A stretch of 64,000 nt of DNA. Origin: Patulibacter minatonensis DSM 18081. Its GTDB lineage: Bacteria; Actinomycetota; Thermoleophilia; Solirubrobacterales; Solirubrobacteraceae. The notes beneath the pieces were generated by a model, which saw only the letters and a list, made by a program, of their open reading frames with translations, did no database searches and was not told the origin of the DNA. Below are positions 1 through 64,000 of the stretch, piece by piece. The translations under genes and the position numbers were made by a program. The DNA lies in contig NZ_KI912613.1 of the NCBI RefSeq assembly GCF_000519325.1, forward strand, positions 3,987,859-4,051,858, given 5' to 3'. The number at the start of each line of letters is the position of its first letter. Within the stretch, counting starts at the first letter, position 1.

Positions 1-2
1 GC

Positions 3-290
3 GTGCGCAACGAGCTCCTCTGCCGCCTCACCGCCGACGTCACCGGGCGCACCGTCCTGACCGGCCCGGTCGAGGGCACCGGCATGGGCAACGTGCTCGT
101 GCAGCTCCGCGCCGCCGGCGAGGTCGGCTCGCTCGCAGAGCTGCGCGCCGTCGCCGCCGCGTCCGCCGCGCCCCGCGCGTACGAGCCCGCCGGCGACCGC
201 GCCGCGGCCGACGACCTGTACCGCCGCTTCCTCCGGGTCGCGGACCTCGCCCCGCCCGCCCGGGCCGCGACACCCACCCCTTCCGCATGA
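3..290 (+). CDS. rhaB: Rhamnulokinase, C-terminal fragment (cut by window edge)
   Basis: Only the last 95 residues are in the window; the gene begins upstream. The segment opens with RNELLCRLTADVTGR, then a GPVEGTGMGNVLVQLRAAGE stretch. Both are typical of the final ATP-binding lobe of FGGY-family sugar kinases, in particular rhamnulokinase, which phosphorylates L-rhamnulose at C1. The next gene is L-rhamnose isomerase and the one after that the rhamnulose-1-phosphate aldolase fusion, which fixes the substrate as rhamnulose rather than xylulose or glycerol. The stop overlaps an ATG of the next gene (ATGA at 287-290), consistent with one operon. The ~30 residues at the C-terminus are Ala/Pro rich and poorly conserved. 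Confidence 0.8.
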   Translation: MRNELLCRLTADVTGRTVLTGPVEGTGMGNVLVQLRAAGEVGSLAELRAVAAASAAPRAYEPAGDRAAADDLYRRFLRVADLAPPARAATPTPSA

Positions 291-319
291 CCCCCGAGAA
301 CCGAGGACCGAAGAGCCCC

Positions 320-1546
320 ATGAGCACCGACTACGAGCACCTCGCCGCGAAGCTGACCGACCAGGGGGTCGACGTCGCGGCCGTCCGTGCGCGCCTGTCC
401 GAGCTCGTCGTCGAGGTCCCGTCGTGGGGCTTCGGGGACTCCGGCACGCGCTTCGCGACGTTCCTCCAGGACGGTCGCCCGCGCACCGTGCTCGAGCGCC
501 TCGACGACGCCGCCGAGGTCCAGCGGCTCTCCGGCGCGTCGTCCCGCGTGGCGCTCCACATCCCGTGGGACGCCGTCGACGACTACGCGCAGCTCGGCCG
601 CGAGATCACCGACCGCGGCCTGACCGTCGGCACGATCAACCCGAACCTGTTCCAGGACGTCGACTACAAGCTCGGCTCGATCACGAACCCCGACGCCGGG
701 ATCCGCCGCAAGGCGACCGACCACCTGCTCGAGTGCGGGCAGATCGCCCACGCGACCGGCTCCGACGCGCTGTCGCTGTGGTTCGCCGACGGGACGAACT
801 ACGTCGGCCAGGACGATCTGCTCGCCCGCCGTCACCGCATGCGCGAGGCGCTGCAGGAGCTGCACGCCGCCACCGGGTCCATTGATGGGGATCCCGCCCA
901 CCCCGCGCTCGCCCTGCTCGTCGAGTACAAGCTCTACGAACCGGCGTTCTACGCGACCGACCTCGCCGACTGGGGCTCCGCCGCCCTGCTCTGCCGCGAG
1001 ATCGGCGAGCGCGCGCAGGTCCTCGTCGACCTCGGCCACCACGCCCACGGCGTGAACATCGAGCAGATCGTCGCGATCCTCGCGAGCTACGGCCTGCTCG
1101 GCGGCTTCCACACCAACGACCGGCGCTACGGCGACGACGACCTCATCACCGGGTCCGTCAACCCGTTCGCGCTGTTCTCGATCTTCACCGAGCTGACGGC
1201 CCTGCCGCAGCTGCCCCGCATCTCGATCGACCAGGGCCACAACGTCGAGACGAAGGTCGAGGCGATCCTGCGGTCCGTCCTGAACATCCAGGACAGCTAC
1301 GCGAAGGCGCTCCTGGTCGATCGCGCCGCGCTCGCGGAGGCCCAGGCCGCCGGCGACGTCAACCGCGCGCACGGCCTGCTGACCGACGCATTCGCCACCG
1401 ACGTCCGCCCGCTGACCGCGAGCGTGCGCGAGGCGAAGGGTGCAGCCGCGGATCCCGTCGCGGCCCTGCGTTCGGGCGGCTACCCCCAGAGGATCGTCGA
1501 CGCGCGCGGCAGGGCCGCCGGCGTCGCGGGGGGATGGGGCCGATGA
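320..1546 (+). CDS. rhaI: L-rhamnose isomerase (Pseudomonas stutzeri RhaI type)
   Basis: Interconverts L-rhamnose and L-rhamnulose in the cytoplasm, the first step of rhamnose catabolism. The 408-residue protein has the xylose-isomerase-like TIM-barrel pattern of this family: HIPWDAVDDY near the N-terminus, ADGTNYVGQDD and LLVEYKLYEPAFY in the middle, DLGHHAHGVNIEQIVA, then GGFHTNDRRYGDDDL and ISIDQGHNVE, which carry the metal-binding Glu, Asp and His residues. I chose the ATG at 320 because GAGG at 303-306 precedes it. An in-frame ATG at 287 overlapping the kinase stop would add 11 residues and cannot be excluded. It is followed after 124 bp by the aldolase/dehydrogenase fusion that uses the phosphorylated product. 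Confidence 0.9.
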   Translation: MSTDYEHLAAKLTDQGVDVAAVRARLSELVVEVPSWGFGDSGTRFATFLQDGRPRTVLERLDDAAEVQRLSGASSRVALHIPWDAVDDYAQLGREITDRGLTVGTINPNLFQDVDYKLGSITNPDAGIRRKATDHLLECGQIAHATGSDALSLWFADGTNYVGQDDLLARRHRMREALQELHAATGSIDGDPAHPALALLVEYKLYEPAFYATDLADWGSAALLCREIGERAQVLVDLGHHAHGVNIEQIVAILASYGLLGGFHTNDRRYGDDDLITGSVNPFALFSIFTELTALPQLPRISIDQGHNVETKVEAILRSVLNIQDSYAKALLVDRAALAEAQAAGDVNRAHGLLTDAFATDVRPLTASVREAKGAAADPVAALRSGGYPQRIVDARGRAAGVAGGWGR

Positions 1547-1670
1547 GCGCCGCAGCCGCGGCGGGGCCGCGTCGGCCCCGTCCCCTGGATCTCGCGCCGC
1601 CCACCCCGATGAGCGCCCGCACCACCACTTCCGTCACCACGACCTGCCCCGCGCAGCACGAGGACCACCG

Positions 1671-3788
1671 ATGAGCACCACCACCCCGCACCTCGTCTCC
1701 CTGGCCGAGGACCTCTGGCCGGCGGACGCCGCCGAGGTCCCGACCGACCCGCTCGGGCAGGTCGTGCTCGCCTCGCACCTCCTCGGCGCGAACCGCGCGG
1801 TCGCGAACATCGGCGGCGGCAACACGTCCGCGAAGGGCACCGCGACGGACCACACCGGCCGCGAGGTCCGCGCCATGTGGATCAAGGGGTCGGGCTCCGA
1901 TCTGGCGACGATGACCGAGGCGAACTTCACCGGCCTGAAGCTCGACGACCTGCTGCCGCTCATGGACCGCCCGGAGATGCCCGACGAGGAGATGGTGGCC
2001 TACGTCGGGCGCTCGATGCTCGACCCGGCGATGCCCCGCGGCTCGATCGAGACGCTGCTGCACGCGTTCATCCCCGCCGACCACGTCCACCACACGCACC
2101 CCGACGGCATCAACGTCATCGCGGGCGCGAAGAACGGCGAGGCCTTGATCGCGGAGTGCTTCGGCGACCGCGCGATCTGGGTCCCGTACATCCGCCCGGG
2201 CTTCACGCTCGCCAAGCAGATCGGCGAGGCCGTCCGCGACCACCCGGCCGCCGAGCTCGTCGTCCTGGGCAAGCACGGCCTCGTGGTCTGGGGCGACACG
2301 GCGGAGGACACCTACCGCCGGACGATCTCGATCATCAACGAGGGCGCGGCCTTCATGAACGAGAAGGCCGCCGGGGCCGTGCGCTTCGGCGGCGTCGCCC
2401 CCGAGGCCTCGGCGCTCGACGACGCCGGCCGTCAGGCCGTCCTCGACGTCGTCCTGCCGTCGCTGCGCGGCGCGGTCTCCAGCGAGCGGTCGAAGGTGCT
2501 GCTCGTCGACCGGTCGGCCCCGGCGCTCGAGTTCGTCACGAGCGTCCGCGCCCCCGAGCTCGTGACGGTCGGTGCTGCGTGCCCTGACCACCTGGTCCAC
2601 ACGAAGATGCTGCCGATGTGGGTGCCGTTCGACCCGTCGACGGAGGACGCGTCGGTGCTGAAGGAGCGCGTCGTCGAACGCGCGGCCGCCTACCGCGAGC
2701 AGTACGCCGCCTACCACGCGGCGAACGCCGAGAACCCGGACGTCCGCATGCCGGGCACCGAGGCCGGAGCCGTCCCGATCTCCGACCCCGACCCGCGCGT
2801 CGTCCTGATCCAGCACGTCGGGCTCGTCGGCGTCGCCCCGACCCCGAAGGGCGCGTCGCTGTCGCGCGACCTCTACCACCGGGCGATCGAGGTGATGGCC
2901 GGCGCCGACGCCGTCGACGAGTTCGTCTCGCTGACCGCCGACGAGAGCTTCGCCGTCGAGTACTGGCCGCTCGAGCTCTACAAGCTCTCGCTGGCCCCGG
3001 CGCCCGGCGAGCTGCAGGGCAAGGTCGCGTTCGTGACCGGCGCGGGCGGCGGCATCGGCCGCGCGATCTCGGCCGAGCTGTCCGCCGCGGGCGCGGTGAT
3101 CGCCGGCTTCGACCTCGACGCCGACGGTGCGTCCGAGGCCGCCGGCCCGCTCGGGATCGGCATCGGCGGCGACGTGACGTCCGAGCAGTCGGTCGCCGAC
3201 GCGTACCTCGAGGCCGTCCGGGCGTTCGGCGGCGTCGACATCCTCGTCAGCAACGCCGGGATCGCGTCGAGCTCCGCGATCGAGGACACGACGCTCGAGG
3301 AGTGGGAGCGCAACCACCGCATCCTCGGCACCGGCTACTTCCTCGTGTCGAAGGAGGCGTTCCGGATCATGCGCGAGCAGGGGACGGGCGGCTCGATCGT
3401 CTTCATCTCCTCGAAGAACGCCCTGGTCGCCGGGAAGAACGCCTCGGCGTACTCGACGGCGAAGGCCGCCGAGCTGCACCTCGCCCGCTGCCTCGCCGAG
3501 GAGGGCGGCGCCGACGGGATCCGCGTCAACACGGTCAACCCGGACGCCGTCCTGCGCGGCTCGAAGATCTGGCAGGGCAACTGGCGCGAGGAGCGGGCCG
3601 CGAACTACGGCCTGGACCCCGCGGAGCTCGAGGAGCACTACCGCCAGCGCAACACGCTGAAGGTCCTGATCCTCCCGGAGGACATCGCCCAGTCGACGCT
3701 GCACTTCGCCTCCGAGGCGCGGTCGGGCAAGTCGACGGGCAACATCCTGAACGTCGACGGTGGGGTGCCGGCGGCCTACACGCGGTAG
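1671..3788 (+). CDS. rhaEW: Bifunctional rhamnulose-1-phosphate aldolase / short-chain (lactaldehyde) dehydrogenase
   Basis: A 705-residue fusion. The N-terminal half (about 1-430) is a class II aldolase domain: NIGGGNTSAKG near residue 45 and HTHPDGINVI near 140 provide the zinc histidines. It splits L-rhamnulose-1-phosphate to dihydroxyacetone phosphate and L-lactaldehyde. The C-terminal half (about 445-705) is a short-chain dehydrogenase: TGAGGGIGRA cofactor loop near 455, NAGIA, and the catalytic YSTAK near 593. It is expected to oxidise or reduce the lactaldehyde. This fusion replaces separate RhaD and aldehyde dehydrogenase genes in several Bacillus, Chloroflexi and Actinobacteria. ATG 1671 follows GAGG at 1660-1663. 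It is probably the last gene of the rhamnose operon. Confidence 0.92.
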   Translation: MSTTTPHLVSLAEDLWPADAAEVPTDPLGQVVLASHLLGANRAVANIGGGNTSAKGTATDHTGREVRAMWIKGSGSDLATMTEANFTGLKLDDLLPLMDRPEMPDEEMVAYVGRSMLDPAMPRGSIETLLHAFIPADHVHHTHPDGINVIAGAKNGEALIAECFGDRAIWVPYIRPGFTLAKQIGEAVRDHPAAELVVLGKHGLVVWGDTAEDTYRRTISIINEGAAFMNEKAAGAVRFGGVAPEASALDDAGRQAVLDVVLPSLRGAVSSERSKVLLVDRSAPALEFVTSVRAPELVTVGAACPDHLVHTKMLPMWVPFDPSTEDASVLKERVVERAAAYREQYAAYHAANAENPDVRMPGTEAGAVPISDPDPRVVLIQHVGLVGVAPTPKGASLSRDLYHRAIEVMAGADAVDEFVSLTADESFAVEYWPLELYKLSLAPAPGELQGKVAFVTGAGGGIGRAISAELSAAGAVIAGFDLDADGASEAAGPLGIGIGGDVTSEQSVADAYLEAVRAFGGVDILVSNAGIASSSAIEDTTLEEWERNHRILGTGYFLVSKEAFRIMREQGTGGSIVFISSKNALVAGKNASAYSTAKAAELHLARCLAEEGGADGIRVNTVNPDAVLRGSKIWQGNWREERAANYGLDPAELEEHYRQRNTLKVLILPEDIAQSTLHFASEARSGKSTGNILNVDGGVPAAYTR

Positions 3789-3802
3789 GACGTAGGCGGC
3801 AG

Positions 3803-3817
3803 CGCGCGAGTCGCGCG
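3803..3817. terminator. Short GC hairpin between convergent genes
   Basis: CGCGCG, loop AGT, CGCGCG. It lies 14 bp after the rhamnose operon stop and 7 bp before the end of the opposing small gene. There is no T-tract, so this is only a weak candidate for a bidirectional terminator. Confidence 0.3.
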
Positions 3818-3824
3818 GCGGGGA

Positions 3825-4121
3825 TCAGCCGCCGCCTCCTCCGCCGTCGCCTCCGCCACCGCCGTCGCCGCCACCCCAGCCTCCGCCGTCGCCGCCGCCG
3901 CCCCAGCCGCCGTCACCGCCGTGGTGGTGGTGGCCACCGCCGTCGCCCGTTCCGCCGACGAACCCGGAGCCGCTGGACCACCCGTCGCCGCGGCGTCGGC
4001 GGTTCGCCCCCGGTCCAGACGTCCTCCAGACGAAGCCGACCAGGAACACCATCAGGGCGATCGCGACGACGATGCCGATGAGACCGTCGGAGGACGCGAG
4101 CGGCGGGACCATGCCGAGCAT
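3825..4121 (-). CDS. Small membrane protein with Gly/His/Trp-rich tail
   Basis: A 98-residue protein of unknown function. It has a single hydrophobic span (GIVVAIALMVFLVGFVW, about residues 15-32), then a basic patch (RRRRG), then a tail of Gly, Asp, Trp and a run of four His. The tail looks like disordered low-complexity sequence that could bind metal or simply act as a spacer; nothing in it defines a function. Two ATG codons (4121 and 4112) could serve as start and neither has a clear Shine-Dalgarno. The GC-rich glycine codons also produce long shadow frames on the other strand, so the exact limits are uncertain. Confidence 0.5.
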   Translation of the reverse strand: MLGMVPPLASSDGLIGIVVAIALMVFLVGFVWRTSGPGANRRRRGDGWSSGSGFVGGTGDGGGHHHHGGDGGWGGGGDGGGWGGGDGGGGGDGGGGGG

Positions 4122-4258
4122 GGTCCCAGGCGCCACGGGCAGTGTCGACGTTCCGGGGCGGTTCTCCGGGGGACGCCGCGGTCCTCGCACGCTCGTCCGG
4201 CGCCCGATTCGCGCCCGACCGGACGACGCCGACGCGGCGCTGGGACGCCCCGTCGGGC

Positions 4259-4789
4259 TCAGCCCTGTCGCGCCCGGTGCGCCGCGATGAACGCGCGACC
4301 CGGCGCAGGGTCGACCCCGAGGGCCGCCGCGTACCGCTCGTGGTCGGCCTCCCACGTCGCGTGTGCCTCCTCCTCCGACCGCGGCTCGCCGTCGAGCAGC
4401 GGGCCGAGGCGCGACACGTACGCGTGCCAGCCCGTCGCCGTCTGCGCGATCGGGGTGCCCTCGCCGAAGACGTGCGTGAAGACGAGCCGGCAGCCGCCCT
4501 CGACGACGGTCAGCTCGAACGCATAGCGCTCCCCGGCGAACGTCCACTCCAGGCGCTCCGGGGCATCGGCCACGAGGACCTCGCCGGACATCCCGAAGGC
4601 CTCGAGCGTCTCGCCGGCGGCCGGCGTCCACTCTGCGGCCGCCGGGAACCACTGCCCGAGTTCCGCGGGGACGCTGACCGCCCGCCACACGCGCTCGATC
4701 GGGTGGGGGAGCGTGCGCTCGAAGCGCAGCGCCGGCCGGCCGTCGATGGTCTCCAGGGTGCCGTCGGGCTCGACGGATCCGTCGCTCAT
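4259..4789 (-). CDS. SRPBCC (AHSA1-type) domain protein
   Basis: A 176-residue protein with the helix-grip START/Bet v1-like fold of the AHSA1 family. RFERTLPHPIERVWRAVSVPAELGQWFP near residues 23-50 is the standard opening, and LEWTFAGERYAFEL and ATGWHAYVSRLGPLLDG are the usual later blocks. Members bind hydrophobic ligands, but their roles are mostly unknown. Its start overlaps the stop of the upstream ArsR gene by 4 bp, so the two are translationally coupled. ArsR-SRPBCC pairs are a common arrangement in actinobacteria in which the regulator controls its partner. No enzymatic activity can be inferred. Confidence 0.8.
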   Translation of the reverse strand: MSDGSVEPDGTLETIDGRPALRFERTLPHPIERVWRAVSVPAELGQWFPAAAEWTPAAGETLEAFGMSGEVLVADAPERLEWTFAGERYAFELTVVEGGCRLVFTHVFGEGTPIAQTATGWHAYVSRLGPLLDGEPRSEEEAHATWEADHERYAAALGVDPAPGRAFIAAHRARQG

Positions 4790-5088
4790 GGGTGCTCCTC
4801 CAGGTGTCGTTCGAGGGCGTCGAGGCGATTCGACCAGTACACGCGGTACGGCGCGATCCATTGGTCGACCTCGACGAGGGGGTCCGGGCGCAGGGAGTAG
4901 AGCCGCCGCCGGCCGTCGGTCCGCACGTTGACGAGGCCGGCCTCGCGCAGGACCCGCAGGTGCTTGGACACACCCGGCTGGCTCAGGTCGAGGCGCTCGA
5001 CGAGGTCGCCGGCGGGTCGCTCGCCGTCGCGGAGCAGGTCGAGGATCCGCCGGCGGTGAGGCTCGGCCAGGGCGGCGTAGGCGCTCAT
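4786..5088 (-). CDS. ArsR-family transcriptional regulator
   Basis: A 100-residue winged-helix regulator: AALAEPHRRRILDLLRDGERPAGDLVERL, then the recognition helix LSQPGVSKHLRVLREAGLV and the wing NVRTDGRRRLYSL. No metal-binding cysteine motif is visible, so it is not an obvious metal sensor. I prefer ATG 5088 (MSAYAAL) to ATG 5097 because a CAATAT -10 box (minus strand, 5103-5098) would place transcription start at about 5091 and overlap the earlier codon. It probably represses itself and the coupled SRPBCC gene through the dyad at 5094-5114. Confidence 0.85.
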   Translation of the reverse strand: MSAYAALAEPHRRRILDLLRDGERPAGDLVERLDLSQPGVSKHLRVLREAGLVNVRTDGRRRLYSLRPDPLVEVDQWIAPYRVYWSNRLDALERHLEEHP

Positions 5089-5093
5089 GCGGT

Positions 5094-5114
5094 CCATATT
5101 GCCACACGGTTATG
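5094..5114. promoter_or_regulatory. Candidate ArsR operator overlapping the arsR promoter
   Basis: An AT-richer patch (CATATTGCC, ACAC, GGTTATG) with imperfect dyad symmetry in a very GC-rich background. It covers the predicted -10 and start of the arsR-SRPBCC operon and lies between that operon and ftsK. Its position fits autorepression, but the binding site is inferred. Confidence 0.4.
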
Positions 5115-5224
5115 CGTTGCGGCGAGGTGTTCTGCGGTCGGACGCGCGTTTTTCCCGCAACGTGCGGCCGTCCGGCCCACCGGGGGAGGATCGCCGGGGC
5201 CCGGGGCGAACCACGTGGGTGAGC

Positions 5225-8221
5225 ATGAGCAGCCGTCCTCGCACCCCTGCCCGCAACGCGTCCGGCGCGAAGCCGCCCTCCCGTCCGCGGGCGGGGGCCA
5301 AGGGCGCACCGAAGAAGCCCGCCCCGCGCGGCGGCCAGACCGGTCGCGGCAAGGCGGTCGGGCAACGGACCGCCGCCGGGGCGCCCGCGCAGCGCGGGCC
5401 GCTCTCGCAGCGCCAGTTCGACCAGATCGGCCTGTCGCTCCTGGCGCTGGCGGTCTTCCTCGTCTTCCTGATGTACCTGGGCTCCTGGGGCGGCGCGATC
5501 GGCGACGGCCTCGTCGGTGGCCTGCGCAGCCTCTTCGGGCAGGTCGCGTACCTGACCCCGCCGATCGTGGCCGCGACCGGCATCCTCCTGATCCTCCGAC
5601 CGCTGCTGCCCGCACTGCGCCCGTTCCGCTTCGGCGGCGTGCTCCTCGTCCTCGCGATCGAGCTGCTCCTCGCGTCGGGCACGTTCGGGCTCGGCGGCGG
5701 CGCCGGGCGCGGCGAGCTGTGGAGCGCCGACGTCGTCCGACCGCGCGGCGGCCTCGTCGGGGACGCCATGTACTGGGGCATCTCGAGCCTCCTGGGTGCC
5801 ATCGGCGCGCACGTGGTCGCGGTGACGATGGCGCTGGCCGGCGCCCTGCTCCTGACGGGCGCGTCCGTCGCGTCGATCGTCGCCCGCACGGGGGAGGGCC
5901 TGCGGCAGACGACGACGGCCTTCCGCCGCGTCGACGACGAGCGGTGGGACGCAGGGCGCGACGACGACGTCCTCGAGATCCCGGTCCGCCCGCGTCGGCG
6001 CGCCGAGGCCGACGGTCGCGGGAAGGACGACGGCACGCCGCGTCCGACGCCCCCGAAGAAGGCGAAGCAGGCGACCGGCGAGGGGCCGGCACCCGTCGGC
6101 CTGCCCGGGGCCGACGAGGACGCCGCACCCGAGTTCCCGCCGCTGCCTCCCCGTCGCGGTCGGGCCGCGCCGCCGGACTCCGACGGCGACATCGCGGCCT
6201 CCCGCGGCGAGCAGGTCCAGGCGTCCCGTGGCGAGGACGTGCGGGCCTCCCGCGGGCCGCGCCGCCCCGACGCCGCCGGTCCCGAGCTGGACGGCGCCCT
6301 GCGCTACCCCGACCTCTTCGGCGAGGAGGGCGAGGTGCGGCTCGACCTCGGCACGCCCACGGGCGACGCCACGGCGGACACGCAGGACCTCGACGACGAG
6401 CCGACGGTCGTCGTCCCGCCGCGGGCCGGCCCCCGGCGCTCCGCCGCGGGCGGCACCCCGCGGCACCTCCGCGTCGCCGACGAGCGGTCGGACGCCCAGG
6501 AGGACGAGGTCCCGCACGTCGTCCCGGCCCCGCGCACGGAGGAGTCCGACGGCACCGACGCGGACGACGACGCCCCCGTGGCGCCCCGCCCGACGCTCGC
6601 CGAGCTGCGGTCCCGCCAGCCGATGGCGGGCGAGCTCGACGCGCCCGAGGAGGGCTACGTCCTCCCCGACCCCGAGCTCCTGAAGGTCTCCACCAGCGAC
6701 CAGCTGCGCCCCGACACCGCCGGCCAGGCGGAGACCGCGCACGCCCTGATCGAGGCGCTCGCCCACTTCAAGGTCGAGGCGAAGGTCATCGGCACGATCG
6801 CCGGCCCGCACATCACCCGCTACGAGCTGAAGCTCGCGCCCGGCATCAAGATGTCGAAGGTCGCCCAGCTGAAGGACGACCTCGCCTACGCGCTGGCCGC
6901 CACGGACATCCGCATCCTCGCGCCGGTCCCGGGGAAGACCGCCGTCGGCGTCGAGGTCCCGAACGCGCGGCGCCGCATCGTCCACCTCGGCGACGTCTAC
7001 GGCGACCCGCCTGAGGACGCGTCCCCGCTCACGGTCTGGCTCGGCAAGGACGTCTCCGGAGCCCCGATCTACGCCGACCTGGCGAAGATGCCGCACATGC
7101 TCGTCGCGGGCACCACCGGCGCCGGCAAGTCGGGCTGCGTCAACGCGATGCTCTCGTCGATCCTGTTGCACGCCACCCCGGACGACGTGCGTCTGGTCCT
7201 CGTCGACCCCAAGCAGGTCGAGCTGAACCACTACGAGGCGATCCCGCACCTGCTGACGCCGGTCATCACGAGCCCGAAGATGGCGGCCAACGCGCTCCAG
7301 AACCTCGTGCGCGAGATGGAGTGGCGCTACGGGATCATGAGCGTCAAGAAGACCCGCTCGCTGATCGAGCTGAACAAGGTCCGGGTCGACGACGGCGACG
7401 AGCCGCTGCCGTACATCCTGTGCGTCATCGACGAGCTCGCCGACCTCATGATGGTCGCACCGGCCGACGTGGAGGACGCGATCATCCGCATCGCGCAGAA
7501 GGCCCGTGCCGTCGGCATCCACCTCGTGCTGGCGACGCAGTCCCCGCGCGTGGACGTCATCACCGGGATGATCAAGGCGAACGTGCCGTCCCGGATCGCG
7601 TTCTCCGTGTCGTCGCAGACCGACTCGCGCGTCATCCTCGACCAGAACGGTGCCGAGTCGCTGCTCGGCCGCGGCGACATGCTCTTCAACCCGGTCGGGT
7701 CGTCGAAGCTCACCCGCATCCAGGGCGCGTACATCGACGAGGCCGAGATCGCCGCGCTGACCGAGCACTGGGCGAAGCAGGGCGAACCCGAGATCCGGGA
7801 GGACCTCCTCCAGGCCGTGGAGGACGAGGCCCCCGAGGAGGCCGCCGAGGAGGACCCCAACGACGCGGACGCCGATCCGCTGCTCGCCGACGCCGTCGAG
7901 ATGGTCGTCGAGATGGGCGCCGCGTCGACGTCGGGCCTCCAGCGCCGGCTGCGCGTCGGGTACACCCGCGCCGGTCGCCTCGTGGACATGATGGAGCGCC
8001 GAGGGATCATCTCCGGGTTCGAGGGCAGCAAGTCCCGACAGGTGCTCGTCCAGCCCATGGACCTGCCGCGCGTCCTCGCACAGATCCGGGGCAAGGCGGC
8101 CGGCGCCGGGGCCGACGCGGGGGCGGGCGGGGATCCCATCCCTCCCCACGCGCCGCCGGCGGGCGACACCTCCGACGACCGGACCGGCGACCACGCCGTG
8201 CTGGGTTCCGGGGGCGAGTGA
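5225..8221 (+). CDS. ftsK: DNA translocase FtsK/SpoIIIE
   Basis: A 998-residue septal DNA pump that moves chromosomes through the closing division septum. After a basic N-terminus there are membrane spans from about residue 68 to 220 (for example LSLLALAVFLVFLMYLGSW). A long Asp/Pro/Arg-rich linker follows (about 230-480) with a small repeat of the type QASRGED, then the alpha/beta motor with Walker A GTTGAGKSG near 628 and Walker B CVIDELADLMM near 732. The C-terminal gamma winged helix (about 880-945, with RLRVGYTRAGRLVDMMERRG) reads polar DNA guide sequences. ATG 5225 is chosen; GTG 5219 is an in-frame alternative two codons earlier. It is followed 104 bp later by the RodZ-like gene. Confidence 0.95.
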   Translation: MSSRPRTPARNASGAKPPSRPRAGAKGAPKKPAPRGGQTGRGKAVGQRTAAGAPAQRGPLSQRQFDQIGLSLLALAVFLVFLMYLGSWGGAIGDGLVGGLRSLFGQVAYLTPPIVAATGILLILRPLLPALRPFRFGGVLLVLAIELLLASGTFGLGGGAGRGELWSADVVRPRGGLVGDAMYWGISSLLGAIGAHVVAVTMALAGALLLTGASVASIVARTGEGLRQTTTAFRRVDDERWDAGRDDDVLEIPVRPRRRAEADGRGKDDGTPRPTPPKKAKQATGEGPAPVGLPGADEDAAPEFPPLPPRRGRAAPPDSDGDIAASRGEQVQASRGEDVRASRGPRRPDAAGPELDGALRYPDLFGEEGEVRLDLGTPTGDATADTQDLDDEPTVVVPPRAGPRRSAAGGTPRHLRVADERSDAQEDEVPHVVPAPRTEESDGTDADDDAPVAPRPTLAELRSRQPMAGELDAPEEGYVLPDPELLKVSTSDQLRPDTAGQAETAHALIEALAHFKVEAKVIGTIAGPHITRYELKLAPGIKMSKVAQLKDDLAYALAATDIRILAPVPGKTAVGVEVPNARRRIVHLGDVYGDPPEDASPLTVWLGKDVSGAPIYADLAKMPHMLVAGTTGAGKSGCVNAMLSSILLHATPDDVRLVLVDPKQVELNHYEAIPHLLTPVITSPKMAANALQNLVREMEWRYGIMSVKKTRSLIELNKVRVDDGDEPLPYILCVIDELADLMMVAPADVEDAIIRIAQKARAVGIHLVLATQSPRVDVITGMIKANVPSRIAFSVSSQTDSRVILDQNGAESLLGRGDMLFNPVGSSKLTRIQGAYIDEAEIAALTEHWAKQGEPEIREDLLQAVEDEAPEEAAEEDPNDADADPLLADAVEMVVEMGAASTSGLQRRLRVGYTRAGRLVDMMERRGIISGFEGSKSRQVLVQPMDLPRVLAQIRGKAAGAGADAGAGGDPIPPHAPPAGDTSDDRTGDHAVLGSGGE

Positions 8222-8310
8222 CCCCCGTCGCGCACCCCCGGGACGGGGCGTCCGCCGCCGCCCCGCGGTCGCCGTCCGTCCCCCCGCGCCGCCCGTCCGC
8301 GCGCGGCCGA

Positions 8311-8316
8311 TAGCCT
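8311..8316 (+). promoter_or_regulatory. -10 box (TAGCCT) of the rodZ-like/cinA operon
   Basis: TAGCCT ends 9 nt before the ATG at 8326. Transcription would start 2-4 nt before the start codon, giving an almost leaderless mRNA. Confidence 0.5.
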
Positions 8317-8325
8317 TCCCGGTCA

Positions 8326-9132
8326 ATGCCAGAGATCGGCGTCACCCTGCGCGAGGCCCGCATGCGCGCCGGCATCGACATCGCGGAGGTCGAATCGCGG
8401 ACCAAGATCCGCGCCAAGTACCTCCGTGCCCTCGAGAACGAGGAGTGGAGCCTGCTCCCGGGCACGACGTTCGTGAAGAGCTTCCTGCGCACCTACGCGG
8501 AGGCCCTGGGACTCGACGCCAAGCTGCTCGTCGAGGAGTACAAGTTCCGCCACGAGCCCTACGAGGTCGGCGGCGCGCAGAACGGCGGGACCCAGCGCGG
8601 GCGACGCGGTGGCGGCCGGCGAGCCGGTGGCGGCGGGGCGTTCGGTCCGCAGAAGCGCACCAACCTGATCCCGATCCTCGTCCTCCTGATCGTCGTCGCC
8701 GGCGCGATCTACGCGGTCCTCGAGCTCAGCAAGAACGAGAAGGAGCCGACGCCGCCCGCCGCCACGACCACGGCCGAGCGTCAGCCGCAGCGCGCGTCCG
8801 ACCAGGCCGCGGCCGACCGGGCGGAGGCCCGCCGGAAGAAGCGCCTGGTCCGCCTGCGGATCCAGGCGCCCTCCACCGAGTCGGCGTCGGTCTGCGTCAA
8901 GGACGCGTCAGGCAGGACGGTCCTGAACGAGCCGGAGCTCGCCGCGCGCCGGCGGACGAAGGTCGTCAACTCGCGCGAGTTCCTGCTCGTGACGACGGCC
9001 GGGGCGCGCGTGTTCGACGGGTCCAGGCGCCTGCGGGTCCCGGCCGACAGCCGCAACGTGATCTCGTACAGGATCGTCAAGCGCAAGGTCACCCGGCTGA
9101 CCGGGTCGCGGAAGCCGAGCTGCTCGTCGTGA
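8326..9132 (+). CDS. RodZ-like helix-turn-helix membrane protein
   Basis: A 268-residue protein. Residues 5-80 form a HTH_25-type domain (VTLREARMRAGIDIAEVESR through GTTFVKSFLRTYAEALGLD), a glycine/arginine-rich stretch follows, and one membrane span lies at about 114-134. A periplasmic-side domain at about 165-265 resembles DUF4115 (SVCVKDASGRTVLNE). In other bacteria RodZ links MreB to the envelope to keep rod shape; members without MreB occur in actinobacteria, so the function here is inferred from architecture. It sits between ftsK and cinA, and its TGA overlaps the GTG start of cinA. Confidence 0.75.
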   Translation: MPEIGVTLREARMRAGIDIAEVESRTKIRAKYLRALENEEWSLLPGTTFVKSFLRTYAEALGLDAKLLVEEYKFRHEPYEVGGAQNGGTQRGRRGGGRRAGGGGAFGPQKRTNLIPILVLLIVVAGAIYAVLELSKNEKEPTPPAATTTAERQPQRASDQAAADRAEARRKKRLVRLRIQAPSTESASVCVKDASGRTVLNEPELAARRRTKVVNSREFLLVTTAGARVFDGSRRLRVPADSRNVISYRIVKRKVTRLTGSRKPSCSS

Positions 9133-10439
9133 GCCTCCCTCGCGCAGCGGTGATCGTCACCGGCACCGAGGTCCTCGGCGGCTGGGTCTCCGACGCCAAC
9201 GGCCCGTGGCTCGCCCAGCGGCTCGGTGCGCTCGGCGTGCAGCACGTGTCGACGACGGTCGTGGGCGACCGCCCGGAGGACCTCCGCGCCGCGCTCGAGC
9301 ACACCCGGGACCAGGGCCTCGAGCTCGTCGTCACCTCCGGCGGCCTCGGGCCGACGGAGGACGACCTCACCGCGCAGGTCGTCGGCGAGTTCGCGGCGCG
9401 GCCGATCGCGCTGGACCCCGAGCTCGAGGGCCGGATCTGGAAGATCATCGAGCCGATGTCCCGGCGCTGGAAGGGCATCAGCCAGGACGCCGTCCGCGAG
9501 GCGAACCGCAAGCAGGCGCTCGTCCCCGAGGGTGCGGAGATCCTGGAGCCCGTCGGCACGGCGCCCGGGCTCGTCGTCCCGCCGACCGACGACGACCCCG
9601 ACCGCCCGCCGACGCCGACCGTCGTGGTGCTGCCCGGACCGCCGCCGGAGCTCCAGCCGATGTGGGCGACGGCCGAGGGGTCCCCGGGGCTGCGGGCCGC
9701 GATCGCCGGCGCCACCGAGCTGCACGAGTCGACGCTGCGGCTGTTCGGGATCCCGGAGTCCGAGCTCGCGCGCACCCTGCGGGACGCCCGGGAGTCCGGG
9801 ATCGCGGTCGACGACTTCGAGATCACCACCTGCATGCGCCGCGGCGAGCTCGAGGTCGTGAGCCGCTGGTCGCCGGAGCAGGAGGCCGCCGGCCTCGCCT
9901 TCGAGGCGTTCGTCGCCGACCGGCACGGCGACGTGCTGTTCTCGCCCGACGGCCGGACCGTCGACGAGCTGGTCCTCGACGGCCTCCGCGACCGCGGCTG
10001 GACGGTCTCGACCGCCGAGTCGTGCACCGGCGGGCTCCTCGCGGGTCGCCTGACGGGCTGGGCGGGCTCCTCCGACGTCGTCGAGGGCGGGATCGTCTCG
10101 TACTCGAACGCCGTGAAGGTCGCGGCCCTCGGCGTGGACCCGGCGCTCCTGGAGGCCCACGGCGCGGTGTCGGCCGAGGTCGCCGCGGCGATGGCCGCGG
10201 GCGCCCGCGAGCGCCTGGGGACGGACGTCGCGATCTCGACGACCGGCATCGCCGGACCGGGGGGCGGGACCGAGCAGAAGCCGGTCGGCACCGTCTTCGT
10301 CGCCGTGTCGTCCGGCGGCGGGACGCTCACCCGGCACCTGAAGCTGCCCGGCGACCGCGGCCGCGTGCGCGACATGACGACGACCGCGGCGCTGCACATG
10401 ACGCGGCGCCTGCTGGCCGGCGAGTCCGACCCGGCGTAG
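9129..10439 (+). CDS. cinA: CinA: competence/damage-inducible protein with NMN amidase domain
   Basis: A 436-residue two-domain protein. The N-terminal part (about 1-175) is a MoaB/MogA-like COG1058 domain: VIVTGTEVLGGWVSDANGPW, then VVTSGGLGPTEDDLT; in homologues it is an ADP-ribose or NMN-related pyrophosphatase. The C-terminal part (about 285-430) is a PncC-like nicotinamide-nucleotide amidase with TAESCTGGLLAGRLT and STTGIAGPGGGT. Together they recycle pyridine nucleotides. It is placed directly before recA, as in many Gram-positive bacteria. The GTG start overlaps the preceding stop by 4 bp, so the two genes are co-translated. Confidence 0.92.
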   Translation: MSLPRAAVIVTGTEVLGGWVSDANGPWLAQRLGALGVQHVSTTVVGDRPEDLRAALEHTRDQGLELVVTSGGLGPTEDDLTAQVVGEFAARPIALDPELEGRIWKIIEPMSRRWKGISQDAVREANRKQALVPEGAEILEPVGTAPGLVVPPTDDDPDRPPTPTVVVLPGPPPELQPMWATAEGSPGLRAAIAGATELHESTLRLFGIPESELARTLRDARESGIAVDDFEITTCMRRGELEVVSRWSPEQEAAGLAFEAFVADRHGDVLFSPDGRTVDELVLDGLRDRGWTVSTAESCTGGLLAGRLTGWAGSSDVVEGGIVSYSNAVKVAALGVDPALLEAHGAVSAEVAAAMAAGARERLGTDVAISTTGIAGPGGGTEQKPVGTVFVAVSSGGGTLTRHLKLPGDRGRVRDMTTTAALHMTRRLLAGESDPA

Positions 10440-10477
10440 CGGGCGGGCGGGCGACGGGCCCGGGCCGCCCCTCGTGG

Positions 10478-10489
10478 GAACACGCGTTC
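10478..10489. promoter_or_regulatory. LexA (SOS) box candidate 1 upstream of recA
   Basis: GAAC, ACGC, GTTC: a perfect match to the GAAC-N4-GTTC core of Gram-positive SOS boxes. It lies 134 bp before the recA start, after the cinA stop. Confidence 0.55.
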
Positions 10490-10544
10490 GTTCCGTGCCC
10501 GTCCTGGCGGTGTTTCGGCACGATCCGGCCCTGTTCCCGCCATA

Positions 10545-10558
10545 CGAACATGCGTACG
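10545..10558. promoter_or_regulatory. LexA (SOS) box candidate 2 upstream of recA
   Basis: CGAAC, ATGC, GTACG: one mismatch to CGAAC-N4-GTTCG. It lies 65 bp before recA, where a repressor would block the promoter; a GACAAT -10-like box follows at 10584-10589. Confidence 0.5.
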
Positions 10559-10622
10559 GTTCGGTTCCGTCCGCACCCCAGCGGACAATGGTTTTCCGCT
10601 ATCGACGTTGAGGTGTAAGGAC

Positions 10623-11744
10623 ATGGCCGCCAAGGAGACAGAGGCGACGGCGAAGGCCCGTGACGCCGCGCTGCAGGGAGCCCTGCAGCAGATCGAACGG
10701 CAGTACGGCAAGGGCACCGTGATGCGCATGGGCGAGGAGGGCGCGCACTCCCGGGTCGACGTCGTGCCGACCGGCGCGCTGTCCCTCGACATCGCGCTCG
10801 GCGTCGGCGGCGTGCCCCGTGGCCGCGTGATCGAGATCTTCGGCCCGGAGTCCTCCGGCAAGACGACGCTCGTCTACCACATCCTCGCGGAGGCCCAGAA
10901 GAAGGGCGGCGTCTGCGCGTTCATCGACGTCGAGCACGCGATGGACCCGATCTACGCCCAGAAGATCGGCCTCGACATCGACGAGCTGCTCGTGTCGCAG
11001 CCCGACTACGGCGAGCAGGCGCTCGAGATCGCGGACATGCTCGTCCGCTCCGGCGCCGTCGACGTCGTGGCGCTCGACTCCGTGGCGGCGCTGACGCCCC
11101 GGGCCGAGCTCGAGGGCCAGATGGGCGACCAGACGGTCGGCCTGCAGGCGCGGATGATGAGCCAGGCGATGCGCAAGCTCACCGGCAACCTGAACCGCAC
11201 CAACACGCTCTGCATCTTCACGAACCAGATCCGCGAGAAGGTCGGCGTGATGTTCGGCTCGCCGGAGACCCAGCCGGGTGGTCGCGCGCTGAAGTTCTAC
11301 AGCTCGCAGCGCCTCGACATCCGTCGCATCGAGACGATCAAGGACGGCACCGACGCGGTCGCCAACCGCGTGCGCGTCAAGGTCGTCAAGAACAAGGTCG
11401 CGCCGCCGTTCAAGCAGGCCGAGTTCGACATCGAGTTCGGCAAGGGCATCTCCACCTCGGGCTGCCTGATCGATCTGGGCATCGAGCACGGGGTCGTGCA
11501 GAAGTCGGGCTCGTTCTTCTCGTTCGACGGCGAGCGCCTGGCGCAGGGCCGCACGAACGCAAAGGCGCACCTCGACGCGAACGTCGAGATCGCGAAGGAG
11601 ATCGAGCGCCGCATCTACGAGAAGCTCGGTCTCGCCGCCCCGGGTGCCGAGCCGCCGTCCGCCGCCGGCATCAAGGCCGCCGCCACCGCCGAGGCCGCCG
11701 CCAAGGCGAAGCAGGCCGAGGAGCCCGCCGCCGCCATCGCGTGA
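10623..11744 (+). CDS. recA: Recombinase RecA
   Basis: A 373-residue RecA that forms filaments on single-stranded DNA, catalyses strand exchange and triggers LexA cleavage. The Walker A motif GPESSGKTT lies near residue 80; the core includes [26 protein letters not shown] and the L2-region [21 protein letters not shown]. The C-terminus is Ala/Glu rich. ATG 10623 is preceded by GAGGTG at 10610-10615. The gene has its own upstream region of 183 bp with two SOS-box candidates, so it is expected to be damage inducible. recX follows with a 4-bp overlap. No lexA gene is in the window. Confidence 0.99.
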
Positions 11745-12925
11745 CGGCCGGCGTCGACCGGTCCTGCGGGCCCATGGCCGCGGGAACCGGCCGACGCGGG
11801 ACGATGACCTCCGACCACCACGACCCCGGCGGGCGGGGCACGGACGAGCCGCTCGAGGACCTCTTCGCGGAGGTCGACGGCGCCGACCTGTCGGTCGACG
11901 ACGCGGCGCTCCCCGACCTCACGAGGGACACGGGCGACCGCACCCCCGCGGCCGTCGACGACCCCGACGCTCCCGGCGACGCCTCCGCGCTCCCCGACCT
12001 GGCCACCGGCCGTCAGGGGTCGCTCGAGGACCTCGGCGGGGACTGGGAGGCCCCTGTGCCGCCGCCCGTCGCCGACACCGGCGACGACTGGGCCCCGGTC
12101 GTCCCGGCCGCGGCGGCGAGCCGGGGCGACCGCCTGGCGGACCGCGCCGAACGGCGCACGCCTAGGAGCTCCCGGGCCGACGCAGGAGCAGCCGGGGCGG
12201 TCGCGCTTGCCGTCGCGGCCGCCGCGGCCGCGGCGAACCGGATCGATCCCGGGGCGACCGCGGGGACGGGCCCGTCGGCGGACGGCGCGGCACCCCGACC
12301 GGAGGACGCGACGTCCGACGCCCACGGCCGCCCGGCCGGCGGGGGCCCCGACGACCTGGCCGGCGCCCCGCCGCTCGAGCCGTCCTCGCTCTTCTCGTCC
12401 GAGGATCCGGCGGACGGCAAGCCGAAGCGCCTGCTGACGGCCGAGGAGCGCCTGCAGCACGCGATCACGCTCGCCTACCGGCACCTGTCCAAGCGCGACC
12501 GGACGATCGCCGAGGTCCGCGGGCACCTGGAGAAGAAGTCGATCGACGCCACGTCGGTGCAGGGCGCGATCGCGGAGCTCGTCGAGGTCGGCTACCTCGA
12601 CGACGCCCGGTACGCCGAGCGGTTCGTGGAGGACAAGCGGCGGCTCGAGGGCTGGGGATCGCTGCGGATCGAGCAGGGCCTGCGGAAGACCGGGATCGAC
12701 GCCGCGCTGATCGACGCCGCGCTCGCCGACGACCCGCTGAAGGACGACGAGGACGTGCTCGCGGTGGAGGCCCTCGAGCAGCGGCTCCGGGGCGCGGCAC
12801 CCGACGGCGACCGCGGGCGGCAGAAGGCGCTGCGGATGCTCGCGACGAAGGGCTACGCGCTCGAGACCGCCTACGCCGCCGTCCGGACGTACGAGCGGCG
12901 GTGCGCCGAGCGGGCGGAGCCCTGA
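11741..12925 (+). CDS. recX: RecX regulatory protein with long disordered N-terminus
   Basis: RecX limits RecA filament growth. Only the C-terminal ~160 residues match Rec[21 protein letters not shown], then [30 protein letters not shown] and [14 protein letters not shown], the three repeated three-helix units. From the GTG at 11741 (overlapping the recA stop) the protein would be 394 residues, so the first ~235 are an Asp/Ala/Pro-rich low-complexity extension. Starting at ATG 11804 removes only 21 of these. RecX proteins are usually 150-270 residues. Overlap with recA implies co-translation, and thus SOS co-induction. Confidence 0.88.
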
Positions 12926-12951
12926 ACCCGCGCTACCCTCCGTGGTCTTCC

Positions 12952-14412
12952 ATGAGCACCCTCACGAGCACCAAGCGGTACCACGTCACGACGTTCGGGT
13001 GCCAGATGAACGAGCACGACTCCGAGCGCATGAAGGGCATGCTCGAGTCCCTCGGGTACGACGAGGCCCCGGTCGCCGACGAGGCCGACCTCATCCTCTT
13101 CAACACCTGCTCGATCCGGGAGTCCGCCGATTCGCGGTTCGTCGCCCACCTGGGGCACGCGAAGCGGATGAAGCGCGAGCGTCCCGAGGTCGTGATCGGC
13201 GTCGGCGGATGCTGGGCGCAGTCGGTCAAGGACGAGGTCTTCGCGCGCTTCCCGTTCGTCGACGTCGCGTTCGGACCCGGCCAGATCAACCGGCTCGCCG
13301 AGTTCCTGACCTCCGACTCGCTGACCGCCCAGGGGTACTTCGAGTTCGAGGGTTTCCCGGCGCACCTGCCGACCAAGCGCGACCGCGACTTCCAGGCGTG
13401 GGTCCAGATCGCCGTCGGCTGCAACCTGAAGTGCTCCTACTGCATCGTGCCGTCGACCCGTGGGCGGGAGTCCTCGCGGCCGTTCGAGCAGCTGGTGTCC
13501 GAGGTCGAGCGTCTCGCCGCCGACGGCGTCCGCGAGGTCACGCTGCTCGGCCAGAACGTCAACGCCTACGGCCGCGACCTCCGCACGACGGACCCGCTGC
13601 CCGAGGCGCTGGTCCCGTTCCACGAGGCCGCCAAGCGCCCGACGGGCCGCATCGCCGCCCTGGACGCCGCCGTGCCGGCCGACGGGGAGCTCGCCGCCAG
13701 CCGCCCGCGGCCCCGGACGTTCGCCGAGCTGCTGACCGCGGTCGCGGCCGTCCCCGGCATCGAGCGCGTGCGCTACACCTCGCCGCACCCGAAGGACATC
13801 CGCGAGGACGTCGTCGCGGTGCACGCCACGCTGCCCGAGGTCTGCCAGCACATCCACCTGCCACTGCAGTCGGGGTCGACGTCGATCCTCAAGCGCATGC
13901 GCCGCACGTACGATCAGCAGCGCTTCCTCGACCGCGTGGCGATGATCCGCGAGCAGTGCCCGGACATCGCGCTCTCCACCGACATCATCGTCGGGTTCCC
14001 GGGGGAGACGGAGCAGGACTTCCAGGACACCCTCGACGTCGTCGAACAGGTCGGCTTCGACAGCGCCTTCACGTTCGTGTTCTCGGCGCGACGCGGCACC
14101 GAGGCCGCCGAGATGACCGAGGGCCTCGTCCCGCACCCCGTGAAGGTCGAGCGCATGGAGCGCCTGGTCGAGGCCGTGCAACGGGGCGCGCGGGAGCGGA
14201 CGCGCCGCTTCGTCGGCCGGACGCTCGACGTCCTCATCGAGGGTCCGTCGCGCACCGACCCCGACCGGCTGCGCGGCCGCACGAGCCACAACAAGGTCGT
14301 GAACTTCACCGGCTTCGGCGATCCCGGCACGACGGTGCCGGTCGAGATCACCGGGGCGACCTCGCAGACCCTGTCCGGCGAGATGTCGCTCCTGTCGGCC
14401 CTCAACGCTTGA
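12952..14412 (+). CDS. miaB: tRNA-2-methylthio-N6-isopentenyladenosine synthase MiaB
   Basis: A radical-SAM methylthiotransferase that adds a methylthio group to i6A37 of tRNAs reading UNN codons, after MiaA. The three N-terminal cluster cysteines are in TFGCQMNEHD, FNTCSIRES and GGCWAQ; the radical-SAM CNLKCSYC motif follows near residue 160, and a C-terminal TRAM domain ends the 486-residue protein. The family is usually about 440-460 residues; the extra length is an insert at about residues 216-262 (PTGRIAALDAAVPADGELAA) inside the radical-SAM domain. ATG 12952 has no clear Shine-Dalgarno, but TACCCT at 12934-12939 lies 12 nt upstream. It overlaps the converging SDR gene by 11 bp. Confidence 0.95.
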   Translation: MSTLTSTKRYHVTTFGCQMNEHDSERMKGMLESLGYDEAPVADEADLILFNTCSIRESADSRFVAHLGHAKRMKRERPEVVIGVGGCWAQSVKDEVFARFPFVDVAFGPGQINRLAEFLTSDSLTAQGYFEFEGFPAHLPTKRDRDFQAWVQIAVGCNLKCSYCIVPSTRGRESSRPFEQLVSEVERLAADGVREVTLLGQNVNAYGRDLRTTDPLPEALVPFHEAAKRPTGRIAALDAAVPADGELAASRPRPRTFAELLTAVAAVPGIERVRYTSPHPKDIREDVVAVHATLPEVCQHIHLPLQSGSTSILKRMRRTYDQQRFLDRVAMIREQCPDIALSTDIIVGFPGETEQDFQDTLDVVEQVGFDSAFTFVFSARRGTEAAEMTEGLVPHPVKVERMERLVEAVQRGARERTRRFVGRTLDVLIEGPSRTDPDRLRGRTSHNKVVNFTGFGDPGTTVPVEITGATSQTLSGEMSLLSALNA

Positions 14413-15193
14413 CGCGCTGCGCCTCGGCCATCTCCGCGCCGACGCGCCCACCCTCGATCTTCGCGGCGACCTTCGCCGGCAGCCCCGGGAACATGCCGTT
14501 GAGGACGCCCGACGCCTTGACGCCGATCGGGGCGACGTCGATCTCGCCGCGGTCGCGCTCGATCGCGCGGACCACCCCGGCGGCGACCTGCTCGGGCGAG
14601 CTGGTGCCGACGCCGGCGGGGAGCGTCACGCCGGTGTCGGCGAACATCCCGGCGTCGCGGACGAAGCCGGGGAACACGGCGCTCACGCCGATGCCGTGCG
14701 GCGCGAGCTCCGGCCGCAGGCCCTGGGCGAAGCCGCGCAGTCCGAGCTTCGTCGCGGCGTAGAGGCTGGCGTCCGCCGTCGGCACCTTCGCCGACATCGA
14801 GCTGACGTAGACGTGGTGGCCGCTGCCCCGGCGCCGCATCGCGGGCAACAGCAGCCGCGTCAGGGCGATCGGCGCGCGCAGGTTGACCTGGAGCGCGCGG
14901 TCGAGGTCGGCGAGCTCGTAGCCCTCCAGCGGTCCGCTGGCCGGCAGCGCGGCGTTGTGGACGACAGCGTCGACCGTGCCGTGGTCGTCGGCGAGCCGCT
15001 GGACGTCCTCGGCGAGCGAGAGGTCCGCGGCGACGGCGAGGGCCCCCAGCTCGGCGGCCAGCGGCTCGAGGACCGCGGTCCGGCGCCCGGTCAGGACGAG
15101 CGACGCCCCGCGGGCGTGGAGCGCCCGCGCGATCGCGGCGCCGAGGCCGCCGGTGGCGCCGGTGAGGAGGACCGTCGAGCCGCTGAGGTGCAT
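14402..15193 (-). CDS. Short-chain dehydrogenase/reductase
   Basis: A 263-residue classical SDR. The cofactor-binding glycine motif TGATGGLGAAIA is at residues 11-22, VHNAALPASG replaces the usual NNAG, and the active site has VSSMSAKV with Ser followed by YAATKLGL with Tyr and Lys. The Arg after the glycine motif (LTGRRTAVLE) suggests preference for NADP(H). The C-terminal region (VVRAIERDRGEIDVAPIGVKASG) resembles proteins annotated as DltE-like or fatty-acid reductase SDRs, but the substrate is unknown. It converges on miaB and is transcribed away from the FIST gene's 3' end, 35 bp upstream, so it may be co-transcribed with it. Confidence 0.85.
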   Translation of the reverse strand: MHLSGSTVLLTGATGGLGAAIARALHARGASLVLTGRRTAVLEPLAAELGALAVAADLSLAEDVQRLADDHGTVDAVVHNAALPASGPLEGYELADLDRALQVNLRAPIALTRLLLPAMRRRGSGHHVYVSSMSAKVPTADASLYAATKLGLRGFAQGLRPELAPHGIGVSAVFPGFVRDAGMFADTGVTLPAGVGTSSPEQVAAGVVRAIERDRGEIDVAPIGVKASGVLNGMFPGLPAKVAAKIEGGRVGAEMAEAQRVKR

Positions 15194-15228
15194 GCGCGGA
15201 CCCTAGATGATCGATTCCGACGATCCGG

Positions 15229-16395
15229 TCAGGCGAGGAAGACCGCGACGGTGGCGGTGAACCCGTGCACGAACGGGCGGCCGCCGACCGGCCCGATCTC
15301 CCCGGCCGAGATCATCCCCACGAGCGGCAGGGGGCCGATCTCGCGCTGGATGGCGTCGGCGTCGTGGTGGTCGTGACCGAACATCTCGCGGCCCCGGCCG
15401 TTGCACGTGAACGCGAGCGCCCCGGCGATGCTCCCGCCACCGACCGCCGCGCGGCGCAGCGCCAGGGCGTCCTCGAGGTCGCGGGTCGCGGTCGTCGGGT
15501 CGCGGACATGGAGCCGCGCGACCTGCCCGACCGACACCGGCGCCCCGACGACGACCGCTCCGGTCTCCGGGTCGGCGCCCGCGAGCCCGCGGACGATGAA
15601 GTCTCCGGTGCCGTACTCCGGCTGGCCGGGCTGTACGACGAGACCGAGCAGCAGCCCGTGCTGGATCTGCTCGCGGTCGTCGTCGCCGAGCGCCTCGACG
15701 GTGTCGCGCAGCACGTCGATGGCCGGCCGGCCCGCCAGCTGGTGGATCACCGCGCCCTCGCCGGCGGTCACGGTCAGCTCGGGGCCGATCGGCCGGGCGC
15801 CCTGCGAGACGAGCGGGAGCACCTCGATGCCCTCGAAGCGGACGCCGACGGCCGCGGCGGAGCTCGAGCCCGACCCGCGCAGCAGCGGCCGTCCGTCGGG
15901 CGGGACGAGCGACGGCACGCCGCCGATCACGGGCACGCCCGGCAGGTGCTCCTCGAACGCCTGCAGCGTGGCCTCGAGCGGCAGCTTCGACGCGTCGGCG
16001 AGGAGCACCATCGCCGACGTCACGCCGATCTCCACGGCCGGCAGCCCGCTGAGCGCGATCCCCTCGTCGACCTCCGTCGCGTGGAGCTCGAAGACCTCCG
16101 CCCGCCCGTCGCCCAGGGCGATCGCCCAGACCGCGACGCCGTCGCCCTGCTCGTGCTCCTGCCCGCCCGCCAGGAGCCCGCCCGCGGTGGTGCCGACCAC
16201 GTCCCCGGGCGCCAGGATCTCGTGCACGACCCGCAGCGCCTCGGACGTCTCGGTCACGAGATCGCCGGCGACGAAGACGATCGCCAGGTCGCACGCGGCA
16301 CCGTCCAGGCCGGCCAGGGCGTCGTGGGCGGCGTCGGCGGCCGCCGCGCCGGCAGCGGGCGCGGGGGAGAAGCCGGATCCGACGACGACGGGCAT
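15229..16395 (-). CDS. FIST-domain sensory protein
   Basis: A 388-residue protein with the FIST N domain (DLAIVFVAGDLV, then VVGTTAGGLLAGGQE) and FIST C domain (SIAGALAFTCNGRGREMFG, then GMISAGEIGPVGGRPFVHGFTATVAVF). FIST proteins are thought to bind small ligands, possibly amino acids, in signal transduction. Unlike many family members it is not fused to a kinase or cyclase, and no two-component gene adjoins it, so its partner is unknown. It is divergent from miaA with only 21 bp between the start codons, so the two promoters must overlap or lie within the opposite coding sequence. Confidence 0.85.
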   Translation of the reverse strand: MPVVVGSGFSPAPAAGAAAADAAHDALAGLDGAACDLAIVFVAGDLVTETSEALRVVHEILAPGDVVGTTAGGLLAGGQEHEQGDGVAVWAIALGDGRAEVFELHATEVDEGIALSGLPAVEIGVTSAMVLLADASKLPLEATLQAFEEHLPGVPVIGGVPSLVPPDGRPLLRGSGSSSAAAVGVRFEGIEVLPLVSQGARPIGPELTVTAGEGAVIHQLAGRPAIDVLRDTVEALGDDDREQIQHGLLLGLVVQPGQPEYGTGDFIVRGLAGADPETGAVVVGAPVSVGQVARLHVRDPTTATRDLEDALALRRAAVGGGSIAGALAFTCNGRGREMFGHDHHDADAIQREIGPLPLVGMISAGEIGPVGGRPFVHGFTATVAVFLA

Positions 16396-16416
16396 CGAGC
16401 CACCATACTCACGGCG

Positions 16417-17331
16417 GTGGCCCGCCCCTCCGTCATCGCGCTCTTCGGCCCGACCGCCGTGGGGAAGACCGCCGTGGCCGTCGCCGTGGGCCGCGCGCTC
16501 CGCGCCGCGGGGCACGATCCGGTCGCGATCTCGGCCGACGCGATGCAGGTCTACCGCGGGATCGAGACGCTCACCGGCGCCCGCGACGCCCTCGACCAGC
16601 ACGAGCTCGAGCATCGCCTCGTCGCGGTGCTCCCGGTCGACGAGACGTGCTCCGCGGGACGCTTCGCGGAGCTGGCGCACGCCGAGATCGACGCGGCCCT
16701 GGAGGCCGGCCGGACGCCGGTGGTCGTCGGGGGGACCGGCCTGTACCTGCGCGCGGCGCTCACCGCGCTCCGGATGCGGCCGCCGGCGCCCCCCGAGGTC
16801 CGGGAGCGGCTCGAGCGGGACCTCGACCAGGACGGTCCGGAGGCGCTGCACGCTCGCCTGGCCGCCGTCGCGCCGTGGGCGGCCGCGGGCATCGCTCCGC
16901 GTGACCGCTCGCGACTGGTGCGCACGCTCGAGCTGCACGAGATCGGTGAGCTCCGGCCGCCCGAGGGTCCGAGCGCCCTGTGGACCGACGAGACGCGCCA
17001 CCCGACCCGCCTGGTGGGTCTCGTGCGGGACCGCGACGAGCTCCGCACCCGCATCGACCTGCGCATCGACGCGATGCTCGCCGCCGGAGCCGCCGACGAG
17101 GTCCGCGCGGCCGACGCGGCGGGGGCCTCGGCCACCGCGCGCAAGGCCCACGGCTTCGAGCCGCTCCTGGAGGACGACGAGGACCGGATGCGCCGGGACA
17201 CGCGGCGGTACGTCAAGCGCCAGCTGACGTGGATGCGCAAGCTCCCGGGCGTCGAGGTGCTCGACCTGACCGCCGATCCGGACATCGACGCGGTCGCGTC
17301 GCGCATCGTGGCGCCGTTGGTGACCGGATGA
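16417..17331 (+). CDS. miaA: tRNA dimethylallyltransferase MiaA
   Basis: Transfers a dimethylallyl group from DMAPP to A37 of tRNAs, making the substrate for MiaB, which is encoded 2 kb upstream. The 304-residue protein has the P-loop GPTAVGKTAVA at residues 10-20, the SADAMQVYRG motif near 40, GGTGLYLRAAL near 107 and the C-terminal RRYVKRQLTWMRK motif. The start is GTG 16417, since the P-loop leaves little room for anything further downstream. CATACT at 16404-16409 lies 7 nt before it and could serve as a -10 box of a leaderless transcript. dapF follows after 84 bp. Confidence 0.95.
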   Translation: MARPSVIALFGPTAVGKTAVAVAVGRALRAAGHDPVAISADAMQVYRGIETLTGARDALDQHELEHRLVAVLPVDETCSAGRFAELAHAEIDAALEAGRTPVVVGGTGLYLRAALTALRMRPPAPPEVRERLERDLDQDGPEALHARLAAVAPWAAAGIAPRDRSRLVRTLELHEIGELRPPEGPSALWTDETRHPTRLVGLVRDRDELRTRIDLRIDAMLAAGAADEVRAADAAGASATARKAHGFEPLLEDDEDRMRRDTRRYVKRQLTWMRKLPGVEVLDLTADPDIDAVASRIVAPLVTG

Positions 17332-17402
17332 CGCGCTCCCCGCGCGCCACGTCGTCGCGCCCGGCGGTCCCTGCGCCACGGGTGGTCGCCGGGGCCCGTC
17401 CC

Positions 17403-17408
17403 TAGACT
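17403..17408 (+). promoter_or_regulatory. -10 box (TAGACT) of dapF, leaderless type
   Basis: TAGACT ends 7 nt before the ATG at 17416, so transcription is predicted to start at or beside the A of the start codon. Confidence 0.55.
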
Positions 17409-17415
17409 CCCGCCG

Positions 17416-18321
17416 ATGCGGTTCGAGAAGTGGCAGGCCCTCGGCAACGACTACCTCGTGGTGGAGCGCGACCTGCTGCCGGTGCCGCTGAGCACCGCGC
17501 GCGCCCGCCTGCTCTGCGACCCGCACCTCGGGCCCGGCGCCGACGGCGTGCTCGAGCTGTCGCCGCCGACGGAGCCCGGCACCGTCGCCGCGCTGCGCAT
17601 CTTCAACCCGGACGGCTCCGAGGCCGAGCTGTCGGGCAACGGCGCGCGCGAGGCGATCATGTACCTCCGCCGTCGCGGCTGGACCGACCGCGACCAGTTC
17701 TCGATCACCACGGTCGCGGGCGAGATCCGCCCCACGATCCTCTCCGAGACCACGTGCCGGGTCGACATGGGCCGCGCCCGCACGCGCAGCGACGACCACA
17801 CGGGCGCCGAGGACGGTCGCGGCACGCTCGACGCCGCCGAGTCGCTGCACCCGTCGGGTGCGGACGGCCCGCCGCGGCGCTGGACCTACCAGCACGTGAA
17901 GATCGGCAACCCGCAGTGCTCGATCCGCGTCGCCGACCTCGAGACCATCGAGGCGCTCGACCTGCCGGCGATCGGGCCGGCGATCGAGCACCACCCGCTG
18001 TTCCCGCAGCGCACGAACGTCTCCTGGTTCGTCGAGCTCGAGCCCGGCGTGATCCGCGCCCGGATCTTCGAGCGCGGCGTGGGGGAGACGATGTCCTCGG
18101 GCACCGGGGCGTCCGGCGCCGCGGTCGCCTACGTCCTCGACGGCGGCGGCAGCGGTGCGGGCGACGCCGACCACGAGTCGGTCGTGGTGCGGCTCGACGG
18201 CGGCGAGCTGACCGTCGACGTCGCCGACGACCTCCACGTCGACCTCACCGGATGGGCCGTCCCGGTCTACGCGGCGGAGGCGTCCGACGAGCTCGTGACC
18301 GCCCTGCGCGACCTGGACTGA
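17416..18321 (+). CDS. dapF: Diaminopimelate epimerase family protein with Ser at both catalytic Cys positions
   Basis: By overall sequence this is DapF, which converts LL- to meso-diaminopimelate without a cofactor: FEKWQALGNDYLVVE at the N-terminus, FNPDGSEAE, IGNPQCSIRV and FERGVGET. The two catalytic residues differ. The usual CGNGAR motif reads SGNGAR (Ser73), and the usual ACGSGAC motif reads SSGTGAS (Ser228). Both codons are unambiguous and the reading frame is intact for 301 residues. The convergent dapD and the nearby dapC and dapE argue for a diaminopimelate role. Whether it is a working serine variant, has another substrate, or has lost activity cannot be decided from sequence. Confidence 0.85.
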   Translation: MRFEKWQALGNDYLVVERDLLPVPLSTARARLLCDPHLGPGADGVLELSPPTEPGTVAALRIFNPDGSEAELSGNGAREAIMYLRRRGWTDRDQFSITTVAGEIRPTILSETTCRVDMGRARTRSDDHTGAEDGRGTLDAAESLHPSGADGPPRRWTYQHVKIGNPQCSIRVADLETIEALDLPAIGPAIEHHPLFPQRTNVSWFVELEPGVIRARIFERGVGETMSSGTGASGAAVAYVLDGGGSGAGDADHESVVVRLDGGELTVDVADDLHVDLTGWAVPVYAAEASDELVTALRDLD

Positions 18322-18417
18322 CGAGACGGTCGACACCGGCCGGGTCCGCGCCCCGGGAGCGGGTCCCTCGCGGTCGCGGGGCACTCCCCGGGGATGCGTC
18401 CCGCCCTCGGCGTGACG

Positions 18418-19431
18418 TCAGTCGTTGGCGTGCAGCTGGGCGTTGAGGCTGCCCCAGGACCCCGAGCGCTCGAGCGCCACGACGGCGCCGGTCTGCGAGT
18501 CTCGACGGAACAGCAGGCCGTCCTTGCCCGACAGCTCCTTGGCCTTGACCGTGGCGCCGTCGGGGAGCCCCACGACGGTGCCACCCGTGATGTAGAGCCC
18601 GGCCTCGACGACGCAGCCGTCGCCGAGGGAGATGCCGATGCCGGCGTTGGCGCCCAGGAGGCAGCCCTCGCCGATCGAGATGACCTCGGTGCCGCCGCCC
18701 GAGAGCGTGCCCATGATCGAGGCGCCGCCGCCGACGTCGCTGCCGTCCCCGACGACGACGCCGCCGGAGATCCGGCCCTCGACCATCGACGCGCCGAGCG
18801 TGCCGGCGTTGAAGTTCACGAAGCCCTCGTGCATCACCGTGGTGCCCTCGGCGAGGTGGGCGCCGAGGCGCACGCGGTCGGCGTCGCCGATGCGGACGCC
18901 GCTGGGGACGACGTAGTCCGTCATCCGCGGGAACTTGTCGATCGACGTGACGGCGACGGGGCGGCCCTCGGCCCGCAGGCGCAGCCGGGTGTCCTCGAAG
19001 CCCTCCACGGCGCACGGGCCCTGCGAGGTCCAGACGACGTTCGTCAGCAGGCCGAACATGCCGTCGAGCGACAGCCCGTGCGGGCGCACCAGCCGGTGCG
19101 ACAGCAGGTGCAGCCGCAGGTAGACGTCGGCCGCGTCGACCGGTGCGGTGGAGAGGTCCTCGATGACGGTGGCGACGGCGATCGTCCGCGTTGCACGGGC
19201 GGCGTCCGAGCCGATCGAGGCGGCGAGCCCACCGCTGCCGGCGGTCGTCGCGCGGGCGAACGAGACCTCGCTCGTGCCGGTGGCCCCGGCGTGCCCGGTC
19301 GCGGCGATCGCCTCGGCGTCGAGACCGAGGACGGGCTTCGGGAAGAAGACGTCGAGCGTCCTCCCGTCGACCTCGGAGATCGTCGCCAGGCCCAGGCCGA
19401 AGGCCCCGTCGTGCTGCTGCTGATCGGTCAC
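18418..19431 (-). CDS. dapD: Tetrahydrodipicolinate N-succinyltransferase (actinobacterial type)
   Basis: Succinylates tetrahydrodipicolinate in the succinylase branch of lysine and meso-DAP synthesis. The 337-residue protein has an N-terminal alpha/beta domain and a left-handed beta-helix visible as hexapeptide-like repeats: [21 protein letters not shown], then [23 protein letters not shown] and [21 protein letters not shown]. It resembles the mycobacterial DapD rather than the E. coli form. It is the last gene of the minus-strand run dapE, dapC, xre, dapD, 45 bp after the regulator, and converges on dapF. The 96 bp between the dapF and dapD stops hold no clear terminator. Confidence 0.92.
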
Positions 19432-19476
19432 CCGGCGGAGCCTACGAGATCGGTCCGGCCCGACGCCGCTCGCCGA

Positions 19477-20307
19477 TCAGGCGACGTCGCCGCGATCGGG
19501 CGGGTCCGGGATCGGCCGCCGGAGCGACTCCGGGATCGGCCGGTCGCCCGCCGCGGCGGCACGGCGCGCCCGCGGACGAACCCGGCGCTCCTCGGGCCCG
19601 AGGACCTCGAGCTGCAGTCCGGCGAGCCCGGACCGTCCGCTCGTGAACGCGCGTCGCACGGGATAGCCGGCGTCCGGCGTGTCGATCCGCAACGTCAGGG
19701 AGCTCCCGGTCACGCCCGCGATCCGCGCGAGCAGGTCGATGGACACGCGCGCCCGCTCGCGCTCGATCCGCGAGATCCACGCCTGCTGCACCCCGAGCGC
19801 CGCGGCCGCCTCGTGCTGACGCATCCCGCGGTCGAGCCGCCAGGTCACGAGCATCAGGGACGCCGCCCGGGCGAGCATCCGGTCCGGTCGTTCGTGGTCG
19901 AACCCCACCAGCGGATCCCTCCGCGGTCGTGGCGGCAGCGCGGACACGTCCCACGCCTCCCACCCGCCGGGCACCAGGTCGTCCTCCACGACCTCCCCCT
20001 CATCGTCGGACGCCCGTGGACCACCGTCGCAGGTGGGGCTGCCGTCGTTGATCGCGGGACAGCCGTGGTCGACCGGGGAGCCGTCGTCGACGCCCGGGCA
20101 GTCGTCGTCCGAGGCGGGGCCACGGCACCCCACGGCGACCTCGCCGTCGGTAGCGGCGTCGCCGTCGATCGAGGCCCCACCGTCGGAGGCGGGGTCTCTG
20201 CCGGTAGCGGCGTCGTCGTCCGAAGCCGCGTCGTCGTCGGAAGCCGCGTCGTCGTCGGAAGTGGGGCGGTCGTCGTTCCGGAACACCATGACCTGCTTGT
20301 GCGTCAT
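19477..20307 (-). CDS. XRE-family helix-turn-helix protein with acidic repeat N-terminus
   Basis: A 276-residue protein. Residues ~1-110 are acidic low-complexity sequence (Asp, Ala, Ser, Gly) including three copies of SDDDAA. A Cro/CI-type HTH lies at about 160-205: MRQHEAAAALGVQQAWISRIERERARVS, then DLLARIAGVTGSSL. The tail is Arg/Pro rich. I chose ATG 20307 (MTHKQVM); ATG 20358 is possible but would put the coding region through the 34-bp inverted repeat. Lying between dapC and dapD on the same strand, it may regulate this lysine/DAP cluster, but that is inference. The N-terminus is unusual for a transcription factor of this class. Confidence 0.7.
   Translation of the reverse strand: MTHKQVMVFRNDDRPTSDDDAASDDDAASDDDAATGRDPASDGGASIDGDAATDGEVAVGCRGPASDDDCPGVDDGSPVDHGCPAINDGSPTCDGGPRASDDEGEVVEDDLVPGGWEAWDVSALPPRPRRDPLVGFDHERPDRMLARAASLMLVTWRLDRGMRQHEAAAALGVQQAWISRIERERARVSIDLLARIAGVTGSSLTLRIDTPDAGYPVRRAFTSGRSGLAGLQLEVLGPEERRVRPRARRAAAAGDRPIPESLRRPIPDPPDRGDVA
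20210..20263. repeat. Three tandem 18-bp repeats inside the XRE gene
   Basis: Three copies of an 18-bp unit GCGTCGTCGTCSGAAGCC (S = C or G; the third copy is degenerate at its end). They encode the SDDDAA repeats in the acidic N-terminus. The unit is a multiple of 3, so copy-number change would keep the frame. Confidence 0.8.
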
Positions 20308-20339
20308 TCCTGAGTCTCGCGATCGCGAGTTCCAGGAAT
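20306..20339. promoter_or_regulatory. 34-bp inverted repeat over the XRE start codon
   Basis: The arms are ATTCCTGAGTCTCGCGA and TCGCGAGTTCCAGGAAT, symmetric at 14 of 17 positions, with a perfect 14-bp centre CTCGCGATCGCGAG (20316-20329). The repeat ends on the XRE start codon, an ideal place for an autoregulatory operator. There is no T-tract, and it is too close to the start codon to be a terminator for dapC. Confidence 0.55.
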
Positions 20340-20550
20340 AGTTGCTGGGGAAGGACACGGCTCGGCCGCCGTCACGAAATCGGCACGGATCGCGTGGTGA
20401 TCCGCAACCACTCCATGCCGCTCGTGCGACCGCGGCGCCACTCGGACACGCCCTGCCCGCCGGCCGGGTGCCGATCGTCCGGATCGGGTCGGCGCGCGGC
20501 GAGGGTTTGGCGACGTCGGATGCCGACAGGCGCCGATAGTCCGGACCGGT

Positions 20551-21846
20551 TCAGCGTGCGGCGAGCGCCTGCAGGCGTCGGGCGGCCTCGGCGCAGTCGA
20601 CCATCGTGGGGACCAGGGCGACGCGGACGTAGCCCTCGCCCGCCGGCCCGAAGAACGCACCCGGGGCGGCGACCACGCCGGCGTGGAGAAGGGCCGCGGC
20701 GTAGGCGGCACTTCCCGGGCCGGCCGTCCCGCCGGGCGGCTTGCGGTCCGTGAGGATCTCGAGGAGGTGCGCGGTCGGGGGCGCTGCCAGGGCCTCGCGG
20801 GCCCACGGGGCTGACGCCCAGTCCTCGGGGAGGGCGAGCCAGCGGAAGAAGGACGCGGGGCCGCCGGCGTTCTGCAGGCCCAGGGCGTCGAGGCCCGGCT
20901 GGAGGACGGCGAGCTTCTCGCGGTAGCGCTCCCGGACGGCGTCGACGTGGGCCTCGTCGCCCCAGGCCGCCACCGCGGCGTGCTGGACGAACCGCTGCGG
21001 GGCGACACCGACGCTGGGGCGGAAGGCCTTCAGGGCCGCGATCAGGTCCGCGTCGCCCGCCACGAAGCCCGAGCGGTACCCGGGCATCGAGGAGCGCTTC
21101 GAGAGGGTGTTCACCGTCAGCACGCCGGTGAGGTCGTCGCCGTCGGTCCCGACCTGGAGCGCGGAGTCCGGGGCGTCGCCCGTGAACCACAGCTCGCTGT
21201 AGGCCTCGTCGCTGGCCAGGACGACGCCGTGCTCGCGGCACCGGTCGGCCGCGGCGCGGTACCAGTCCCGGGACGCGACGGCCGCCGTCGGGTTGTTCGG
21301 GTAGTTGACCCAGAGGAGCGCCAGACGGGACCACTGGTCGGAGGTGATCGCCTCGAGGTCGGGGAGGAAGCCCGCGTCGGCGCGGAGCGGCAGCTCGAGG
21401 ACGTCCGCGCCGGCGAACCGGGCACCACGCTCGTACACCGGGTAGGCCGGCTGGGGCACCCCGACGAGGTCGCGACCGCCGGGCACGTCGACCAGCACCT
21501 GGGCGAGGGTGAAGACGAGCTCCTTCGAGCCGAGCGTCGGCAGGACGTGGCGGTCCGGGTCGAGCGTCACGCCGTAGCGGCCGGCGATCCACGTCGCGAC
21601 CGCGGTCCGCAGCTCCGGGATGCCGACGGACTGCGGGTAGGCCGACACGGTCTCCGCCCCGACCGCCTCGATCATCGCCCGGCGGATGAGCTCCGGGGTC
21701 GGCTCGCGGGGCTCGCCCGCACCGAGGTCGACGAGGGGCCGTTCGGGGTGCAGGCGCGCGGCCGCGTTGCGGGCCTCCGTCAGGCGCTGGAACGGGTAGG
21801 TGCCGGTCCGGCGCAGGAGCGGGTTGCGCGAGTAGGGGGCGGACAT
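20551..21846 (-). CDS. dapC: Succinyldiaminopimelate transaminase
   Basis: A 431-residue class I PLP-dependent aminotransferase: VNYPNNPTAAVA, ASDEAYSELWF and the PLP-lysine motif NTLSKRSSMPGYRSGFV. The opening (YPFQRLTEARNAA) and the DLGAGEPREPTPELIRRAM block are typical of the actinobacterial DapC that makes N-succinyl-LL-2,6-diaminopimelate. It is 67 bp downstream of dapE and upstream of xre-dapD. ATG 21846 is used; an upstream GTG at 21867 is possible. The 243 bp between its stop and the XRE start contain the 34-bp inverted repeat and otherwise nothing I recognise. Confidence 0.9.
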   Translation of the reverse strand: MSAPYSRNPLLRRTGTYPFQRLTEARNAAARLHPERPLVDLGAGEPREPTPELIRRAMIEAVGAETVSAYPQSVGIPELRTAVATWIAGRYGVTLDPDRHVLPTLGSKELVFTLAQVLVDVPGGRDLVGVPQPAYPVYERGARFAGADVLELPLRADAGFLPDLEAITSDQWSRLALLWVNYPNNPTAAVASRDWYRAAADRCREHGVVLASDEAYSELWFTGDAPDSALQVGTDGDDLTGVLTVNTLSKRSSMPGYRSGFVAGDADLIAALKAFRPSVGVAPQRFVQHAAVAAWGDEAHVDAVRERYREKLAVLQPGLDALGLQNAGGPASFFRWLALPEDWASAPWAREALAAPPTAHLLEILTDRKPPGGTAGPGSAAYAAALLHAGVVAAPGAFFGPAGEGYVRVALVPTMVDCAEAARRLQALAAR

Positions 21847-21913
21847 CGTCGCCAAACCTACGCGCACCGGCGCACGGCGGCGTGTCCGCCGCGCCGCCGC
21901 CGGTCGTCCGCCG

Positions 21914-22999
21914 TCACGCTCCCGTGCGCACCAGCGTCGCGAGCGTCTCGTAGCTCGCCTGGAGCGCCTCGGTGGAGACCTGCTCGTCGCGCTTGTGCGC
22001 GTACTTCGGGTCGCCAGGGCCGAAGTTGACCGCGGGGACCCCCGCGAGCCCGAACTCTGCGACCGGCGTCCACGCCTGCTTCGGGGTGACCTCGCCGCCC
22101 GTGCCGGCGATCAGGGCCTGCGCGAGGGGACCGTCGACCGCGACGGCGCCCGACGGGGCGTGACCCACGATCGAGAGGGAGGAGTGCGGGACGTCGCACC
22201 ACCCCCGGAGCCGGGCCTCCGCGGCGTCCGGGTCCATGCCCGGCGGGTAGCGGTAGTTGACGTGGGCGTCGACCCGGTCGGGGACGACGTTGTCGGCGAC
22301 GCCGCCGGCGACGCGGGTCACCGACACGCACTCCGCGTACTCCAGGCCGCTGAACTCGTGCCGCCGGATCGGCACCTGCGCCAGGCGGGCGATCCCCTCG
22401 GCGGCGCGGTGGATGGCGTTGTGGCCGAGCCAGGGGCGGGCGCTGTGGGCGGCCTCGCCGTGGAACGTCCACGTGGCGTTGAGGTTCCCCAGGCAGCCGC
22501 CCTGCACCGCACCGGACGTCGGCTCCATCACGACCGCGAGGTCGGCGGTCTTCAGCTCGGGCCTCCGGGCCAGGAGCGGCGTCAGGGTGGTGTCGACGAA
22601 CGGCAGCTCCTCGCGCCCGAAGAGCACCACGCCCAGGTCGCACGCGCGGTCGGGCTCGGCGTGCACGCCGTCGCGCAGGAGCTCCAGCATCACCGCGCAG
22701 GCGCCCTTCATGTCGCACGACCCGAGGCCGTGGACGATCCCGTCCTCGATCCGCCCCGGCCGGTTGCCCTGCTCGGGGACGGTGTCGAGGTGGCCCGCCA
22801 GGAGGATCAGCGGACGGTCGCCCCGCAGCGTGGTGCCGGCCAGCAGGCAGGTGTCGTGCGCGTCGACCGTCGCGACGCCCGCCTCGAAGAGGAGCGCCTG
22901 GGCCATGGCGATCGCCGGCTCCTCGTGGCGGGACTCCGACGGGCAGTCGACCAGCTGCAGCGTGAGGTCGGCGAGGCGGTCGTCGAGGCGCGGGGACAC
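21914..22999 (-). CDS. dapE: Succinyl-diaminopimelate desuccinylase
   Basis: A 361-residue M20-family zinc hydrolase that removes succinate from N-succinyl-LL-DAP. Metal-site motifs are LAGHLDTVP (first His and the Asp), GLGSCDMKG (bridging Asp), FGREELPF (catalytic and metal Glu), VMEPTSG and FGPGDPKYAHKRDE (last His). The dimerisation insert contains FHGEAAHSARPWLGHNA. It is the first gene of the minus-strand DAP cluster, divergent from hflX with 193 bp between the start codons. The start is GTG 22999; the frame stays open upstream but the extra sequence is not conserved-looking. Confidence 0.92.
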   Translation of the reverse strand: MSPRLDDRLADLTLQLVDCPSESRHEEPAIAMAQALLFEAGVATVDAHDTCLLAGTTLRGDRPLILLAGHLDTVPEQGNRPGRIEDGIVHGLGSCDMKGACAVMLELLRDGVHAEPDRACDLGVVLFGREELPFVDTTLTPLLARRPELKTADLAVVMEPTSGAVQGGCLGNLNATWTFHGEAAHSARPWLGHNAIHRAAEGIARLAQVPIRRHEFSGLEYAECVSVTRVAGGVADNVVPDRVDAHVNYRYPPGMDPDAAEARLRGWCDVPHSSLSIVGHAPSGAVAVDGPLAQALIAGTGGEVTPKQAWTPVAEFGLAGVPAVNFGPGDPKYAHKRDEQVSTEALQASYETLATLVRTGA

Positions 23000-23192
23000 G
23001 GGCCGACGATACCGCCGGTCGGGCCCACTGCCGGTCGCGGGCGCCCGTCGCCCTGCGACCGGCCGCACCACCTCCCGGCTCCTCCGTGGCCGCGCCGGCG
23101 GAACGGCGGCGGACACGAACCCGGCGCGTCGGGGCGACCGGCCGAGGACGACGGGCCAACCCCCGTACCGGCGGGGCGTACCATGGGGTCCA

Positions 23193-24545
23193 GTGCCTTC
23201 CAGCGACGACGCCCAGCACACGCACGTTCCCGGGGGGTTCGAGACCACCCACGCCTCGGACTTCGACCAGCAGCGCAAGGCGGCGGACCAGCGGGCCGTG
23301 ATCGTCGGGGCCCTCGAGGCGGGCGACGACCTGAGCGAGCTGCGGGAGCTCCTGCGCACCGCCGGGGTCGAGGTCGTGGGGCAGCTCGTCCAGCACCTCG
23401 ACCAGCCGCATCCGAACACGTACGTCGGCGAGGGCAAGCTCAAGGAGCTCAAGGCGCTCTGCAAGGAGCTCGGCGCGACCATGGTCGTCACCGACGACGA
23501 GCTCTCCCCGCGACAGGAGCGCAACATCGAGGGCGCGCTCGAGATGCCGGTCCTGGACCGCACGGCGCTGATCCTCGACATCTTCGCGGTCCACGCCAAC
23601 TCGTCGGAGGGCAAGCTCCAGGTCGAGCTCGCCCAGCTGCAGTACAACCTGGCCCGCATGCGGGGTCTGTGGACCCACCTCGACCGCCTCGGCGTCGGCG
23701 GCGTCGGCACCCGCGGACCGGGCGAGACGCAGATCGAGACGGACCGCCGGCTGGCCCGCGAGCGGATCACGAAGCTGCGCCGGCGGCTGGAGGACGTCAA
23801 GGGCACCCGCCGCGTCATGCGCGCCGAGCGCGCGCGGTCGTCGCACATCCCGAACGTCGCCCTCGCCGGCTACACGAACGCCGGCAAGTCGACGGTGCTC
23901 AACGCGCTGACGGGCGCCACGGTGGGCGTCCAGGACCGGCTGTTCCACACCCTGGACCCGACGACCCGCGAGCTGCGCTGGAACGGCCGCACGTACCTGA
24001 TGACCGACACCGTCGGGTTCATCCGCAAGCTCCCCCACCACCTCGTCGAGGCGTTCGGCGCCACGCTCGAGGAGACCGTGATCGCCGACCTCGTGCTCCA
24101 CGTCGTCGACGCCAGCGCCCCGGACGACCAGATGGCGGCGGTCATGACGGCCGTCGACGACGTGCTGAAGGACATCGGCGCGACCGAGAACGTCCACGTC
24201 CTGGTGCTCAACAAGATCGACCTGATCGACGAGGACCGGCGCGAGGCGCTGTGGGCGCGGTTCCCCGACGCGGTGCAGATCGCCGCCGGCGCGGGGGAGG
24301 GCATCGGCACCCTCGCGGCGCGGATCGAGGACGAGTTCGAGGCGACCCTCCAGCCGGTCGAGCTGCTGCTCCCGTACGCGGAGGGACGCATGCTGGACGA
24401 GCTGCACCGCCTGGCCGGCGACCTCGAGCAGGAGCACCGCGCCGACGGCGTGCTCGTCCGGGCGCGGGTGCCGCGGGCGCTCGCCGGGCGGTACGACCGG
24501 TTCCGCCTGCAGCCGGCCGCGCCCGGGCCGGAGCAGGACGGGTGA
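23193..24545 (+). CDS. hflX: GTPase HflX
   Basis: A ribosome-associated GTPase that in other bacteria rescues or splits stalled ribosomes under heat or antibiotic stress. The 450-residue protein has an N-terminal HflX domain (YVGEGKLKELKALCKELGA, then ELSPRQERNIE), a helical linker GGVGTRGPGETQIETDRR, and a G domain with G1 AGYTNAGKST, G3 DTVGFIRKLPH and G4 NKID. GTG 23193 lies 8 nt after TACCAT (23179-23184), a likely -10 box, so the mRNA is probably leaderless. Its stop overlaps the start of dut by 4 bp. It is divergent from dapE. Confidence 0.93.
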   Translation: MPSSDDAQHTHVPGGFETTHASDFDQQRKAADQRAVIVGALEAGDDLSELRELLRTAGVEVVGQLVQHLDQPHPNTYVGEGKLKELKALCKELGATMVVTDDELSPRQERNIEGALEMPVLDRTALILDIFAVHANSSEGKLQVELAQLQYNLARMRGLWTHLDRLGVGGVGTRGPGETQIETDRRLARERITKLRRRLEDVKGTRRVMRAERARSSHIPNVALAGYTNAGKSTVLNALTGATVGVQDRLFHTLDPTTRELRWNGRTYLMTDTVGFIRKLPHHLVEAFGATLEETVIADLVLHVVDASAPDDQMAAVMTAVDDVLKDIGATENVHVLVLNKIDLIDEDRREALWARFPDAVQIAAGAGEGIGTLAARIEDEFEATLQPVELLLPYAEGRMLDELHRLAGDLEQEHRADGVLVRARVPRALAGRYDRFRLQPAAPGPEQDG

Positions 24546-25009
24546 GCGGGGCCCCGGGGCCCGCGTGCGACGCCGTCCCGCCCCTCGCGGTCCGTCGCCT
24601 CCGGTCCGACGCGGTCCTGCCGGTGCGCCAGCACCCGGGCGACGCCGGGCTGGACCTCTGCTGCGCGGAGCCGGTGACGCTCGCACCGGGCGAGCGCGCC
24701 ATGGTCCCGACCGGGCTGGCGGTGGCGATCCCCGAGGGCTTCGCGGGCATCGTCGCTCCGCGCTCCGGCCTCGCGGCCCGGCACGGCCTGACGCTCGTCA
24801 ACACCCCGGGCGTCGTCGACGCGGGCTACCGCGGCGAGCTGAAGGTCCTGCTCCTGAACACCGACCGCACGGCGACGTTCGAGGCGGCGGCGGGCGAGCG
24901 GATCGCCCAGCTGCTCGTGATGCCCGTCGCGCTCCCGGCGGTCGTGGAGGTCGACGACCTCGGCGACTCCGCGCGCGGAGCCGGCGGGTTCGGGTCGACC
25001 GGGCGCTGA
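24542..25009 (+). CDS. dut: dUTP diphosphatase
   Basis: A 155-residue trimeric dUTPase that hydrolyses dUTP to dUMP, keeping uracil out of DNA and supplying thymidylate synthesis. All five motifs are visible: GDAGLDLC (I), PRSGLAARHG (II), NTPGVVDAGYRGELKV (III), GERIAQLLV (IV) and RGAGGFGSTGR (V, the flexible C-terminal arm). The GTG start overlaps the hflX stop, implying co-translation. The next gene starts 198 bp downstream with its own regulatory region. Confidence 0.95.
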   Translation: MSGAPGPACDAVPPLAVRRLRSDAVLPVRQHPGDAGLDLCCAEPVTLAPGERAMVPTGLAVAIPEGFAGIVAPRSGLAARHGLTLVNTPGVVDAGYRGELKVLLLNTDRTATFEAAAGERIAQLLVMPVALPAVVEVDDLGDSARGAGGFGSTGR

Positions 25010-25082
25010 CGCTCCGGCGTCGGCCGGGACTCCGCGGCGGGCCCGGCCGACCGGTCGCCGCGCATCGAGCCGTCAAACCCTG

Positions 25083-25107
25083 TTGTCTGATCGACAATGC
25101 GACATTG
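25083..25107. promoter_or_regulatory. Overlapping small dyads upstream of the opuC operon
   Basis: Two inverted repeats in an unusually AT-rich patch: TTGTC, TGATC, GACAA (25083-25097) and CAATG, CGA, CATTG (25095-25107). They lie 100-125 bp before the transporter start, where an osmotic regulator could bind. No regulator gene is adjacent. The rest of the 198-bp gap has no feature I recognise. Confidence 0.35.
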
Positions 25108-25207
25108 ACCGGCGACCGTGTCATCCTCTCCGGATGGGGGTACGCCGCTCCAATGGGCACCCGGGCCTGGCTCCGCCGGCCGACACCACAGGACAGGAGA
25201 CCGGCAC

Positions 25208-26311
25208 GTGATCCGGTTTGACGCGGTAACCAAGCGCTACCCGGACGGCACGGTCGCCGTCGACTCCCTGGAGCTGACCGCGGCCTCCGGCCAGATCACG
25301 GTCCTCGTCGGGCCATCCGGCTGCGGCAAGACCACGAGCCTCCGGATGATCAACCGGATGATCGAGCCGACCTCCGGCACGATCTGGCTGGACGACACCG
25401 ACACCGCCTCGATGGCGACCCACGAGCTGCGGCGTCAGATCGGCTACGTCATCCAACACGCCGGGCTGTTCCCGCACCGGACGATCGTCGACAACATCGC
25501 GACCGTGCCGTTCCTGCTGGGGACCGACAAGAAGGAGGCCCGGAAGACGGCGCTGGAGCTCCTCGAGCGCGTCGGCCTGCCGCCCCACTTCGCCAAGCGG
25601 TACCCGGCCCAGCTCTCCGGCGGACAGCAACAGCGCGTGGGCGTGGCCCGGGCACTCGCCGCGGACCCGCCCGTGATGCTGATGGACGAGCCCTTCAGCG
25701 CGGTGGACCCCGTCGTCCGCGAGCAGCTGCAGGACGAGTTCCTGCGCCTGCAGCAGGAGCTCGGCAAGACGATCGTGTTCGTGACGCACGACATCGACGA
25801 GGCGATCAAGCTCGGTGACCAGGTTGCGGTGCTGCGGGTCGGCGGGCATCTCGCCCAGCTCGCCTCCCCGGTCGAGCTCCTCAGCCGGCCGATCGACGCG
25901 TTCGTCGCCGGCTTCGTCGGGCGGGACCGCGGCTACCGCGCGCTCGGCTTCACCACCGCGGGGACCCTGTCGACCCGCGGCGAGCCGACCGTCACCCTCG
26001 GCGCGGCCATCCCGAAGGGGACCGACACCGACACCTGGCTGCTGGTCGTGGACGCGCAGCAGGCCCCGCAGGGCTGGCTCGACCTCGGCGCGGACTTCAC
26101 CGGCCACGAGACCGTCTCCGACGAGCTGCTCTACCGCGGCGGCACCCTGGCCACCCAGGGCGGCACCCTGCGGGCCGCGCTCGACGCCTGCCTGTCCTCA
26201 CCGTCGGGCCGGGGCGTCGTGGTCGACGACGGCGGCGCGCTCATCGGCTCGGTGACGGCGCGCGAGGTGCTCGAGCTGATCGAGGCGCGCGAGACGGAGC
26301 GTCAGCCGTGA
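25208..26311 (+). CDS. opuCA: Osmoprotectant (glycine betaine/choline type) ABC transporter ATPase
   Basis: A 367-residue ATPase of the OpuC/OpuB importer class. Walker A GPSGCGKTT is near residue 36, the signature LSGGQQQRVGVARALA near 138, Walker B VMLMDEPF, and the H-loop VTHDIDEA. The C-terminal ~110 residues end in a single CBS-like unit (GVVVDDGGALIGSVTAREVLEL). In related transporters CBS pairs sense ionic strength or bind c-di-AMP; only one unit is obvious here. GTG 25208 has a good AGGAG Shine-Dalgarno just upstream. It is the first gene of a five-gene operon joined by 4-bp overlaps. Confidence 0.92.
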   Translation: MIRFDAVTKRYPDGTVAVDSLELTAASGQITVLVGPSGCGKTTSLRMINRMIEPTSGTIWLDDTDTASMATHELRRQIGYVIQHAGLFPHRTIVDNIATVPFLLGTDKKEARKTALELLERVGLPPHFAKRYPAQLSGGQQQRVGVARALAADPPVMLMDEPFSAVDPVVREQLQDEFLRLQQELGKTIVFVTHDIDEAIKLGDQVAVLRVGGHLAQLASPVELLSRPIDAFVAGFVGRDRGYRALGFTTAGTLSTRGEPTVTLGAAIPKGTDTDTWLLVVDAQQAPQGWLDLGADFTGHETVSDELLYRGGTLATQGGTLRAALDACLSSPSGRGVVVDDGGALIGSVTAREVLELIEARETERQP

Positions 26312-27006
26312 CCGTCCTGGCCGACAGCACGAGCTCGTCGCCGCTGCACTTCGCCCAGTACTTCCTCGACCACAGCAGCGAGGACCTCCGCCTGCTCTGG
26401 TCCCACACGTGGCTGTCGGTGGTGCCGGTGGTGATCGGGCTGCTGATCGCCCTGCCGCTCGGGTGGACCGCCCGCCGCTACCGGTGGACGTACCCGCCGA
26501 TCATCTCGATCACCGGCCTGCTGTACACGATCCCGTCGATCGCGCTGTTCGTGATGGTCCCCCCGCTCCTGGGGCTGGACACCCTCGACCCGCTCCAGGT
26601 GCCGATAGCCCTGACCGTCTACTCGGTCGCGCTGCTCGTCCGGGTCGTGGCCGACGGCCTCGCCTCGGTCCCGGAGGACACCGTCCAGGCCGCCACCGCC
26701 CTCGGCTTCCGGCCCGTCGAGCGGTTCTTCAAGGTCGAGCTGCCGATCGCGGTCCCGGTGATCGCGGCCGGCCTGCGCGTGGCGGTGGTGTCGAACGTCA
26801 GCATCGTCGCGGTCGCGGGCACCATCGGCCTCTCGAACCTGGGCCAGCTCTTCACCCAGGGGTTCCAGCTCTCCACGCCCGACGCGTACTACCCGCCGAT
26901 CGTGCTGGGCATCGTGCTCTGCGTGCTGCTCGCGGTCGTGCTCGACCTCGCGGTCGTCGGGCTCAACCGGTTGCTGACGCCCTGGCGAAGGGCGGTGCCG
27001 TCGTGA
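26308..27006 (+). CDS. opuCB: Osmoprotectant ABC transporter permease 1
   Basis: A 232-residue inner-membrane permease (BPD_transp_1 type). After a cytoplasmic N-terminus with LLWSHTWLSVVPVVIGLLIALPLG there are about six membrane spans; the coupling-helix region is EDTVQAATALGFRPVERFFKVELP, the EAA-like loop that docks on the ATPase. The GTG start overlaps the opuCA stop and its own stop overlaps the next permease start, so stoichiometry is probably set by coupled translation. Together with the second permease it forms the heterodimeric pore typical of OpuC, unlike ProU, which has a single permease. Confidence 0.92.
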   Translation: MTVLADSTSSSPLHFAQYFLDHSSEDLRLLWSHTWLSVVPVVIGLLIALPLGWTARRYRWTYPPIISITGLLYTIPSIALFVMVPPLLGLDTLDPLQVPIALTVYSVALLVRVVADGLASVPEDTVQAATALGFRPVERFFKVELPIAVPVIAAGLRVAVVSNVSIVAVAGTIGLSNLGQLFTQGFQLSTPDAYYPPIVLGIVLCVLLAVVLDLAVVGLNRLLTPWRRAVPS

Positions 27007-27764
27007 TCGCCGACGTCGTCACCTGGCTGACGGACTCGTCGCACTGGACCGACACGAAGTTCGACACGGGCATCTGGACCCAGCTCCTGGCCCATCTGAA
27101 GTTCGTCGGGATCGCCCTGGCGATCGCGCTGCTGATCGCCCTGCCGCTCGGCCTGTTCATCGGCCACACGCGGCGGTGGGGCTGGCTCGTCGCCGGCGCC
27201 AACGCGCTGCGTGCCCTGCCGACGGTCGGCGTCCTCGTGCTGCTGACCGTGATCATCTCGCCGCACTTCCAGGGGCGCACCGACACCGGCTTCCTGATCC
27301 CGACCGAGATCGTCCTCGTCCTCCTCGCGGTCCCGCCGATCCTGTCGAACACGTACGCCGGCGTGCAGAACGTCGAACCGGGGATCCGGGACGCGGCGTT
27401 CGGGATGGGGATGACCGGCCCGCAGGTGCTCCTCCGGGTCGAGTTCCCGATCAGCCTGCCGCTGATCTTCTCCGGCGTCCGCAGCGCCACCCTGCAGCTG
27501 ATCGCCACGGCGACGGTCGCCTCCTACCTGCCCCTGGGCGGTCTGGGCCGCTTTATCTACGACGGCCTGGCCCAGCAGGACTACCCGCAGATGATCGGCG
27601 GAGGCGTGCTCGTCGCGGCACTGGCGCTCCTCACCGACCTCGTCCTGGCGACGATCCAGCGGTACGTCGTGTCCCGCGGCATCACCCGGCGCTTCTCGTC
27701 CAAGCAGGCCGTCCCGGACTCGCGGATCGCCGCGGTCCACGAGACGGACGGCGCGCACGCCTGA
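27003..27764 (+). CDS. opuCD: Osmoprotectant ABC transporter permease 2
   Basis: A 253-residue permease paralogous to the preceding one. It has an early span LKFVGIALAIALLIALPLGLFIG, ALRALPTVGVLVLLTVIIS, and the EAA-like coupling segment EPGIRDAAFGMGMTGPQVLLRVEFPISLPL. The extra ~20 residues before the first span and the basic C-terminus (RFSSKQAVPDSR) distinguish it from its partner. GTG 27003 overlaps the upstream stop by 4 bp. The first binding protein starts 75 bp downstream. Confidence 0.92.
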   Translation: MIADVVTWLTDSSHWTDTKFDTGIWTQLLAHLKFVGIALAIALLIALPLGLFIGHTRRWGWLVAGANALRALPTVGVLVLLTVIISPHFQGRTDTGFLIPTEIVLVLLAVPPILSNTYAGVQNVEPGIRDAAFGMGMTGPQVLLRVEFPISLPLIFSGVRSATLQLIATATVASYLPLGGLGRFIYDGLAQQDYPQMIGGGVLVAALALLTDLVLATIQRYVVSRGITRRFSSKQAVPDSRIAAVHETDGAHA

Positions 27765-27839
27765 TCCGGCGCGGCGCCGCGGACCCACGGCCGCCGCGCC
27801 ACCCACCTTCCACCCAGCACCCCACCACAAGGAACAGAC

Positions 27840-28799
27840 ATGACCTCCAGGATCCTGGCCTCCGGCGCCGCCGCCGCCGTCCTCGCCCTAGGCGTCACCG
27901 CCTGCGGCTCCGACAGCTCGGACGACACCACCACGGGCGGCTCGTCGTCGGCCGGTGGCGCGACCATCGCCAGCAAGTTCATCTTCGGCGGCGCCGCCGA
28001 GTTCAAGACCCGGGGAGACGGCCTCGACGGCCTGAAGCGGAACTACGGCGTCGAGTTCGGCAAGTTCCGGGTCACCGACACCGGCGGGCCGGTCACCGTC
28101 AACGCGCTGAAGAACGGTCAGGTCGACGCCGCCAACGTCTTCAGCACCGATCCGGCGATCAAGGCGAACGGCTTCGTGATCCTCGCGGACCCGAAGAGCA
28201 ACTTCGCGGCGCAGAACGTCGTCCCGATCATCACGAAGAGCAAGGCGAGCGACGGCGTCAAGACGACGCTGGACGGCATCTCCGCCAAGCTGACCACCGC
28301 CGGCCTGAGCGACCTGGTCTCCAAGGTGCAGGTCGACAAGGAGGATCCCGACGCCGTCGCCAAGGGCTGGCTGTCCCAGAACGGGCTGTCCAGCGCCGGC
28401 ACCGCCGCGAAGGGCGTCAAGCTGACCGTCGGGTCGGCGAACTTCCCCGAGAACGTCGTCCTGGCCGAGATCTACGCCGAGGCGCTGAAGGCCCAGGGCG
28501 CGTCGATCAAGACGAAGCTCAACATCGGCAGCCGCGAGAAGTACTACCCGGCGCTCAAGAGCGGCTCGCTCGACCTCTTCCCGGAGTACAGCGGCACGAT
28601 CCTGACGTACCTCGACAAGAAGGCCACCGCGTCCAAGCCGGACGACGTCTACACGGCGCTGCAGGCCGCGCTGCCGTCGAACCTGACCGCGCTGAACAAG
28701 TCCGACGCCCAGGACAGCGACACCGTGGTGGTCACGAAGGCCACCGCCGACAAGTTCGGCCTGAAGACGATCGCCGACCTGGCCAAGCCCGCCGAGTGA
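27840..28799 (+). CDS. OpuC-type osmoprotectant-binding lipoprotein, circularly permuted (copy 1)
   Basis: A 319-residue lipoprotein; lipobox LGVTAC puts the lipidated Cys at residue 22. The ligand-binding lobes are in reversed order relative to OpuCC. Residues ~40-185 (KFIFGGAAEFKTRGDGLDGL, DTGGPVTVNALKNGQVDAANVF, QVDKEDPDAVAKGWLSQNGL) are the part that normally forms the C-terminal half. Residues ~194-319 (LTVGSANFPENVVLAEIYAE, SREKYYPALKSGSLDLFPEY, ending in LKTIADLAKPAE) are normally the N-terminal half. The protein ends exactly where the normal chain would continue into KFVFGG. All ligand-lobe blocks remain, so binding is probably kept. AAGG at 27830-27833 precedes ATG 27840. Confidence 0.88.
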   Translation: MTSRILASGAAAAVLALGVTACGSDSSDDTTTGGSSSAGGATIASKFIFGGAAEFKTRGDGLDGLKRNYGVEFGKFRVTDTGGPVTVNALKNGQVDAANVFSTDPAIKANGFVILADPKSNFAAQNVVPIITKSKASDGVKTTLDGISAKLTTAGLSDLVSKVQVDKEDPDAVAKGWLSQNGLSSAGTAAKGVKLTVGSANFPENVVLAEIYAEALKAQGASIKTKLNIGSREKYYPALKSGSLDLFPEYSGTILTYLDKKATASKPDDVYTALQAALPSNLTALNKSDAQDSDTVVVTKATADKFGLKTIADLAKPAE

Positions 28800-28805
28800 T
28801 CCGCG

Positions 28806-28837
28806 GGTGCCGGAGCGCCCCGGGGCGCTCCGGCACC
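28806..28837 (+). terminator. Perfect 32-bp palindrome after binding protein 1
   Basis: GGTGCCGGAGCGCCCC and its exact complement, starting 7 bp after the stop, with no T-tract. It probably attenuates or ends opuC transcription, or stabilises the upstream mRNA, before the second binding-protein gene. Confidence 0.65.
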
Positions 28838-28940
28838 TCCTGCCCGAGGCGGACGCCCCGCGTCTGTCCATCCGTCGATGCCGACGGGTCCCCGTCGACG
28901 TCTAGGCTTCCCGGAGTCCCAACGACTCGATGGAGCACCA

Positions 28941-29894
28941 ATGAACATCAGGATCCTGGCGACCGGCGCGGCGACCGCGGCACTCGCCCTCGGCGTCGCC
29001 GCCTGCGGCTCGGACAGCTCGGACGACGGCGGCGGCTCGACCTCGGGCGGCGGCGCGACGATCGCGAGCAAGCTCATCATGGGCGGTCCACCCGAGTTCA
29101 AGACGCGGACCGACGGCCTTCCCGGCCTGAAGAGGAACTACGGCGTCGAGTTCGGCAAGTACACGGTCACCGACACCGGTGGCCCGGTCACGGTCAACGC
29201 GCTGAAGAACGGCCAGATCGAGGCCGCGGACCTCTTCACCACCGATCCGTCGATCGCGGCCAACACGTTCGTCATCCTCGCCGACCCGAAGAACAACTTC
29301 GCGGCCCAGGACGTCCTGCCGATCATCAACAAGTCGAAGGTCACCGACGGCGTCAAGTCGACCCTGAACGGCATCTCGGCCAAGCTGACCACCACGGGCC
29401 TCGGGGAGCTGGTCTCCCGGGTCCAGGTCGACAAGCAGAGCCCCGGCGCCGTCGCCAAGGGGTGGCTGTCCGAGAACGGCCTGGACGCGACGGGCACCGC
29501 GGCGAAGGGCAGCACGCTGACCGTCGGGTCGGCGAACTTCCCCGAGAACGTCGTCCTCGCCGAGATCTACGCCACGGCGCTGAAGGCCCAGGGCGCGACG
29601 ATCAGGACGAAGCTCAACATCGGCAGCCGCGAGAAGTACTACCCGGCGCTCAAGAGCGGCTCCCTCGACCTCTTCCCCGAGTACAGCGGCACGATCCTCA
29701 CCTACCTCGACAAGGACACGACGGCGACGACGTCCGACGAGGTCTTCAAGGCGCTCGAGGCCGCGCTGCCGTCGAACCTCGTCGCCCTCGACAAGTCGGC
29801 CGCCCAGGACAGCGACGCGATCGTCGTCACCAAGGCCACGGCCGACAAGTACGGCCTGAAGACGATCGCGGACCTGGCCAAGCCCGCCGAGTAG
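28941..29894 (+). CDS. OpuC-type osmoprotectant-binding lipoprotein, circularly permuted (copy 2)
   Basis: A 317-residue tandem paralogue of the previous gene with the same swapped lobe order, a lipobox (LGVAAC) and many identical codon blocks, notably around LTVGSANFPENVVLAEIYA. It differs in ligand-lobe details such as FTTDPSIAANTF in place of FSTDPAIKANGF, so it may bind a different betaine. ATG 28941 follows GGAG at 28931-28934. It lies behind the 32-bp palindrome and a 103-bp gap, so it may also have its own promoter and expression level. A long stem-loop after the stop separates it from the converging gatD. Confidence 0.88.
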   Translation: MNIRILATGAATAALALGVAACGSDSSDDGGGSTSGGGATIASKLIMGGPPEFKTRTDGLPGLKRNYGVEFGKYTVTDTGGPVTVNALKNGQIEAADLFTTDPSIAANTFVILADPKNNFAAQDVLPIINKSKVTDGVKSTLNGISAKLTTTGLGELVSRVQVDKQSPGAVAKGWLSENGLDATGTAAKGSTLTVGSANFPENVVLAEIYATALKAQGATIRTKLNIGSREKYYPALKSGSLDLFPEYSGTILTYLDKDTTATTSDEVFKALEAALPSNLVALDKSAAQDSDAIVVTKATADKYGLKTIADLAKPAE

Positions 29895-29897
29895 GCC

Positions 29898-29937
29898 CCC
29901 GGCGGTGGGCCGCCGCGGGCTGCGGCGGTCCGCCGGG
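29898..29937. terminator. Bidirectional stem-loop between opuC and gatD operons
   Basis: Stem CCCGGCGG/CCGCCGGG, then an internal loop, then CCGCCGC/GCGGCGG around a 5-nt loop. It sits in the 49-bp gap between two converging operons. Confidence 0.6.
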
Positions 29938-29943
29938 ATCCGG

Positions 29944-30666
29944 TCAGACCCCGGCGGCGCGCCGCGCGCCGGCGTGCGCGGCGTCCTCGAAGCGGTCGTC
30001 CAGCGGCTCGAGCTCGTCCGCGCGCACGCCGAGCGCGGACGCGATCAGCTCGTCCGCGAACCACGCGTTCTTCGGCAGCAGCGGACCGTGCAGGTACGTG
30101 CCGACGACGTTGCCGCTCCGTGCCCCTTCGAAGCCGGAGACGCCGGTGTTGCCGTGGCCGGACAGCACGCGGCCGAGCGGCTCCTGCCCGGCGGCCAGGA
30201 TCGTCCGTCCGCCGTGGTTCTCGAACCCCGCCAGGGTCCGGCCGTCGACCTCGATCGCGACGTTGCCGATCAGCCGGCCCTCGCCGCGCTCCGTGTGGAG
30301 GTCCAGCAGCCCGACCCCGGGGAGCGTGACCCCGGGCTCGAGCGCGTAGTGGTGGCCGAGCAGCTGGTAGCCGCCGCAGACCGCGAGCACGGCGCCGCCG
30401 CGCGCGGCGTGGGCGTGGACGGCGTCGCGCTTGACGGTCGTGAGGTCGACGGCGCAGAGCTGCTGGTCGCGGTCCTGCCCGCCCCCGAGGTACAGCAGGT
30501 CGTGCGCGTCGGGGTCGAGCTCGTCGCCGATCGTCGAGCGGGTCAGCTCGAAGCCGATCCCCCGCCACGCGCAACGGCGCTCGAGCATCAACAGGTTGCC
30601 GCGGTCGGCGTAGATGTTCAGGAGGTCGGGGTAGAGCGCGGCGATCCGCATCGTCTGCTCAGACAC
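29944..30666 (-). CDS. gatD: Lipid II isoglutaminyl synthase, glutaminase subunit GatD
   Basis: With MurT it amidates the alpha-carboxyl of D-Glu in lipid II. GatD is a class I glutamine amidotransferase-like (CobB/CobQ) subunit: catalytic Cys97 in LAVCGGYQLLG, the ligand block GFENHGGRT, and the catalytic His in GTYLHGPLLPKN. The 240-residue length is usual. The GTG start at 30666 overlaps the preceding methyltransferase by 8 bp. It is the last gene of the minus-strand operon dagK-like, murT, methyltransferase, gatD. Confidence 0.93.
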   Translation of the reverse strand: MSEQTMRIAALYPDLLNIYADRGNLLMLERRCAWRGIGFELTRSTIGDELDPDAHDLLYLGGGQDRDQQLCAVDLTTVKRDAVHAHAARGGAVLAVCGGYQLLGHHYALEPGVTLPGVGLLDLHTERGEGRLIGNVAIEVDGRTLAGFENHGGRTILAAGQEPLGRVLSGHGNTGVSGFEGARSGNVVGTYLHGPLLPKNAWFADELIASALGVRADELEPLDDRFEDAAHAGARRAAGV

Positions 30667-31465
30667 CGAACATCACCACCCGGCTGCCGACGTGCTCCTC
30701 GGTCGCGACGACCTCGCGCGTGGGCAGGACCCGCAGGCCGACCGCGCGGCCCTCGTCCTCGAGCCCGTCGACGTCCAGGACGTCCAGCACGGTGCGGTCG
30801 CTCGTCACGCGGCGGTCGCCCGCGGGGGTCACGACCTCGCGCACGCGGTCCAGGACGATCCGCCCGTCGGCGACGTCGACGCCGACCGGGCGGCTGGCGT
30901 AGACCGTGCCGCCGTGGTCCTTCATGTCGGGGGCGAGGTGCGCGGCCTCGTCGGCGCCGAACGGCTCGACGTCCTCCACGATCGCGATCGCCGCGACGCC
31001 GCCCGGGGTCAGGTGGTCGCGGATGCCCTGCAGGAGCGCCGCCCGCCCGGCCGCGCCGTCGAGCAGCTGGACGGTCTGCATGGGGGCGACGATCAGGGCG
31101 AAGCGCTCGCCGAGCCGGAGCTCCCGGGCGTCGCTGACCGCCGCGGCCGCCGGCAGCGAGCGCAGGGCGGCGCGGCGACGGAGCTCGGCGCAGAAGGCGG
31201 CGTCGACGTCGACCCCGAGGACCGCGCGGCCCCGGGAGGCGAGGTCGAGCGACACCCGTCCGGTGCCGCTGCCCAGGTCGAGCACCCGCGACGGCGACGG
31301 CGTCCCGGGCGGGATCAGCTCGTCCGCCAACGTGCGCCACAGGCGGAGGTCCGCCCGGTAGCCGCCGCACTCGAGGTCGTGCCAGCGGACGTGGTCGAGT
31401 TCGCGGTCCGCGGCCTCGGCGAGGGCGTCCGCCGCGTCGTGCGTGGTGTCGGGACGGCCGCTCAC
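30659..31465 (-). CDS. Class I SAM-dependent methyltransferase inside the murT-gatD operon
   Basis: A 268-residue protein with a Rossmann methyltransferase core: motif I VLDLGSGTGRVSLDLASRG, motif II VLGVDVDAAFCAEL, then AVSDARELRLGERFALIVAP and HLTPGGVAAIAIVED. The substrate is unknown. The gene overlaps murT (GTGA) upstream and gatD downstream, so it is translated together with the two subunits of one enzyme, which in most actinobacteria are adjacent. That placement suggests a cell-wall precursor or a partner protein as substrate, but this is inference only. The C-terminal segment (RVLPTREVVATEEHVGSRVVM) is a beta-rich extension seen in several small-molecule methyltransferases. Confidence 0.8.
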   Translation of the reverse strand: MSGRPDTTHDAADALAEAADRELDHVRWHDLECGGYRADLRLWRTLADELIPPGTPSPSRVLDLGSGTGRVSLDLASRGRAVLGVDVDAAFCAELRRRAALRSLPAAAAVSDARELRLGERFALIVAPMQTVQLLDGAAGRAALLQGIRDHLTPGGVAAIAIVEDVEPFGADEAAHLAPDMKDHGGTVYASRPVGVDVADGRIVLDRVREVVTPAGDRRVTSDRTVLDVLDVDGLEDEGRAVGLRVLPTREVVATEEHVGSRVVMFGV

Positions 31466-32898
31466 GCGAACGACCCCTTCGCGGCGCCGCGCCGGACGAG
31501 CTCCTCGCGCAGCTCGAGCATCGCGGTGTAGGTCGGGATCGCGTGGATCGGCACGGCGTGGTCCTGCGGGGCGGCCGCGAGCGCGTGGTCGAGCGCGGCG
31601 GAGATCCCGTCGGTGACGACGGCGATCCGGTCGGGCGCGACGCCGGCGTACTTCCAGCGCACCGCCATCTCCGCGGCCCGGGTGCCGGCGCAGGTCACGT
31701 GGCGGACCCGGCTCGCGATGGCCTCGAGGTCGGCGTCCCACACCCACGAGACGTCGCGGCCGTCGGCGATGCGGTCGTTGAGCACCGCGAGCAGGTCGAG
31801 CTCGTCCTCCGCCAGCGCGAGGGTCCGGGCGACCTCGTTGGCGCCGGCCGGGTTCTTCACGAGCAGGAGCTGGAGCTCGCGCTCGCCGATCCGGACGGTC
31901 TCCGCGCGGCCGAACGCCGCGGCGGTCGAGGTCAGGCCGGCGGCGATCGTCGCGGCGGGCACGCCGAGCGCGTGGGTCAGGGCCGCGGCGCCGAGGGCGT
32001 TGTAGACGTTGTAGAGGCCCGGCAGGTGGACGTCGACGGTCACCGTGCCGTCGGGCAGGCGCAGGTCGATCGTCGAGCCCCGCGTCCCGTGCAGCACGAC
32101 CCGATCGGCGGTGACCTGGGGCTCCGGGCGCCGGTGCCCGCAGCTCGGGCACGCGTAGTGGCCGAGGTGCCCGACGAACGACGCCGTGTAGACGTAGGAG
32201 GCGCCGCAGATCCGGCAGGTCGTGGCGTCGGACGCGTGGTCCGCGGTGTCGCGCGCGACCGCGACGTCCTGCACCCCGAAGTAGAGGACGTCGGCGCGGT
32301 CGATGCCGAGATCGGCGACCGCCGGGTCGTCGGCTCCCAGGACCAGCCGGAAGCCGGGCTCGCCGCTCGCGGTCGTCGTCGCGGCGTCGTCGGCCACGAT
32401 CTGGTGCCAGCGGTCCGCGATCGCCTCCAGCTCGCCGTAGCGGTCCAGCTGGTCGCGGAAGAGGTTCGCGAGCAGCACCACCCGCGGGCGCAGCGCCCGG
32501 ACGAGGCCGTCGAGCCAGAACTCGTCGACCTCGAACAGCCCGAGCGCGCCGGTCGGCCGTCCGCGCCGCCAGGAGCCCAGCAGCGACGCGGCGATCCCGC
32601 CGGCCATGTTCGCGCCCTGCCGGTTGTGCACGAGCGTCGTCCCGTGGGCCTCCAGGATCGACGCGACGAGCGCGGCCGTCGTCGTCTTCCCGTTCGTGGC
32701 GCTGAGGACGACGGACCCCTCGTCGAGGCGGTCGGACATGCGCGCGATCGCGTCGGGCCGCATGCGGGTCAGCACCTTGCCCGGGAGGCTCGTGCCGCCC
32801 TTCCCGGCGAGGCGGGCCATGCGCCCGGCGAGGCGGGCCGTGGCGACGGCGGCGGGCAGCGGCACGCCGGTGCGTGCCTGGACGGCGGGCGCGCTCAC
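31462..32898 (-). CDS. murT: Lipid II isoglutaminyl synthase, Mur-ligase-like subunit MurT
   Basis: A 478-residue ATP-dependent subunit that activates the D-Glu carboxyl of lipid II for amidation by ammonia from GatD. It has the Mur ligase P-loop SATNGKTTTAAL near residue 66, FEVDEFWLDGL, and the MurT-specific zinc ribbon with CRICGASY near 228 and CPSCGHRR near 249. DUF1727-like C-terminal residues (NDRIADGRDVSWVWDADLE) follow. The GTG start overlaps the dagK-like gene stop by 4 bp. Confidence 0.95.
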   Translation of the reverse strand: MSAPAVQARTGVPLPAAVATARLAGRMARLAGKGGTSLPGKVLTRMRPDAIARMSDRLDEGSVVLSATNGKTTTAALVASILEAHGTTLVHNRQGANMAGGIAASLLGSWRRGRPTGALGLFEVDEFWLDGLVRALRPRVVLLANLFRDQLDRYGELEAIADRWHQIVADDAATTTASGEPGFRLVLGADDPAVADLGIDRADVLYFGVQDVAVARDTADHASDATTCRICGASYVYTASFVGHLGHYACPSCGHRRPEPQVTADRVVLHGTRGSTIDLRLPDGTVTVDVHLPGLYNVYNALGAAALTHALGVPAATIAAGLTSTAAAFGRAETVRIGERELQLLLVKNPAGANEVARTLALAEDELDLLAVLNDRIADGRDVSWVWDADLEAIASRVRHVTCAGTRAAEMAVRWKYAGVAPDRIAVVTDGISAALDHALAAAPQDHAVPIHAIPTYTAMLELREELVRRGAAKGSFA

Positions 32899-33929
32899 GC
32901 GGCGACCCCCGACGGCCGGTCGACCCCGGACCGGAGGCCCCCGGCCGCCGGCACCAGCAGCCGCAGGGACGCCGGACGGGTCGAGATCGTCAGCGGCAGC
33001 ACGCCGATCGGGTCGCCGTCGGCGTAGGCCACCAGCGGACCGTCGGCCTCGACGCGGATCGTGCGGGCGGTCGAGAGCTCGACGTACCGGGTCCCGACGT
33101 GGCTGCCGCGGAAGACGCGGGGGAGGAAGCGGAGGATGCGCAGCCGGTCGCGCCAGCCGCAGCGGTCCGGCCGGCCGCGGTGGGGGACCGCGACGACGTC
33201 GAGGACGCCGTCGCCGAGCGAGGCGTGGGGCGCCATGTGCATCCCCCCACCGTAGGCACCCGAGTTCGCGACCGCGAGCAGGAGCACCGTCGAGGCCCGC
33301 TCGGCGCCGTCGGCCACGATGCGCAGCGGCACCGGGCGCAGTCCGGCCAGCGCGCCGACCGCGCCGACGACGTAGACGAGGCCACCGAGCGCCGGCGGGG
33401 CGGCGTTGGCGATCCGGTTGGCCTCGGCGTCGAAGCCGATCGAGACGATCGACAGGAAGGTCCGGTCGACCCCGTCGGAGCCGCGGGCGACGCCGGTGTC
33501 CAGCAGCGCCTCGACCCCGCAGGCGAGCGTCTCGGTCGCGGCCTCCTGATCGGTCGGCAGCCCGAGGAACCGGGCGAAGTCGTTGCCGCGGCCGGCGGGG
33601 AGCAGCCCGACGACCGCGTCGTCGCGGAGGACGGCCTCGCCGGCCAGGATCCGCAGCATCCCGTCACCACCGACGGCGACCGCGACGTCGCCGCGGTCGA
33701 ACGCGCGCCGGGCCTCCTGCGCGGCGTGCTCGGCGTCGAGCGTCTCGACGGTCCGCACGCGCATCCCGCGGGCCGTCAGCCGGGAGGCGGCCTCGGCCGC
33801 GGTGCGCCGCCCGCGACCGCCGCCGGCCGCCGGGTTGACCACGAGCGTGATCCGGCGGGCACGCGGATCGGTCGTCCGCGCGACGGGCGCTGACGCTCCC
33901 GGTGCGACGTCGTGGGTCCGTGAGGGCAC
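32895..33929 (-). CDS. Diacylglycerol/lipid kinase family protein
   Basis: A 344-residue DAGK-catalytic-domain protein (DgkB/YegS/LCB5 type). It has TLVVNPAAGGGRGRR near residue 30, the GGDGMLR loop that binds ATP, LLPAGRGNDFARFLG, and the C-terminal DGPLVAYADGD block. It probably phosphorylates diacylglycerol or a related lipid at the inner membrane face. It starts the operon that continues into murT, so lipid carrier or membrane lipid turnover may be linked with lipid II modification. GTG 33929 is the likely start; it is divergent from the cyclophilin gene by 114 bp. Confidence 0.85.
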   Translation of the reverse strand: MPSRTHDVAPGASAPVARTTDPRARRITLVVNPAAGGGRGRRTAAEAASRLTARGMRVRTVETLDAEHAAQEARRAFDRGDVAVAVGGDGMLRILAGEAVLRDDAVVGLLPAGRGNDFARFLGLPTDQEAATETLACGVEALLDTGVARGSDGVDRTFLSIVSIGFDAEANRIANAAPPALGGLVYVVGAVGALAGLRPVPLRIVADGAERASTVLLLAVANSGAYGGGMHMAPHASLGDGVLDVVAVPHRGRPDRCGWRDRLRILRFLPRVFRGSHVGTRYVELSTARTIRVEADGPLVAYADGDPIGVLPLTISTRPASLRLLVPAAGGLRSGVDRPSGVAA

Positions 33930-34031
33930 CCGCGAAGTATCGCGGGCCCTCCGGACCTCCGTCGCGACCCGCGCCTCCGCGCGCGGACGGCACCCCGTCC
34001 GACCTGCGCGTCGGCCCCGCGGGACCCGGTC

Positions 34032-34037
34032 TATGCT
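34032..34037 (+). promoter_or_regulatory. -10 box (TATGCT) of the cyclophilin gene, leaderless type
   Basis: TATGCT ends 6 nt before the GTG at 34044, predicting an mRNA that begins at the start codon. Confidence 0.55.
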
Positions 34038-34043
34038 GCCGCC

Positions 34044-34799
34044 GTGGCCTTCTCGTCCTCCCGCTCCCGATCGACGACGACCCGGCGGCTGACCGCGCTG
34101 CTCGCGACCGGGGCGCTCGCGACCGGTCTCGCCGCCTGCGGCGACGACGACTCCGGGTCGAGCACCGCCTCGACGGCGGCCGACGCCCCGACCACCGCGA
34201 CGAGCCCCTCCACCACGACGCCTGCCACCACGACGGCCGAGGAGGCGTCCTGCACCTCGGTCTCCGAGCCGGAGCCGCGCACCGACGAGCCGGACCTCCC
34301 GAAGCCGAAGCCGGCGAAGCTCACCGGCTCGTGGACGGTCACGATGACCACGAACTGCGGGTCGTTCTCGATCGCGCTGGACACGAAGCGCCAGCCGAAG
34401 ACCGCGGCGTCGTTCAAGTCGCTCGTCGTCGCGAAGTTCTTCGACGGCCTCACCTTCCACCGGATCTCGCCGAACTTCGTGATCCAGGGCGGAGACCCGT
34501 CCGGCGACGGCACCGGCGGTCCCGGGTACTCCGTGCGCGAGACCCCGCCGGCCGACGCGGCCTACACGAGGGGCGTCGTGGCGATGGCGAAGACCGGCAC
34601 CGAGCCCGACGGCACGAGCGGCAGCCAGTTCTACGTCGTCACCGCCGAGGACAGCGGTCTGCCGCCGCAGTACGCGATCGTCGGCAAGGTCGTGAAGGGG
34701 ATGGACACCGTCGACCGCATCGCGGCGGAGGGCACCGGCCAGGACGGCCCGCCCTCCCAGCCGGTCGTGATCTCGAAGGCCGTGGCCTCCGGGGGCTGA
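34044..34799 (+). CDS. Cyclophilin-type peptidyl-prolyl isomerase lipoprotein
   Basis: A 251-residue exported lipoprotein: a twin-basic N-terminus, a hydrophobic span, and lipobox GLAAC near residue 33. A Ser/Thr-rich linker follows, then a cyclophilin domain (about 95-245) with FFDGLTFHRISPNFVIQGGD, MAKTGTEPDGTSGSQFYVV and YAIVGKVVKGMDTVDRI. The active-site Arg (FHRI) and the Gln of GSQFYV are present. It probably helps fold secreted proteins outside the membrane. A TATGCT -10 box 6 nt upstream indicates a leaderless transcript. Confidence 0.92.
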   Translation: MAFSSSRSRSTTTRRLTALLATGALATGLAACGDDDSGSSTASTAADAPTTATSPSTTTPATTTAEEASCTSVSEPEPRTDEPDLPKPKPAKLTGSWTVTMTTNCGSFSIALDTKRQPKTAASFKSLVVAKFFDGLTFHRISPNFVIQGGDPSGDGTGGPGYSVRETPPADAAYTRGVVAMAKTGTEPDGTSGSQFYVVTAEDSGLPPQYAIVGKVVKGMDTVDRIAAEGTGQDGPPSQPVVISKAVASGG

Positions 34800-34823
34800 G
34801 CCGCGAGCCGTCCCGGCGACCGG

Positions 34824-35393
34824 TCAGGGACGGCGGGCCGTGCGCGTCGAGCGGGGGATCCGCTCGGCGTGGTCCCAGCGCAGCTCGTAGAGCTGGCGGT
34901 CCCCGTCGTCCTGCACCACGCGCAGCCCGGCGTTCCGCAGCACCTGGTGGCTCGTCGGGTTGACGAGGTCGGTGTCCGCACGGATCCCGCGGACGTCGTT
35001 GCGGGCGCGGAGCCACGGGACGAGGGCCCGCAGCATCTCCGTCGCGAACCCGTTGCCCCGGCAGGCCGGGGCGATCCCGAAGGTGATCATCGCGACGCGG
35101 TCGCGGTCCGGCGGCTCGAGGAACGTCAGGTCGCCCACGACGACGTCCTGCGACGCCAGGATGATCTGGTACTGCGTCCAGGGGTCCTCCGCGAGCACCG
35201 GCACGACGCCCACGGACGCGCGCTGGCGCTCCTGGACCATCGCCGCCGACACGAGGCTCTCGTCGAGCGGGTAGCCGTCGGCCCAGATGCGGTCGGGGTC
35301 CTCGAGGCCCTGCATCAGCGCGTCGAAGTCGCCCGGCCCCATCGGACGGACGATGAGCCGGTCCGTCCGCAGGATCCCGTCGCGCTCGAGCAC
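34824..35393 (-). CDS. GNAT-family N-acetyltransferase
   Basis: A 189-residue acetyltransferase of the RimJ/RimL-like group: ILRTDRLIVRPMGPGDFDAL at the N-terminus, then VAMITFGIAPACRGNGFATEMLRALVPWL, the acetyl-CoA loop, and TDLVNPTSHQVLRNAGLRVV near the C-terminus. This group acetylates protein N-termini, antibiotics or small amines; nothing here identifies the acceptor. GTG 35393 is the start. It stands alone, converging on the cyclophilin gene with a 24-bp gap. Confidence 0.85.
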   Translation of the reverse strand: MLERDGILRTDRLIVRPMGPGDFDALMQGLEDPDRIWADGYPLDESLVSAAMVQERQRASVGVVPVLAEDPWTQYQIILASQDVVVGDLTFLEPPDRDRVAMITFGIAPACRGNGFATEMLRALVPWLRARNDVRGIRADTDLVNPTSHQVLRNAGLRVVQDDGDRQLYELRWDHAERIPRSTRTARRP

Positions 35394-35502
35394 ACCGCGA
35401 AGCTACACGCCCCGGAGGACGCCGGGTGGAAACCGGCGCACACGTCCGGCGTGTGCGCCGTCTGCCCCTCCGGTGCGCCGGCCGGGACGGTGTGAGCGGT
35501 CC

Positions 35503-36159
35503 TCAGCCGCGGCGGCGCGCCGCGCGATTGGTCGGCTGGCGCTGCTGGGCGACCTGCTCGGCGCGCTTCGCCTCGGCCTGCCGGGTGCGCTTGCGGGCGA
35601 GGGCGATCAGGACGCCGATGACGACGATCAGGACGATCACGCCGAGCGAGATGTTCGACGCCAGCGAGAGCCCGCCGAGCGGCCAGGAGATCAGCGCCGA
35701 GAGCCCGGTGCCGATCGCGACGACGCCGAGCAGCAGCAGGATGATGAGAAGCACGCCGCGGGCGCGCGCGAGGCCGCCCTGCGACGACGGCGGGACGAGC
35801 AGCCCGGAGAGCCGCAGCAGGAACAGCTGCCGGCCCGACGGACCCTCCTGGCCGAGGCGCTGGGCCGCGGCCTTCAGGTCACCGGAGCGCCGGTCGGCCA
35901 GGGCGAGCGCCGCCTCGGCCATCCGCCGGATCTGCGGACGCTCCTGGGGGCGGGCCGCGGCCATCGCCTCCTGGAAGTAGCCACGGGCCGCCGCGGCGTC
36001 GTAGCGCTCCGCCGCGCGGCTGCCGAGGATCGCCCGGGCCGCGGACCGGTTCTTGCTCTCGCGGAGGAGGTCGGCGTCGGAGCGCTGCTCGAGCTCCTGG
36101 ATCGCGGCGAGACCGCCGCGCTGCTCGATGCGCATCTGCCGCTGCTGCTGCTTGGCCAT
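35503..36159 (-). CDS. Hypothetical membrane protein with helical N-terminus
   Basis: A 218-residue protein of unknown function. Residues 1-115 are soluble and helical with charged heptad-like pattern (AERYDAAAARGYFQEAMAAARPQERPQ), reminiscent of a tetratricopeptide-like hairpin. Two strong membrane spans follow at about 132-160 (GVLLIILLLLGVVAIG) and 170-190 (ISLGVIVLIVVIGVLIAL), then a basic tail (ARKRTRQAEAKRAEQ). ATG 36159 is clear. It is divergent from the phosphoesterase by 69 bp. Codon use is like its neighbours, so it is a genuine gene. Confidence 0.65.
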   Translation of the reverse strand: MAKQQQRQMRIEQRGGLAAIQELEQRSDADLLRESKNRSAARAILGSRAAERYDAAAARGYFQEAMAAARPQERPQIRRMAEAALALADRRSGDLKAAAQRLGQEGPSGRQLFLLRLSGLLVPPSSQGGLARARGVLLIILLLLGVVAIGTGLSALISWPLGGLSLASNISLGVIVLIVVIGVLIALARKRTRQAEAKRAEQVAQQRQPTNRAARRRG

Positions 36160-36228
36160 GGACCCGCGATGGTACTCCGCACCGCGTCACGCCGCCCGGC
36201 ACGCCCGGTACGGCATGCTTCGCGGTGG

Positions 36229-37341
36229 ATGCGGACCCTCGTCATCTCCGACCTCCACCTCGGCGGACGGGGCGGACGCGACGTCCTCCGGCGCCCGGCC
36301 GCGCTGGAGGCCCTGCTCGACGCCCTGACGGACGTCGACCGGCTCGTCCTCCTCGGCGACGTCGTCGAGCTGCTCGAGGGCCGGACCTCCTCCGCGCTCG
36401 AGGACGCGCTCCCGACGCTGCGCCGGATCGGCCGGGCGATGCGCGGGCGCGAGGTCGTCGTCGTCCCCGGCAACCACGACCACCTGCTGATCCGCGCGTG
36501 GCTCCGGCGGCGCCGCGCGGACGAGCAGCCGCTCGGCGCCGCGACGCGGGTGCCCCGCGACGCCACCGAGCTCCTGTCGACCCTGACCGATGCCCTGCGC
36601 CCGGCGGGCGGCCGGCTCCGGGTGCACTACCCGGGCACGTGGCTCGGACCGCACGTCTACGCGCACCACGGCCACTACCTCGACACGCGCCTGACCGCCA
36701 CGCCCATCAGCCGACTGGTCGCCCGCGCCAACGCGTCGGAGACCGACGAGCTCGGTCCCGCCGACGCGTACGAGCTCGCCCGTGCGCCGACGGTCGCGGC
36801 GGCGTCCCTCGTCGTCCGCGACCTGCCGGAGGGGTTCGAGGAGGGCGTCGAGCGGATCGGCGGGTTCGCCCGCGCGATCGGCAAGGCGGTGCTCGGGCGG
36901 GACGGGGTGCCGACCGCCGCGGCGCAGGCCCGCAACGAGCGGATCGCCGCGGTGGGCTCGGTGTGGCTCGACCGTCGCCTCGAGCGCGCCGGTCTGGGCA
37001 GCCTGCTGCGGGTCGCGGACGACCTCGGCGTGCTCCCGCGCGCCCACCACGTCCTGTTCGGACACGTCCACCGACTCGGACCGCTGAACCGCGACGAGGC
37101 GCTCGGTCCCTGGCACCCCGACCCGAACGGGCCGTGGCTGTGGAACAGCGGCTCGTGGGTGTACGAGCCGCTCCTCGTGCGGTCGACGGACTCCGACGGC
37201 CCGTACTGGCCCGGCGGGGCGCTGCTGCTGCAGGACGACCGGACCCCGCAGGTCCTCGCGCTGTTGAAGGACGTGCCGCTCTCGGCGCTGCAGCCGCCGA
37301 CGTCGGCGGTCGAGGGGCCGGCGGAGGACGCCGGGGACTGA
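36229..37341 (+). CDS. Calcineurin-like metallophosphoesterase
   Basis: A 370-residue phosphoesterase with the five metal-binding blocks: VISDLHLGG at residues 4-12, LLGDVVELLE, VPGNHDHLL, YAHHGHYLD and FGHVHRLGP. The sequence between the last blocks is helical and long compared with UDP-2,3-diacylglucosamine hydrolase (LpxH), which shares the same opening; lipid A synthesis is not expected in this lineage, so the substrate is unknown. ATG 36229 lies 9 nt after a CATGCT box. It converges on mscL across a strong hairpin. Confidence 0.88.
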   Translation: MRTLVISDLHLGGRGGRDVLRRPAALEALLDALTDVDRLVLLGDVVELLEGRTSSALEDALPTLRRIGRAMRGREVVVVPGNHDHLLIRAWLRRRRADEQPLGAATRVPRDATELLSTLTDALRPAGGRLRVHYPGTWLGPHVYAHHGHYLDTRLTATPISRLVARANASETDELGPADAYELARAPTVAAASLVVRDLPEGFEEGVERIGGFARAIGKAVLGRDGVPTAAAQARNERIAAVGSVWLDRRLERAGLGSLLRVADDLGVLPRAHHVLFGHVHRLGPLNRDEALGPWHPDPNGPWLWNSGSWVYEPLLVRSTDSDGPYWPGGALLLQDDRTPQVLALLKDVPLSALQPPTSAVEGPAEDAGD

Positions 37342-37348
37342 CCGCCGG

Positions 37349-37375
37349 GACGGGCGGGCGGATCGCCCGCCCGTC
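37349..37375. terminator. Bidirectional hairpin between phosphoesterase gene and mscL
   Basis: A perfect 12-bp stem GACGGGCGGGCG/CGCCCGCCCGTC with a 3-nt loop, in the 44-bp gap between converging genes. Confidence 0.7.
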
Positions 37376-37385
37376 GCGTGACGGG

Positions 37386-37763
37386 CTAGGAGCGCGGGGC
37401 CGCCAGCGCGTCGCGGATCTCGGTCAGCAGCACGACCTCCTGGGTCGGCCCGGCCGTGTTCTCCTCGGCCTTGCGGCCGCGGGTCGCGCGCTCGATCGCG
37501 CGGACGATGAAGAACAGGACCGTCCCGATGATCAGGAAGTTGATGAACAGCGTGATGAACACGCCGATCTTGATCGGGGTGTCGCCGAGGTTGATGACCA
37601 CGTCGTCGAAGCTCGGCTTGCCGACGATCGCGGCGATGATCGGCATCAGGATGTCGTTCACGAGCGACTTGACGACCAGGCCGAACGCGGTGGCGAGGAT
37701 GAACGCCACCGCCACGTCGATCAGGCTGTCCTTGAACAGGAACTTCTTCAGGTCTTGAATCAC
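37386..37763 (-). CDS. mscL: Large-conductance mechanosensitive channel MscL
   Basis: A 125-residue channel that opens under membrane tension to release solutes on osmotic downshock. The amphipathic N-terminal helix and TM1 are FLFKDSLIDVAVAFILATAFGLVVKSLV, the periplasmic loop follows, TM2 is GVFITLFINFLIIGTVLFFIVRA, and a C-terminal helical bundle ends the protein. Where most MscL have RGN before TM1 this has KDS. GTG 37763 follows a GGAGG Shine-Dalgarno. Functionally it complements the OpuC uptake system encoded about 8 kb away. Confidence 0.95.
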   Translation of the reverse strand: MIQDLKKFLFKDSLIDVAVAFILATAFGLVVKSLVNDILMPIIAAIVGKPSFDDVVINLGDTPIKIGVFITLFINFLIIGTVLFFIVRAIERATRGRKAEENTAGPTQEVVLLTEIRDALAAPRS

Positions 37764-37939
37764 TGCGGCCTCCGGGGAAGGGGCGACGCGCGCGCGGGGG
37801 CTCCGCGAGCACGCCGGGGATGGGATCGCAGGTGGGTTCGACGCCGGACGGACCGTTCCTCCGCCCTCCCGAGGCCCTCCGGCCGGCGACGTCCCGCCCT
37901 CGTCCGGGGCGGGACGGCCGTCCGTGCCACGATGGTGCC

Positions 37940-38761
37940 GTGGCAGTCCCCTCCGGCGTCGACCCGCACGAGGTCCTGGGCGTGACCTCCGGCGCCCCGC
38001 CGGCCGACGTCACCGCCGCCTACCGGCGGCTCGCCAAGCGCTGGCACCCCGACCGCGCGCCGTCCGCGGAGGCCGCGGACCGGATGGCCCTGATCAACGC
38101 GGCGTACGACCAGCTGCGCGACGCGGCCGAGCGGGCGGCGTCCGGGGCGCCGGACGCCACGGGACCGGTGCCACGCACGTCGGGGTCCGCGGGCGCGCCG
38201 TCGTGGCCGCCACGCGGCACCGCGGGCCCCTGGGAGGACCGGGAGCCGCCGTCGGGACGGGCGCGGACCGGCGCGGCGGGGGAGGGGCTCGGGCCCGACG
38301 TCGATCCGCGGGCGCCCTGGACCCCGGGGCTCGACGGGCGGCTGCACGTGCCCGGCGGCGACCCGGGGCCGTCGGAGGTCCACCCCGGGCCGCGGGACGG
38401 GCTCGCGCCGGCGGTCCGCCGGGCGCTCGGGCTCGAGCTGCGCACCGCGCTGGAACCCGGCGAGACCGTCGGGCTGGTGGTGCCCGCGACGACGTGGGCG
38501 AGCCCCCAGACGACGCTCGTGGTCACCGACCGTCGCATCCTCTACCTGCTCGACGACGCCCCGGTGCACCGGGTGCGGGTGCTGCCCCTGGCGGACGTGA
38601 CCGACGTCCGCGTACGACCGCCGCGTCCCTGGCGGGGCGGGGCCCAGGTCGCGTGCACCGACCGCCGCGGACGGCGCACGACGTTCGGCGATCTGCCCCC
38701 GGCCACGGCCGCCGCCGTCGCGCGTCGCGTGCGGGCGGGAGCGGCCCGCACCGGCGCCTGA
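37940..38761 (+). CDS. J-domain protein with C-terminal PH-like domain
   Basis: A 273-residue protein. Residues ~7-65 form a J domain: DPHEVLGVTSGAPPADVTAAYRRLAKRWHPDRAPS contains the invariant HPD that stimulates DnaK-type ATPases. A Pro/Gly-rich linker with no zinc-finger cysteines follows. The last ~110 residues (LELRTALEPGETVGLVVPA, then LVVTDRRILYLLDDAPVHRVRVLPLADVTDV) resemble a bacterial PH-like domain, so it may recruit Hsp70 to a membrane or protein target. It is not the general chaperone DnaJ. GTG 37940 is assigned from the domain boundary. Confidence 0.75.
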   Translation: MAVPSGVDPHEVLGVTSGAPPADVTAAYRRLAKRWHPDRAPSAEAADRMALINAAYDQLRDAAERAASGAPDATGPVPRTSGSAGAPSWPPRGTAGPWEDREPPSGRARTGAAGEGLGPDVDPRAPWTPGLDGRLHVPGGDPGPSEVHPGPRDGLAPAVRRALGLELRTALEPGETVGLVVPATTWASPQTTLVVTDRRILYLLDDAPVHRVRVLPLADVTDVRVRPPRPWRGGAQVACTDRRGRRTTFGDLPPATAAAVARRVRAGAARTGA

Positions 38762-38794
38762 GGCGCGGTCAGGACGCCGCGCCGCCCCGGAGGC

Positions 38795-38800
38795 TAGGAT
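38795..38800 (+). promoter_or_regulatory. -10 box (TAGGAT) of the 28-residue microprotein
   Basis: TAGGAT ends 10 nt before ATG 38811 and starts 34 bp after the J-domain gene stop. Confidence 0.45.
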
Positions 38801-38810
38801 GCGACGCGCA

Positions 38811-38897
38811 ATGGACGACTGGTCGCTCGGAATCACCCTCATCCTCGCCGCGGTCGTGCTGGCCTACGGCATCAACCTCGCCGCCGGCGCGGTCTGA
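38811..38897 (+). CDS. 28-residue single-span membrane microprotein
   Basis: A short open frame with a start (ATG), a stop (TGA 38895-38897), an acidic N-terminus (MDDWSLG) and one uninterrupted hydrophobic helix (ITLILAAVVLAYGINLAAG) to the end. Third codon positions are mostly G or C like the neighbours. A TAGGAT -10 box 10 nt before the ATG matches the promoter spacing of other genes in the window. It has the size and shape of accessory membrane peptides such as KdpF, but no kdp genes are near and I recognise no family. Confidence 0.5.
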   Translation: MDDWSLGITLILAAVVLAYGINLAAGAV

Positions 38898-38999
38898 GCC
38901 ACAACGCCGGGGCACCCGCCTCGGCCCCAGCGGCGGCGCGCCACGTTGCACGCCGGACTGCGGGCGCACCCGCACCGGGCGACTACGGTCCCCCGGCCG

Positions 39000-40079
39000 A
39001 TGGTGCATCAGACCCCTCGTGCCGCGGTCGCCGTCCTGACCGCAGGCCTCCTCCTCGTCCCGTCAGCGGGCGCCGCGTCCACGTCGTCCCTCCAGGGGAG
39101 GCTCGACGCGCAGCAGCGCCGCGCCCAGGGTGCCCGTCAGGGCCTGCACGCGGACCGCATGCGCCTGAAGGCCGTCACGGCGAGGGTGCAGGAGCTCGAG
39201 GCCCAGCTGGCGCCGCTCGACGCCGACCTCGACCGCGACGCCGCGCGGCTGGACCAGCTGCAGACGGAGCTCCGCGACACCCGCGCCCGGCTCGTGAAGC
39301 TCCGCGCCGAGTCCGCCCGCGACCAGAAGGTCCTCGCCGCGCAGCTCGTGGCCCAGTACGAGGACCCGCGGCCCGGCCTCGCCGAGGTCGTCCTGAACGC
39401 CCGCGGGTACTCGGACCTGCTCTCCCGCGTCGGCCAGCTCAAGCAGGTCGCCAGGCGCAACGCCGAGGTCACGGTCGCCGTGACGAAGGCGAAGACGGCC
39501 GCCGACAGCACGGCGAAGCACCTCCAGGAGCTCTCCGAGAGCAAGGCCGCGACCGTCGCCTCCGAGCGCACGCGCCGCGACGCCGTCGCCCACGTGCGGC
39601 TCGAGGTCGTCCAGCAGCAGGCCTCGATCGAGCGCTCCCGCGACGCCCACAGCGCGCGATTGAAGTCTCTCGGGCGCCGGGAGGACGCGCTCCGCAAGCA
39701 GCTCGTCAAGGCCCAGCGCGCCGCGGCCAAGGCCGCCGGCGTGCCGCTGTCGGGCGGCACCACCCCGCAGGGCGGCTACGGGTTCTTCCCCGCCGCCGGG
39801 ACGAACTACTCGGTGCACGACGAGCCCGAGCTGGCGCAGCGCCTGAACAAGATGGGCAAGGAGCTGCACCTCCACCTGATCGGGCTCTCCGGCTACCGGA
39901 CCCCGCAGCACTCCGTCGAGGTCGGCGGGTTCGCGAACGACCCGCACACGCGCGGCGAGGCCTCCGACACGCCCGGGCTCGAGGGCGTGCCCGAGGCGAC
40001 GCTGAACGCCTACGGCCTCACCCGGCCCTTCGCCGGCGCCGCAGAAGCCGACCACGTGCAGCTCCACGGCGCCGGATGA
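39000..40079 (+). CDS. Secreted coiled-coil peptidoglycan hydrolase-like protein (M15-type C-terminus)
   Basis: A 359-residue exported protein. The signal peptide (AAVAVLTAGLLLVPSAGAAS) ends near residue 27. Residues ~30-235 are a long coiled coil with an EnvC/PcsB-like pattern (RVQELEAQLAPLDADLDRD, VAQYEDPRPGLAEVVLNARGYSDLLSRVGQL). The C-terminal ~90 residues (LIGLSGYRTPQHSVEVGGFA, then NDPHTRGEASDTPGL and EADHVQLHG) resemble the D-Ala-D-Ala peptidase/M15 fold, with His and Asp placed as zinc ligands. It probably cleaves or recognises wall peptides, the coil acting as spacer or regulator. ATG 39000 lies 10 nt after TACGGT. Confidence 0.75.
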   Translation: MVHQTPRAAVAVLTAGLLLVPSAGAASTSSLQGRLDAQQRRAQGARQGLHADRMRLKAVTARVQELEAQLAPLDADLDRDAARLDQLQTELRDTRARLVKLRAESARDQKVLAAQLVAQYEDPRPGLAEVVLNARGYSDLLSRVGQLKQVARRNAEVTVAVTKAKTAADSTAKHLQELSESKAATVASERTRRDAVAHVRLEVVQQQASIERSRDAHSARLKSLGRREDALRKQLVKAQRAAAKAAGVPLSGGTTPQGGYGFFPAAGTNYSVHDEPELAQRLNKMGKELHLHLIGLSGYRTPQHSVEVGGFANDPHTRGEASDTPGLEGVPEATLNAYGLTRPFAGAAEADHVQLHGAG

Positions 40080-40154
40080 GGGCCTGCGCGCCAGGACCCG
40101 CGTTCCCGCGCCACGACTGACGATTCGGCGGCGCGGACCGCGGTCCGGGAGGGC

Positions 40155-40160
40155 TACATT
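40155..40160 (+). promoter_or_regulatory. -10 box (TACATT) of the L,D-transpeptidase gene, leaderless type
   Basis: TACATT ends 6 nt before ATG 40167. Confidence 0.5.
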
Positions 40161-40166
40161 CGGGGT

Positions 40167-41297
40167 ATGACGACGCCTGCGTCCCGCCGTCTCGCCGTCC
40201 CGCTCGCCGTCGTGCTCGTCGCCGGCGCGGGGCTCGCGGGATGTGGCGGCTCCGACGACCCGGCCGCCGCCGGGAGCTCCTCGACCGACGCCGCCCGGAC
40301 GACGCCGGAGGCCACCACCGGCCCGGCCACCACGATCACCCGCTGGCCGAAGCGGACGGACCGCGACGGGACCGCGAACGTGAACGTCGAGCTGTCCGCG
40401 GCGCCGGCTCCCGGATCGCCCCGCCCGACGATCAGCCCGAAGGTCGCGGGAACCTGGTCCACGCACGGCACCACGGAGTCCTTCACGCCGACGGCCACGC
40501 TCACCCCGTGCGCGAGCTACACGCTGAAGGTGCCCGCGAGGACGACGGGTACGGGGCAGTCCGCGCTCGGCCGGACGCGCACCGCGCACCTGAAGGTCGC
40601 GTGCCCCGGTGACCGCGCGGCGGAGAACGCGCTCGCGCACCTGCGCTACCTGCCGGTGCGGGTCAGCGGCGGCGGCACGACGAGGCTGCCGTCCTCGGGG
40701 GCCGTCTCGCGCAAGGCGGCCGCGAAGCAGCTGTTCCGGCCGACCGGGAGGCTCGTCGCCCGGTACGACGACGCCCCGAAGGTCGTCTCGGGCAAGCGGA
40801 CCGAGGCCCTGCAGGGCGCGATCATGGCCTTCCAGCACCGGCGCGGGCTGGACGTCGACGGCTACATGGGGCCCGCGACCTGGCGGTCGCTGCTCTCGGC
40901 GCTCACCCAGGACCAGCGCGCGCAGGGTCCCTACACGTGGGTGACCGTCCACAAGGGCGGCAACGAGAGCCTCACGGTCCACCGCGCCGGTGCGACCGTG
41001 CTGACCACGGTGGCCAACACCGGGGCGCCCGGGGCGGAGACCCCGTCGGGCTCGTTCCCGATCTTCGAGCACACCCCGGCGTCCGACATGAGCGGCACGA
41101 ACCCCGACGGCTCGCACTACAGCGACCCCGGCGTGCCGTGGGTCAGCTACTTCCACAACGGCGACGCCGTCCATGGGTTCGAGCGCGCGTCGTACGGCAG
41201 CCAGCAGTCCGCCGGCTGCGTCGAGCTGCCGATCGCGACCGCGAAGAAGGTCTACGGGATGCTCGACATCGGCGACCTGGTGATCGTCTCCAGCTGA
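40167..41297 (+). CDS. L,D-transpeptidase lipoprotein (YkuD) with peptidoglycan-binding domain
   Basis: A 376-residue lipoprotein (lipobox GLAGC) for outer-face peptidoglycan work. An Ig-like region comes first (about 70-145), then a PG_binding_1 domain (EALQGAIMAFQHRRGLDVDGYMGPATWRSLL, about 215-245), then a YkuD catalytic domain (about 255-376). The catalytic motif is HGFERASYGSQQSAGCVELP with His336 and Cys351. It forms 3-3 cross-links or attaches proteins. It follows the M15-like gene on the same strand after 87 bp with its own TACATT -10 box 6 nt from the ATG. Confidence 0.93.
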   Translation: MTTPASRRLAVPLAVVLVAGAGLAGCGGSDDPAAAGSSSTDAARTTPEATTGPATTITRWPKRTDRDGTANVNVELSAAPAPGSPRPTISPKVAGTWSTHGTTESFTPTATLTPCASYTLKVPARTTGTGQSALGRTRTAHLKVACPGDRAAENALAHLRYLPVRVSGGGTTRLPSSGAVSRKAAAKQLFRPTGRLVARYDDAPKVVSGKRTEALQGAIMAFQHRRGLDVDGYMGPATWRSLLSALTQDQRAQGPYTWVTVHKGGNESLTVHRAGATVLTTVANTGAPGAETPSGSFPIFEHTPASDMSGTNPDGSHYSDPGVPWVSYFHNGDAVHGFERASYGSQQSAGCVELPIATAKKVYGMLDIGDLVIVSS

Positions 41298-41315
41298 CCT
41301 CCGGCCGGCGGGGCG

Positions 41316-41780
41316 TCAGTCCCGCAACTCGGCCCGCAGGTGGGCGACGAGACCGTCCAGCGACGCCGCGATGATCCCGCCGGTCGCCTCGACGAACGAG
41401 GCGACCTGGAGGTTCAGCGGCACGCCGGGCTCACCGGCCTGGCGCAGGTCGCTCCGGATCCCGTGGCAGCGCAGCCCCAGCCCGGCGGCGTAGCCGAGCT
41501 CGCCGACCGTCCCGCTGTCGGCCTCCTGCCCGTCGAGCTGCGCGATCAGCATCGTGCACGACCGGATCGCCTCGATGTTCCGTCGGCCGATCTCCAGGGC
41601 GATCTCGCGGTGCCGCCCGGCCTCGTACGCGGCGGTGATCTCGGCCTCGGTCGTCAGCGACCACGGGTCGACGGGATCGACGACCTCCACCAGTGCCGGG
41701 AGCAGGACGTCGGCGTACCAGGGACGCGTGGTCTCGGAGAAGCCGAGCGGGGAGGCGACGTAGCAGCGGGGGCGGGGCAC
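41316..41780 (-). CDS. Nucleoside 2-deoxyribosyltransferase-like protein
   Basis: A 154-residue protein of the Nuc_deoxyrib_tr family: CYVASPLGFSETTRPWYADVLLPAL at the N-terminus, then IGRRNIEAIRSCTMLIAQLDGQEADSGTVGELGYAAGLG, which contains the catalytic Glu block (DSGTVGELGYA). Members exchange bases between deoxynucleosides or hydrolyse nucleoside monophosphates. The GTG start at 41780 is the first available in frame. It lies 49 bp from the MFS gene in the same direction and may be expressed with it, though the products have no obvious shared pathway. Confidence 0.8.
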   Translation of the reverse strand: MPRPRCYVASPLGFSETTRPWYADVLLPALVEVVDPVDPWSLTTEAEITAAYEAGRHREIALEIGRRNIEAIRSCTMLIAQLDGQEADSGTVGELGYAAGLGLRCHGIRSDLRQAGEPGVPLNLQVASFVEATGGIIAASLDGLVAHLRAELRD

Positions 41781-41829
41781 GCCGCGGACGCTACCGTCGT
41801 CCGGCCGGACGGACCGCGCCCGACCCGGC

Positions 41830-43251
41830 TCAATCGGCCGGGACCGCCGTCGCCGCGGTGATCCGCCCGCGGCCGGGGATCGCGACCGAGATCGCGATCG
41901 CGACCACGAGCGCGCCCGCGCACATGAGGAAGCCCGCCGTGTAGGCGCCCTCCGACGGCAGACCCGTCGCGGCCACGAGGGTGCCGGCGAGGATCGTCCC
42001 CGCCAGCTGCGCGCCGACGGCACCGCCGATCGTCCGCATCACGGTGTTCATGCCGGTCGCGATGCCCGTCTGGTCCTGCCGGACCGCGACGACGATGAGG
42101 TTCGCCAGCGCCGCGAACGACAGGCCGAGGCCCACGCCCAGGAGCGCGGAGGCGAGGTACACCTGCCAGTGCTCGGTGTGGGCGAACGCGAGCAGTGCGT
42201 ACGCGGCGGCGGTCACTGCGCACCCGGCGAGCAGCGACGCCCGCGCGCCGAAGCGCCGCTCGATCTTCCCGGTGAACTGGCCGACGAGGAGCATCGCGAC
42301 CGTCGACGGCAGCAGGAACAGGCCGGCGGCGGTCACCGACGAGCCGAACCCGTAGCCCGTCGACGTCGGCTCCTGCACGAACTGCGGGATCAGGATGAAC
42401 GAGGTGTAGAGGCCGACGCCCACCAGCAGCGCGGCGGCGTTCGTGGTCCAGACGCCACGGATCCGCATCATGCGCATGTCGACGAGGGGGTCCGTGGCCC
42501 CGGTCTCGTTGCGGATCCATGCGCCGAGGACGAGGAGCGCGACGACGAGCATCGCCAGCGTCTTCGGCGACCCCCAGCCCCAGTCCGACGCCTGGCTGAC
42601 GCCGAGCAGCAGCACCGACAGCCCGAGCGAGAGCAGGAGCGCGCCGGTCCAGTTGATCGATCCCGGCGCGCGGACGGGCGACTCGGGCACGTACCGCCAG
42701 GTCAGCGCGGCGGAGGCGACGATCGCGACGAGCGGGATCCAGAAGAGCCAGTGGTAGCTCAGGTTGTCGACGATCACGCCGGCGAGGACGACGCCGAGAC
42801 CGCCGCCGATGCCGAGCAGCGACGACATCATCCCGATGGCCCCGGCCACCCGTTCGCGCGGGAACTCGTCGCGGATGATCGAGAACGCGAGCGGGAAGAT
42901 CCCGCCCGCGGCGCCCTGCACGATGCGCCCGGCGATCAGCAGCGGCAGCGAGGTGGCGACGGCCGACATCAGCGTCCCGACGCCGAGCGCGACCAGCACC
43001 CAGAAGAGGACCCGCTCCTTGCCGTGGATGTCCCCGAGCCGACCGAGGATCGGCGTCGCGACCGACGCCGCGAGCAGGTACGACGTGAGGATCCAGCTGA
43101 CGGCCGAGGCCGAGGCGCCCGTGGCCTCCTGGATGTCCGGCAGCGCGGGGGCGACCAGCGACTGCAGGAGCGAGTAGGAGACCGCGCCGAGGGACAGGAC
43201 GGCGAGCGTCAGGGTGGGGGGTGATCGGCGCGCGACGTCGGTCGATGACAC
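41830..43251 (-). CDS. MFS drug/H+ antiporter, 14-TM DHA2 (EmrB/QacA) type
   Basis: A 473-residue membrane transporter. The opening LVAPALPDIQEATGASASAVSWILTSYLLAASVATPILGRLGDIHG is the DHA2 family motif A region, and SIIRDEFPRERVAGAIGMMSSLLGIGGGLGVVLAGVI is motif C, the antiporter signature. About 13-14 hydrophobic spans can be counted. The export substrate is unknown. GTG 43251 has an excellent AGGAGG Shine-Dalgarno 5 nt upstream, unlike most genes here, so this mRNA has a real leader. It is divergent from the DUF3159 gene by 186 bp. Confidence 0.9.
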   Translation of the reverse strand: MSSTDVARRSPPTLTLAVLSLGAVSYSLLQSLVAPALPDIQEATGASASAVSWILTSYLLAASVATPILGRLGDIHGKERVLFWVLVALGVGTLMSAVATSLPLLIAGRIVQGAAGGIFPLAFSIIRDEFPRERVAGAIGMMSSLLGIGGGLGVVLAGVIVDNLSYHWLFWIPLVAIVASAALTWRYVPESPVRAPGSINWTGALLLSLGLSVLLLGVSQASDWGWGSPKTLAMLVVALLVLGAWIRNETGATDPLVDMRMMRIRGVWTTNAAALLVGVGLYTSFILIPQFVQEPTSTGYGFGSSVTAAGLFLLPSTVAMLLVGQFTGKIERRFGARASLLAGCAVTAAAYALLAFAHTEHWQVYLASALLGVGLGLSFAALANLIVVAVRQDQTGIATGMNTVMRTIGGAVGAQLAGTILAGTLVAATGLPSEGAYTAGFLMCAGALVVAIAISVAIPGRGRITAATAVPAD

Positions 43252-43423
43252 GGGGCCTCCTGGAGGACTGGTTCACGGCGGCGAAGCCCTCGGGATCCAC
43301 CGCTGCCGCATACAAGTATCGCACGGGTCCGGACCACGGTCCGCGTTCGTTCCCGGCACCGGTTGGAGGGATCGACGAACGGCGGCGCCGACGCGGTCCG
43401 GGGGACAGGAGGTGGCGCGCCGG

Positions 43424-43429
43424 TACCCT
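43424..43429 (+). promoter_or_regulatory. -10 box (TACCCT) of the DUF3159 gene, leaderless type
   Basis: TACCCT ends 8 nt before GTG 43438. Confidence 0.5.
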
Positions 43430-43437
43430 CCCTGCCC

Positions 43438-44148
43438 GTGACCGCGTCGCCCGCCGAACCGTCCCCCGACCCCGCCGACGGGACCGGTCCGGCGTCCGAG
43501 CCGGCCGCCGACCGGGCGCCCGCCCGCAAGGCCGTGGAGCCGCCGTCGCTCCTGGACGCCGTCGGCGGGCCGCTCGGGGTCGCCGAGTCGTCGGTCCCGG
43601 CCGCCCTCTTCGTGTCCGTCTACACGATCGGCGGGCACGACGCCACGATCGCCGCGATCGTCGCGGTCGTCGTCGGCGCGTCGCTGACGATCGCGCGCCT
43701 GGTGCGCGGTCAGACGCTGCAGTTCGCGCTCTCCGGGCTCTTCGGCATCGCCCTGGCGGGGTTCATCGTCGCCAAGACCGGCAACGCGTCGGACTTCTTC
43801 CTCCCCGGGATCCTCATCAACATCGGCTACGCCGGGGCCTACCTCGTGTCGATCCTCGTCCGCTGGCCGATCATGGGGCTCCTGATCGGCAGCCTCACGG
43901 GCGATCCGACCGGCTGGCGGAAGGACCCGCTGCTCACCCGGACCTACGTGCGGATCACGTGGATCTGGGTGGGGCTGTTCCTGCTGCGGGTGGCCGTGCA
44001 GCTGCCGCTCTACCTCGCCGACGCGGTGGCGGCGCAGGGCGTCGCCCGGGTCACCATGGGCATCCCGCTGTTCGCGTTCGGGCTCTGGCTGACGTTCCTG
44101 ATGGTCAAGCGCGCCGAGGCGAACGCCGCCACCACCGCCATCGCCTGA
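43438..44148 (+). CDS. DUF3159 membrane protein
   Basis: A 236-residue protein of the actinobacterial DUF3159 family. A Pro/Ala-rich cytoplasmic N-terminus (~40 residues) is followed by about six membrane spans, starting with SSVPAALFVSVYTIGGHD and TIAAIVAVVVGASLTIARL. Conserved blocks include LQFALSGLFGIALAGFIVAKTG, FFLPGILINIGYAGAYLVSILVRWPIMGLL and WIWVGLFLLRVAVQLPLYLAD. The function is not known. GTG 43438 is the likely leaderless start. It converges on topoisomerase IB across two hairpins. Confidence 0.85.
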   Translation: MTASPAEPSPDPADGTGPASEPAADRAPARKAVEPPSLLDAVGGPLGVAESSVPAALFVSVYTIGGHDATIAAIVAVVVGASLTIARLVRGQTLQFALSGLFGIALAGFIVAKTGNASDFFLPGILINIGYAGAYLVSILVRWPIMGLLIGSLTGDPTGWRKDPLLTRTYVRITWIWVGLFLLRVAVQLPLYLADAVAAQGVARVTMGIPLFAFGLWLTFLMVKRAEANAATTAIA

Positions 44149-44173
44149 GCCACGGCACGAGCGCCGTCGACGG

Positions 44174-44211
44174 GTCCCCGGCGCTCCGGGGACGGGAGGC
44201 CTCGACCTCCC
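44174..44211. terminator. Two tandem hairpins between DUF3159 and topoisomerase IB genes
   Basis: GTCCCCGG/CCGGGGAC around a 4-nt loop (44174-44193), then GGGAGG/CCTCCC around a 6-nt loop (44194-44211). They sit in the 72-bp gap between converging genes. Confidence 0.55.
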
Positions 44212-44220
44212 GGAGCCGGC

Positions 44221-45273
44221 TCAGGCGTCGACCCGCGCCAGCGCCGGCGAGTCGTCGCCCGCGTCCGAGAGCAGGTCGCGGACCGCGTCCTCCAGGGCGA
44301 TGCGGCCCTCGGGGTCGATGAAGGCCTCAGGCCCGCCCAGCTCCCGGACCCGCGCGGCGATCGTCCAGCCGGCGTCGAAGCGCGCGAAGACCCGCGGGTC
44401 GACGTACGACGCCTTCGCGACCGCCGGGGTGTTGCCGAGGAAGTACGCGACCTCCTTGACCGTGTCGACCACCGCCTGGTCGCGGCCCCGGTCGTCGAGG
44501 TCGTCGTCGGCCTTGACGGCGATCCCCAGCGCGGCCAGCACGGTGCCGTTCCAGGTACGGAAGTCCTTCGCGGAGCAGTCGCCGGCGTGCTCCTTGAGGT
44601 AGTCGTTGACGTCCCCCGGGTGGAGCTCCTTCCAGCGCCCGCCGTCCTTGAAGGCGAGGAGCCGGTTCTTGCTGCCGCGGCGCTTCTTCAGGCGCTCGAC
44701 CACGTCGACGACCTCCTTGTCGGCGATCACCTGCACCCGGCGCTTCCCGGCCTTCGCCGTGTAGTCGAAGACGACCTGCTCGTCCTCGACCTTCACGTGC
44801 CGCTGCTGGAGGGTCGCCACGCCGTAGGTGTCGTTGGCCTCCGCGTAGTCCTCGGAGCCCAGCCGGAAGAACCCGAGGTCGAGCAGGCGCACGGCGCAGG
44901 CGAGCGCGCGGTCGCGGGGGAGGCCGTCCTGCCGCAGGTGCTGGATGAGGGTCGCGCGGAGCTTCGGGAGCCGCGCCGCGAACGCGACGACGCGGTCGAA
45001 CTTCTCGTGGTCGCGCTGCTCGCGCCAGGCGTCGTGGTACCGGTACTGCTTGCGGCCGGCGGCGTCGATGCCCGTGGCCTGGACGTGCCCGTTCTCGTGC
45101 GGTGCGATCCAGACGTCGTCCCAGGCTGGTGGGATCACGAGCGCCTCGATGCGCTCGATCGTCCGGTCGTCGGTGATCCGCTCGCCGTCGGCGTCGCGGT
45201 AGAAGAACCCCGTCCCGGCGCCGACCCGCGTGATGCCGGGGGCGTCGTGGTCGGAGCGGCGCAGGCGGTTCAT
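44221..45273 (-). CDS. DNA topoisomerase IB (poxvirus-like)
   Basis: A 350-residue type IB topoisomerase that relaxes supercoils through a 3'-phosphotyrosine link. The N-terminal domain includes GITRVGAGTGFFYRDADGE and IPPAWDDVWIAPHENGHVQATGID. The catalytic domain includes RLLDLGFFRLGSEDYAEANDTYGVATL (with the first catalytic Arg), RVQVIADKEV, FRTWNGTVLAA and KASYVDPRVF with the nucleophile Tyr290. Bacterial IB enzymes are scattered among bacteria and most are dispensable. ATG 45273 is chosen; a longer frame upstream is not conserved-looking. Confidence 0.93.
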   Translation of the reverse strand: MNRLRRSDHDAPGITRVGAGTGFFYRDADGERITDDRTIERIEALVIPPAWDDVWIAPHENGHVQATGIDAAGRKQYRYHDAWREQRDHEKFDRVVAFAARLPKLRATLIQHLRQDGLPRDRALACAVRLLDLGFFRLGSEDYAEANDTYGVATLQQRHVKVEDEQVVFDYTAKAGKRRVQVIADKEVVDVVERLKKRRGSKNRLLAFKDGGRWKELHPGDVNDYLKEHAGDCSAKDFRTWNGTVLAALGIAVKADDDLDDRGRDQAVVDTVKEVAYFLGNTPAVAKASYVDPRVFARFDAGWTIAARVRELGGPEAFIDPEGRIALEDAVRDLLSDAGDDSPALARVDA

Positions 45274-45336
45274 CGGTCCGCTCCTGTGCCCGCTTCCGGC
45301 GTCCGCACACGCGAGCGTGGCGCACCGCACGGTCGC

Positions 45337-45374
45337 GGCCCGCCCCGCCGTCCCGGAGGACGACGGGGCGGGCC
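45337..45374 (-). terminator. Strong stem-loop after the glycosidase/phosphoesterase gene
   Basis: GGCCCGCCCCG/CGGGGCGGGCC (11 bp) with further partial pairing toward the loop. It begins 14 bp past the stop of the minus-strand gene. Confidence 0.65.
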
Positions 45375-45388
45375 CCACGACGTCCGGG

Positions 45389-48300
45389 CTAGCGGAGCGC
45401 GGTCGTCCGGGCGGCGACGCCCGACGTCGCCTTCTGCGCCTTCGCGGTGCCCGCGACCCGCGTCACGACGGACACGCGCGTCCGGCCCGTGAGCCGTCGC
45501 GTGCTCGTCGCGACGACCGTGACGCGGCCGGAGCCCGATCGGGTGACGGTCCGGCGGCTGCCGGCGACCCGGACGGTCGCCCGCACCGCCGCCTTCCGGG
45601 TGTTCGCCGTCGTGCTCCGCACCGTGCAGGAGACCGCACGACGGTTGCGGATCAGACGGCACGAGACGGTCACGCGCGGGGTGCTGCCGGTGGCGCCCTT
45701 CGCGCCCCTGTCGCCCTTCGGGCCCCGGGGGCCGGTCGCGCCGTCCGTCCCGTTCGTCCCCGCCGCCCCGGTGGCGCCCGTCGCGCCGGGGGCCCCGTCC
45801 GCACCGTTCGTCCCGGGCGCGCCCGTGGTGCCCTGTGGACCGGGCTGACCGTCGGCCCCCGGGACGCCGGGAGGTCCGGCCGGGAGTCCGCTGCTCGTGC
45901 CCGTCAGCGGGACGGACGCCGTGCGCTCCGCGGTGTTCGTGGCGAACCGCAGGGCCGCGGTCGACGTCGCGTCCTTCCGCGACGGTGCGAAGCGGACGAG
46001 CACGCGGCAGGTGCCGCCCGGCGCGACCTCGGTGGAGGCGCAGGTGTCGTCCGAGAGGAGGAAGTCGCCGGCCGACGCCGCGTCCGACGCCTCGATCCGC
46101 ACGTCGCCGAGGACCAGCGGACGGTCGCCCGTGTTGCGGACCTCGACCGACTGCCCGGTCCCGATCGTGCCGACCGGCTGCGTCGCGAAGACGGGCGTGG
46201 CCGCCGAGAACCGCGGACCGGGGCCCGTGAAGGCGGTGACGTGCACCGTCTTCGTCGTCGTGACGGGGGCCAGCGACGCCTCGCCCGTGAACTCGCGCAT
46301 CGACTGGTTCGTCACGGAGATCTGGACGTCACCCTTCTTCAGGCCCGTCAGCTGTCGCGTGACGGGGTCCAGGATCGCGACCTTGCCGGCCTTCCGGGCG
46401 GCGTCGGCGGCGGCGTCACCGCTGCCGATCGCCAGGCCGGCGTCGCCGGACCAGTGCACGGACATCGGGTACGCGAGCGGCACCACGCGGGAGCCGGTGC
46501 TGACGCCCGCCGGCTGCACGATGCTCCCGGAGAGGGTCTGGGAGGTCCCGACCTCGAGCGCCTCGGGGGCGTTCAGGGTGATCGACTGCGCGAACGCGTT
46601 GACGTCGGCCGTCAGCCACTGCTGCCCCGCGTCGTCGTCCGGATCGACGGTCCAGCGGAGGAAGCCGGTGAAGCCGCCGCGGTCCGGCGTGCCGTACGGA
46701 TCCTTGCCCGAGGACGGGAGCACCGTGTACGGGACGCCCTCCAGCCGGTGGACGTCGGCGATCTGCGCGTGCGAGCCGACCATCGAGACGCCCTTGCCGC
46801 TGTCCTTCCGGAAGTCCGACAGGAGGTTCTCGACCAGCGACACCTCGGTGCGGTCGGTCAGCTGGCTGGCCTTCGTCTCCGCCGGGTCGTCGACCGGGTG
46901 GTGCGCGAAGACCATGACGTTCCTGACCTTCGGGTCGCTCTTCGCCTCGGTCAGCGCCTGCTGGAGCATCGGCAGCTGCTCGAACCTCGAGCTGCGGAGG
47001 TTCCCGTACGCGGAGTCGAGGATGAGGAAGCGCGTGCCCTTGTGGTCGAACGTGCCGTAGGGCTGGCCGAACTCGGCCTCGAACGGCGCGGTCGTCGACT
47101 GGACGTTGCCCAGGCCGTAGGACTCGTGGTTGCCCGGCAGGTAGTAGCAGGGCGTCGTCGTGTCGTCGGGCGCGGGCGTGTCGTCGCGGCCGATCGTCGA
47201 GGTCAGCGGGATCAGCCGGCAGCCGCCCTGCTCGAGGGTCTGCCGCGCGAGCGTCATGTCCTGCGGCAGGCCGCGGTCGGTGATGTCGCCGTTGAGCACG
47301 ATGAGGTCGGGCTTCGTCGCACGGATGCGCTTGAGCGCCGCGACGCCGACCTTCGTGAGCTCCGGCGCGTCGGCCGTGAACTGGATGTCCGACAGCGTCG
47401 CGAACGACCAGTCGTTCGCGTCCGTGGGGATGCGACCGTCCGGCGAGAACAGGGGGTCGGCCTTCAGGGGCTCGGTCGCAGGGATCTCGACCGCGCTCGG
47501 GACGTCCGCCTGCAGCGACCGCACGGTGTAGGTGCCGGCGGCCTGGTTGCCGGTGTTCGTCTCGATGCCCTGGAACGAGTTGAACCGCAGCGGGAACGTG
47601 ACGCCGGCGGGGATCGTGAAGTTCAGGTCCTGCTCCGTGCCCTTCCCGTTCATCGCGAGGCCGGTGACCGGGTCGGTCTGGGCGAACAGGCCGTAGCTCT
47701 TGCCGGCGGCGTCGAAGAGGCCCATGTAGGCCAGGGACGCGCTGTGGCTCGAGGTGACCTTCAGGCGGACCGTGAGCGGCTGCCCCGGGATCTCGACGCC
47801 GCGCGAGACGACGCCCGACGCCGTGAACCCGAAGTTCCGGGAGGCGTTGTAGGTGACCTTCAGCCCCTCGGGCGTGTCGGTCATGACCGTGCCGTTGCCG
47901 GAGGTGCCGTTCGGCGCCCAGCGCGGCGGGGTCGCGGCCGCGCCGCCGTCGTCGAACGAGAACAGCGTCTTCGTCTCGACGCCGATCGAGATCGGCAGCT
48001 TCGCCGTCCGGCCCGCGACCTTCACGGTGAGGACGGTGCCGCCGGACTTCAGCGGCGTGACCTTCAGGCCGGCGCCGTCGGGAGCGATCCGCACGACGGA
48101 GCGGTCGTAGTCGAGGTCGAGGTCCTGCGACTCGACCGGGGCGGTGTAGCCCTGCCCGTCGCGGCCGGTGACCTGGAGGCCGACGGCCGACGAGGCGCCG
48201 GAGGCGGAGAACGAGAGGCGCTTGGACGACAGCTCGAGGGTGCGCAGCGGCCGCAGGACGCGGACCTGCTCCTCGGCCTGCGCCGCGTCGGTCCGGCCGC

Positions 48301-49687
48301 GGACGGTGACCGTCCGATCGGACGCGTCTGGCGCCTGCAGGACCCCGCCGTCGACCGTGCCGGCGTCGGACGACCAGCGCACGTCGCCGCGCTGCAACGG
48401 CACCGGCGTGTCGTGGTCGTCGACCGCCTTGGCCGTCAGGGTGCGGTGGAGACCGGGGAAGACCGTGGCCTCCCGGCCGGAGTCGTCGTCCGTCTTCCCG
48501 GCCGGCACCACGGCGGAGAGGACGAGGTCGTCGACCTTGCCGTCGCCGGGCTTCACGAACAGGCCGACCCCGTTGGGATCCGCCCGCTCGCTGCCGTCCG
48601 ACGGCACGTTGCGGACCGTCGCGGAGGTGTCGCCGAGCGCCCGCGCGACCATCGTGGTCGAACCGCCGCCGTCGAGGTTGACGGCCGTCTCGGCCCCGAG
48701 GTCGGCCATCATCGCCGCCTCCTTCGTGAGGGTGACGCCGCCGTTGCCGGTGCCGCCCGGGCCGTCGACCGTCTGCATGATCAGCGTGCGGCCGCCGTCC
48801 TTGAAGCCGATCGCCGTCCGCGGGGCGATCGCGGTGTCGCCGATGTTCTGCGCGACGCCGCCGGTCACGAGCTGCGTGTCCGCGCCGATCGCGAACTGCA
48901 GGTTCTTCGCCGCGTCGGGGTTCAGCGCGTAGGAGAGCTCGACCGGATCGCCGACCGCAAGCGTCTTCAGCGCGGTCGCGCCGGTGCCGGCGCCGACGAG
49001 CGCGGTGGTGCCGTCGGGCAGCTGCCCCGCGGCGGGCGTGGCCGCCGCCTGCACGACCTTGCCGCCCGCGACGAGGACCTCGGCGACGTTGGAGCCCGTC
49101 ACCTGGGTGGCGCGGGTGTAGGCGCCCCACCGGTGGTCGTAGGCGCCGATCGCGTTGGCGCCGACGTTCACCTTGTTCAGGCCGCTGAGCGCGCGGGCCT
49201 GGCCGGCGAAGGTCGCCTTGCCGTCCAGCGCGAGCGTCAGGAGCTGGGCGATCCCGTCCTTCCCGACGCCGAAGCTCCGTCCGCCGTTGCGGTCACCGGA
49301 CTTGATCAGCTGCCCGCCACCGACCTCGAACCCGAGCGCCGCGCCCGAGTTGCCGATGTCGAAGAAGTCGCCGTTGATGCCGGCGACCGCTCCGGCGGCG
49401 TTGGCCTGGTCGGTCAGCGCCGAGCCCTTCGCGACCTTCCCGGAGGTCAGGAGGTCGGAGCCGACCGCGGCGTTGCCGAGGTCGGCCGTGACGACCTGGC
49501 GGTTCACCCAGCCCGTGGACTCGAGGTACTGCTGGTGGCGCAGGGTGATCCCCGGGCCGAGGGTCTCGGTGTGGTCGACGACCGCGAGGGGGTCGGCCGC
49601 GTGGGCGGCTGATGGCAGGGCGACGAGGACCGCGAATGCGGCCAGGGGCACGCGCCACCGTCGGGCGCGTGAAGGGCTTCCGGACAT
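45389..49687 (-). CDS. Giant secreted phosphodiester glycosidase / calcineurin-like phosphoesterase with collagen-like segment
   Basis: A 1432-residue exported protein. The signal peptide ends at AHA (residue 30). Residues ~60-378 are a phosphodiester glycosidase (NAGPA/DUF2233) domain with GINGDFFDIGNSGAALGFEV and TAVNLDGGGSTTMVA. Beta-sandwich linker domains follow to ~750. A calcineurin-like phosphoesterase spans ~757-1000 (SDIQFTAD, VLNGDITDRGLP, LPGNHESYG, VFAHHPVDD, GSHAQIADVH). An ASPM/SPD-2/hydin-like beta domain lies at ~1155-1265 (RNTGDRPLVLGDV), then ~60 residues of collagen-type G-X-Y triplets (~1269-1332) and a basic tail. It probably strips phosphosugar decorations from glycopolymers and then dephosphorylates the product; this is inferred from domains. 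Confidence 0.85.
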   Translation of the reverse strand: MSGSPSRARRWRVPLAAFAVLVALPSAAHAADPLAVVDHTETLGPGITLRHQQYLESTGWVNRQVVTADLGNAAVGSDLLTSGKVAKGSALTDQANAAGAVAGINGDFFDIGNSGAALGFEVGGGQLIKSGDRNGGRSFGVGKDGIAQLLTLALDGKATFAGQARALSGLNKVNVGANAIGAYDHRWGAYTRATQVTGSNVAEVLVAGGKVVQAAATPAAGQLPDGTTALVGAGTGATALKTLAVGDPVELSYALNPDAAKNLQFAIGADTQLVTGGVAQNIGDTAIAPRTAIGFKDGGRTLIMQTVDGPGGTGNGGVTLTKEAAMMADLGAETAVNLDGGGSTTMVARALGDTSATVRNVPSDGSERADPNGVGLFVKPGDGKVDDLVLSAVVPAGKTDDDSGREATVFPGLHRTLTAKAVDDHDTPVPLQRGDVRWSSDAGTVDGGVLQAPDASDRTVTVRGRTDAAQAEEQVRVLRPLRTLELSSKRLSFSASGASSAVGLQVTGRDGQGYTAPVESQDLDLDYDRSVVRIAPDGAGLKVTPLKSGGTVLTVKVAGRTAKLPISIGVETKTLFSFDDGGAAATPPRWAPNGTSGNGTVMTDTPEGLKVTYNASRNFGFTASGVVSRGVEIPGQPLTVRLKVTSSHSASLAYMGLFDAAGKSYGLFAQTDPVTGLAMNGKGTEQDLNFTIPAGVTFPLRFNSFQGIETNTGNQAAGTYTVRSLQADVPSAVEIPATEPLKADPLFSPDGRIPTDANDWSFATLSDIQFTADAPELTKVGVAALKRIRATKPDLIVLNGDITDRGLPQDMTLARQTLEQGGCRLIPLTSTIGRDDTPAPDDTTTPCYYLPGNHESYGLGNVQSTTAPFEAEFGQPYGTFDHKGTRFLILDSAYGNLRSSRFEQLPMLQQALTEAKSDPKVRNVMVFAHHPVDDPAETKASQLTDRTEVSLVENLLSDFRKDSGKGVSMVGSHAQIADVHRLEGVPYTVLPSSGKDPYGTPDRGGFTGFLRWTVDPDDDAGQQWLTADVNAFAQSITLNAPEALEVGTSQTLSGSIVQPAGVSTGSRVVPLAYPMSVHWSGDAGLAIGSGDAAADAARKAGKVAILDPVTRQLTGLKKGDVQISVTNQSMREFTGEASLAPVTTTKTVHVTAFTGPGPRFSAATPVFATQPVGTIGTGQSVEVRNTGDRPLVLGDVRIEASDAASAGDFLLSDDTCASTEVAPGGTCRVLVRFAPSRKDATSTAALRFATNTAERTASVPLTGTSSGLPAGPPGVPGADGQPGPQGTTGAPGTNGADGAPGATGATGAAGTNGTDGATGPRGPKGDRGAKGATGSTPRVTVSCRLIRNRRAVSCTVRSTTANTRKAAVRATVRVAGSRRTVTRSGSGRVTVVATSTRRLTGRTRVSVVTRVAGTAKAQKATSGVAARTTALR

Positions 49688-49812
49688 CGGAGCTCCAGTG
49701 GATCGATGGACCGCCGCGCGGGGGACCGCGTCGGACGGGGGATGGGAGACGGACCGCGCGGCCCTGAGGAGGCCGGAGCGGTGCCGACGTCACTCTGCGC
49801 CGAGGTACGCCG

Positions 49813-51243
49813 TCAACTCGTGAACGGTCGGTCACCGGGCGGTGAAGACCGGTGAACACCCGCGTCCCCGGTGTCCCGCAGCGCGCTCCAGTCGACCCGC
49901 CGCAGCTGCTCCCGCAGCCGCGCTCCGCGGGCGGGGTGGACCTGCGCGACCCAGGCGACGCGGCCCCGCACGTGGGCCTCGAACGCCGGTCCCATCCCGC
50001 CGCGGTCGGCCGCGCGCGGCCCGGCGACCTCCGCCTCGTGGAGGAGCGCGCGGAGCCGGTCGACGTCGCGCCGCGCGACCGCCGGGCGCTCGTTGACGAC
50101 GATCCCGCAGACGGTCTGCCGGCCCTCCCGGGCGCGGACGCGCGTCTTCTGCGGGTTCACCCGGAACCCCTCGTCGGCCGCGATCGCCGCGATCGTCCGC
50201 TCGAGCTCGTACGCCCGCCGTGCGAGGTGCCGTCCGCCGGACAGGGCCAGGTCGTCCGCGTAGCGCGAGTACGTCAGGCCGAGCGAGCGGGCCAGGCCGT
50301 CGAGGCGGCGGTCGAGCCGGAACGCGGCGAGGTTCGCGAGGGCGGGGGAGGTCGGGGCGCCCTGCGGCAGGTGGGGTGTCGCCAGGCGCCGACCGAGCCG
50401 GTGGTGGCGCTCGATCTCGCGCGGCCCGTCCGGTCGCGGGATCCGGGCCCAGAAGCCGTACGGCACGACGTTCGTGGTCAGCCCGACGATCGCGTGCGCC
50501 ACGGGCTCCGGGTAGCCCGCGGCACGCAGGATCCCGAACACGCGGCCGGCCGTCACCTGCGCGAAGAAGTCCTCGAGGTCCAGCTGCACGACGACCGTGC
50601 GCCCGACGTGCCGCGCGGCGTGGTCGAGGACCGAGCGTCCGGCCACGAACCCGCAGGCGGCGTCGTGCGGCGGGATCGGTGCGAGCACCTCGCGCAGCAG
50701 GGTGCGCTGGACCTCCTTCAGGCGGGCCTTCGGGCGCTCGAGCACCCGGGGAGGACCGCCCGTCCGCGGGTGGTGCGTGTAGCGATAGGCCCGCAGCCGC
50801 TCGTCGGGGACCTCGCGCTCGAGCCCGCGGACGTCGGCCAGCCACGCGAGCGCGCCCGGGTCGCGCTCCCCGACCAGGCGGCCGAGCGCGGCGACCGTCG
50901 GCAGCGGGGCGACCGGCCAGCGGGCGCCGCGCATGGCGGTGGGCGGCGCGTACCGGCGGCGGACGCGGGCGTTGGGCGGCCATCCACCGCGGGGTGCGTG
51001 CCCGCGGACGAGGTCGTCGATCTCCTGCGCGAGCGCCCGAGGGGCGTCCGCCGGCGGCGTGCGGTGCAGGGCCAGGACGGAGGCGACGAGGCGGGCCGGG
51101 AGCCGCGGGCCGAGGGGTCGCACCGCCTGCTGTAGCCGGCGGAGCATGGCGCGCTCGGTCCAGGCCCCGGCGAGGAGCGCCGCGGCGGCGGCCTGCGCGA
51201 GGTCGCCGGGCGGCGTGCCGAGCGGCGCGGGTCCGCGCCTCAC
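49813..51243 (-). CDS. Retron-like reverse transcriptase with ~100-residue N-terminal extension
   Basis: A 476-residue reverse transcriptase. Residues 1-105 are helical and unassigned. The RT core (about 155-405) shows PKARLKEVQRTLLREVL (RT1 region), GFVAGRSVLDHAARHVG, the first catalytic Asp in LDLEDFFAQV (222-227), LPQGAPTSPALANL (292-305), the YADD box (328-331), GFRVNPQKTRV and GRQTVCGIVVNERP (374-387). The last matches the retron region-7 VTG motif with Cys for Thr. The retron NAXXH motif is not evident. The layout resembles long myxobacterial-type retron RTs. There is no maturase, HNH or DGR accessory domain. GTG 51243 is the likely start, without a clear Shine-Dalgarno; the frame continues upstream through non-conserved Arg-rich sequence. 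Its leader is described separately. Confidence 0.85.
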   Translation of the reverse strand: MRRGPAPLGTPPGDLAQAAAAALLAGAWTERAMLRRLQQAVRPLGPRLPARLVASVLALHRTPPADAPRALAQEIDDLVRGHAPRGGWPPNARVRRRYAPPTAMRGARWPVAPLPTVAALGRLVGERDPGALAWLADVRGLEREVPDERLRAYRYTHHPRTGGPPRVLERPKARLKEVQRTLLREVLAPIPPHDAACGFVAGRSVLDHAARHVGRTVVVQLDLEDFFAQVTAGRVFGILRAAGYPEPVAHAIVGLTTNVVPYGFWARIPRPDGPREIERHHRLGRRLATPHLPQGAPTSPALANLAAFRLDRRLDGLARSLGLTYSRYADDLALSGGRHLARRAYELERTIAAIAADEGFRVNPQKTRVRAREGRQTVCGIVVNERPAVARRDVDRLRALLHEAEVAGPRAADRGGMGPAFEAHVRGRVAWVAQVHPARGARLREQLRRVDWSALRDTGDAGVHRSSPPGDRPFTS

Positions 51244-51326
51244 GCCGTCGGCCCGGTCGCGGCGAGCGCCCGCGGCACGCGGCCGGTCGCACCGTCCCGG
51301 AGCGGGTGGCCGGGGCGGCGCGGTCC

Positions 51327-51503
51327 GGACGACGACGGCGACGGGGCCCGACCTCCTGCGTCGTGCGTGCGCGCCCCCGCGCGGAGCGGCGGTCGAGCGC
51401 ACGCGATGCGATGTCCGGCCATCACCGGTGCCCCCGGGGGTTCCCCGGAGCGGCCCGTGATCCCGAGGGATCCGCGGTGCCGTCTCGGGCCCCGCCGTCG
51501 TCC
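51327..51503 (-). ncRNA. Candidate retron msr-msd RNA upstream of the reverse transcriptase
   Basis: An inverted repeat brackets this region. TCGGGCCCC-GCC-GTCGTCC at 51485-51503 can pair with 51327-51351 through 19 base pairs (7, 3 and 9 bp) interrupted only by two 3-nt GAC bulges. The outer arm begins at 51503, 6 nt after a TAGGCT -10 box, i.e. at the predicted transcription start. Inside are hairpins GATCCC-GA-GGGATC (51459-51472), CCGGGG/CCCGG near 51431-51450, and GCGTGCGC/GCGCACGC (51365-51372 with 51397-51404). This is the a1/a2 plus stem-loop order of retron RNAs. High GC makes chance pairing common, and I found no clear AGC branch-point consensus, so this is a hypothesis. Confidence 0.35.
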
Positions 51504-51509
51504 CCGCCG

Positions 51510-51515
51510 AGCCTA
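51510..51515 (-). promoter_or_regulatory. -10 box (TAGGCT) of the reverse transcriptase transcript
   Basis: Read on the minus strand this is TAGGCT, then six bases, then G at 51503. It predicts a ~260-nt untranslated leader before GTG 51243. The -35 region is weak (TGGTGG or TGGACG). Confidence 0.4.
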
Positions 51516-51654
51516 GTGCGTGCCCGCCCCGTCCACCACACGCGGCGATGCTCGCAGACCGGCACCGGTGCCGGGGCGCCACGATCGCAGCCCCGCGAGC
51601 CGCGACCGCGGGGTCGAGGGCTTGCACCATGCAGGAAGCGGGACATGTCCACCG
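51516..51654. other. Intergenic stretch between RT promoter and c-di-AMP riboswitch
   Basis: About 140 bp with no gene. It holds a perfect 16-bp palindrome CCGGCACCGGTGCCGG at 51559-51574 and must contain the divergent promoters of the reverse transcriptase and of the riboswitch transcript. I see no clear -10 for the riboswitch side; CACCAT at 51626-51631 is a possibility. Confidence 0.5.
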
Positions 51655-51810
51655 ACGTCCTTGCTACGGTGCCCAGAGCCGAGTCGCCGGAGATCCTCTC
51701 CGGCGAACGGGGGAACCAATCGACACCGGGGCTCATCCACCTCCCGAGGTGGAGGCGCGATCTTTCTGCGCTCGCCCGTCAGCTAACCCCGTAGGCCGAC
51801 GAAAGAGAGC
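51655..51810 (+). promoter_or_regulatory. Cyclic di-AMP riboswitch (ydaO/yuaA type)
   Basis: The 3' core CCCGTCAGCTAACCCCGTAG (51776-51795) followed by GAAAGAGAG is the hallmark of the ydaO aptamer. Upstream it has the other conserved pieces: CGAACGGGGGAACCA (51704-51718), CGGGGCTCATC (51727-51737) and the hairpin CCACCTCCCGAGGTGG. It precedes an NlpC/P60 wall hydrolase, a known actinobacterial target of this switch. The Shine-Dalgarno-like GAAAGAGAG (51801-51809) is part of the aptamer's 3' strand, 9 nt before GTG 51819. c-di-AMP binding is therefore expected to turn the gene off, possibly at translation. The 5' boundary is approximate. Confidence 0.88.
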
Positions 51811-51818
51811 CGTACCCC

Positions 51819-52718
51819 GTGAAACGCCTGACCAGCGGCGTCGCCGTCGCGCTGACGCTCATGCTCGCCTCCGCCCCCGCGGCGATGGCCCAGGAGCCCG
51901 CCACCGGCGGCACCTCGACCGGTGGCACCTCGACCAGCACGACGCCATCGGACGGCACGACGACCACGACGCCGGGTGACGGCACGTCGACCACGCCCGG
52001 CGACGGCACGGCGCCGACCGACGGCACCTCGACGCCCGCCGCACCGAGCACGGGGACGCCATCTGCCACGAAGACGATCACGCTGACGAAGGCGCAGAAC
52101 AAGCTCGTCCAGCGGCGCATCCACGTGAAGGCGGACGGCGCCCTGGGCGCGAAGACCCGCACGGCGCTCAAGAAGTACCAGTCCAAGCGCAAGCTCACGA
52201 AGACCGGTCGCCCGAACCTCGAGACGATCAAGGCGATGAAGATGCCCTTCGCCGCCGCCGTCGAGCAGAAGCTCAGCGGCAAGGCCACCGGCACCGACGC
52301 GTCGACGACCACGCCCGCCGCGGGCGACATGTCCGCCGTCATCGCCGCCGCCCAGTCCGTCATCGGCACGCCGTACGCCAGCGGCGGCAACGACGCCTCC
52401 GGCTTCGACTGCTCGGGCCTCACGGTCTTCGCCTTCAAGACGGCCGGGATCACGCTCCCGCGCACGTCGTTCGAGCAGTACAAGGAGGGCACGGCGGTCC
52501 AGAAGGCCGACATCCAGCCGGGCGACCTCGTCTTCTTCTCCACCGCCGGCGCCGGCGCGTCCCACGTCGGGATCGCCACGAGCGCGACGACGGTGATCTC
52601 CGCCACCACCAAGGGCGTGATGGAGCACAAGATCGACGACGACTACTGGGGAGCCGCGTACGTCGGCGCCCGTCGCATCACCGCGACGGACACGACGACG
52701 GCGGCCGCACGCCGCTGA
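51819..52718 (+). CDS. NlpC/P60 peptidoglycan endopeptidase with PG-binding domain
   Basis: A 299-residue secreted hydrolase. The signal peptide ends at AMA-QEP (near residue 24), a Thr/Ser/Pro-rich linker follows (about 25-80), then a PG_binding_1-like domain (LTKAQNKLVQRRIHVKADGALGAKTRTALKKYQ, about 87-135), then an NlpC/P60 domain (about 170-290). Catalytic Cys198 is in GFDCSGLTVFAF and His249 in ASHVGIA. It cleaves D-Glu/meso-DAP-type bonds in stem peptides. The GTG start lies directly behind the c-di-AMP riboswitch, tying wall cutting to turgor signalling. A 12-bp hairpin terminator follows. Confidence 0.93.
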   Translation: MKRLTSGVAVALTLMLASAPAAMAQEPATGGTSTGGTSTSTTPSDGTTTTTPGDGTSTTPGDGTAPTDGTSTPAAPSTGTPSATKTITLTKAQNKLVQRRIHVKADGALGAKTRTALKKYQSKRKLTKTGRPNLETIKAMKMPFAAAVEQKLSGKATGTDASTTTPAAGDMSAVIAAAQSVIGTPYASGGNDASGFDCSGLTVFAFKTAGITLPRTSFEQYKEGTAVQKADIQPGDLVFFSTAGAGASHVGIATSATTVISATTKGVMEHKIDDDYWGAAYVGARRITATDTTTAAARR

Positions 52719-52758
52719 CGCGCCCACCGCCGCGCCCCGCGCGGCACCGCAGGACCAT

Positions 52759-52785
52759 CGAGGGCCGCCCACTGGGCGGCCCTCG
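52759..52785 (+). terminator. Hairpin terminator after the NlpC/P60 gene
   Basis: A perfect 12-bp stem CGAGGGCCGCCC/GGGCGGCCCTCG with a 3-nt loop, 41 bp past the stop, without a T-tract. Confidence 0.7.
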
Positions 52786-52852
52786 CCCGTTCCCGGGACC
52801 GGCCGGCGCACCTCGGGGACGGCTCCGGGTGGCGGATCCCGGGCGGTCGCGC

Positions 52853-52888
52853 TACTCTCGGTAGAGAAGATTGACTGACCAGTCAATC
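52853..52888 (+). promoter_or_regulatory. Acyl-CoA dehydrogenase promoter with TetR-family operator
   Basis: The -10 box is TACTCT (52853-52858). Just after the predicted start point is GATTGACTG, AC, CAGTCAATC (52869-52888), two perfect 9-bp arms. This is the TTGACTGACCAGTCAA-type site bound by TetR-family repressors of fatty-acid and aromatic degradation genes (FadR/PaaR-like). No TetR gene is in the window, so the repressor is encoded elsewhere. Confidence 0.75.
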
Positions 52889-52916
52889 TAGCCAGCCGCC
52901 AGCACGGAGACGCCAC

Positions 52917-54842
52917 GTGAGCACCGAACCGACCAGCGCCGAGTCCCGCAAGTTCGCCGAGGACGCCCGCGAGACCGAGTGGAAGCTCCCGAGCTTCGGC
53001 AAGGAGCTCTACCTGGGCGACTTCCAGTTCGACCTGATCCACCCGCTGCCGGCCGACGACGCCGAGAAGGCCGCGCGCGGCAAGGTCTTCCTCGAGAAGC
53101 TGCAGACGTTCCTCGAGAACGAGGTCGACCACCTCCAGATCGAGCGCGACGCGAAGATCCCCGAGCCCGTGATCGACGGGTTCAAGGAGCTCGGCGCGTT
53201 CGGCATGAAGGTGCCGCTGAAGTACGGCGGCCTCGGCCTCTCGCAGGTCGACTACAACCGCGCGCTGGCGATGGTCGGCACGTGGCACGGCTCGCTCGGC
53301 GCGCTGCTCTCCGCCCACCAGTCGATCGGCGTCTCCGAGCCGCTCCTGATCGCGGGCTCCGAGGAGCAGAAGCAGAAGTGGCTGCCGAAGGTCGCCAAGG
53401 ACCACATCTCGGCGTTCCTGCTCACGGAGCCCGACGTCGGCTCCGACCCGGCCCGCCTCGCCGCGCAGGCGATCCCGACCGCGGACGGCACCGGCTACCG
53501 CATCACCGGCCGCAAGCTGTGGGCGACCAACGGCGTCATCGCCGACATCGTCGTGATCATGGCCCGCGTCCCGAAGAGCGACGGCCACAAGGGCGGCGTC
53601 TCCGCCTTCGTCCTCGAGTACGACTCCGAGGGCATCACGGTCGAGAGCCGCAACCAGTTCATGGGCCTCAAGGGCATCGAGAACTCCGTCACGCGGCTCG
53701 ACGACGTCTTCGTGCCGGCCGAGAACCTGATCGGCAAGGAGGGCGAGGGCCTGAAGATCGCCTTCAAGACCCTCAACACCGGCCGCCTCGCGCTGCCCGC
53801 CATCTGCGCCGGCACCGCCAAGTGGGCCGCCCGCGTCTCCCGCGAGTTCGCCACCGAGCGCGTCCAGTGGGGCAAGCCGGTCGGCGAGCACGACCCGGTC
53901 GCGCAGAAGATCGCGTTCATCAACGCCACGGCGTTCGGCCTCGAGGCCGTCGTCGACGTCACCGCCCGCCTGTCGGACTCCAAGCGCTCCGACATCCGCA
54001 TCGAGGCCGCCGTCGGCAAGCTCGTCGGCTCCGAGCTCGGCTGGAAGGTCGTCGACGAGCTCGTCCAGATCCGCGGTGGCCGCGGCTACGAGACCGCCGA
54101 GTCGCTGAAGAACCGCGGCGAGCGCCCGGTCCCGGTCGAGCGCGCGCTGCGCGACATGCGCATCAACCGGATCTTCGAGGGCTCGACGGAGATCATGCAC
54201 CTGCAGATCGCCCGCGAGGCCGTCGACCAGCACCTGAAGATCGCCGGCGAGCTCATCGAGGGCGACGGCGGCCTGTCCGAGAAGGCGAAGCTCGCCGTCG
54301 GCGCCGGCAAGTTCTACGCCAAGTGGTTCCCGAACCTGACGACGGGCGAGGGCCAGAACCCGCGCTCCTACGACGAGTTCGGCGCGCTGGCCCAGCACCT
54401 GCGCTTCACGGAGCGCAACTCGCGCAAGCTCGCCCGCGTGACGTTCTACGCGATGGGTCGCCACGGCGCGAAGCTCGAGTCCAAGGGCGCCGTCCTCGGC
54501 CGCATCGTCGACATCGGCGGCGAGCTCTTCTCGATCGCCGCGACCGTCGCGTACGCCGAGGCGCAGAAGAAGGCGCACCCGGAGCGCGCCCGCGAGATCG
54601 ACGAGCTCGCCGGTCTCTTCTGCCTGCAGGCGCGGCGCCGCACGAAGGACCTCTTCCACGGGCTGCGCAGCAACGAGGACGACGAGAACTTCGAGCTCGC
54701 GCAGAAGGTCCTGACGGGCCGGTACACGTTCCTCGAGGAGGGCATCCCGTACGACGAGACGGCGACCGAGTCGCTGTTCGGCGCGGACTACCGCCAGCCC
54801 GTGGCCGGGTCGGGCAAGGACGCCGAGCCCGTCGAGGCCTGA
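52917..54842 (+). CDS. Acyl-CoA dehydrogenase (long, ~640-residue type)
   Basis: A 641-residue FAD-dependent dehydrogenase for the first step of beta-oxidation. It has LKVPLKYGGLGLSQVDYNRAL, AFLLTEPDVGSDPARLAAQA, GRKLWATNG, the FAD and substrate blocks around NTGRLALPAICAGTAKW, and RINRIFEGSTEIMHLQIAREA with the catalytic Glu region. The extra C-terminal ~200 helical residues (for example TFYAMGRHGAKLESKGAVLGRIVDI) match the long-chain (ACAD9/VLCAD-like) group rather than the 380-residue short-chain enzymes. GTG 52917 has GGAG at 52906-52909. The TetR-type operator upstream suggests induction by a long-chain acyl-CoA or related ligand. Confidence 0.93.
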   Translation: MSTEPTSAESRKFAEDARETEWKLPSFGKELYLGDFQFDLIHPLPADDAEKAARGKVFLEKLQTFLENEVDHLQIERDAKIPEPVIDGFKELGAFGMKVPLKYGGLGLSQVDYNRALAMVGTWHGSLGALLSAHQSIGVSEPLLIAGSEEQKQKWLPKVAKDHISAFLLTEPDVGSDPARLAAQAIPTADGTGYRITGRKLWATNGVIADIVVIMARVPKSDGHKGGVSAFVLEYDSEGITVESRNQFMGLKGIENSVTRLDDVFVPAENLIGKEGEGLKIAFKTLNTGRLALPAICAGTAKWAARVSREFATERVQWGKPVGEHDPVAQKIAFINATAFGLEAVVDVTARLSDSKRSDIRIEAAVGKLVGSELGWKVVDELVQIRGGRGYETAESLKNRGERPVPVERALRDMRINRIFEGSTEIMHLQIAREAVDQHLKIAGELIEGDGGLSEKAKLAVGAGKFYAKWFPNLTTGEGQNPRSYDEFGALAQHLRFTERNSRKLARVTFYAMGRHGAKLESKGAVLGRIVDIGGELFSIAATVAYAEAQKKAHPERAREIDELAGLFCLQARRRTKDLFHGLRSNEDDENFELAQKVLTGRYTFLEEGIPYDETATESLFGADYRQPVAGSGKDAEPVEA

Positions 54843-54913
54843 GTCGTCGCCCGGGAGGCCCCGGACGGGACACGACGAGGGCGGGGGAGCACCTCCTCCG
54901 CACCGAGCAGCAC

Positions 54914-54940
54914 CCGGGGGCGCCGTCGAGGCGCCCCCGG
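54914..54940 (+). terminator. Hairpin terminator after acyl-CoA dehydrogenase
   Basis: A perfect 11-bp stem CCGGGGGCGCC/GGCGCCCCCGG with loop GTCGA, about 70 bp past the stop. The remaining ~145 bp to the next gene hold nothing else I recognise. Confidence 0.7.
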
Positions 54941-55086
54941 CGCGTTCCCGGGGCGCCCGGCCGGCGTCCCGCGAAACCTGCGGCGTACGCAGCGATTTCC
55001 GGCAACCGGCGCGCCGAGCACCGTGTTCGTGCATGCCGTCGACATCCGGGGGCATCCAGTTGCGGAGGTCCGCCGTTCTACCTGAC

Positions 55087-55791
55087 ATGACAACGACGCA
55101 CTTCCGCGGTTCCTTCTTCACCCGGACTCTTCCGGCCCTCGCCATGACCGGCGCCCTCGCCCTTGGCGTGACCGCGTGCGGCGACGACGACAGCGACCCC
55201 GTCACGACCAACGGCGGCGGCGCCCAGAGCACGAAGCCGGAGGCCGAGGTCAAGGACGTCACGGGCGGCATCACCCGCGTCACGCTCGACGCCGGCTTCG
55301 TCAAGGCGCTGACCTCCCTGAAGGTCACCCCGGCCCCGGTCGGCGACGCGAACATCAGCGACAAGGGCGTCGCGAGCTTCCCCGTCACCGGCGGCAGCGT
55401 GAAGTACTACAAGCCGAGCGGCCCGGTCCAGCCCTACGTGCAGGGCGAGCTCGACCACGACGGCTCCGGTCTCTCGCTGACCGCCGGCGGCAAGAAGACC
55501 GAGCTCGAGGACTTCGTCATCGACCCGGGCACCTCGACGCTGACCGGCAAGGTCTCCGTCGACGGCAAGGTCGCCGCCCCGTCCGCCCCGCTCTTCTTCC
55601 TCGACGGCCGCACGCTGAAGCCGCTGCGCCTGAACGAGCAGAAGACGAAGGCGATCCTCGAGGGCACGACCGTCAAGCTCAAGCAGGAGGCCGCCGACCT
55701 GCTGAACAAGACCTACAGCCTCACCGGCGCCAACGCGCTGAAGGCCGGCCTCGTCATCGGCGTCGCGAAGATCACCGTCCCGGTCAAGTAG
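55087..55791 (+). CDS. Hypothetical lipoprotein with HtaA-like beta repeat pattern
   Basis: A 234-residue lipoprotein: basic N-terminus, hydrophobic span (LALGVTAC lipobox near residue 32), acidic linker DDDSDP, then a ~190-residue beta-rich domain. Its pattern (TRVTLDAGFVKALTSLKVTPAPVG, FPVTGGSVKYYKPSGPVQPYVQGELDHDGSGLSL, LEDFVIDPGTSTLTGKVSVDG, PLFFLDGRTLKPL) resembles secreted HtaA-type or related adhesion/binding domains in actinobacteria. I cannot assign a ligand. The neighbouring siderophore-interacting protein makes an iron or haem link possible but unproven. ATG 55087 fits the signal peptide. Confidence 0.65.
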   Translation: MTTTHFRGSFFTRTLPALAMTGALALGVTACGDDDSDPVTTNGGGAQSTKPEAEVKDVTGGITRVTLDAGFVKALTSLKVTPAPVGDANISDKGVASFPVTGGSVKYYKPSGPVQPYVQGELDHDGSGLSLTAGGKKTELEDFVIDPGTSTLTGKVSVDGKVAAPSAPLFFLDGRTLKPLRLNEQKTKAILEGTTVKLKQEAADLLNKTYSLTGANALKAGLVIGVAKITVPVK

Positions 55792-55796
55792 TCCAC

Positions 55797-55829
55797 GGTC
55801 GCTGCGCCGCCCCGGGCGGCGGAGCGACC
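55797..55829 (+). terminator. Stem-loop after the lipoprotein gene
   Basis: GGTCGCT/AGCGACC plus CGCCGCCC/GGGCGGCG with one mismatch between, 6 bp after the stop. Confidence 0.65.
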
Positions 55830-55932
55830 CAGCGGCACCCGACGCCGTCGCCGGAGCACCTCCGGCGGCGGCGTCCGTCGTTCCGGGCGCGCACACGGGC
55901 CGACGGGAGCACTGTTGTACGGTCTCCCTAAC

Positions 55933-56793
55933 ATGGCCGACGCTTCTCCGACGAGCACCCCTCGACCCGCCCGCCGCGCCGTGCGCACCACGGTGCAGCG
56001 CGTGGACCGGGTCTCCCCGCACGTCCTCCGGGTCGTCCTCGGCGGCCCCGGGCTCGACGGCTTCGGGGCCGGCGCGTTCACGGACCACTACGTGAAGCTC
56101 CTCTTCCCGCCCGCCGGAGCGCCGTACGGTCCCGATTACGACCTCGCGGAGGTCCGCGGGACCCTGCCGAAGGACCAGTGGCCGCGGACGCGGACCTACA
56201 CGGTCCGCGACTGGGATCCCGCGACGCTCGAGCTCACGATCGACGTCGTGCAGCACGGCGACACCGGGCTCGCGGGTCCGTGGGCCGCCGCGGCCCGGCC
56301 GGGGGACGTCCTGCAGCTGCTCGGACCGGGCGGGGCCTACGCACCGGACCCGGACGCCGACTGGCACCTGCTCGTCGGAGACGCGTCGGTGCTACCGGCG
56401 ATCGCCGCATCGCTGCCGCGGATCCCCGCGGGCGTCCCGGTCCACGTCGTCGCCGAGGTGCACGACGCCTCCGAGGAGCAGGAGCTCGCGTCGCCCGGCG
56501 ACCTCCGGGTCACGTGGCTCCACCGTGGCGACAGCGGTGCCGTGCCACCGGCGGACGAGCCGCTGGCCGTCGCCGTCCGGGAGCTCGAGTTCCCGCCCGG
56601 CCGGGTCCACGCCTTCGTCCACGGGGAGGCCGTCGTGGTCCGCGAGCTGCGGCGTCACCTGCTCGCCGACCGCGGCCTCGAGAAGGGCGACCTCTCGATC
56701 TCCGGCTACTGGAAGCGCGCGCTGGACGAGGACGGCTGGCAGTCGTCGAAGGCCGCGTGGAACGCCGAGGTCGAGGCCGACGTGCGGGCGTAG
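55933..56793 (+). CDS. Siderophore-interacting protein (FAD-dependent ferric reductase)
   Basis: A 286-residue flavoprotein of the ViuB/SIP family that reduces ferric siderophores in the cytoplasm to release iron. The FAD-binding domain shows VVLGGPGLDGFGAGAFTDHYVKLLF and the characteristic RTYTVRDWD. The NAD(P)H-like domain has HLLVGDASVLPAIAASLPRIP, VHAFVHGEAVVVRELRRHLL and the family's C-terminal SGYWKRALDEDGW. ATG 55933 lies 9 nt after TACGGT, a possible -10 box. No siderophore synthesis or uptake gene adjoins it. Confidence 0.9.
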   Translation: MADASPTSTPRPARRAVRTTVQRVDRVSPHVLRVVLGGPGLDGFGAGAFTDHYVKLLFPPAGAPYGPDYDLAEVRGTLPKDQWPRTRTYTVRDWDPATLELTIDVVQHGDTGLAGPWAAAARPGDVLQLLGPGGAYAPDPDADWHLLVGDASVLPAIAASLPRIPAGVPVHVVAEVHDASEEQELASPGDLRVTWLHRGDSGAVPPADEPLAVAVRELEFPPGRVHAFVHGEAVVVRELRRHLLADRGLEKGDLSISGYWKRALDEDGWQSSKAAWNAEVEADVRA

Positions 56794-56859
56794 GGTCGGG
56801 CGTCGCCCGATCGGTGCGCGGACGGTCAGCGATGCCGGTCGTCGTGCCGTCCCGCGGTG

Positions 56860-56879
56860 CGGTTACGGTACCGTAGCCG
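56860..56879. promoter_or_regulatory. TetR-like dyad upstream of the ABC1 kinase gene
   Basis: CGGTTACGGTACCGTAGCCG: a perfect 12-bp core TACGGTACCGTA within a 20-bp near-palindrome (one mismatched pair). It lies 66 bp after the siderophore-interacting gene and 98 bp before the kinase gene. The form is typical of TetR-family operators, but no regulator gene is nearby. Confidence 0.5.
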
Positions 56880-56977
56880 GAAGGACGGGCGGCCGCCGGA
56901 TCGACAGGGGCGGGCCCGCCACCGCACGATGCCCGACCTCACACAGTTAACATGCGTGCACTGAGACGGTCACGGTC

Positions 56978-58528
56978 ATGACGCCCCGTTCGGCCGCCGC
57001 CGCACCGCCGCTGCCCCCACGCCCGGCGCTGCTGCGCGCCTCGACCCGACTGGCCGCCGTCGACGGCCTGACCGCGTGGGCGCTCGAGGCGGAGGCGTCG
57101 GCGGTCGCGCGCCGGGCGGCCCTCGCGCGGGACGCCGAGCGCCTCGCCGCGCCCCGGATCTGGCCCGACACGGTCGGCTCGCTCGCGACCACCACCTGGC
57201 GGGTCGCCCGCGCCGCGGCCCCCGACGCCCCGCTGGCGCTGCTGTCCGCGGCGGCGGCCGCCACCGGGCTCCCCGTGGCACCTCCCGGCGGGGGCGACGG
57301 CACCATCGAGCGGGCCGACCGCCTCGTGCGCGCCGGCGGCCCCGCGTACGTGAAGCTCGGCCAGTTCATCGCGAGCGCGCGCGGCCTGCTGCCGGACGAG
57401 TGGGTCGACGCGTTCGCCTGGTGCCGCGACGAGGCGCCGCCGATGTCCCCCGGCGTCGCGGAGGAGGTCGTCCGTCGCGAGCTCGGGGACCTCGACGCGT
57501 TCTCCTCGTTCGAGTCCGAGCCGCTCGCCGCCGGATCGATCGGTCAGGTCCACCGGGCGGTGCTGCGGGACGGCACCGAGGTCGTCGTCAAGGTCCGCCG
57601 CCCGGGCCTGCGCCGCGCGTTCCGCTCGGACATCGAGACGCTCGCGCTCGTCTGCGCCGCCGCCGACCGGATGCACCAGGGCGTGCGTGCGGCGAACCTG
57701 CCCGGGTTCGTCACGCTCTTCGCGCAGCTGACGCTCGAGGAGCTCGACTTCCGCCTCGAGGCCGCGAACCTCGTCGAGAGCGTCGCCGTGCTGGAGGACC
57801 TGGGAGCGGACGACGTCCGGGTCCCGCGGCCGTTCCCGGCGCTGACGACCGAGCGGCTGCTCGTCATGGAGCTGCTGCCCGGCGTCTCCTACACCCGACT
57901 GCCGGCCGCGGCGGTGGCGGGCGACGCGGGCGCGCGGCTCTTCACCGCGGGCGTGCGCGGCGTGCTGGAGGCCACGATCGTCCACGGGCTCTTCCACGGC
58001 GACCTGCACGCCGGGAACGTCCTCGTCGAGGGCGACACGTTCTCGATGGTCGACTTCGGCATGTGCGGCCGGCTCGACGCCCCGCAGCGCGCGGGTCTCG
58101 TGCGGTTCCTGCTCGGGTTCGCGGCGTCCGACGCGCGCGCCCAGGTCGAGGCGATGCGGACCTTCGGGGCGATCGACGAGGGCGCCGACGTGGAGGCGCT
58201 CGTCCAGAGCCTGCAGCGCGACCTCTCGCGCCTCGACGCGCGGACCGACGGCCAGGTCACGTTCGACCGGCTGGGGGAGACCCTGGGACGGCTGCTGCGG
58301 ACCCTCGCGGCCGGCGGGTTCCGGATGCCGAAGGAGCTCGTCCTCTTCTTCAAGAACCTGCTCTACCTCTCGGGCTTCGCGGCGGCCGTGGCGCCCGACG
58401 CCGACGTCCTGGCGGTCGTCTCCGGGATCCTCGCCGACCTGTTCGGGCGCGACGGCGGGGCGCTCGCCGCCGAACTGCTCCCGGCGGCCCCGGCCGCAGG
58501 TGCGACCCCGGGTGGTCCCGACGCGTAG
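56978..58528 (+). CDS. ABC1/UbiB (AarF) family atypical kinase
   Basis: A 516-residue member of the UbiB/ABC1 family, ATPases linked to isoprenoid quinone synthesis and membrane lipid handling. The family's own KxGQ motif appears as YVKLGQFIASARGLLPDEW near residue 124; the modified P-loop AAGSIGQVH near 184; VKVRRPGL with the ATP lysine; the ExD motif ELDFRLEAANL; catalytic HGDLHAGNVL near 340; and metal-binding MVDFGMCG near 358. There are no strong C-terminal membrane spans. ATG 56978 is used; ATG 56952 upstream is out of frame. It stands alone behind a TetR-like dyad. Confidence 0.92.
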   Translation: MTPRSAAAAPPLPPRPALLRASTRLAAVDGLTAWALEAEASAVARRAALARDAERLAAPRIWPDTVGSLATTTWRVARAAAPDAPLALLSAAAAATGLPVAPPGGGDGTIERADRLVRAGGPAYVKLGQFIASARGLLPDEWVDAFAWCRDEAPPMSPGVAEEVVRRELGDLDAFSSFESEPLAAGSIGQVHRAVLRDGTEVVVKVRRPGLRRAFRSDIETLALVCAAADRMHQGVRAANLPGFVTLFAQLTLEELDFRLEAANLVESVAVLEDLGADDVRVPRPFPALTTERLLVMELLPGVSYTRLPAAAVAGDAGARLFTAGVRGVLEATIVHGLFHGDLHAGNVLVEGDTFSMVDFGMCGRLDAPQRAGLVRFLLGFAASDARAQVEAMRTFGAIDEGADVEALVQSLQRDLSRLDARTDGQVTFDRLGETLGRLLRTLAAGGFRMPKELVLFFKNLLYLSGFAAAVAPDADVLAVVSGILADLFGRDGGALAAELLPAAPAAGATPGGPDA

Positions 58529-58582
58529 CCCGGGGACCGGGCGTCGCACACGGGCCGCGGGTGGGTCCTCCGTCATCCGCCC

Positions 58583-58603
58583 CCGGCCGATCCCGTCGGC
58601 CGG
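58583..58603. terminator. Hairpin between converging ABC1 kinase and phytoene synthase genes
   Basis: CCGGCCGA/TCGGCCGG with a 5-nt loop in the 103-bp gap; a bidirectional terminator candidate. Confidence 0.5.
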
Positions 58604-58631
58604 CGGGTCCGCGGCCGGCCGTGGCCCGCGG

Positions 58632-59489
58632 TCAGCCGCCGCGGAACGCCGTCGCGGCGATCGGCACGAGGTCGCGGGCCCCGACCGTGGTGCGGCCGGC
58701 GAGGACGTCGTAGCCGAGGGCCTCGACCCGGTCGAGCACGCGCCCGTAGACCGCGCGGGCGAGCCGCATGCCGCGGCGCATGGACACCGGCACGTGGTCC
58801 TCGACCTCGACCGTGTCGGCGAACAGCCCGCGGGCGCGGGCGACGTCGTCGGCGATCCGGCCGCGCAGCAGGGGGGAGGCGACGCCGCGACGGAGCTCGT
58901 CCTCGTCCAGCCCCGGCAGGTAGACGCGGTCCATCGCCCAGTCCTCGCGGACGTCGCGGATGAAGTTCGTGAGCTGGAAGGCGACCCCCAGCCGCGCCAG
59001 GGGCTCGGTCCCCTCGCCGCGGGCGTCCAGGAGCGGGGCCATCAGCCGGCCGACCGTGGCCGCGCTGCCGTTCATGTAACGGTCCAGCGCTTGGTCGTCG
59101 GGGATCCGCACCCGGTCGGCGCAGTCGACGCGCATCGACTGCATGTACGTCTCCAGCAGGTGCAGCGGCATGTCGTGCCGGCGGCCGGCGTCGGCGAGCG
59201 CGGCGAGGACCGGGTGGTCGGGGCGTCGGCCGTCCACGGCCTCCTGCAGCGCCCGCTGCCACGCGTCGAGCGCCGCGCGCCGGGTCTCGGGGGTGGAGGC
59301 GCGACCGCGGCCGTCGACGATCTCGTCCGCGCCCCGGAGGAAGCCGTAGAGCGCATGGACCGCGGGGCGGGTCCTGCGGGGGAGGCGGGCGGTCGCGAGG
59401 AAGAACGTCGGATCGTGCCGGCACTGCATGCGGCGACAGCGGTCGTAGGCGGTGGCGACCGCGTCCTGCGGTGAGGTTCGGGTGAGCAC
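58632..59489 (-). CDS. Phytoene/squalene synthase family protein
   Basis: A 285-residue head-to-head prenyl synthase. It has the first aspartate-rich region in YGFLRGADEIVDG, MRVDCADRV, and the second in GVAFQLTNFIRDVREDWAMDRVYLP. It condenses two GGPP or FPP molecules to make carotenoid or squalene/hopanoid precursors. Sequence alone does not separate the two. No desaturase or cyclase gene is adjacent, so the pathway is split elsewhere in the genome. GTG 59489 is the start. The MOSC gene lies 84 bp upstream in the same direction. Confidence 0.88.
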   Translation of the reverse strand: MLTRTSPQDAVATAYDRCRRMQCRHDPTFFLATARLPRRTRPAVHALYGFLRGADEIVDGRGRASTPETRRAALDAWQRALQEAVDGRRPDHPVLAALADAGRRHDMPLHLLETYMQSMRVDCADRVRIPDDQALDRYMNGSAATVGRLMAPLLDARGEGTEPLARLGVAFQLTNFIRDVREDWAMDRVYLPGLDEDELRRGVASPLLRGRIADDVARARGLFADTVEVEDHVPVSMRRGMRLARAVYGRVLDRVEALGYDVLAGRTTVGARDLVPIAATAFRGG

Positions 59490-59573
59490 GCACCCCTATC
59501 GTCCCAGTGCGGGCGCCCGCGCACAACGCGGACCCGTCGCGCGCCACCCGACGACGCGCCAGGCCGCCGCCGG

Positions 59574-60377
59574 TCAGTCCTCGAACACCAGGGCGTCGCC
59601 CACGCGGACGGCTCCCGGCTCGAGGACGCGGGCGTACACGCCGAGGGCGACGCCGGGTCCGAGCTCGGTCTCCTGCATCCCGCGGTAGGCCTTGATCATG
59701 CGGACGACGGGGAGGTCGCGGCCACCCTCGTCCGGGTGCCGGGTGACGCCGGCGCATCGCGGGACGGGCCCGCCGACCTCGATCAGCGCCCGTCCGACGC
59801 GGACGGTCCGGCCGGCCCACCCGTCCTCGGCGTGGGCCGGCGTACCGGACACCGCGAGGAGCATCCGGAACCGGCGCGGGTCGACCGTCCCGACCCCGGC
59901 GCGCTCGGCCAGGTGCGTGACGGTGGCCTCGCCGAGGACCGTGACGGGGTGGACGTCGGAGCCGTCCCCGGCACGGTCGAGCAGCACCAGCCGGACGTCC
60001 TTCCCGGCCCGCTCCGACAGCAGCGCCGACCACGGTCCCTCGACCACGTGGCCCGGCGTCGTCCGCAGCCCGAACATGTCGACGCCGACCGGGTCGCCCG
60101 GGACGACGGTCGCGTCCCAGCGGCCGCCGTCGCGGTCGCGGACGTCGAGCCGCCCCGACCCGCGGTCGTACCGCGCGGTGAGGTCGACCCAGGCACCCGT
60201 CTTCGTGATCGATACGAGCCGGCCCCGGTCGTCGACGACGACGAAGTCGCGGTCCCCGACCGCCCCGGAGCGCTCGAGCCGCACCTCGTCCGGGTGCTGG
60301 AGCGCGAAGCCCTTGATCGGGGTGACCGACAGGCGGGTCACCCGCGGCGCGTGGTCCTCGCGGTCGGTGCTCGCCAT
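59574..60377 (-). CDS. MOSC-domain protein
   Basis: A 267-residue protein with an N-terminal MOSC beta-barrel (LSVTPIKGFALQHPDEVRLERSGAVGDRDFVVVDDRGR) and a MOSC domain containing VDPRRFRMLLAVSG and the Cys in VPRCAGVTRHPDEG. MOSC proteins bind molybdenum cofactor sulfide and act on N-hydroxylated substrates or sulfur transfer. The single conserved Cys in PRCAGVTRHP is present, consistent with Moco binding. It may be co-transcribed with the prenyl synthase, though no functional link is known. Confidence 0.88.
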   Translation of the reverse strand: MASTDREDHAPRVTRLSVTPIKGFALQHPDEVRLERSGAVGDRDFVVVDDRGRLVSITKTGAWVDLTARYDRGSGRLDVRDRDGGRWDATVVPGDPVGVDMFGLRTTPGHVVEGPWSALLSERAGKDVRLVLLDRAGDGSDVHPVTVLGEATVTHLAERAGVGTVDPRRFRMLLAVSGTPAHAEDGWAGRTVRVGRALIEVGGPVPRCAGVTRHPDEGGRDLPVVRMIKAYRGMQETELGPGVALGVYARVLEPGAVRVGDALVFED

Positions 60378-60492
60378 GCGCGGACGCTACGCGATCCGCC
60401 GGGCGCGCAGCACGGCCCGACGGGTGTCGCGGTCGGCGGACACGCGTCGTCGCCGGGCCGTGGAACCGGTCGCCGGCCGGGAATCGATGGTC

Positions 60493-60498
60493 TACGCT
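60493..60498 (+). promoter_or_regulatory. -10 box (TACGCT) of the DUF2277 gene, leaderless type
   Basis: TACGCT ends 6 nt before ATG 60505. Confidence 0.55.
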
Positions 60499-60504
60499 GG
60501 CGAC

Positions 60505-60774
60505 ATGTGCCGGAACATCCGCACCCTGCACAACTTCGAGCCGCCGGCGTCGGACGACGAGGTCCGCGCGGCCGCGCTCCAGTACGTCCGGAAGGTGAGC
60601 GGCTCCACGAAGCCGTCCCAGGCGAACGAAGAGGCCTTCGCGCACGCGGTCGACGAGGTCGCGCGCATCACCGAGGAGCTCCTCGGCGCGCTCGTGACCA
60701 CCGCGCCCCCGAAGGACCGCGAGGTCGAGGCCGCGAAGGCCCGCGCCCGCTCCGAGAAGCGCTTCGCCGCATAG
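60505..60774 (+). CDS. DUF2277 small protein
   Basis: An 89-residue protein of the DUF2277 family. It opens with MCRNIRTLHNFEPPASDDEV, the family signature, followed by AALQYVRKVSGSTKPSQANEEAF and a helical stretch AVDEVARITEELL, ending in a charged tail. The function is unknown; it is common in actinobacteria and some other bacteria. A TACGCT box 6 nt upstream indicates a leaderless mRNA. It is divergent from the MOSC gene (127 bp). Confidence 0.9.
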   Translation: MCRNIRTLHNFEPPASDDEVRAAALQYVRKVSGSTKPSQANEEAFAHAVDEVARITEELLGALVTTAPPKDREVEAAKARARSEKRFAA

Positions 60775-60801
60775 CCCCGCCGGGAGCGCAGCGCCCGTCG
60801 G

Positions 60802-61338
60802 TCAGCGGGGGAGCCGCGCCATGGCGAGCCAGTTCCCGCCGTGCGTGGTCCGGAGGGTCGCGCGCCCGTGCGCGCCCTCGATGCGACGACGGAGCGTGTC
60901 CTCGTCGCGCGGCGTCAGGACGAGCGGCCGCGGGCGATCGGCGGTCCCGAGCGTCTGGACCGCGATCACGACGTGCTCGCCCTCGCAGCGGATCCTGATG
61001 TTCACCCGCTGATCGCCGGTCGCCCGGCGCACGAGGGTCATCGCGACGTCCTCCAGCACGAGGTAGGCGGCCCGCGCGGCGGCGGTGCCGACCTCGCCGG
61101 GCACCGTGCGGTCGGAGACCCGGACCTGGTGGCCGTGGCGGGCGAGGAGCGTCTCGATCGTCGAGAGGTCCGCGATCGTGCGGGGATCGCTCGTGGCTGA
61201 ACGGTCGACCGCGACGGTGGCGGGGTCCGCGGGGACGGCGCCGGCCGTGGCCTCCGCATCGTCGGCGCCACGGGTCGCCGATCGCCGGAGGCGGCCCAGC
61301 CGTCCTGCGACGAGCCGTGCTGCGCCCGGCTCAGGCAC
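60802..61338 (-). CDS. Degenerate histidine-kinase-like ATPase domain protein
   Basis: A 178-residue protein whose last ~110 residues align by pattern with the ATPase domain of NarL-type sensor kinases: AARAAYLVLEDVAMTLVRRATGDQRVNIRI in place of the N box, HVVIAVQTLGT in place of the G1 box, and DTLRRRIEGAHGRATLRTTHGGNWLAMARLP at the end. The Asn of the N box and the Asp-x-Gly of the G1 box are missing, so ATP binding is doubtful. There is no dimerisation/His region and no receiver gene adjacent. It may be a pseudo-kinase regulatory module. GTG 61338 is the start. Confidence 0.55.
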   Translation of the reverse strand: MPEPGAARLVAGRLGRLRRSATRGADDAEATAGAVPADPATVAVDRSATSDPRTIADLSTIETLLARHGHQVRVSDRTVPGEVGTAAARAAYLVLEDVAMTLVRRATGDQRVNIRIRCEGEHVVIAVQTLGTADRPRPLVLTPRDEDTLRRRIEGAHGRATLRTTHGGNWLAMARLPR

Positions 61339-61670
61339 GCCGGTCCTGGTATCGGTTCGGTGTCAGTCGCATGAATGTTCGGTATCGAATGATATCGACC
61401 GCTCCGGCGACGGAGCGCACAGATCGACGGAGCCCGCGGGAGCGCTCCCGGTGCGTCGACGGCCCGCGCCTCCCGAGGGACGCGTCGGGGGCGTCCGGCG
61501 GGCGGACGGGCCGTCGAACGGGCGTGACGTCGGCCGCCTGCGCGCGTACTCTGTCGCGAACACCGTTCCGATGCGCCCGACCGCACCGACCGGCGTCCCC
61601 CGCACCCCCACCGCCGTGCTCCGACATCCATGACCGCACCCGCCCTCCGGGGATCGCACGGCCGCCGCGC
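61339..61670. other. Gene-poor interval with AT-richer patch
   Basis: About 330 bp without a convincing gene. The part 61339-61400 is AT-richer than the surroundings and holds TATCGA-ATGA-TATCGA (61384-61399) and several GGTATCG-like copies, which could be a regulator site for the minus-strand ATPase gene. TACTCT at 61547-61552 is a possible -10 box for the + strand gene at 61671, implying a ~110-nt leader. Confidence 0.4.
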
Positions 61671-62111
61671 ATGAAGCAGCTGACCTACCGCGCGACCGTC
61701 GACGGCCAGGCGCTCGTGATCCGGTTCGCCACGTCCGGCTCGGAGTTCGCGACGGACGACCCGACCGACGCGCTGGTCGACGACCCGCCCCGGTGCGCCG
61801 GAGCCGCCGGCGCCCATGCGTGGTGCGCGGTCGTCGCCGCGTGGCGCCGGCGGGAGGACCGCTCGCAGCGCTGGCAGCGGGACGTCGTGCGGGACGTCGT
61901 CGGGGCCGCCCGGCGTCGGTTCGCCGCGGCGAGCGACGCGCAGCAGCGCATCCCGATCCACGTCTTCCAGGCGGAGGCGACGCGGGCCGCCGAGCGGCAC
62001 TACCCGCCGCCGCCCGTCGCCGACGCCCCGCCGCCGACGTTGCCGCCGTCGCTGCGGGATGCGGTGCTGCACACGCCGTCGGGCCCCCGCCGGGACCGCT
62101 TCGGGGCCTGA
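61671..62111 (+). CDS. Hypothetical protein
   Basis: A 146-residue protein I do not recognise. It begins MKQLTYRATVDGQALVIRF, a beta-hairpin-like opening, then a DDPTDALVDDPP loop, a helical Arg/Ala-rich centre (VRDVVGAARRRFAAASDAQQR) and a proline-rich end (YPPPPVADAPPPTLPPSL). Third-position GC and the continuous frame support coding. There is no Shine-Dalgarno at ATG 61671 and no close -10 box, so the start is uncertain. It converges on the truncated haemoglobin gene. Confidence 0.5.
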   Translation: MKQLTYRATVDGQALVIRFATSGSEFATDDPTDALVDDPPRCAGAAGAHAWCAVVAAWRRREDRSQRWQRDVVRDVVGAARRRFAAASDAQQRIPIHVFQAEATRAAERHYPPPPVADAPPPTLPPSLRDAVLHTPSGPRRDRFGA

Positions 62112-62127
62112 CCGGGCCCGGGACCTC

Positions 62128-62152
62128 GCGACCGGTGGGTGGGGCCGGTCGC
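62128..62152. terminator. Hairpin between hypothetical gene and truncated haemoglobin gene
   Basis: GCGACCGG/CCGGTCGC with a 9-nt loop, in the 52-bp gap between converging genes. Confidence 0.5.
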
Positions 62153-62163
62153 CCGCGTGTCGA

Positions 62164-62625
62164 TCAGTCCACCGGCGGGCCGTGCCGCGTCACGGAGAGC
62201 CCGGGCGGAGCGGCAGGGACGTCCTCCGGCGGGGTCATCGTCCGCAGGCGGCCCTGGAACGCGAACGCGAGGCGGTCCGCGTGGAGCTTCGCGTGCTCGG
62301 CGCGCTCGCCGGCGAAGAGCTCGTCGACGGTGGTGTGCCACAGGAGCAGCCAGCGCTGGAAGTGCCCGGGACGGAGGCGGACCTTCGCGTGCAGCGCGGC
62401 GTGGGGGTGGAACGCCCCGCCGGTGTACGACTTCGCGCCGAGCAGGACGGTCTCCCAGAACGTCGCGACGTGCGGCGCGTGCACGTCCAGGTCGAGGTCG
62501 GCGACGTCGGTGAAGATGAACCCGACGACGGGGTCGACCAGCGCCCGGCCGTAGAAGGCGCGGACGAGGCGCTCGCAGTCGTCGCGGTCCTGGATGTCGG
62601 GGAGCGGGGCGATGCCCGGAACTAT
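62164..62625 (-). CDS. Group III truncated haemoglobin lacking a standard start codon
   Basis: The frame encodes a group III (P-type) truncated globin: DCERLVRAFYGRALVDPVVGFIF (helices A-B), HVATFWETVLLGAKSYTGGAF (helix E), LHAKVRLRPGHFQRWLLLW with the proximal His region, and a C-terminal helix. Such proteins bind O2 or NO. The globin homology needs ~45 residues upstream of the first available GTG (62484), yet no ATG, GTG or TTG lies between the in-frame stop (62680-62682) and that GTG. The likeliest initiation is ATA at 62623-62625, which overlaps the TAG stop of the upstream arrestin-like gene (ATAG), or a nearby ATC. The start given is therefore tentative. Confidence 0.7.
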   Translation of the reverse strand: MVPGIAPLPDIQDRDDCERLVRAFYGRALVDPVVGFIFTDVADLDLDVHAPHVATFWETVLLGAKSYTGGAFHPHAALHAKVRLRPGHFQRWLLLWHTTVDELFAGERAEHAKLHADRLAFAFQGRLRTMTPPEDVPAAPPGLSVTRHGPPVD

Positions 62626-63548
62626 GCCGACCGCGGACCGTCGACCGCGGTGTGCACGCCGAAGCCTCGCCGGACGCGGTCAGGACCCCCCGGCGTGAAC
62701 CGGCGGGGCTCGACGCTCACGCGGACGAACCACCCCAGCGACGCGTGGACGGTCTCGGTCGACGGGGCCGCGTCCCCCGGCACGTCGATCGCGAACGGCA
62801 CGGTCGCCTCGACGCCGGGCGCGAGCGGGGCGTCCTCCGCGATCGTCACGACCGGCCCGTCGATGATCAGCGTGTCGCCCGGCGTGCGGACCAGCGGGTG
62901 CGAGACCACCGTGCGCTGGAGCCGCACCGTCAGGGTGCTCGCCCCGAGGTCGACGCGGGGCGCCACCGCGACCCGCCCGCGGAGCTGCTCGCCTGGCAGC
63001 CACCAGTCCCGGTCCAGGGCGATCGACACGTCCGACGACGTGCCGTCCAGGCGCTCGTCCGCGAACCCGGCGGGCGCGTCGGGCGGCGGGACGACGACCT
63101 CGAACGCCTCGGCGGCCCGGAGATCGCGTCCGGAGCGCTCGACGTGCAGACGCACCTCCCAGCGCACGAGGCTCTCCGACGAGCCCGGCGACCACGACGG
63201 CAGGCGCAGCGGGACCTCGTGGGCCCCTGCGCGGAGCGTCCCGCCCGCCACCGGGAGCGGGGCGTCGAGCACGTGCACCCAGTCCGTGGTGGTCCGGTCC
63301 GTGCCGAAGTCGGTCCCAGCCGTGTCGGGCGCGAACAGGTCGAGGTCCCGGTTCATCGTGGCCTGCACCCGGCGGCCCGCCCAGCGGTAGGGATACCGGT
63401 TGACGTACCCGAGCTCGACCCGCGCGGACGTGACCCCGCGGACGTCGCCGTCGAGCCCGACCCGCGCCGTCAGCGTGCTCGTCGGGAGGTGCGGGCCCGC
63501 GGGACCGAGCCGGAGATCGACCGCGGGGCCTCGCGAGAACAGCCCCAC
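62622..63548 (-). CDS. Arrestin-like (Spo0M-type) beta-sandwich protein
   Basis: A 308-residue protein made of two beta-sandwich halves. The second contains WWLPGEQLRGRVAVAPR and VEATVPFAIDVPGDAAPS, the PGE-x-x-x-G and polypeptide-turn features of arrestin/Spo0M-like folds. The first half (LPTSTLTARVGLDGDVRGVTSARVELGYVNRYPYR) has a similar rhythm. There is no signal peptide or membrane span, so it is cytoplasmic. The function is unknown; Spo0M affects sporulation and cell division in Bacillus. GTG 63548 lies 10 bp after the upstream gene's stop, and the truncated globin overlaps its end, suggesting a three-gene operon. Confidence 0.6.
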   Translation of the reverse strand: MGLFSRGPAVDLRLGPAGPHLPTSTLTARVGLDGDVRGVTSARVELGYVNRYPYRWAGRRVQATMNRDLDLFAPDTAGTDFGTDRTTTDWVHVLDAPLPVAGGTLRAGAHEVPLRLPSWSPGSSESLVRWEVRLHVERSGRDLRAAEAFEVVVPPPDAPAGFADERLDGTSSDVSIALDRDWWLPGEQLRGRVAVAPRVDLGASTLTVRLQRTVVSHPLVRTPGDTLIIDGPVVTIAEDAPLAPGVEATVPFAIDVPGDAAPSTETVHASLGWFVRVSVEPRRFTPGGPDRVRRGFGVHTAVDGPRSA

Positions 63549-63558
63549 GGAGCGGTCC

Positions 63559-63948
63559 TCAGCCCGTCTTGCCGTGCTTCTCGCGCCACGCCGCGGCCTC
63601 CTCGGGGTGGTGCTTGAAGTGGTGCCGACGGACCGGCCAGAAGAGGAGCATCAGCACCGCCTCGCCGGCCTTCGCGAGCAGCTGCAGCGGCCAGGCGAGC
63701 ACCAGGCCGAGGACCACGACGAAGAGCCACGCCGGGTAGACGAGCACGAGGCAGAACCAGAGGAACTGCTTGATGCCCGGCGGGTAGCCGTCGGCCTGGC
63801 TCAGCACCAGTCGCGGGTTCGCGCCCGCCTTCAGCTTCTGGGTCCACGTCGACGCCCGCTCGAAGGCGATCTCGTGCTCGTTGGCGTCGGACCCGCGCTC
63901 CTGCGCGGTCGAGCCGCGCTGGGGACGGGATGGTTCGGCGGTCGACAT
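63559..63948 (-). CDS. Hypothetical membrane protein
   Basis: A 129-residue protein of unknown function. A polar N-terminus (about 1-55) is followed by one long or two close hydrophobic spans (FLWFCLVLVYPAWLFVVVLGLVLAWPLQLL, about 62-92), then a stretch LMLLFWPVRRHHFKHHPEEAAAW with a His/Arg cluster at the membrane edge. ATG 63948 is clear. It is probably the first gene of an operon with the arrestin-like and globin genes (10-bp gap). The 52 bp upstream to the window end hold no recognisable promoter. Confidence 0.6.
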   Translation of the reverse strand: MSTAEPSRPQRGSTAQERGSDANEHEIAFERASTWTQKLKAGANPRLVLSQADGYPPGIKQFLWFCLVLVYPAWLFVVVLGLVLAWPLQLLAKAGEAVLMLLFWPVRRHHFKHHPEEAAAWREKHGKTG

Positions 63949-64000
63949 GGTGCGACGTCCTGGGGTCGGGGGCGGGCGCGGGAGGAGCGCCGACAGCCGG

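What the first reader, a model, noticed from the sequence alone, without database searches (positions are those of the whole stretch)
27840..29894. Two tandem osmoprotectant-binding proteins with circularly permuted lobes
In canonical OpuC binding proteins the order is LTVG..F (lobe with E-Y block) first, then the -DLA- linker into KFVFGGPPE, then VAK.WL. Here both copies begin with the KFIFGG/KLIMGG half and end with the LTVGSANFPENV half, stopping exactly at the DLAKP hinge. The break and the new junction fall in loops, so the fold can be kept. Lobe dislocation is known between B. subtilis OpuAC and E. coli ProX; I do not know of it in the OpuCC group. Both copies share it, so the permutation predates their duplication.
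Basis: partly seen in the sequence, partly recalled or inferred. Interest (0 to 1): 0.75.

Follow-up and report, generated by a model that had tools for sequence, protein, structure and literature searches.

The report
Repeatedly permuted ABC-transporter binding proteins
Two neighbouring nutrient-capturing proteins of a Patulibacter-type bacterium have the halves of their chain in swapped order, and genome surveys show that this swap has arisen several times among their relatives, which gives a rare natural series for studying how proteins survive circular permutation.

Summary
Both genes (27840-28799 and 28941-29894) encode lipoprotein signal + second half (B) + ~10-residue linker + first half (A) of an OpuC/OsmF-type (PF04069) substrate-binding protein; canonical relatives read A-B. 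AlphaFold2 folds the permuted chain well (pLDDT 95.5), and its best solved match is B. subtilis OpuAC (Z 19.0, 246 residues), which already has this order. The halves are not the lobes: the cut lies inside lobe D2, not at the hinge. The B-A order is not peculiar to this locus. A B-A clade (18 proteins, 100/100 support) with the same ATPase-permease-permease operon runs through Patulibacter, Nocardioidaceae, Frankia-type and other Actinomycetota, sister to canonical A-B proteins of Pseudonocardiaceae. Other B-A proteins lie elsewhere in the tree; a single origin is rejected (AU p=2.7e-51), and at least four changes of order are forced. One pair within one family has 72% identical halves in opposite orders. 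A second cut point (~30 residues further) and an A-B-A-B tandem fusion also occur. 'Osmoprotectant' is unproven: the quaternary-ammonium cage is mostly lost, and some canonical relatives sit in histidine-utilisation clusters. Verdict: new variant of a known kind; the recurrence is the interesting part.

The parts
25208..26311 (+). ABC transporter ATPase of the operon (likely GTG start)
   Evidence: PF00005 E=4e-36; 68-88% identical ATPase at the same place in B-A relatives
26308..27006 (+). permease 1
   Evidence: PF00528 E=9e-18; conserved in relatives
27003..27764 (+). permease 2
   Evidence: The Pfam scan at 26999-27761 was out of frame and gave nothing; the in-frame protein matches permeases at the same place in relatives, 66-84% in the B-A clade
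27840..28799 (+). substrate-binding lipoprotein copy 1, order signal-B-linker-A
27840..27902 (+). copy 1 signal peptide, up to the residue before the lipobox cysteine (residue 22)
   Evidence: direct reading...LGVTAC
27969..28388 (+). copy 1 half B (canonical C-terminal half)
   Evidence: OpuAC profile 114-257; half-B HMM
28389..28418 (+). copy 1 new linker SSAGTAAKGV joining the old C and N termini
   Evidence: direct reading and junction table
28419..28796 (+). copy 1 half A (canonical N-terminal half), ends at DLAKPAE
   Evidence: OpuAC profile 2-117; half-A HMM
28941..29894 (+). substrate-binding lipoprotein copy 2, 80% identical to copy 1, order signal-B-linker-A
29064..29483 (+). copy 2 half B
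29484..29513 (+). copy 2 linker DATGTAAKGS
29514..29891 (+). copy 2 half A

Best explanation
The two proteins are lipid-anchored substrate-binding proteins of one ABC importer (ATPase, two permeases, two binding proteins) of the OpuC/OsmF/EgtU branch of PF04069, in circularly permuted order. The chain starts inside lobe D2, runs through old half B, crosses a ~10-residue linker joining the old termini in D1, and ends with old half A back in D2. The Venus-flytrap fold and pocket are kept. Most likely route, inferred: tandem duplication of an A-B gene, in-frame fusion, and loss of the outer halves, leaving B1-linker-A2. The permuted operon spread among Actinomycetota and reached Patulibacter; the binding-protein gene was then duplicated. 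The same permutation happened several times independently in related lineages. The ligand is probably a small cationic or zwitterionic metabolite, possibly an amino acid such as histidine, rather than a classical quaternary-ammonium osmoprotectant. Shown: order, recurrence, conserved operon, pocket residues. Predicted: fold. Inferred: route, transfer, ligand.
For: Order by Pfam, phmmer and half-HMMs. AF2 of the permuted chain: pLDDT 95.5, pTM 0.89. VIA-align: BsOpuAC 2b4m Z 19.0, rmsd 3.8 over 246 residues, full length; next non-OpuAC Z 10.6; Foldseek top five all BsOpuAC. 18-protein B-A clade 100/100, sister to canonical Pseudonocardiaceae proteins 98/90. One origin of all B-A rejected, AU p=2.7e-51; window clade plus second B-A clade rejected, p=6e-5; at least 4 changes forced by starred branches. 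L109 (B-A) against L110 (A-B), same family: halves 72%/72% identical. Linkers can resemble the canonical N-terminal spacer (L107 VPDGPTITIGAQDF, L110 VPDGPTIVLGAQDF), and B-A N termini keep the canonical connector (VASKL; L111 PVASKLVLGG). Tandem A-B-A-B fusion exists in family f12. Pocket identical at the six key positions in 18/18 and near-identical in canonical sisters. Same operon in relatives.
Against: No experiment. The tool returns no coordinates and refuses altered sequences, so a rotated superposition on a canonical OpuC structure was not made. rmsd to OpuAC is large (3.8 A); domain opening is a possible reason, not tested. The duplication-fusion route rests on linker resemblance and on an A-B-A-B form that is not the direct ancestor of the window clade. 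The tree has long branches; the orphan clade L014-L017 changes place between half-A, half-B and joint trees, and the direction of change (gain against reversal) is not given by the tree.
Confidence: 0.87

Rival explanations
1. One ancient permutation, with the scattered canonical A-B proteins being reversals or the tree being wrong; no recurrence.
For: The B-A N-terminal motif (TIASKL and the like) looks alike in several B-A clades; long branches and short alignment (263 columns).
Against: The motif is also present in canonical connectors (L099 PVASQLVLGG, L111 PVASKLVLGG, L115 VASQLVLGG), so it is inherited, not shared-derived. One B-A clade is rejected. L109 and L110/L113 share a family with ~70% identical halves in opposite order; even a reversal would be a fresh permutation.
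Confidence: 0.08
2. Ordinary osmoprotectant (glycine betaine/choline) uptake system as the annotation suggests, merely permuted.
For: PF04069, weak NCBIfam OsmF match (85 bits against a cut-off of 400); OpuC-like operon layout.
Against: EgtUC/OpuC cage positions F293, N339, Y341, Y419, Y443 read Y, D, D, F, Q in 18/18. Some close canonical relatives sit beside HutH/HutU/HutG/HutC/HutD genes; L054 HutH passes its equivalog cut-off (667 against 539 bits).
Confidence: 0.3
3. Direct common descent with B. subtilis OpuAC, i.e. the window proteins are OpuA-type proteins.
For: Same B-A order and best structural match.
Against: Sequence relatives are the OpuC/OsmF/EgtU proteins; identity to OpuAC in the structural alignment is 15%; the mature chain has a single Trp, so the Trp cage of OpuAC (PMC9732360) is absent; the clade nests inside A-B proteins.
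Confidence: 0.03

Closest known systems
B. subtilis OpuAC (2b4l, 2b4m) compared with E. coli ProX and A. fulgidus ProX
   Same: Same B-A order ending in the same D2 loop; best structural match of the model. The circular-permutation relation among these glycine-betaine-binding proteins was reported in PMC2395249 (read).
   Different: OpuAC is a distant Trp-cage protein (15% identity); here the permutation is inside the OpuC/OsmF/EgtU branch and occurred separately, several times.
Treponema pallidum TpMglB-2 (Tp0684), PMC4990184
   Same: Natural circularly permuted, lipid-anchored ABC binding protein that keeps ligand binding and domain closure.
   Different: Type I, cluster B sugar-binding protein; different fold class, cut point and ligand.
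S. pneumoniae EgtUC and B. subtilis OpuBC/OpuCC
   Same: Closest solved sequences (E about 1e-20 to 1e-13); type II flytrap; conserved Arg (R379) kept.
   Different: A-B order; aromatic cage largely not conserved in the window proteins.
Canonical A-B operons of Actinokineospora/Pseudonocardia (L051-L064) and hut-linked operons on plasmids (L098, L099)
   Same: Same ATPase-permease-permease-binding protein layout; ATPase 60-65% identical in L051-L064; same pocket residues in most of the sister set.
   Different: Binding protein in A-B order; some lie in histidine-utilisation clusters.

Membership tests
PF04069 (OpuAC) substrate-binding domain | Pfam match over the curated cut-off | tested here: met
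   164.7 and 159.4 bits against 21.2, in two reversed stretches
OpuC/OpuB/EgtU (subcluster F-III) binding proteins | Sequence relationship over both halves | tested here: met
   phmmer to EgtUC, OpuCC, AfProX, OsmF
OpuC/OpuB/EgtU (subcluster F-III) binding proteins | A-then-B chain order | tested here: not met
   B-A in both copies
OpuC/OpuB/EgtU (subcluster F-III) binding proteins | Aromatic cage for quaternary ammonium (F293, Y341, Y419, Y443, N339 of EgtUC) | tested here: not met
   Y, D, F, Q, D at these positions, 18/18 in the clade
OpuC/OpuB/EgtU (subcluster F-III) binding proteins | Two-lobed type II flytrap fold | tested here: met
   AF2 pLDDT 95.5; full-length match to OpuAC, Z 19.0; prediction only
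OpuA-type OpuAC (B. subtilis) | B-A order | tested here: met
   Full-length collinear alignment 1..275 to 9..272
OpuA-type OpuAC (B. subtilis) | Trp-based betaine pocket | tested here: not met
   Only one Trp in each mature chain, in KGWLS near the end of half B; Trp use in OpuAC from PMC9732360
NCBIfam OsmF equivalog | Score over curated cut-off | tested here: not met
   85.1 bits against 400
Histidine (Hut) importer | Binding of histidine | not testable with these tools
   Only gene neighbourhood of relatives; own genome has no HutH-type gene

The most novel reading that the evidence does not exclude
The OpuC/OsmF-type binding proteins of Actinomycetota are a hot spot of natural circular permutation: the same D2 loop has been cut at least four separate times and a neighbouring D2 loop again, some events recent enough to leave 70%-identical pairs in opposite order, through a tandem-duplication intermediate. 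The change is under selection because it moves the lipid anchor from lobe D1 to lobe D2 and alters docking to the importer.
Probability: 0.25. Interest if true: 0.72.

Novelty: new variant of a known kind. Interest (0 to 1): 0.55.

Why it matters
Natural circular permutation is usually seen between very distant proteins, so its steps cannot be followed. Here one subfamily offers the canonical order, a tandem fusion, the permuted order and a second permuted order, including pairs ~70% identical in the halves. That makes the duplication-fusion route, the cost of permutation for folding and ligand binding, and the effect of anchoring the other lobe directly testable. It also shows that annotation by family name alone passes over both the order and the changed pocket.

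Tried and rejected
Literature searches found no report of permutation inside the OpuC group; the library lacks most subscription papers, so this is weak. The shared N-terminal motif TIASKL was considered as evidence for a single origin and rejected because canonical connectors carry it. A-B-A-B of family f12 was considered as direct ancestor and rejected: its lobes cluster with other Thermoleophilia-class A-B proteins. Ergothionase as identity of the lyase-like neighbour was considered; the solved ergothionase (6s7j) is a hit but not the best one, so not claimed. Canonical OpuC structures do not appear among the 50 VIA rows for the window model; this is expected for a sequential aligner and proves nothing alone. 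Lipobox presence does not separate the orders: found by a simple pattern in 49 of 55 A-B and 27 of 34 B-A, so anchoring alone does not explain the permutation.

Full report
WHAT IS THERE. Window 25208-29894 (+) is an ABC importer operon: ATPase, permease, permease, and two substrate-binding lipoproteins. The two binding proteins are 80% identical. In both, the Pfam OpuAC profile matches in reversed order: profile 114-257 first, then 2-114. phmmer against solved chains shows the same against EgtUC, OpuCC, AfProX and OsmF. Call the canonical first half A and the second half B; the window proteins are signal-B-linker-A. The window lies in a 5.52-Mb single-contig genome; the nearest named relative is a Patulibacter genome.

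WHERE THE CUT IS. With the EgtUC numbering (offset 229, which reproduces K242, R379, Y419 and Y443 in the alignment), A ends near residue 363 and B starts near 370. EgtUC lobe D2 spans 341-432 and D1 is 232-331 plus 445-503 (PMC9732360). So the new termini are inside D2, and the linker (SSAGTAAKGV, DATGTAAKGS) joins the old termini of D1. In the model the likely hinge strands are 85-91 and 253-257, and DLAK is at 272-275 (inference from the strand list).

FOLD. AlphaFold2 on 32 permuted sequences gives pLDDT 95.5 and pTM 0.89. Foldseek ranks five B. subtilis OpuAC chains first; VIA-align gives Z 19.0, 246 residues, rmsd 3.8 for OpuAC 2b4m, with the next protein at Z 10.6. OpuAC is known to be circularly permuted relative to the ProX proteins (PMC2395249). 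The window proteins therefore reach the OpuAC order from the OpuC side. They are not OpuAC proteins by sequence (15% identity, one Trp only).

HOW WIDESPREAD. A scan of 84,980 species genomes and surveys of 399 genomes of the class, 396 of the phylum and 148 of one order, read with half-specific HMMs, give among the loci fetched: 36 loci with B-A, 63 with A-B, 4 with A-B-A-B fused behind a permease, and 9 rows with, or (partial L105, L108) consistent with, a different permutation. Loci were the best matches to a permuted query, so these numbers are not frequencies. The window's own clade (18 rows, support 100/100) holds Patulibacter, Frankiales, Pseudonocardiales, Pseudofrankia, Marmoricola, Nocardioides, Allobranchiibius and Intrasporangiaceae; its sister is the canonical A-B clade of Pseudonocardiaceae (98/90). 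ATPase and permeases are 66-92% identical across this clade, in the same order. Since most other sampled members of the window's genus and family have only distant A-B proteins, transfer of the operon into Patulibacter is likely (inference). Single-copy relatives are B-A, so the permutation is older than the tandem duplication.

RECURRENCE. On the tree of 112 rows, built on halves put in one common order, B-A needs 7 changes and well-supported branches force at least 4. Holding all B-A together costs 354 log-likelihood units (AU p=2.7e-51); holding only the window clade and the main second B-A clade together is rejected too (p=6e-5, 97-row tree). The clearest case is L109 (B-A) with L110 and L113 (A-B) in one family: halves 69-72% identical, opposite order; L107 (B-A) against L117 (A-B) is 71%/61%. 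Direction is not given by the tree; A-B is taken as ancestral because archaeal, Bacillota and Pseudomonadota members have it (partly known from the families). Caution: the orphan clade L014-L017 moves between trees, and the backbone near the root is weak (51/95).

A SECOND CUT. L077/L101, L080/L100, L102, L103, L104 and L106 (L108 partial) start at position ~29 of B and carry the first ~29 residues of B at the C terminus. AF2 gives pLDDT 91.8; residues 1-246 match OpuAC 40-272 (Z 17.7), and residues 120-279 match EgtUC 234-397 (Z 11.3) as one canonical piece. The cut is again inside D2.

ROUTE. In family f12 A-B-A-B is fused to a permease, so tandem duplication of this domain does occur. Some B-A linkers look like the canonical N-terminal spacer (L107 VPDGPTITIG, L110 VPDGPTIVLG), and B-A N termini keep the canonical connector VAS(K/Q)L (L099, L111, L115). 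This is what duplication, fusion and loss of the outer halves would leave; it is inference.

LIGAND. Cage positions of EgtUC (F293, N339, Y341, Y419, Y443; and R379) read Y, D, D, F, Q; R in all 18 clade members and nearly so in the canonical sisters. Loss of the cage is thus older than the permutation, and the permutation left these pocket positions unchanged. Canonical relatives on plasmids sit in histidine-utilisation clusters; three Pseudonocardiaceae loci have HutH and HutU downstream. Ten of the window-clade loci have a divergent lyase-like gene upstream that lacks the Ala-Ser-Gly motif. The window genome has no such lyase. An amino-acid-type ligand, perhaps histidine, is a reasonable guess (about 0.4); osmoprotectant about 0.3.

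CLOSEST KNOWN AND NOVELTY. OpuAC against ProX, and TpMglB-2 (PMC4990184), show that permuted binding proteins exist and work. New here, as far as the held literature shows, is permutation within the OpuC/OsmF branch, its recurrence, a second cut, and closely related pairs in opposite order. I rate it a new variant of a known kind.

Noticed in passing
L077/L101, L080/L100, L102, L103, L104, L106 (L108 partial): Second permutation type: chain starts ~29 residues into half B and ends with those residues; folds well in AF2.
   Followed up: yes
L009-L012 (family f12, same class); L013 truncated: Permease fused to two complete binding domains in tandem (A-B-A-B).
   Followed up: partly
L040-L046, L048-L050, upstream of the ATPase, opposite strand: Aromatic ammonia-lyase homologue without the Ala-Ser-Gly (MIO) motif next to the permuted operon in ten loci; scores far below the HutH cut-off in the three tested.
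   Followed up: partly
L098 (Aureimonas plasmid), L099 (Klebsiella oxytoca plasmid), L054, L057, L062: Canonical relatives of the operon lie in histidine-utilisation gene clusters.
   Followed up: partly
L014-L017 (genus g15 of the window's family): B-A binding protein with plain signal peptide, no lipobox, and no transporter genes found within 1.5 kb: an orphan of unknown role.
   Followed up: no
L046 6835-7905: A distant canonical A-B binding protein directly downstream of the permuted one: both orders side by side.
   Followed up: no
L048 5932-7907: Allobranchiibius also has two tandem B-A copies, as in the window; probably a separate duplication.
   Followed up: partly
G000 C1 981247-981657 (L005): Only other PF04069 match in the window's genome, weak (29.7 bits), next to an ATPase match.
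   Followed up: no

What the first reader, a model, noticed from the sequence alone, without database searches (positions are those of the whole stretch)
49813..51515. Possible undescribed retron: RT gene with a structured, repeat-bracketed leader
The RT has a YADD box, QGAPTSP and a VTG-like VCG-IVVNERP motif, as in retron RTs, and no maturase or DGR parts. Upstream on the same strand, a TAGGCT -10 box predicts a transcript starting at 51503. From that base the first 19 nt can pair with 51327-51351 (7+3+9 bp, two GAC bulges), enclosing ~130 nt with three internal hairpins. The leader is ~260 nt before the GTG. This is the a1-msr-msd-a2-RT order. No obvious effector gene adjoins it, so the ~100-residue N-terminal extension of the RT could play that part. 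Weak points: 73% GC favours chance pairing, the NAXXH motif is not evident, and no clear branch-point AGC was found.
Basis: partly seen in the sequence, partly recalled or inferred. Interest (0 to 1): 0.85.

Follow-up and report, generated by a model that had tools for sequence, protein, structure and literature searches.

The report
Two-part actinobacterial retron without linked effector
The window holds a genuine retron, a reverse transcriptase gene preceded by the folded RNA that it should copy into a small branched DNA; it belongs to a large, already catalogued but little-studied retron branch common in actinobacteria, which has no toxin gene beside it, so how it works is still unknown.

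Summary
The minus-strand reverse transcriptase (RT; 49813-51243) is a retron RT. Its best PADLOC profiles are RT_other (E 9e-158) and RT_outgroup 'retron'. Its fourteen nearest solved folds are all retron RTs, and its clade sits inside retron RTs with 99/100 support. The leader is a real non-coding RNA: an element at about 51331-51503 is conserved just upstream of the RT, on the same strand, in 80 of 89 related loci. The a1/a2 stem, msr hairpins and msd hairpin show strong compensatory change (26 of 35 pairs), and a model built without the window finds only this place in 64 kb (E 5e-18). The missing branch point is there as an invariant GAG (G51484); NAXXH is there as HAARH. No neighbouring gene is conserved across genera, so this is a two-part retron. 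The RT carries a clade-specific N-terminal four-helix domain with no recognised fold. Genus relatives lack the retron at this site. The clade is listed but untyped in PADLOC and its RNA is absent from Rfam, so I file it as a new member of a known kind. Branched DNA (msDNA) synthesis and function (defence most likely) remain untested.

The parts
51510..51515 (-). Promoter -10-like box TAGGCT in front of the ncRNA
   Evidence: TAnnnT at this position in about 84% of 55 relatives, no conserved -35
51331..51503 (-). Retron non-coding RNA (a1-msr-msd-a2), predicted transcript 5' end about 51503
   Evidence: Conserved element upstream of RT, covariation, leave-out profile hit 51334-51517, CM hit 51326-51520, single copy in genome
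51485..51502 (-). a1, 5' arm of the terminal inverted repeat
   Evidence: MFE fold; 11 of 14 consensus pairs with changes on both sides
51484..51484 (-). Predicted branch guanosine, last G of invariant GAG (51486-51484); window context GAGA
   Evidence: GAG in 43 of 43 sequences, followed by G, A, C or T; GAGC in 9. Position directly 3' of a1, as described for retrons (PMC6868368)
51451..51482 (-). msr stem-loop 1
   Evidence: MFE fold; basal pairs covary (helix 2)
51432..51450 (-). msr stem-loop 2, 8-bp stem with 3-nt loop, nearly invariant CUCCGGGG-nnn-CCCCGGGG
   Evidence: Paired in 100% of cells (helix 3); resembles the 8-9 bp stem/3-nt loop bound by Ec86 and Ec73 RTs
51358..51409 (-). msd hairpin (template of the predicted RT-DNA, roughly 60-75 nt; length inferred)
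   Evidence: MFE fold; helices 4 and 5 with 10 of 11 pairs changed on both sides
51331..51351 (-). a2, 3' arm of the terminal inverted repeat
   Evidence: Pairs with a1
49813..51243 (-). Retron reverse transcriptase, 476 aa, GTG start, stop codon included
   Evidence: PADLOC RT_other 9.4e-158, RT_outgroup 3.4e-148; AF2 pLDDT 93.4; nearest solved folds all retron RTs, 7v9x Z 26.4; tree
50929..51243 (-). N-terminal helical domain of the RT (about 105 residues, four helices)
   Evidence: Present in all members aligned (at least 78% of columns 14-100 filled); no Pfam match in the window protein; no fold match above Z 4.1

Best explanation
It is a retron made of two linked parts. A promoter just upstream of 51503 transcribes an ncRNA of about 170 nt and probably reads on into the RT gene. 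The RNA closes through a1/a2, bringing the invariant guanosine G51484 next to the msd; the RT binds the msr (stem-loop 2 is the likely recognition element), primes from the 2'-OH of that guanosine and copies the msd hairpin into a small branched RNA-DNA (msDNA), which stays in complex with the RT. RT identity and RNA structure are shown by comparison; priming, product and complex are inferred from characterised retrons. No effector is encoded nearby, so the complex most likely acts through the clade-specific N-terminal helical domain or through an unlinked partner; phage defence is the most likely role by analogy and by patchy distribution (about 50%, inferred).
For: RT: best PADLOC hits RT_other and RT_outgroup, all 53 aligned relatives likewise; clade 99/100 within retron RTs with group II introns as outgroup; structure Z 20-26 to the fourteen nearest chains, all retron RTs, against below 19 for DGR and group II RTs; catalytic aspartates invariant in 53 of 53. 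RNA: conserved on the same strand directly upstream in 80 of 89 loci; 95.1% of cells paired against 77.2% shuffled, 258 two-sided changes against 75, covariation 0.476 against 0.147, slid controls about 0.07-0.11; model finds the element beside RTs not used to build it, in Myxococcaceae and in Gemmata-, Rhizobiales- and Verrucomicrobia-assigned contigs. Branch GAG 43 of 43. Distribution: 25 of 146 genomes of the family, none of 7 other genus members; site empty in relatives.
Against: No msDNA, RNA or phage data. The window reads HAARH for NAXXH and GAGA for the branch motif, each a variant. No effector gene is conserved next to the RT, unlike the usual three-part defence retron. In three relatives the RNA lies on the opposite strand, so co-transcription with the RT is not obligatory. 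The consensus structure was derived from the same alignment on which pairs were counted, and related sequences inflate such counts.
Confidence: 0.88

Rival explanations
1. The retron is intact and makes msDNA but is not an anti-phage system: a vertically kept or selfish element, as long discussed for myxobacterial retrons that lack an accessory gene.
For: No linked effector anywhere in the clade; neighbours in the window are topoisomerase IB, a phosphodiester glycosidase and NlpC/P60 genes rather than defence genes; retrons without proximal effectors are acknowledged in the literature (PMC8867640).
Against: Presence is patchy and absent from all seven other genus members, with an empty site in relatives, which fits gain and loss of accessory or defence genes better than vertical housekeeping.
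Confidence: 0.3
2. The RT is not a retron in mechanism but a DRT-like system: it binds the upstream structured RNA and makes another kind of cDNA (unbranched, protein-primed or repetitive).
For: Structured ncRNAs also sit upstream of DRT2, DRT9 and DRT10 RTs (PMC12039810, PMC12632851, from abstracts).
Against: RT is in the retron clade, not UG/Abi; DRT2 and DRT9 structures score Z 15 or less against 26; the RNA shows retron anatomy: a1/a2 covariation and an invariant G directly after a1.
Confidence: 0.06
3. The 1432-aa secreted NAGPA/metallophosphoesterase protein downstream (45389-49687) is the effector; retron and gene came in together.
For: Both lie in the stretch absent from relatives, between the c-di-AMP riboswitch and topoisomerase IB; same strand, 125 nt apart.
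Against: Signal peptide-like N-terminus and domains typical of a secreted enzyme; no such neighbour recurs next to the RT in relatives.
Confidence: 0.04
4. The leader is a chance high-GC fold or a plain 5' UTR of the RT gene.
For: Single-sequence fold only z -2.45; GC of the element 79%.
Against: Conservation, covariation, out-of-sample detection and leave-out detection.
Confidence: 0.01

Closest known systems
PADLOC RT_other (PDLC02949) / RT_outgroup 'retron' (PDLC03740), the untyped retron RT clade
   Same: Window RT and all 53 aligned relatives hit these two profiles best, over the whole length including the N-terminal domain
   Different: Profiles describe only the RT; no effector or type is attached and no RNA of the clade is in Rfam
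Myxobacterial retrons Mx162, Mx65, Sa163, Ne144 (experimentally validated; extended RT N-terminus)
   Same: RT with N-terminal extension, ncRNA directly upstream, branch motif GAGC/CAGC-like, N of NAXXH replaced in Mx65 (PMC6868368)
   Different: RTs of about 500 aa in the same myxobacterial genomes, which I take for the Mx162 kind, score best as RT_XIII, have a different N-terminus and fall outside the window's clade. That these are Mx162 itself was not verified, and which of them matches Mx65 is not settled
Retron Ec86 (Eco1, type II-A)
   Same: Closest solved RT structure (7v9x Z 26.4, 303 residues, 27% identity); same a1-msr-msd-a2 plan; msr stem with 3-nt loop
   Different: Ec86 has a linked nucleoside-deoxyribosyltransferase-like effector (from general knowledge) and no N-terminal domain
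DRT2/DRT9/DRT10 defence RTs
   Same: RT plus upstream structured ncRNA
   Different: Other RT lineage, other priming; lower structural similarity

Membership tests
Retron (general) | RT belongs to the retron RT lineage | tested here: met
Retron (general) | Region X NAXXH between RT motifs 2 and 3 | tested here: met
   HAARH in the window; xAxxH in 52 of 53, H in 53 of 53, exact NAXXH in 5. In a survey of retron RTs H was 100%, A 87%, N 62% (PMC4244168), so this is the relaxed form
Retron (general) | Region Y VTG | tested here: met
   VCG in the window; T in 34, C in 12 of 53 at the middle position; variants are common (PMC4244168)
Retron (general) | Terminal inverted repeat a1/a2 enclosing msr and msd, upstream of the RT | tested here: met
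   Helix 1: 14 pairs, 11 with compensatory change, 92.9% of cells paired
Retron (general) | Conserved priming guanosine at the inner end of a1 | tested here: met
   Invariant GAG 43 of 43, G51484 directly after a1; sequence only
Retron (general) | 1-3 msr hairpins and one msd hairpin | tested here: met
Retron (general) | Production of 2'-5' branched msDNA | not testable with these tools
   Needs expression and msDNA analysis
Tripartite defence retron (types I-XIII) | Linked effector gene or recognised fused effector domain | tested here: not met
   No neighbour family recurs across genera within 5 kb; N-terminal domain has no recognised family
Retron type XIII (PADLOC RT_XIII) | RT scores best with RT_XIII and groups with it | tested here: not met
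   RT_XIII 280 bits against 524 for RT_other; separate clade at 99/100
Group II intron | Maturase domain with the RT | tested here: not met
   Only RVT_1 in Pfam at E up to 1; TIGR04416 37.9 bits against a cut-off of 300
Diversity-generating retroelement | Template/variable repeat pair and accessory protein | not tested
   Not searched for; RT affinity is to retrons

The most novel reading that the evidence does not exclude
A very widespread two-part retron class in which no separate effector exists: the clade-specific N-terminal four-helix domain of the RT, of no recognised fold, is itself the effector or the sensor-adaptor that acts when msDNA is disturbed by phage.
Probability: 0.3. Interest if true: 0.65.

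Novelty: new member of a known kind. Interest (0 to 1): 0.48.

Why it matters
Three-part retrons are understood as RT plus msDNA restraining a toxin. This clade, with at least 553 encoding stretches in species-representative genomes, keeps the RNA and RT without any linked toxin. The work gives a covariance model for the RNA, which Rfam lacks, and predicts a branch base and catalytic residues to mutate, so whether effectorless retrons make msDNA and protect against phage becomes directly testable, also in actinobacteria. The review read here lists characterised retrons only from Deltaproteobacteria, Gammaproteobacteria, Alphaproteobacteria and Bacteroides as of 2022 (PMC8867640). It could also supply retron RTs suited to high-GC hosts for genome editing.

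Tried and rejected
Rfam at gathering and at permissive threshold over the leader: no msr or other match. Conserved neighbour or effector: all ORFs of 80 aa or more within 5 kb in 89 loci clustered; clusters across genera are common families (such as ABC ATPases) at scattered positions. N-terminal domain: window protein no Pfam hit, scattered sub-threshold hits in single relatives; Foldseek best E 5, VIA best Z 4.1, which does not show a new fold. Membership in type XIII rejected. Viral carriers: viral contigs give only distant RTs, best 35% identity and without the N-terminal domain; phage and plasmid collections give no match over 80% of the query. Covariance search of the whole family and search for the downstream gene in the genus failed for technical reasons. 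Mestre et al. 2020 and the 2024 experimental retron census are not held, so whether this clade's RNA was predicted or tested there could not be checked.

Full report
Observation. The minus-strand frame 51243-49813 (GTG start, 476 aa) encodes a reverse transcriptase with LDLEDFF, QGAPTSP, YADD and VCGIVVN. The start codon agrees with the N-termini of homologues. It is the only RVT_1 protein in the 5.5 Mb genome and carries no second Pfam domain.

RT identity. PADLOC profiles RT_other (524 bits) and RT_outgroup 'retron' (492 bits) cover residues 12-459; the next best, RT_XIII, has 280 bits. NCBIfam group II and DRT models stay far below their cut-offs. An AlphaFold2 model from 53 aligned relatives is confident (mean pLDDT 93.4, pTM 0.89). 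The fourteen nearest solved structures are retron RTs, Z 26.4 (Ec86, 303 residues, rmsd 3.9) to 20.1; DGR, group II and DRT enzymes lie below 19. In a maximum-likelihood tree of 39 RTs rooted on group II introns, 20 RT_other members including the window form one clade (99/100), apart from type XIII, type III and others. All 53 relatives keep both YADD aspartates, D221 and K365, so the enzyme looks active.

RNA. In blastn of upstream regions the window matches relatives over about 51506-51332 (L111 79% over 125 nt, E 3e-22). An iterated profile finds the element upstream of the RT in 81 of 87 loci; with both strands searched it is adjacent and on the RT strand in 80 of 89. A profile without the window sequence finds one place in the 64 kb, 51517-51334 minus, E 4.9e-18; dropping four close relatives too gives 5.7e-16. 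RNAalifold on 43 sequences gives 35 pairs, 26 with at least one compensatory double change. Pair counts: 95.1% paired against 77.2% in shuffles, 258 cells changed on both sides against 75, covariation score 0.476 against 0.147, none of 500 shuffles as high; partners slid by 1-3 columns fall to about 0.07-0.11. The structure was derived from this alignment and the rows are related, so these numbers overstate somewhat, but the covariance model then finds the element beside RTs not used to build it, in Myxococcaceae and in contigs assigned to Gemmataceae, Rhizobiales and Verrucomicrobia. In the window genome it has one match.

Anatomy. A -10-like TAGGCT (51515-51510) is conserved as TAnnnT. The RNA runs a1 (51502-51485), the invariant GAG whose last G (51484) directly follows a1, msr stem-loop 1, msr stem-loop 2 (8 bp with a 3-nt loop, nearly invariant), msd hairpin (51409-51358), a2 (51351-51331). 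This matches the published description of retron RNAs, including a priming G within or just after the inner end of a1, motifs such as TAGC, CAGA, CAGC, GAGC, and recognition of an 8-9 bp stem with a 3-base loop by Ec86 and Ec73 RTs (PMC6868368). Nine of 43 relatives read GAGC, the Mx65 motif; the window reads GAGA.

Setting. Genus relatives have acyl-CoA dehydrogenase, NlpC/P60 gene, c-di-AMP riboswitch and topoisomerase IB in the same order, and in two of them the riboswitch and topoisomerase IB are about 0.15 kb apart, without retron RNA or RT. In the window the retron and a 1432-aa NAGPA/metallophosphoesterase gene lie between riboswitch and topoisomerase IB. The RT is found in 25 of 146 genomes of the family and in none of seven other genus members. 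Both observations point to gain and loss. No neighbouring gene family recurs next to the RT across genera.

N-terminal domain. Residues 1 to about 105 are a confident four-helix domain present in all members aligned. It has no Pfam match in the window protein and no fold match above Z 4.1. Type XIII RTs of myxobacteria have a different N-terminus.

Mechanism. Shown by comparison: retron RT lineage, conserved active site, conserved RNA with supported a1/a2, msr and msd helices, invariant priming-G candidate. Inferred from characterised retrons: 2'-OH priming at G51484, synthesis of a branched msDNA of perhaps 60-75 nt, RT-msDNA complex. Open: output. With no linked effector, the clade-specific N-terminal domain or an unlinked partner would have to act; a role other than defence remains a serious alternative.

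Novelty. The RT clade is known to PADLOC but untyped, and putative actinobacterial retrons have been mentioned (PMC6868368). The literature acknowledges retrons without proximal effectors (PMC8867640). I found no Rfam family for the RNA and no paper in the held library describing this clade's RNA, but two key papers are not held. I therefore call it a new member of a known kind.

Noticed in passing
window 51667-51812 (+): c-di-AMP (ydaO/yuaA) riboswitch, 61.2 bits, upstream of an NlpC/P60 peptidoglycan hydrolase gene and divergent from the retron; conserved in genus relatives.
   Followed up: partly
L030:5747-5945, L069:5694-5841, L070:5770-5956: The retron RNA lies directly upstream of the RT but on the opposite strand; in L030 its -10 box is turned with it, so RNA and RT would be divergently transcribed.
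   Followed up: partly
L053:1896-2090 and 3586-3759: Two copies of the RNA element 2-4 kb upstream of the RT and none adjacent, in Nakamurella; possible solo RNA copies, recalling the msDNA-like repeats reported in Nannocystis (reference list).
   Followed up: no
L114:1592-1733: RNA element next to a short RT remnant (53% identity over 47 residues), a decayed retron in the same order.
   Followed up: no
Curtobacterium loci such as L063, L078, L088: The 3' end of the RNA runs into the RT reading frame with no standard start codon between a2 and the N-terminal domain; the nearest upstream in-frame GTG lies inside the RNA, so translation start there is unexplained.
   Followed up: no
window 45389-49687 (-): 1432-aa secreted protein with phosphodiester glycosidase, metallophosphoesterase and collagen-like domains, within the stretch absent from genus relatives together with the retron.
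   Followed up: partly
L122-L128 and L130-L145 (Myxococcaceae genomes): Single myxobacterial genomes hold both this retron clade and several type XIII-like retron RTs, up to six RT matches per genome.
   Followed up: partly
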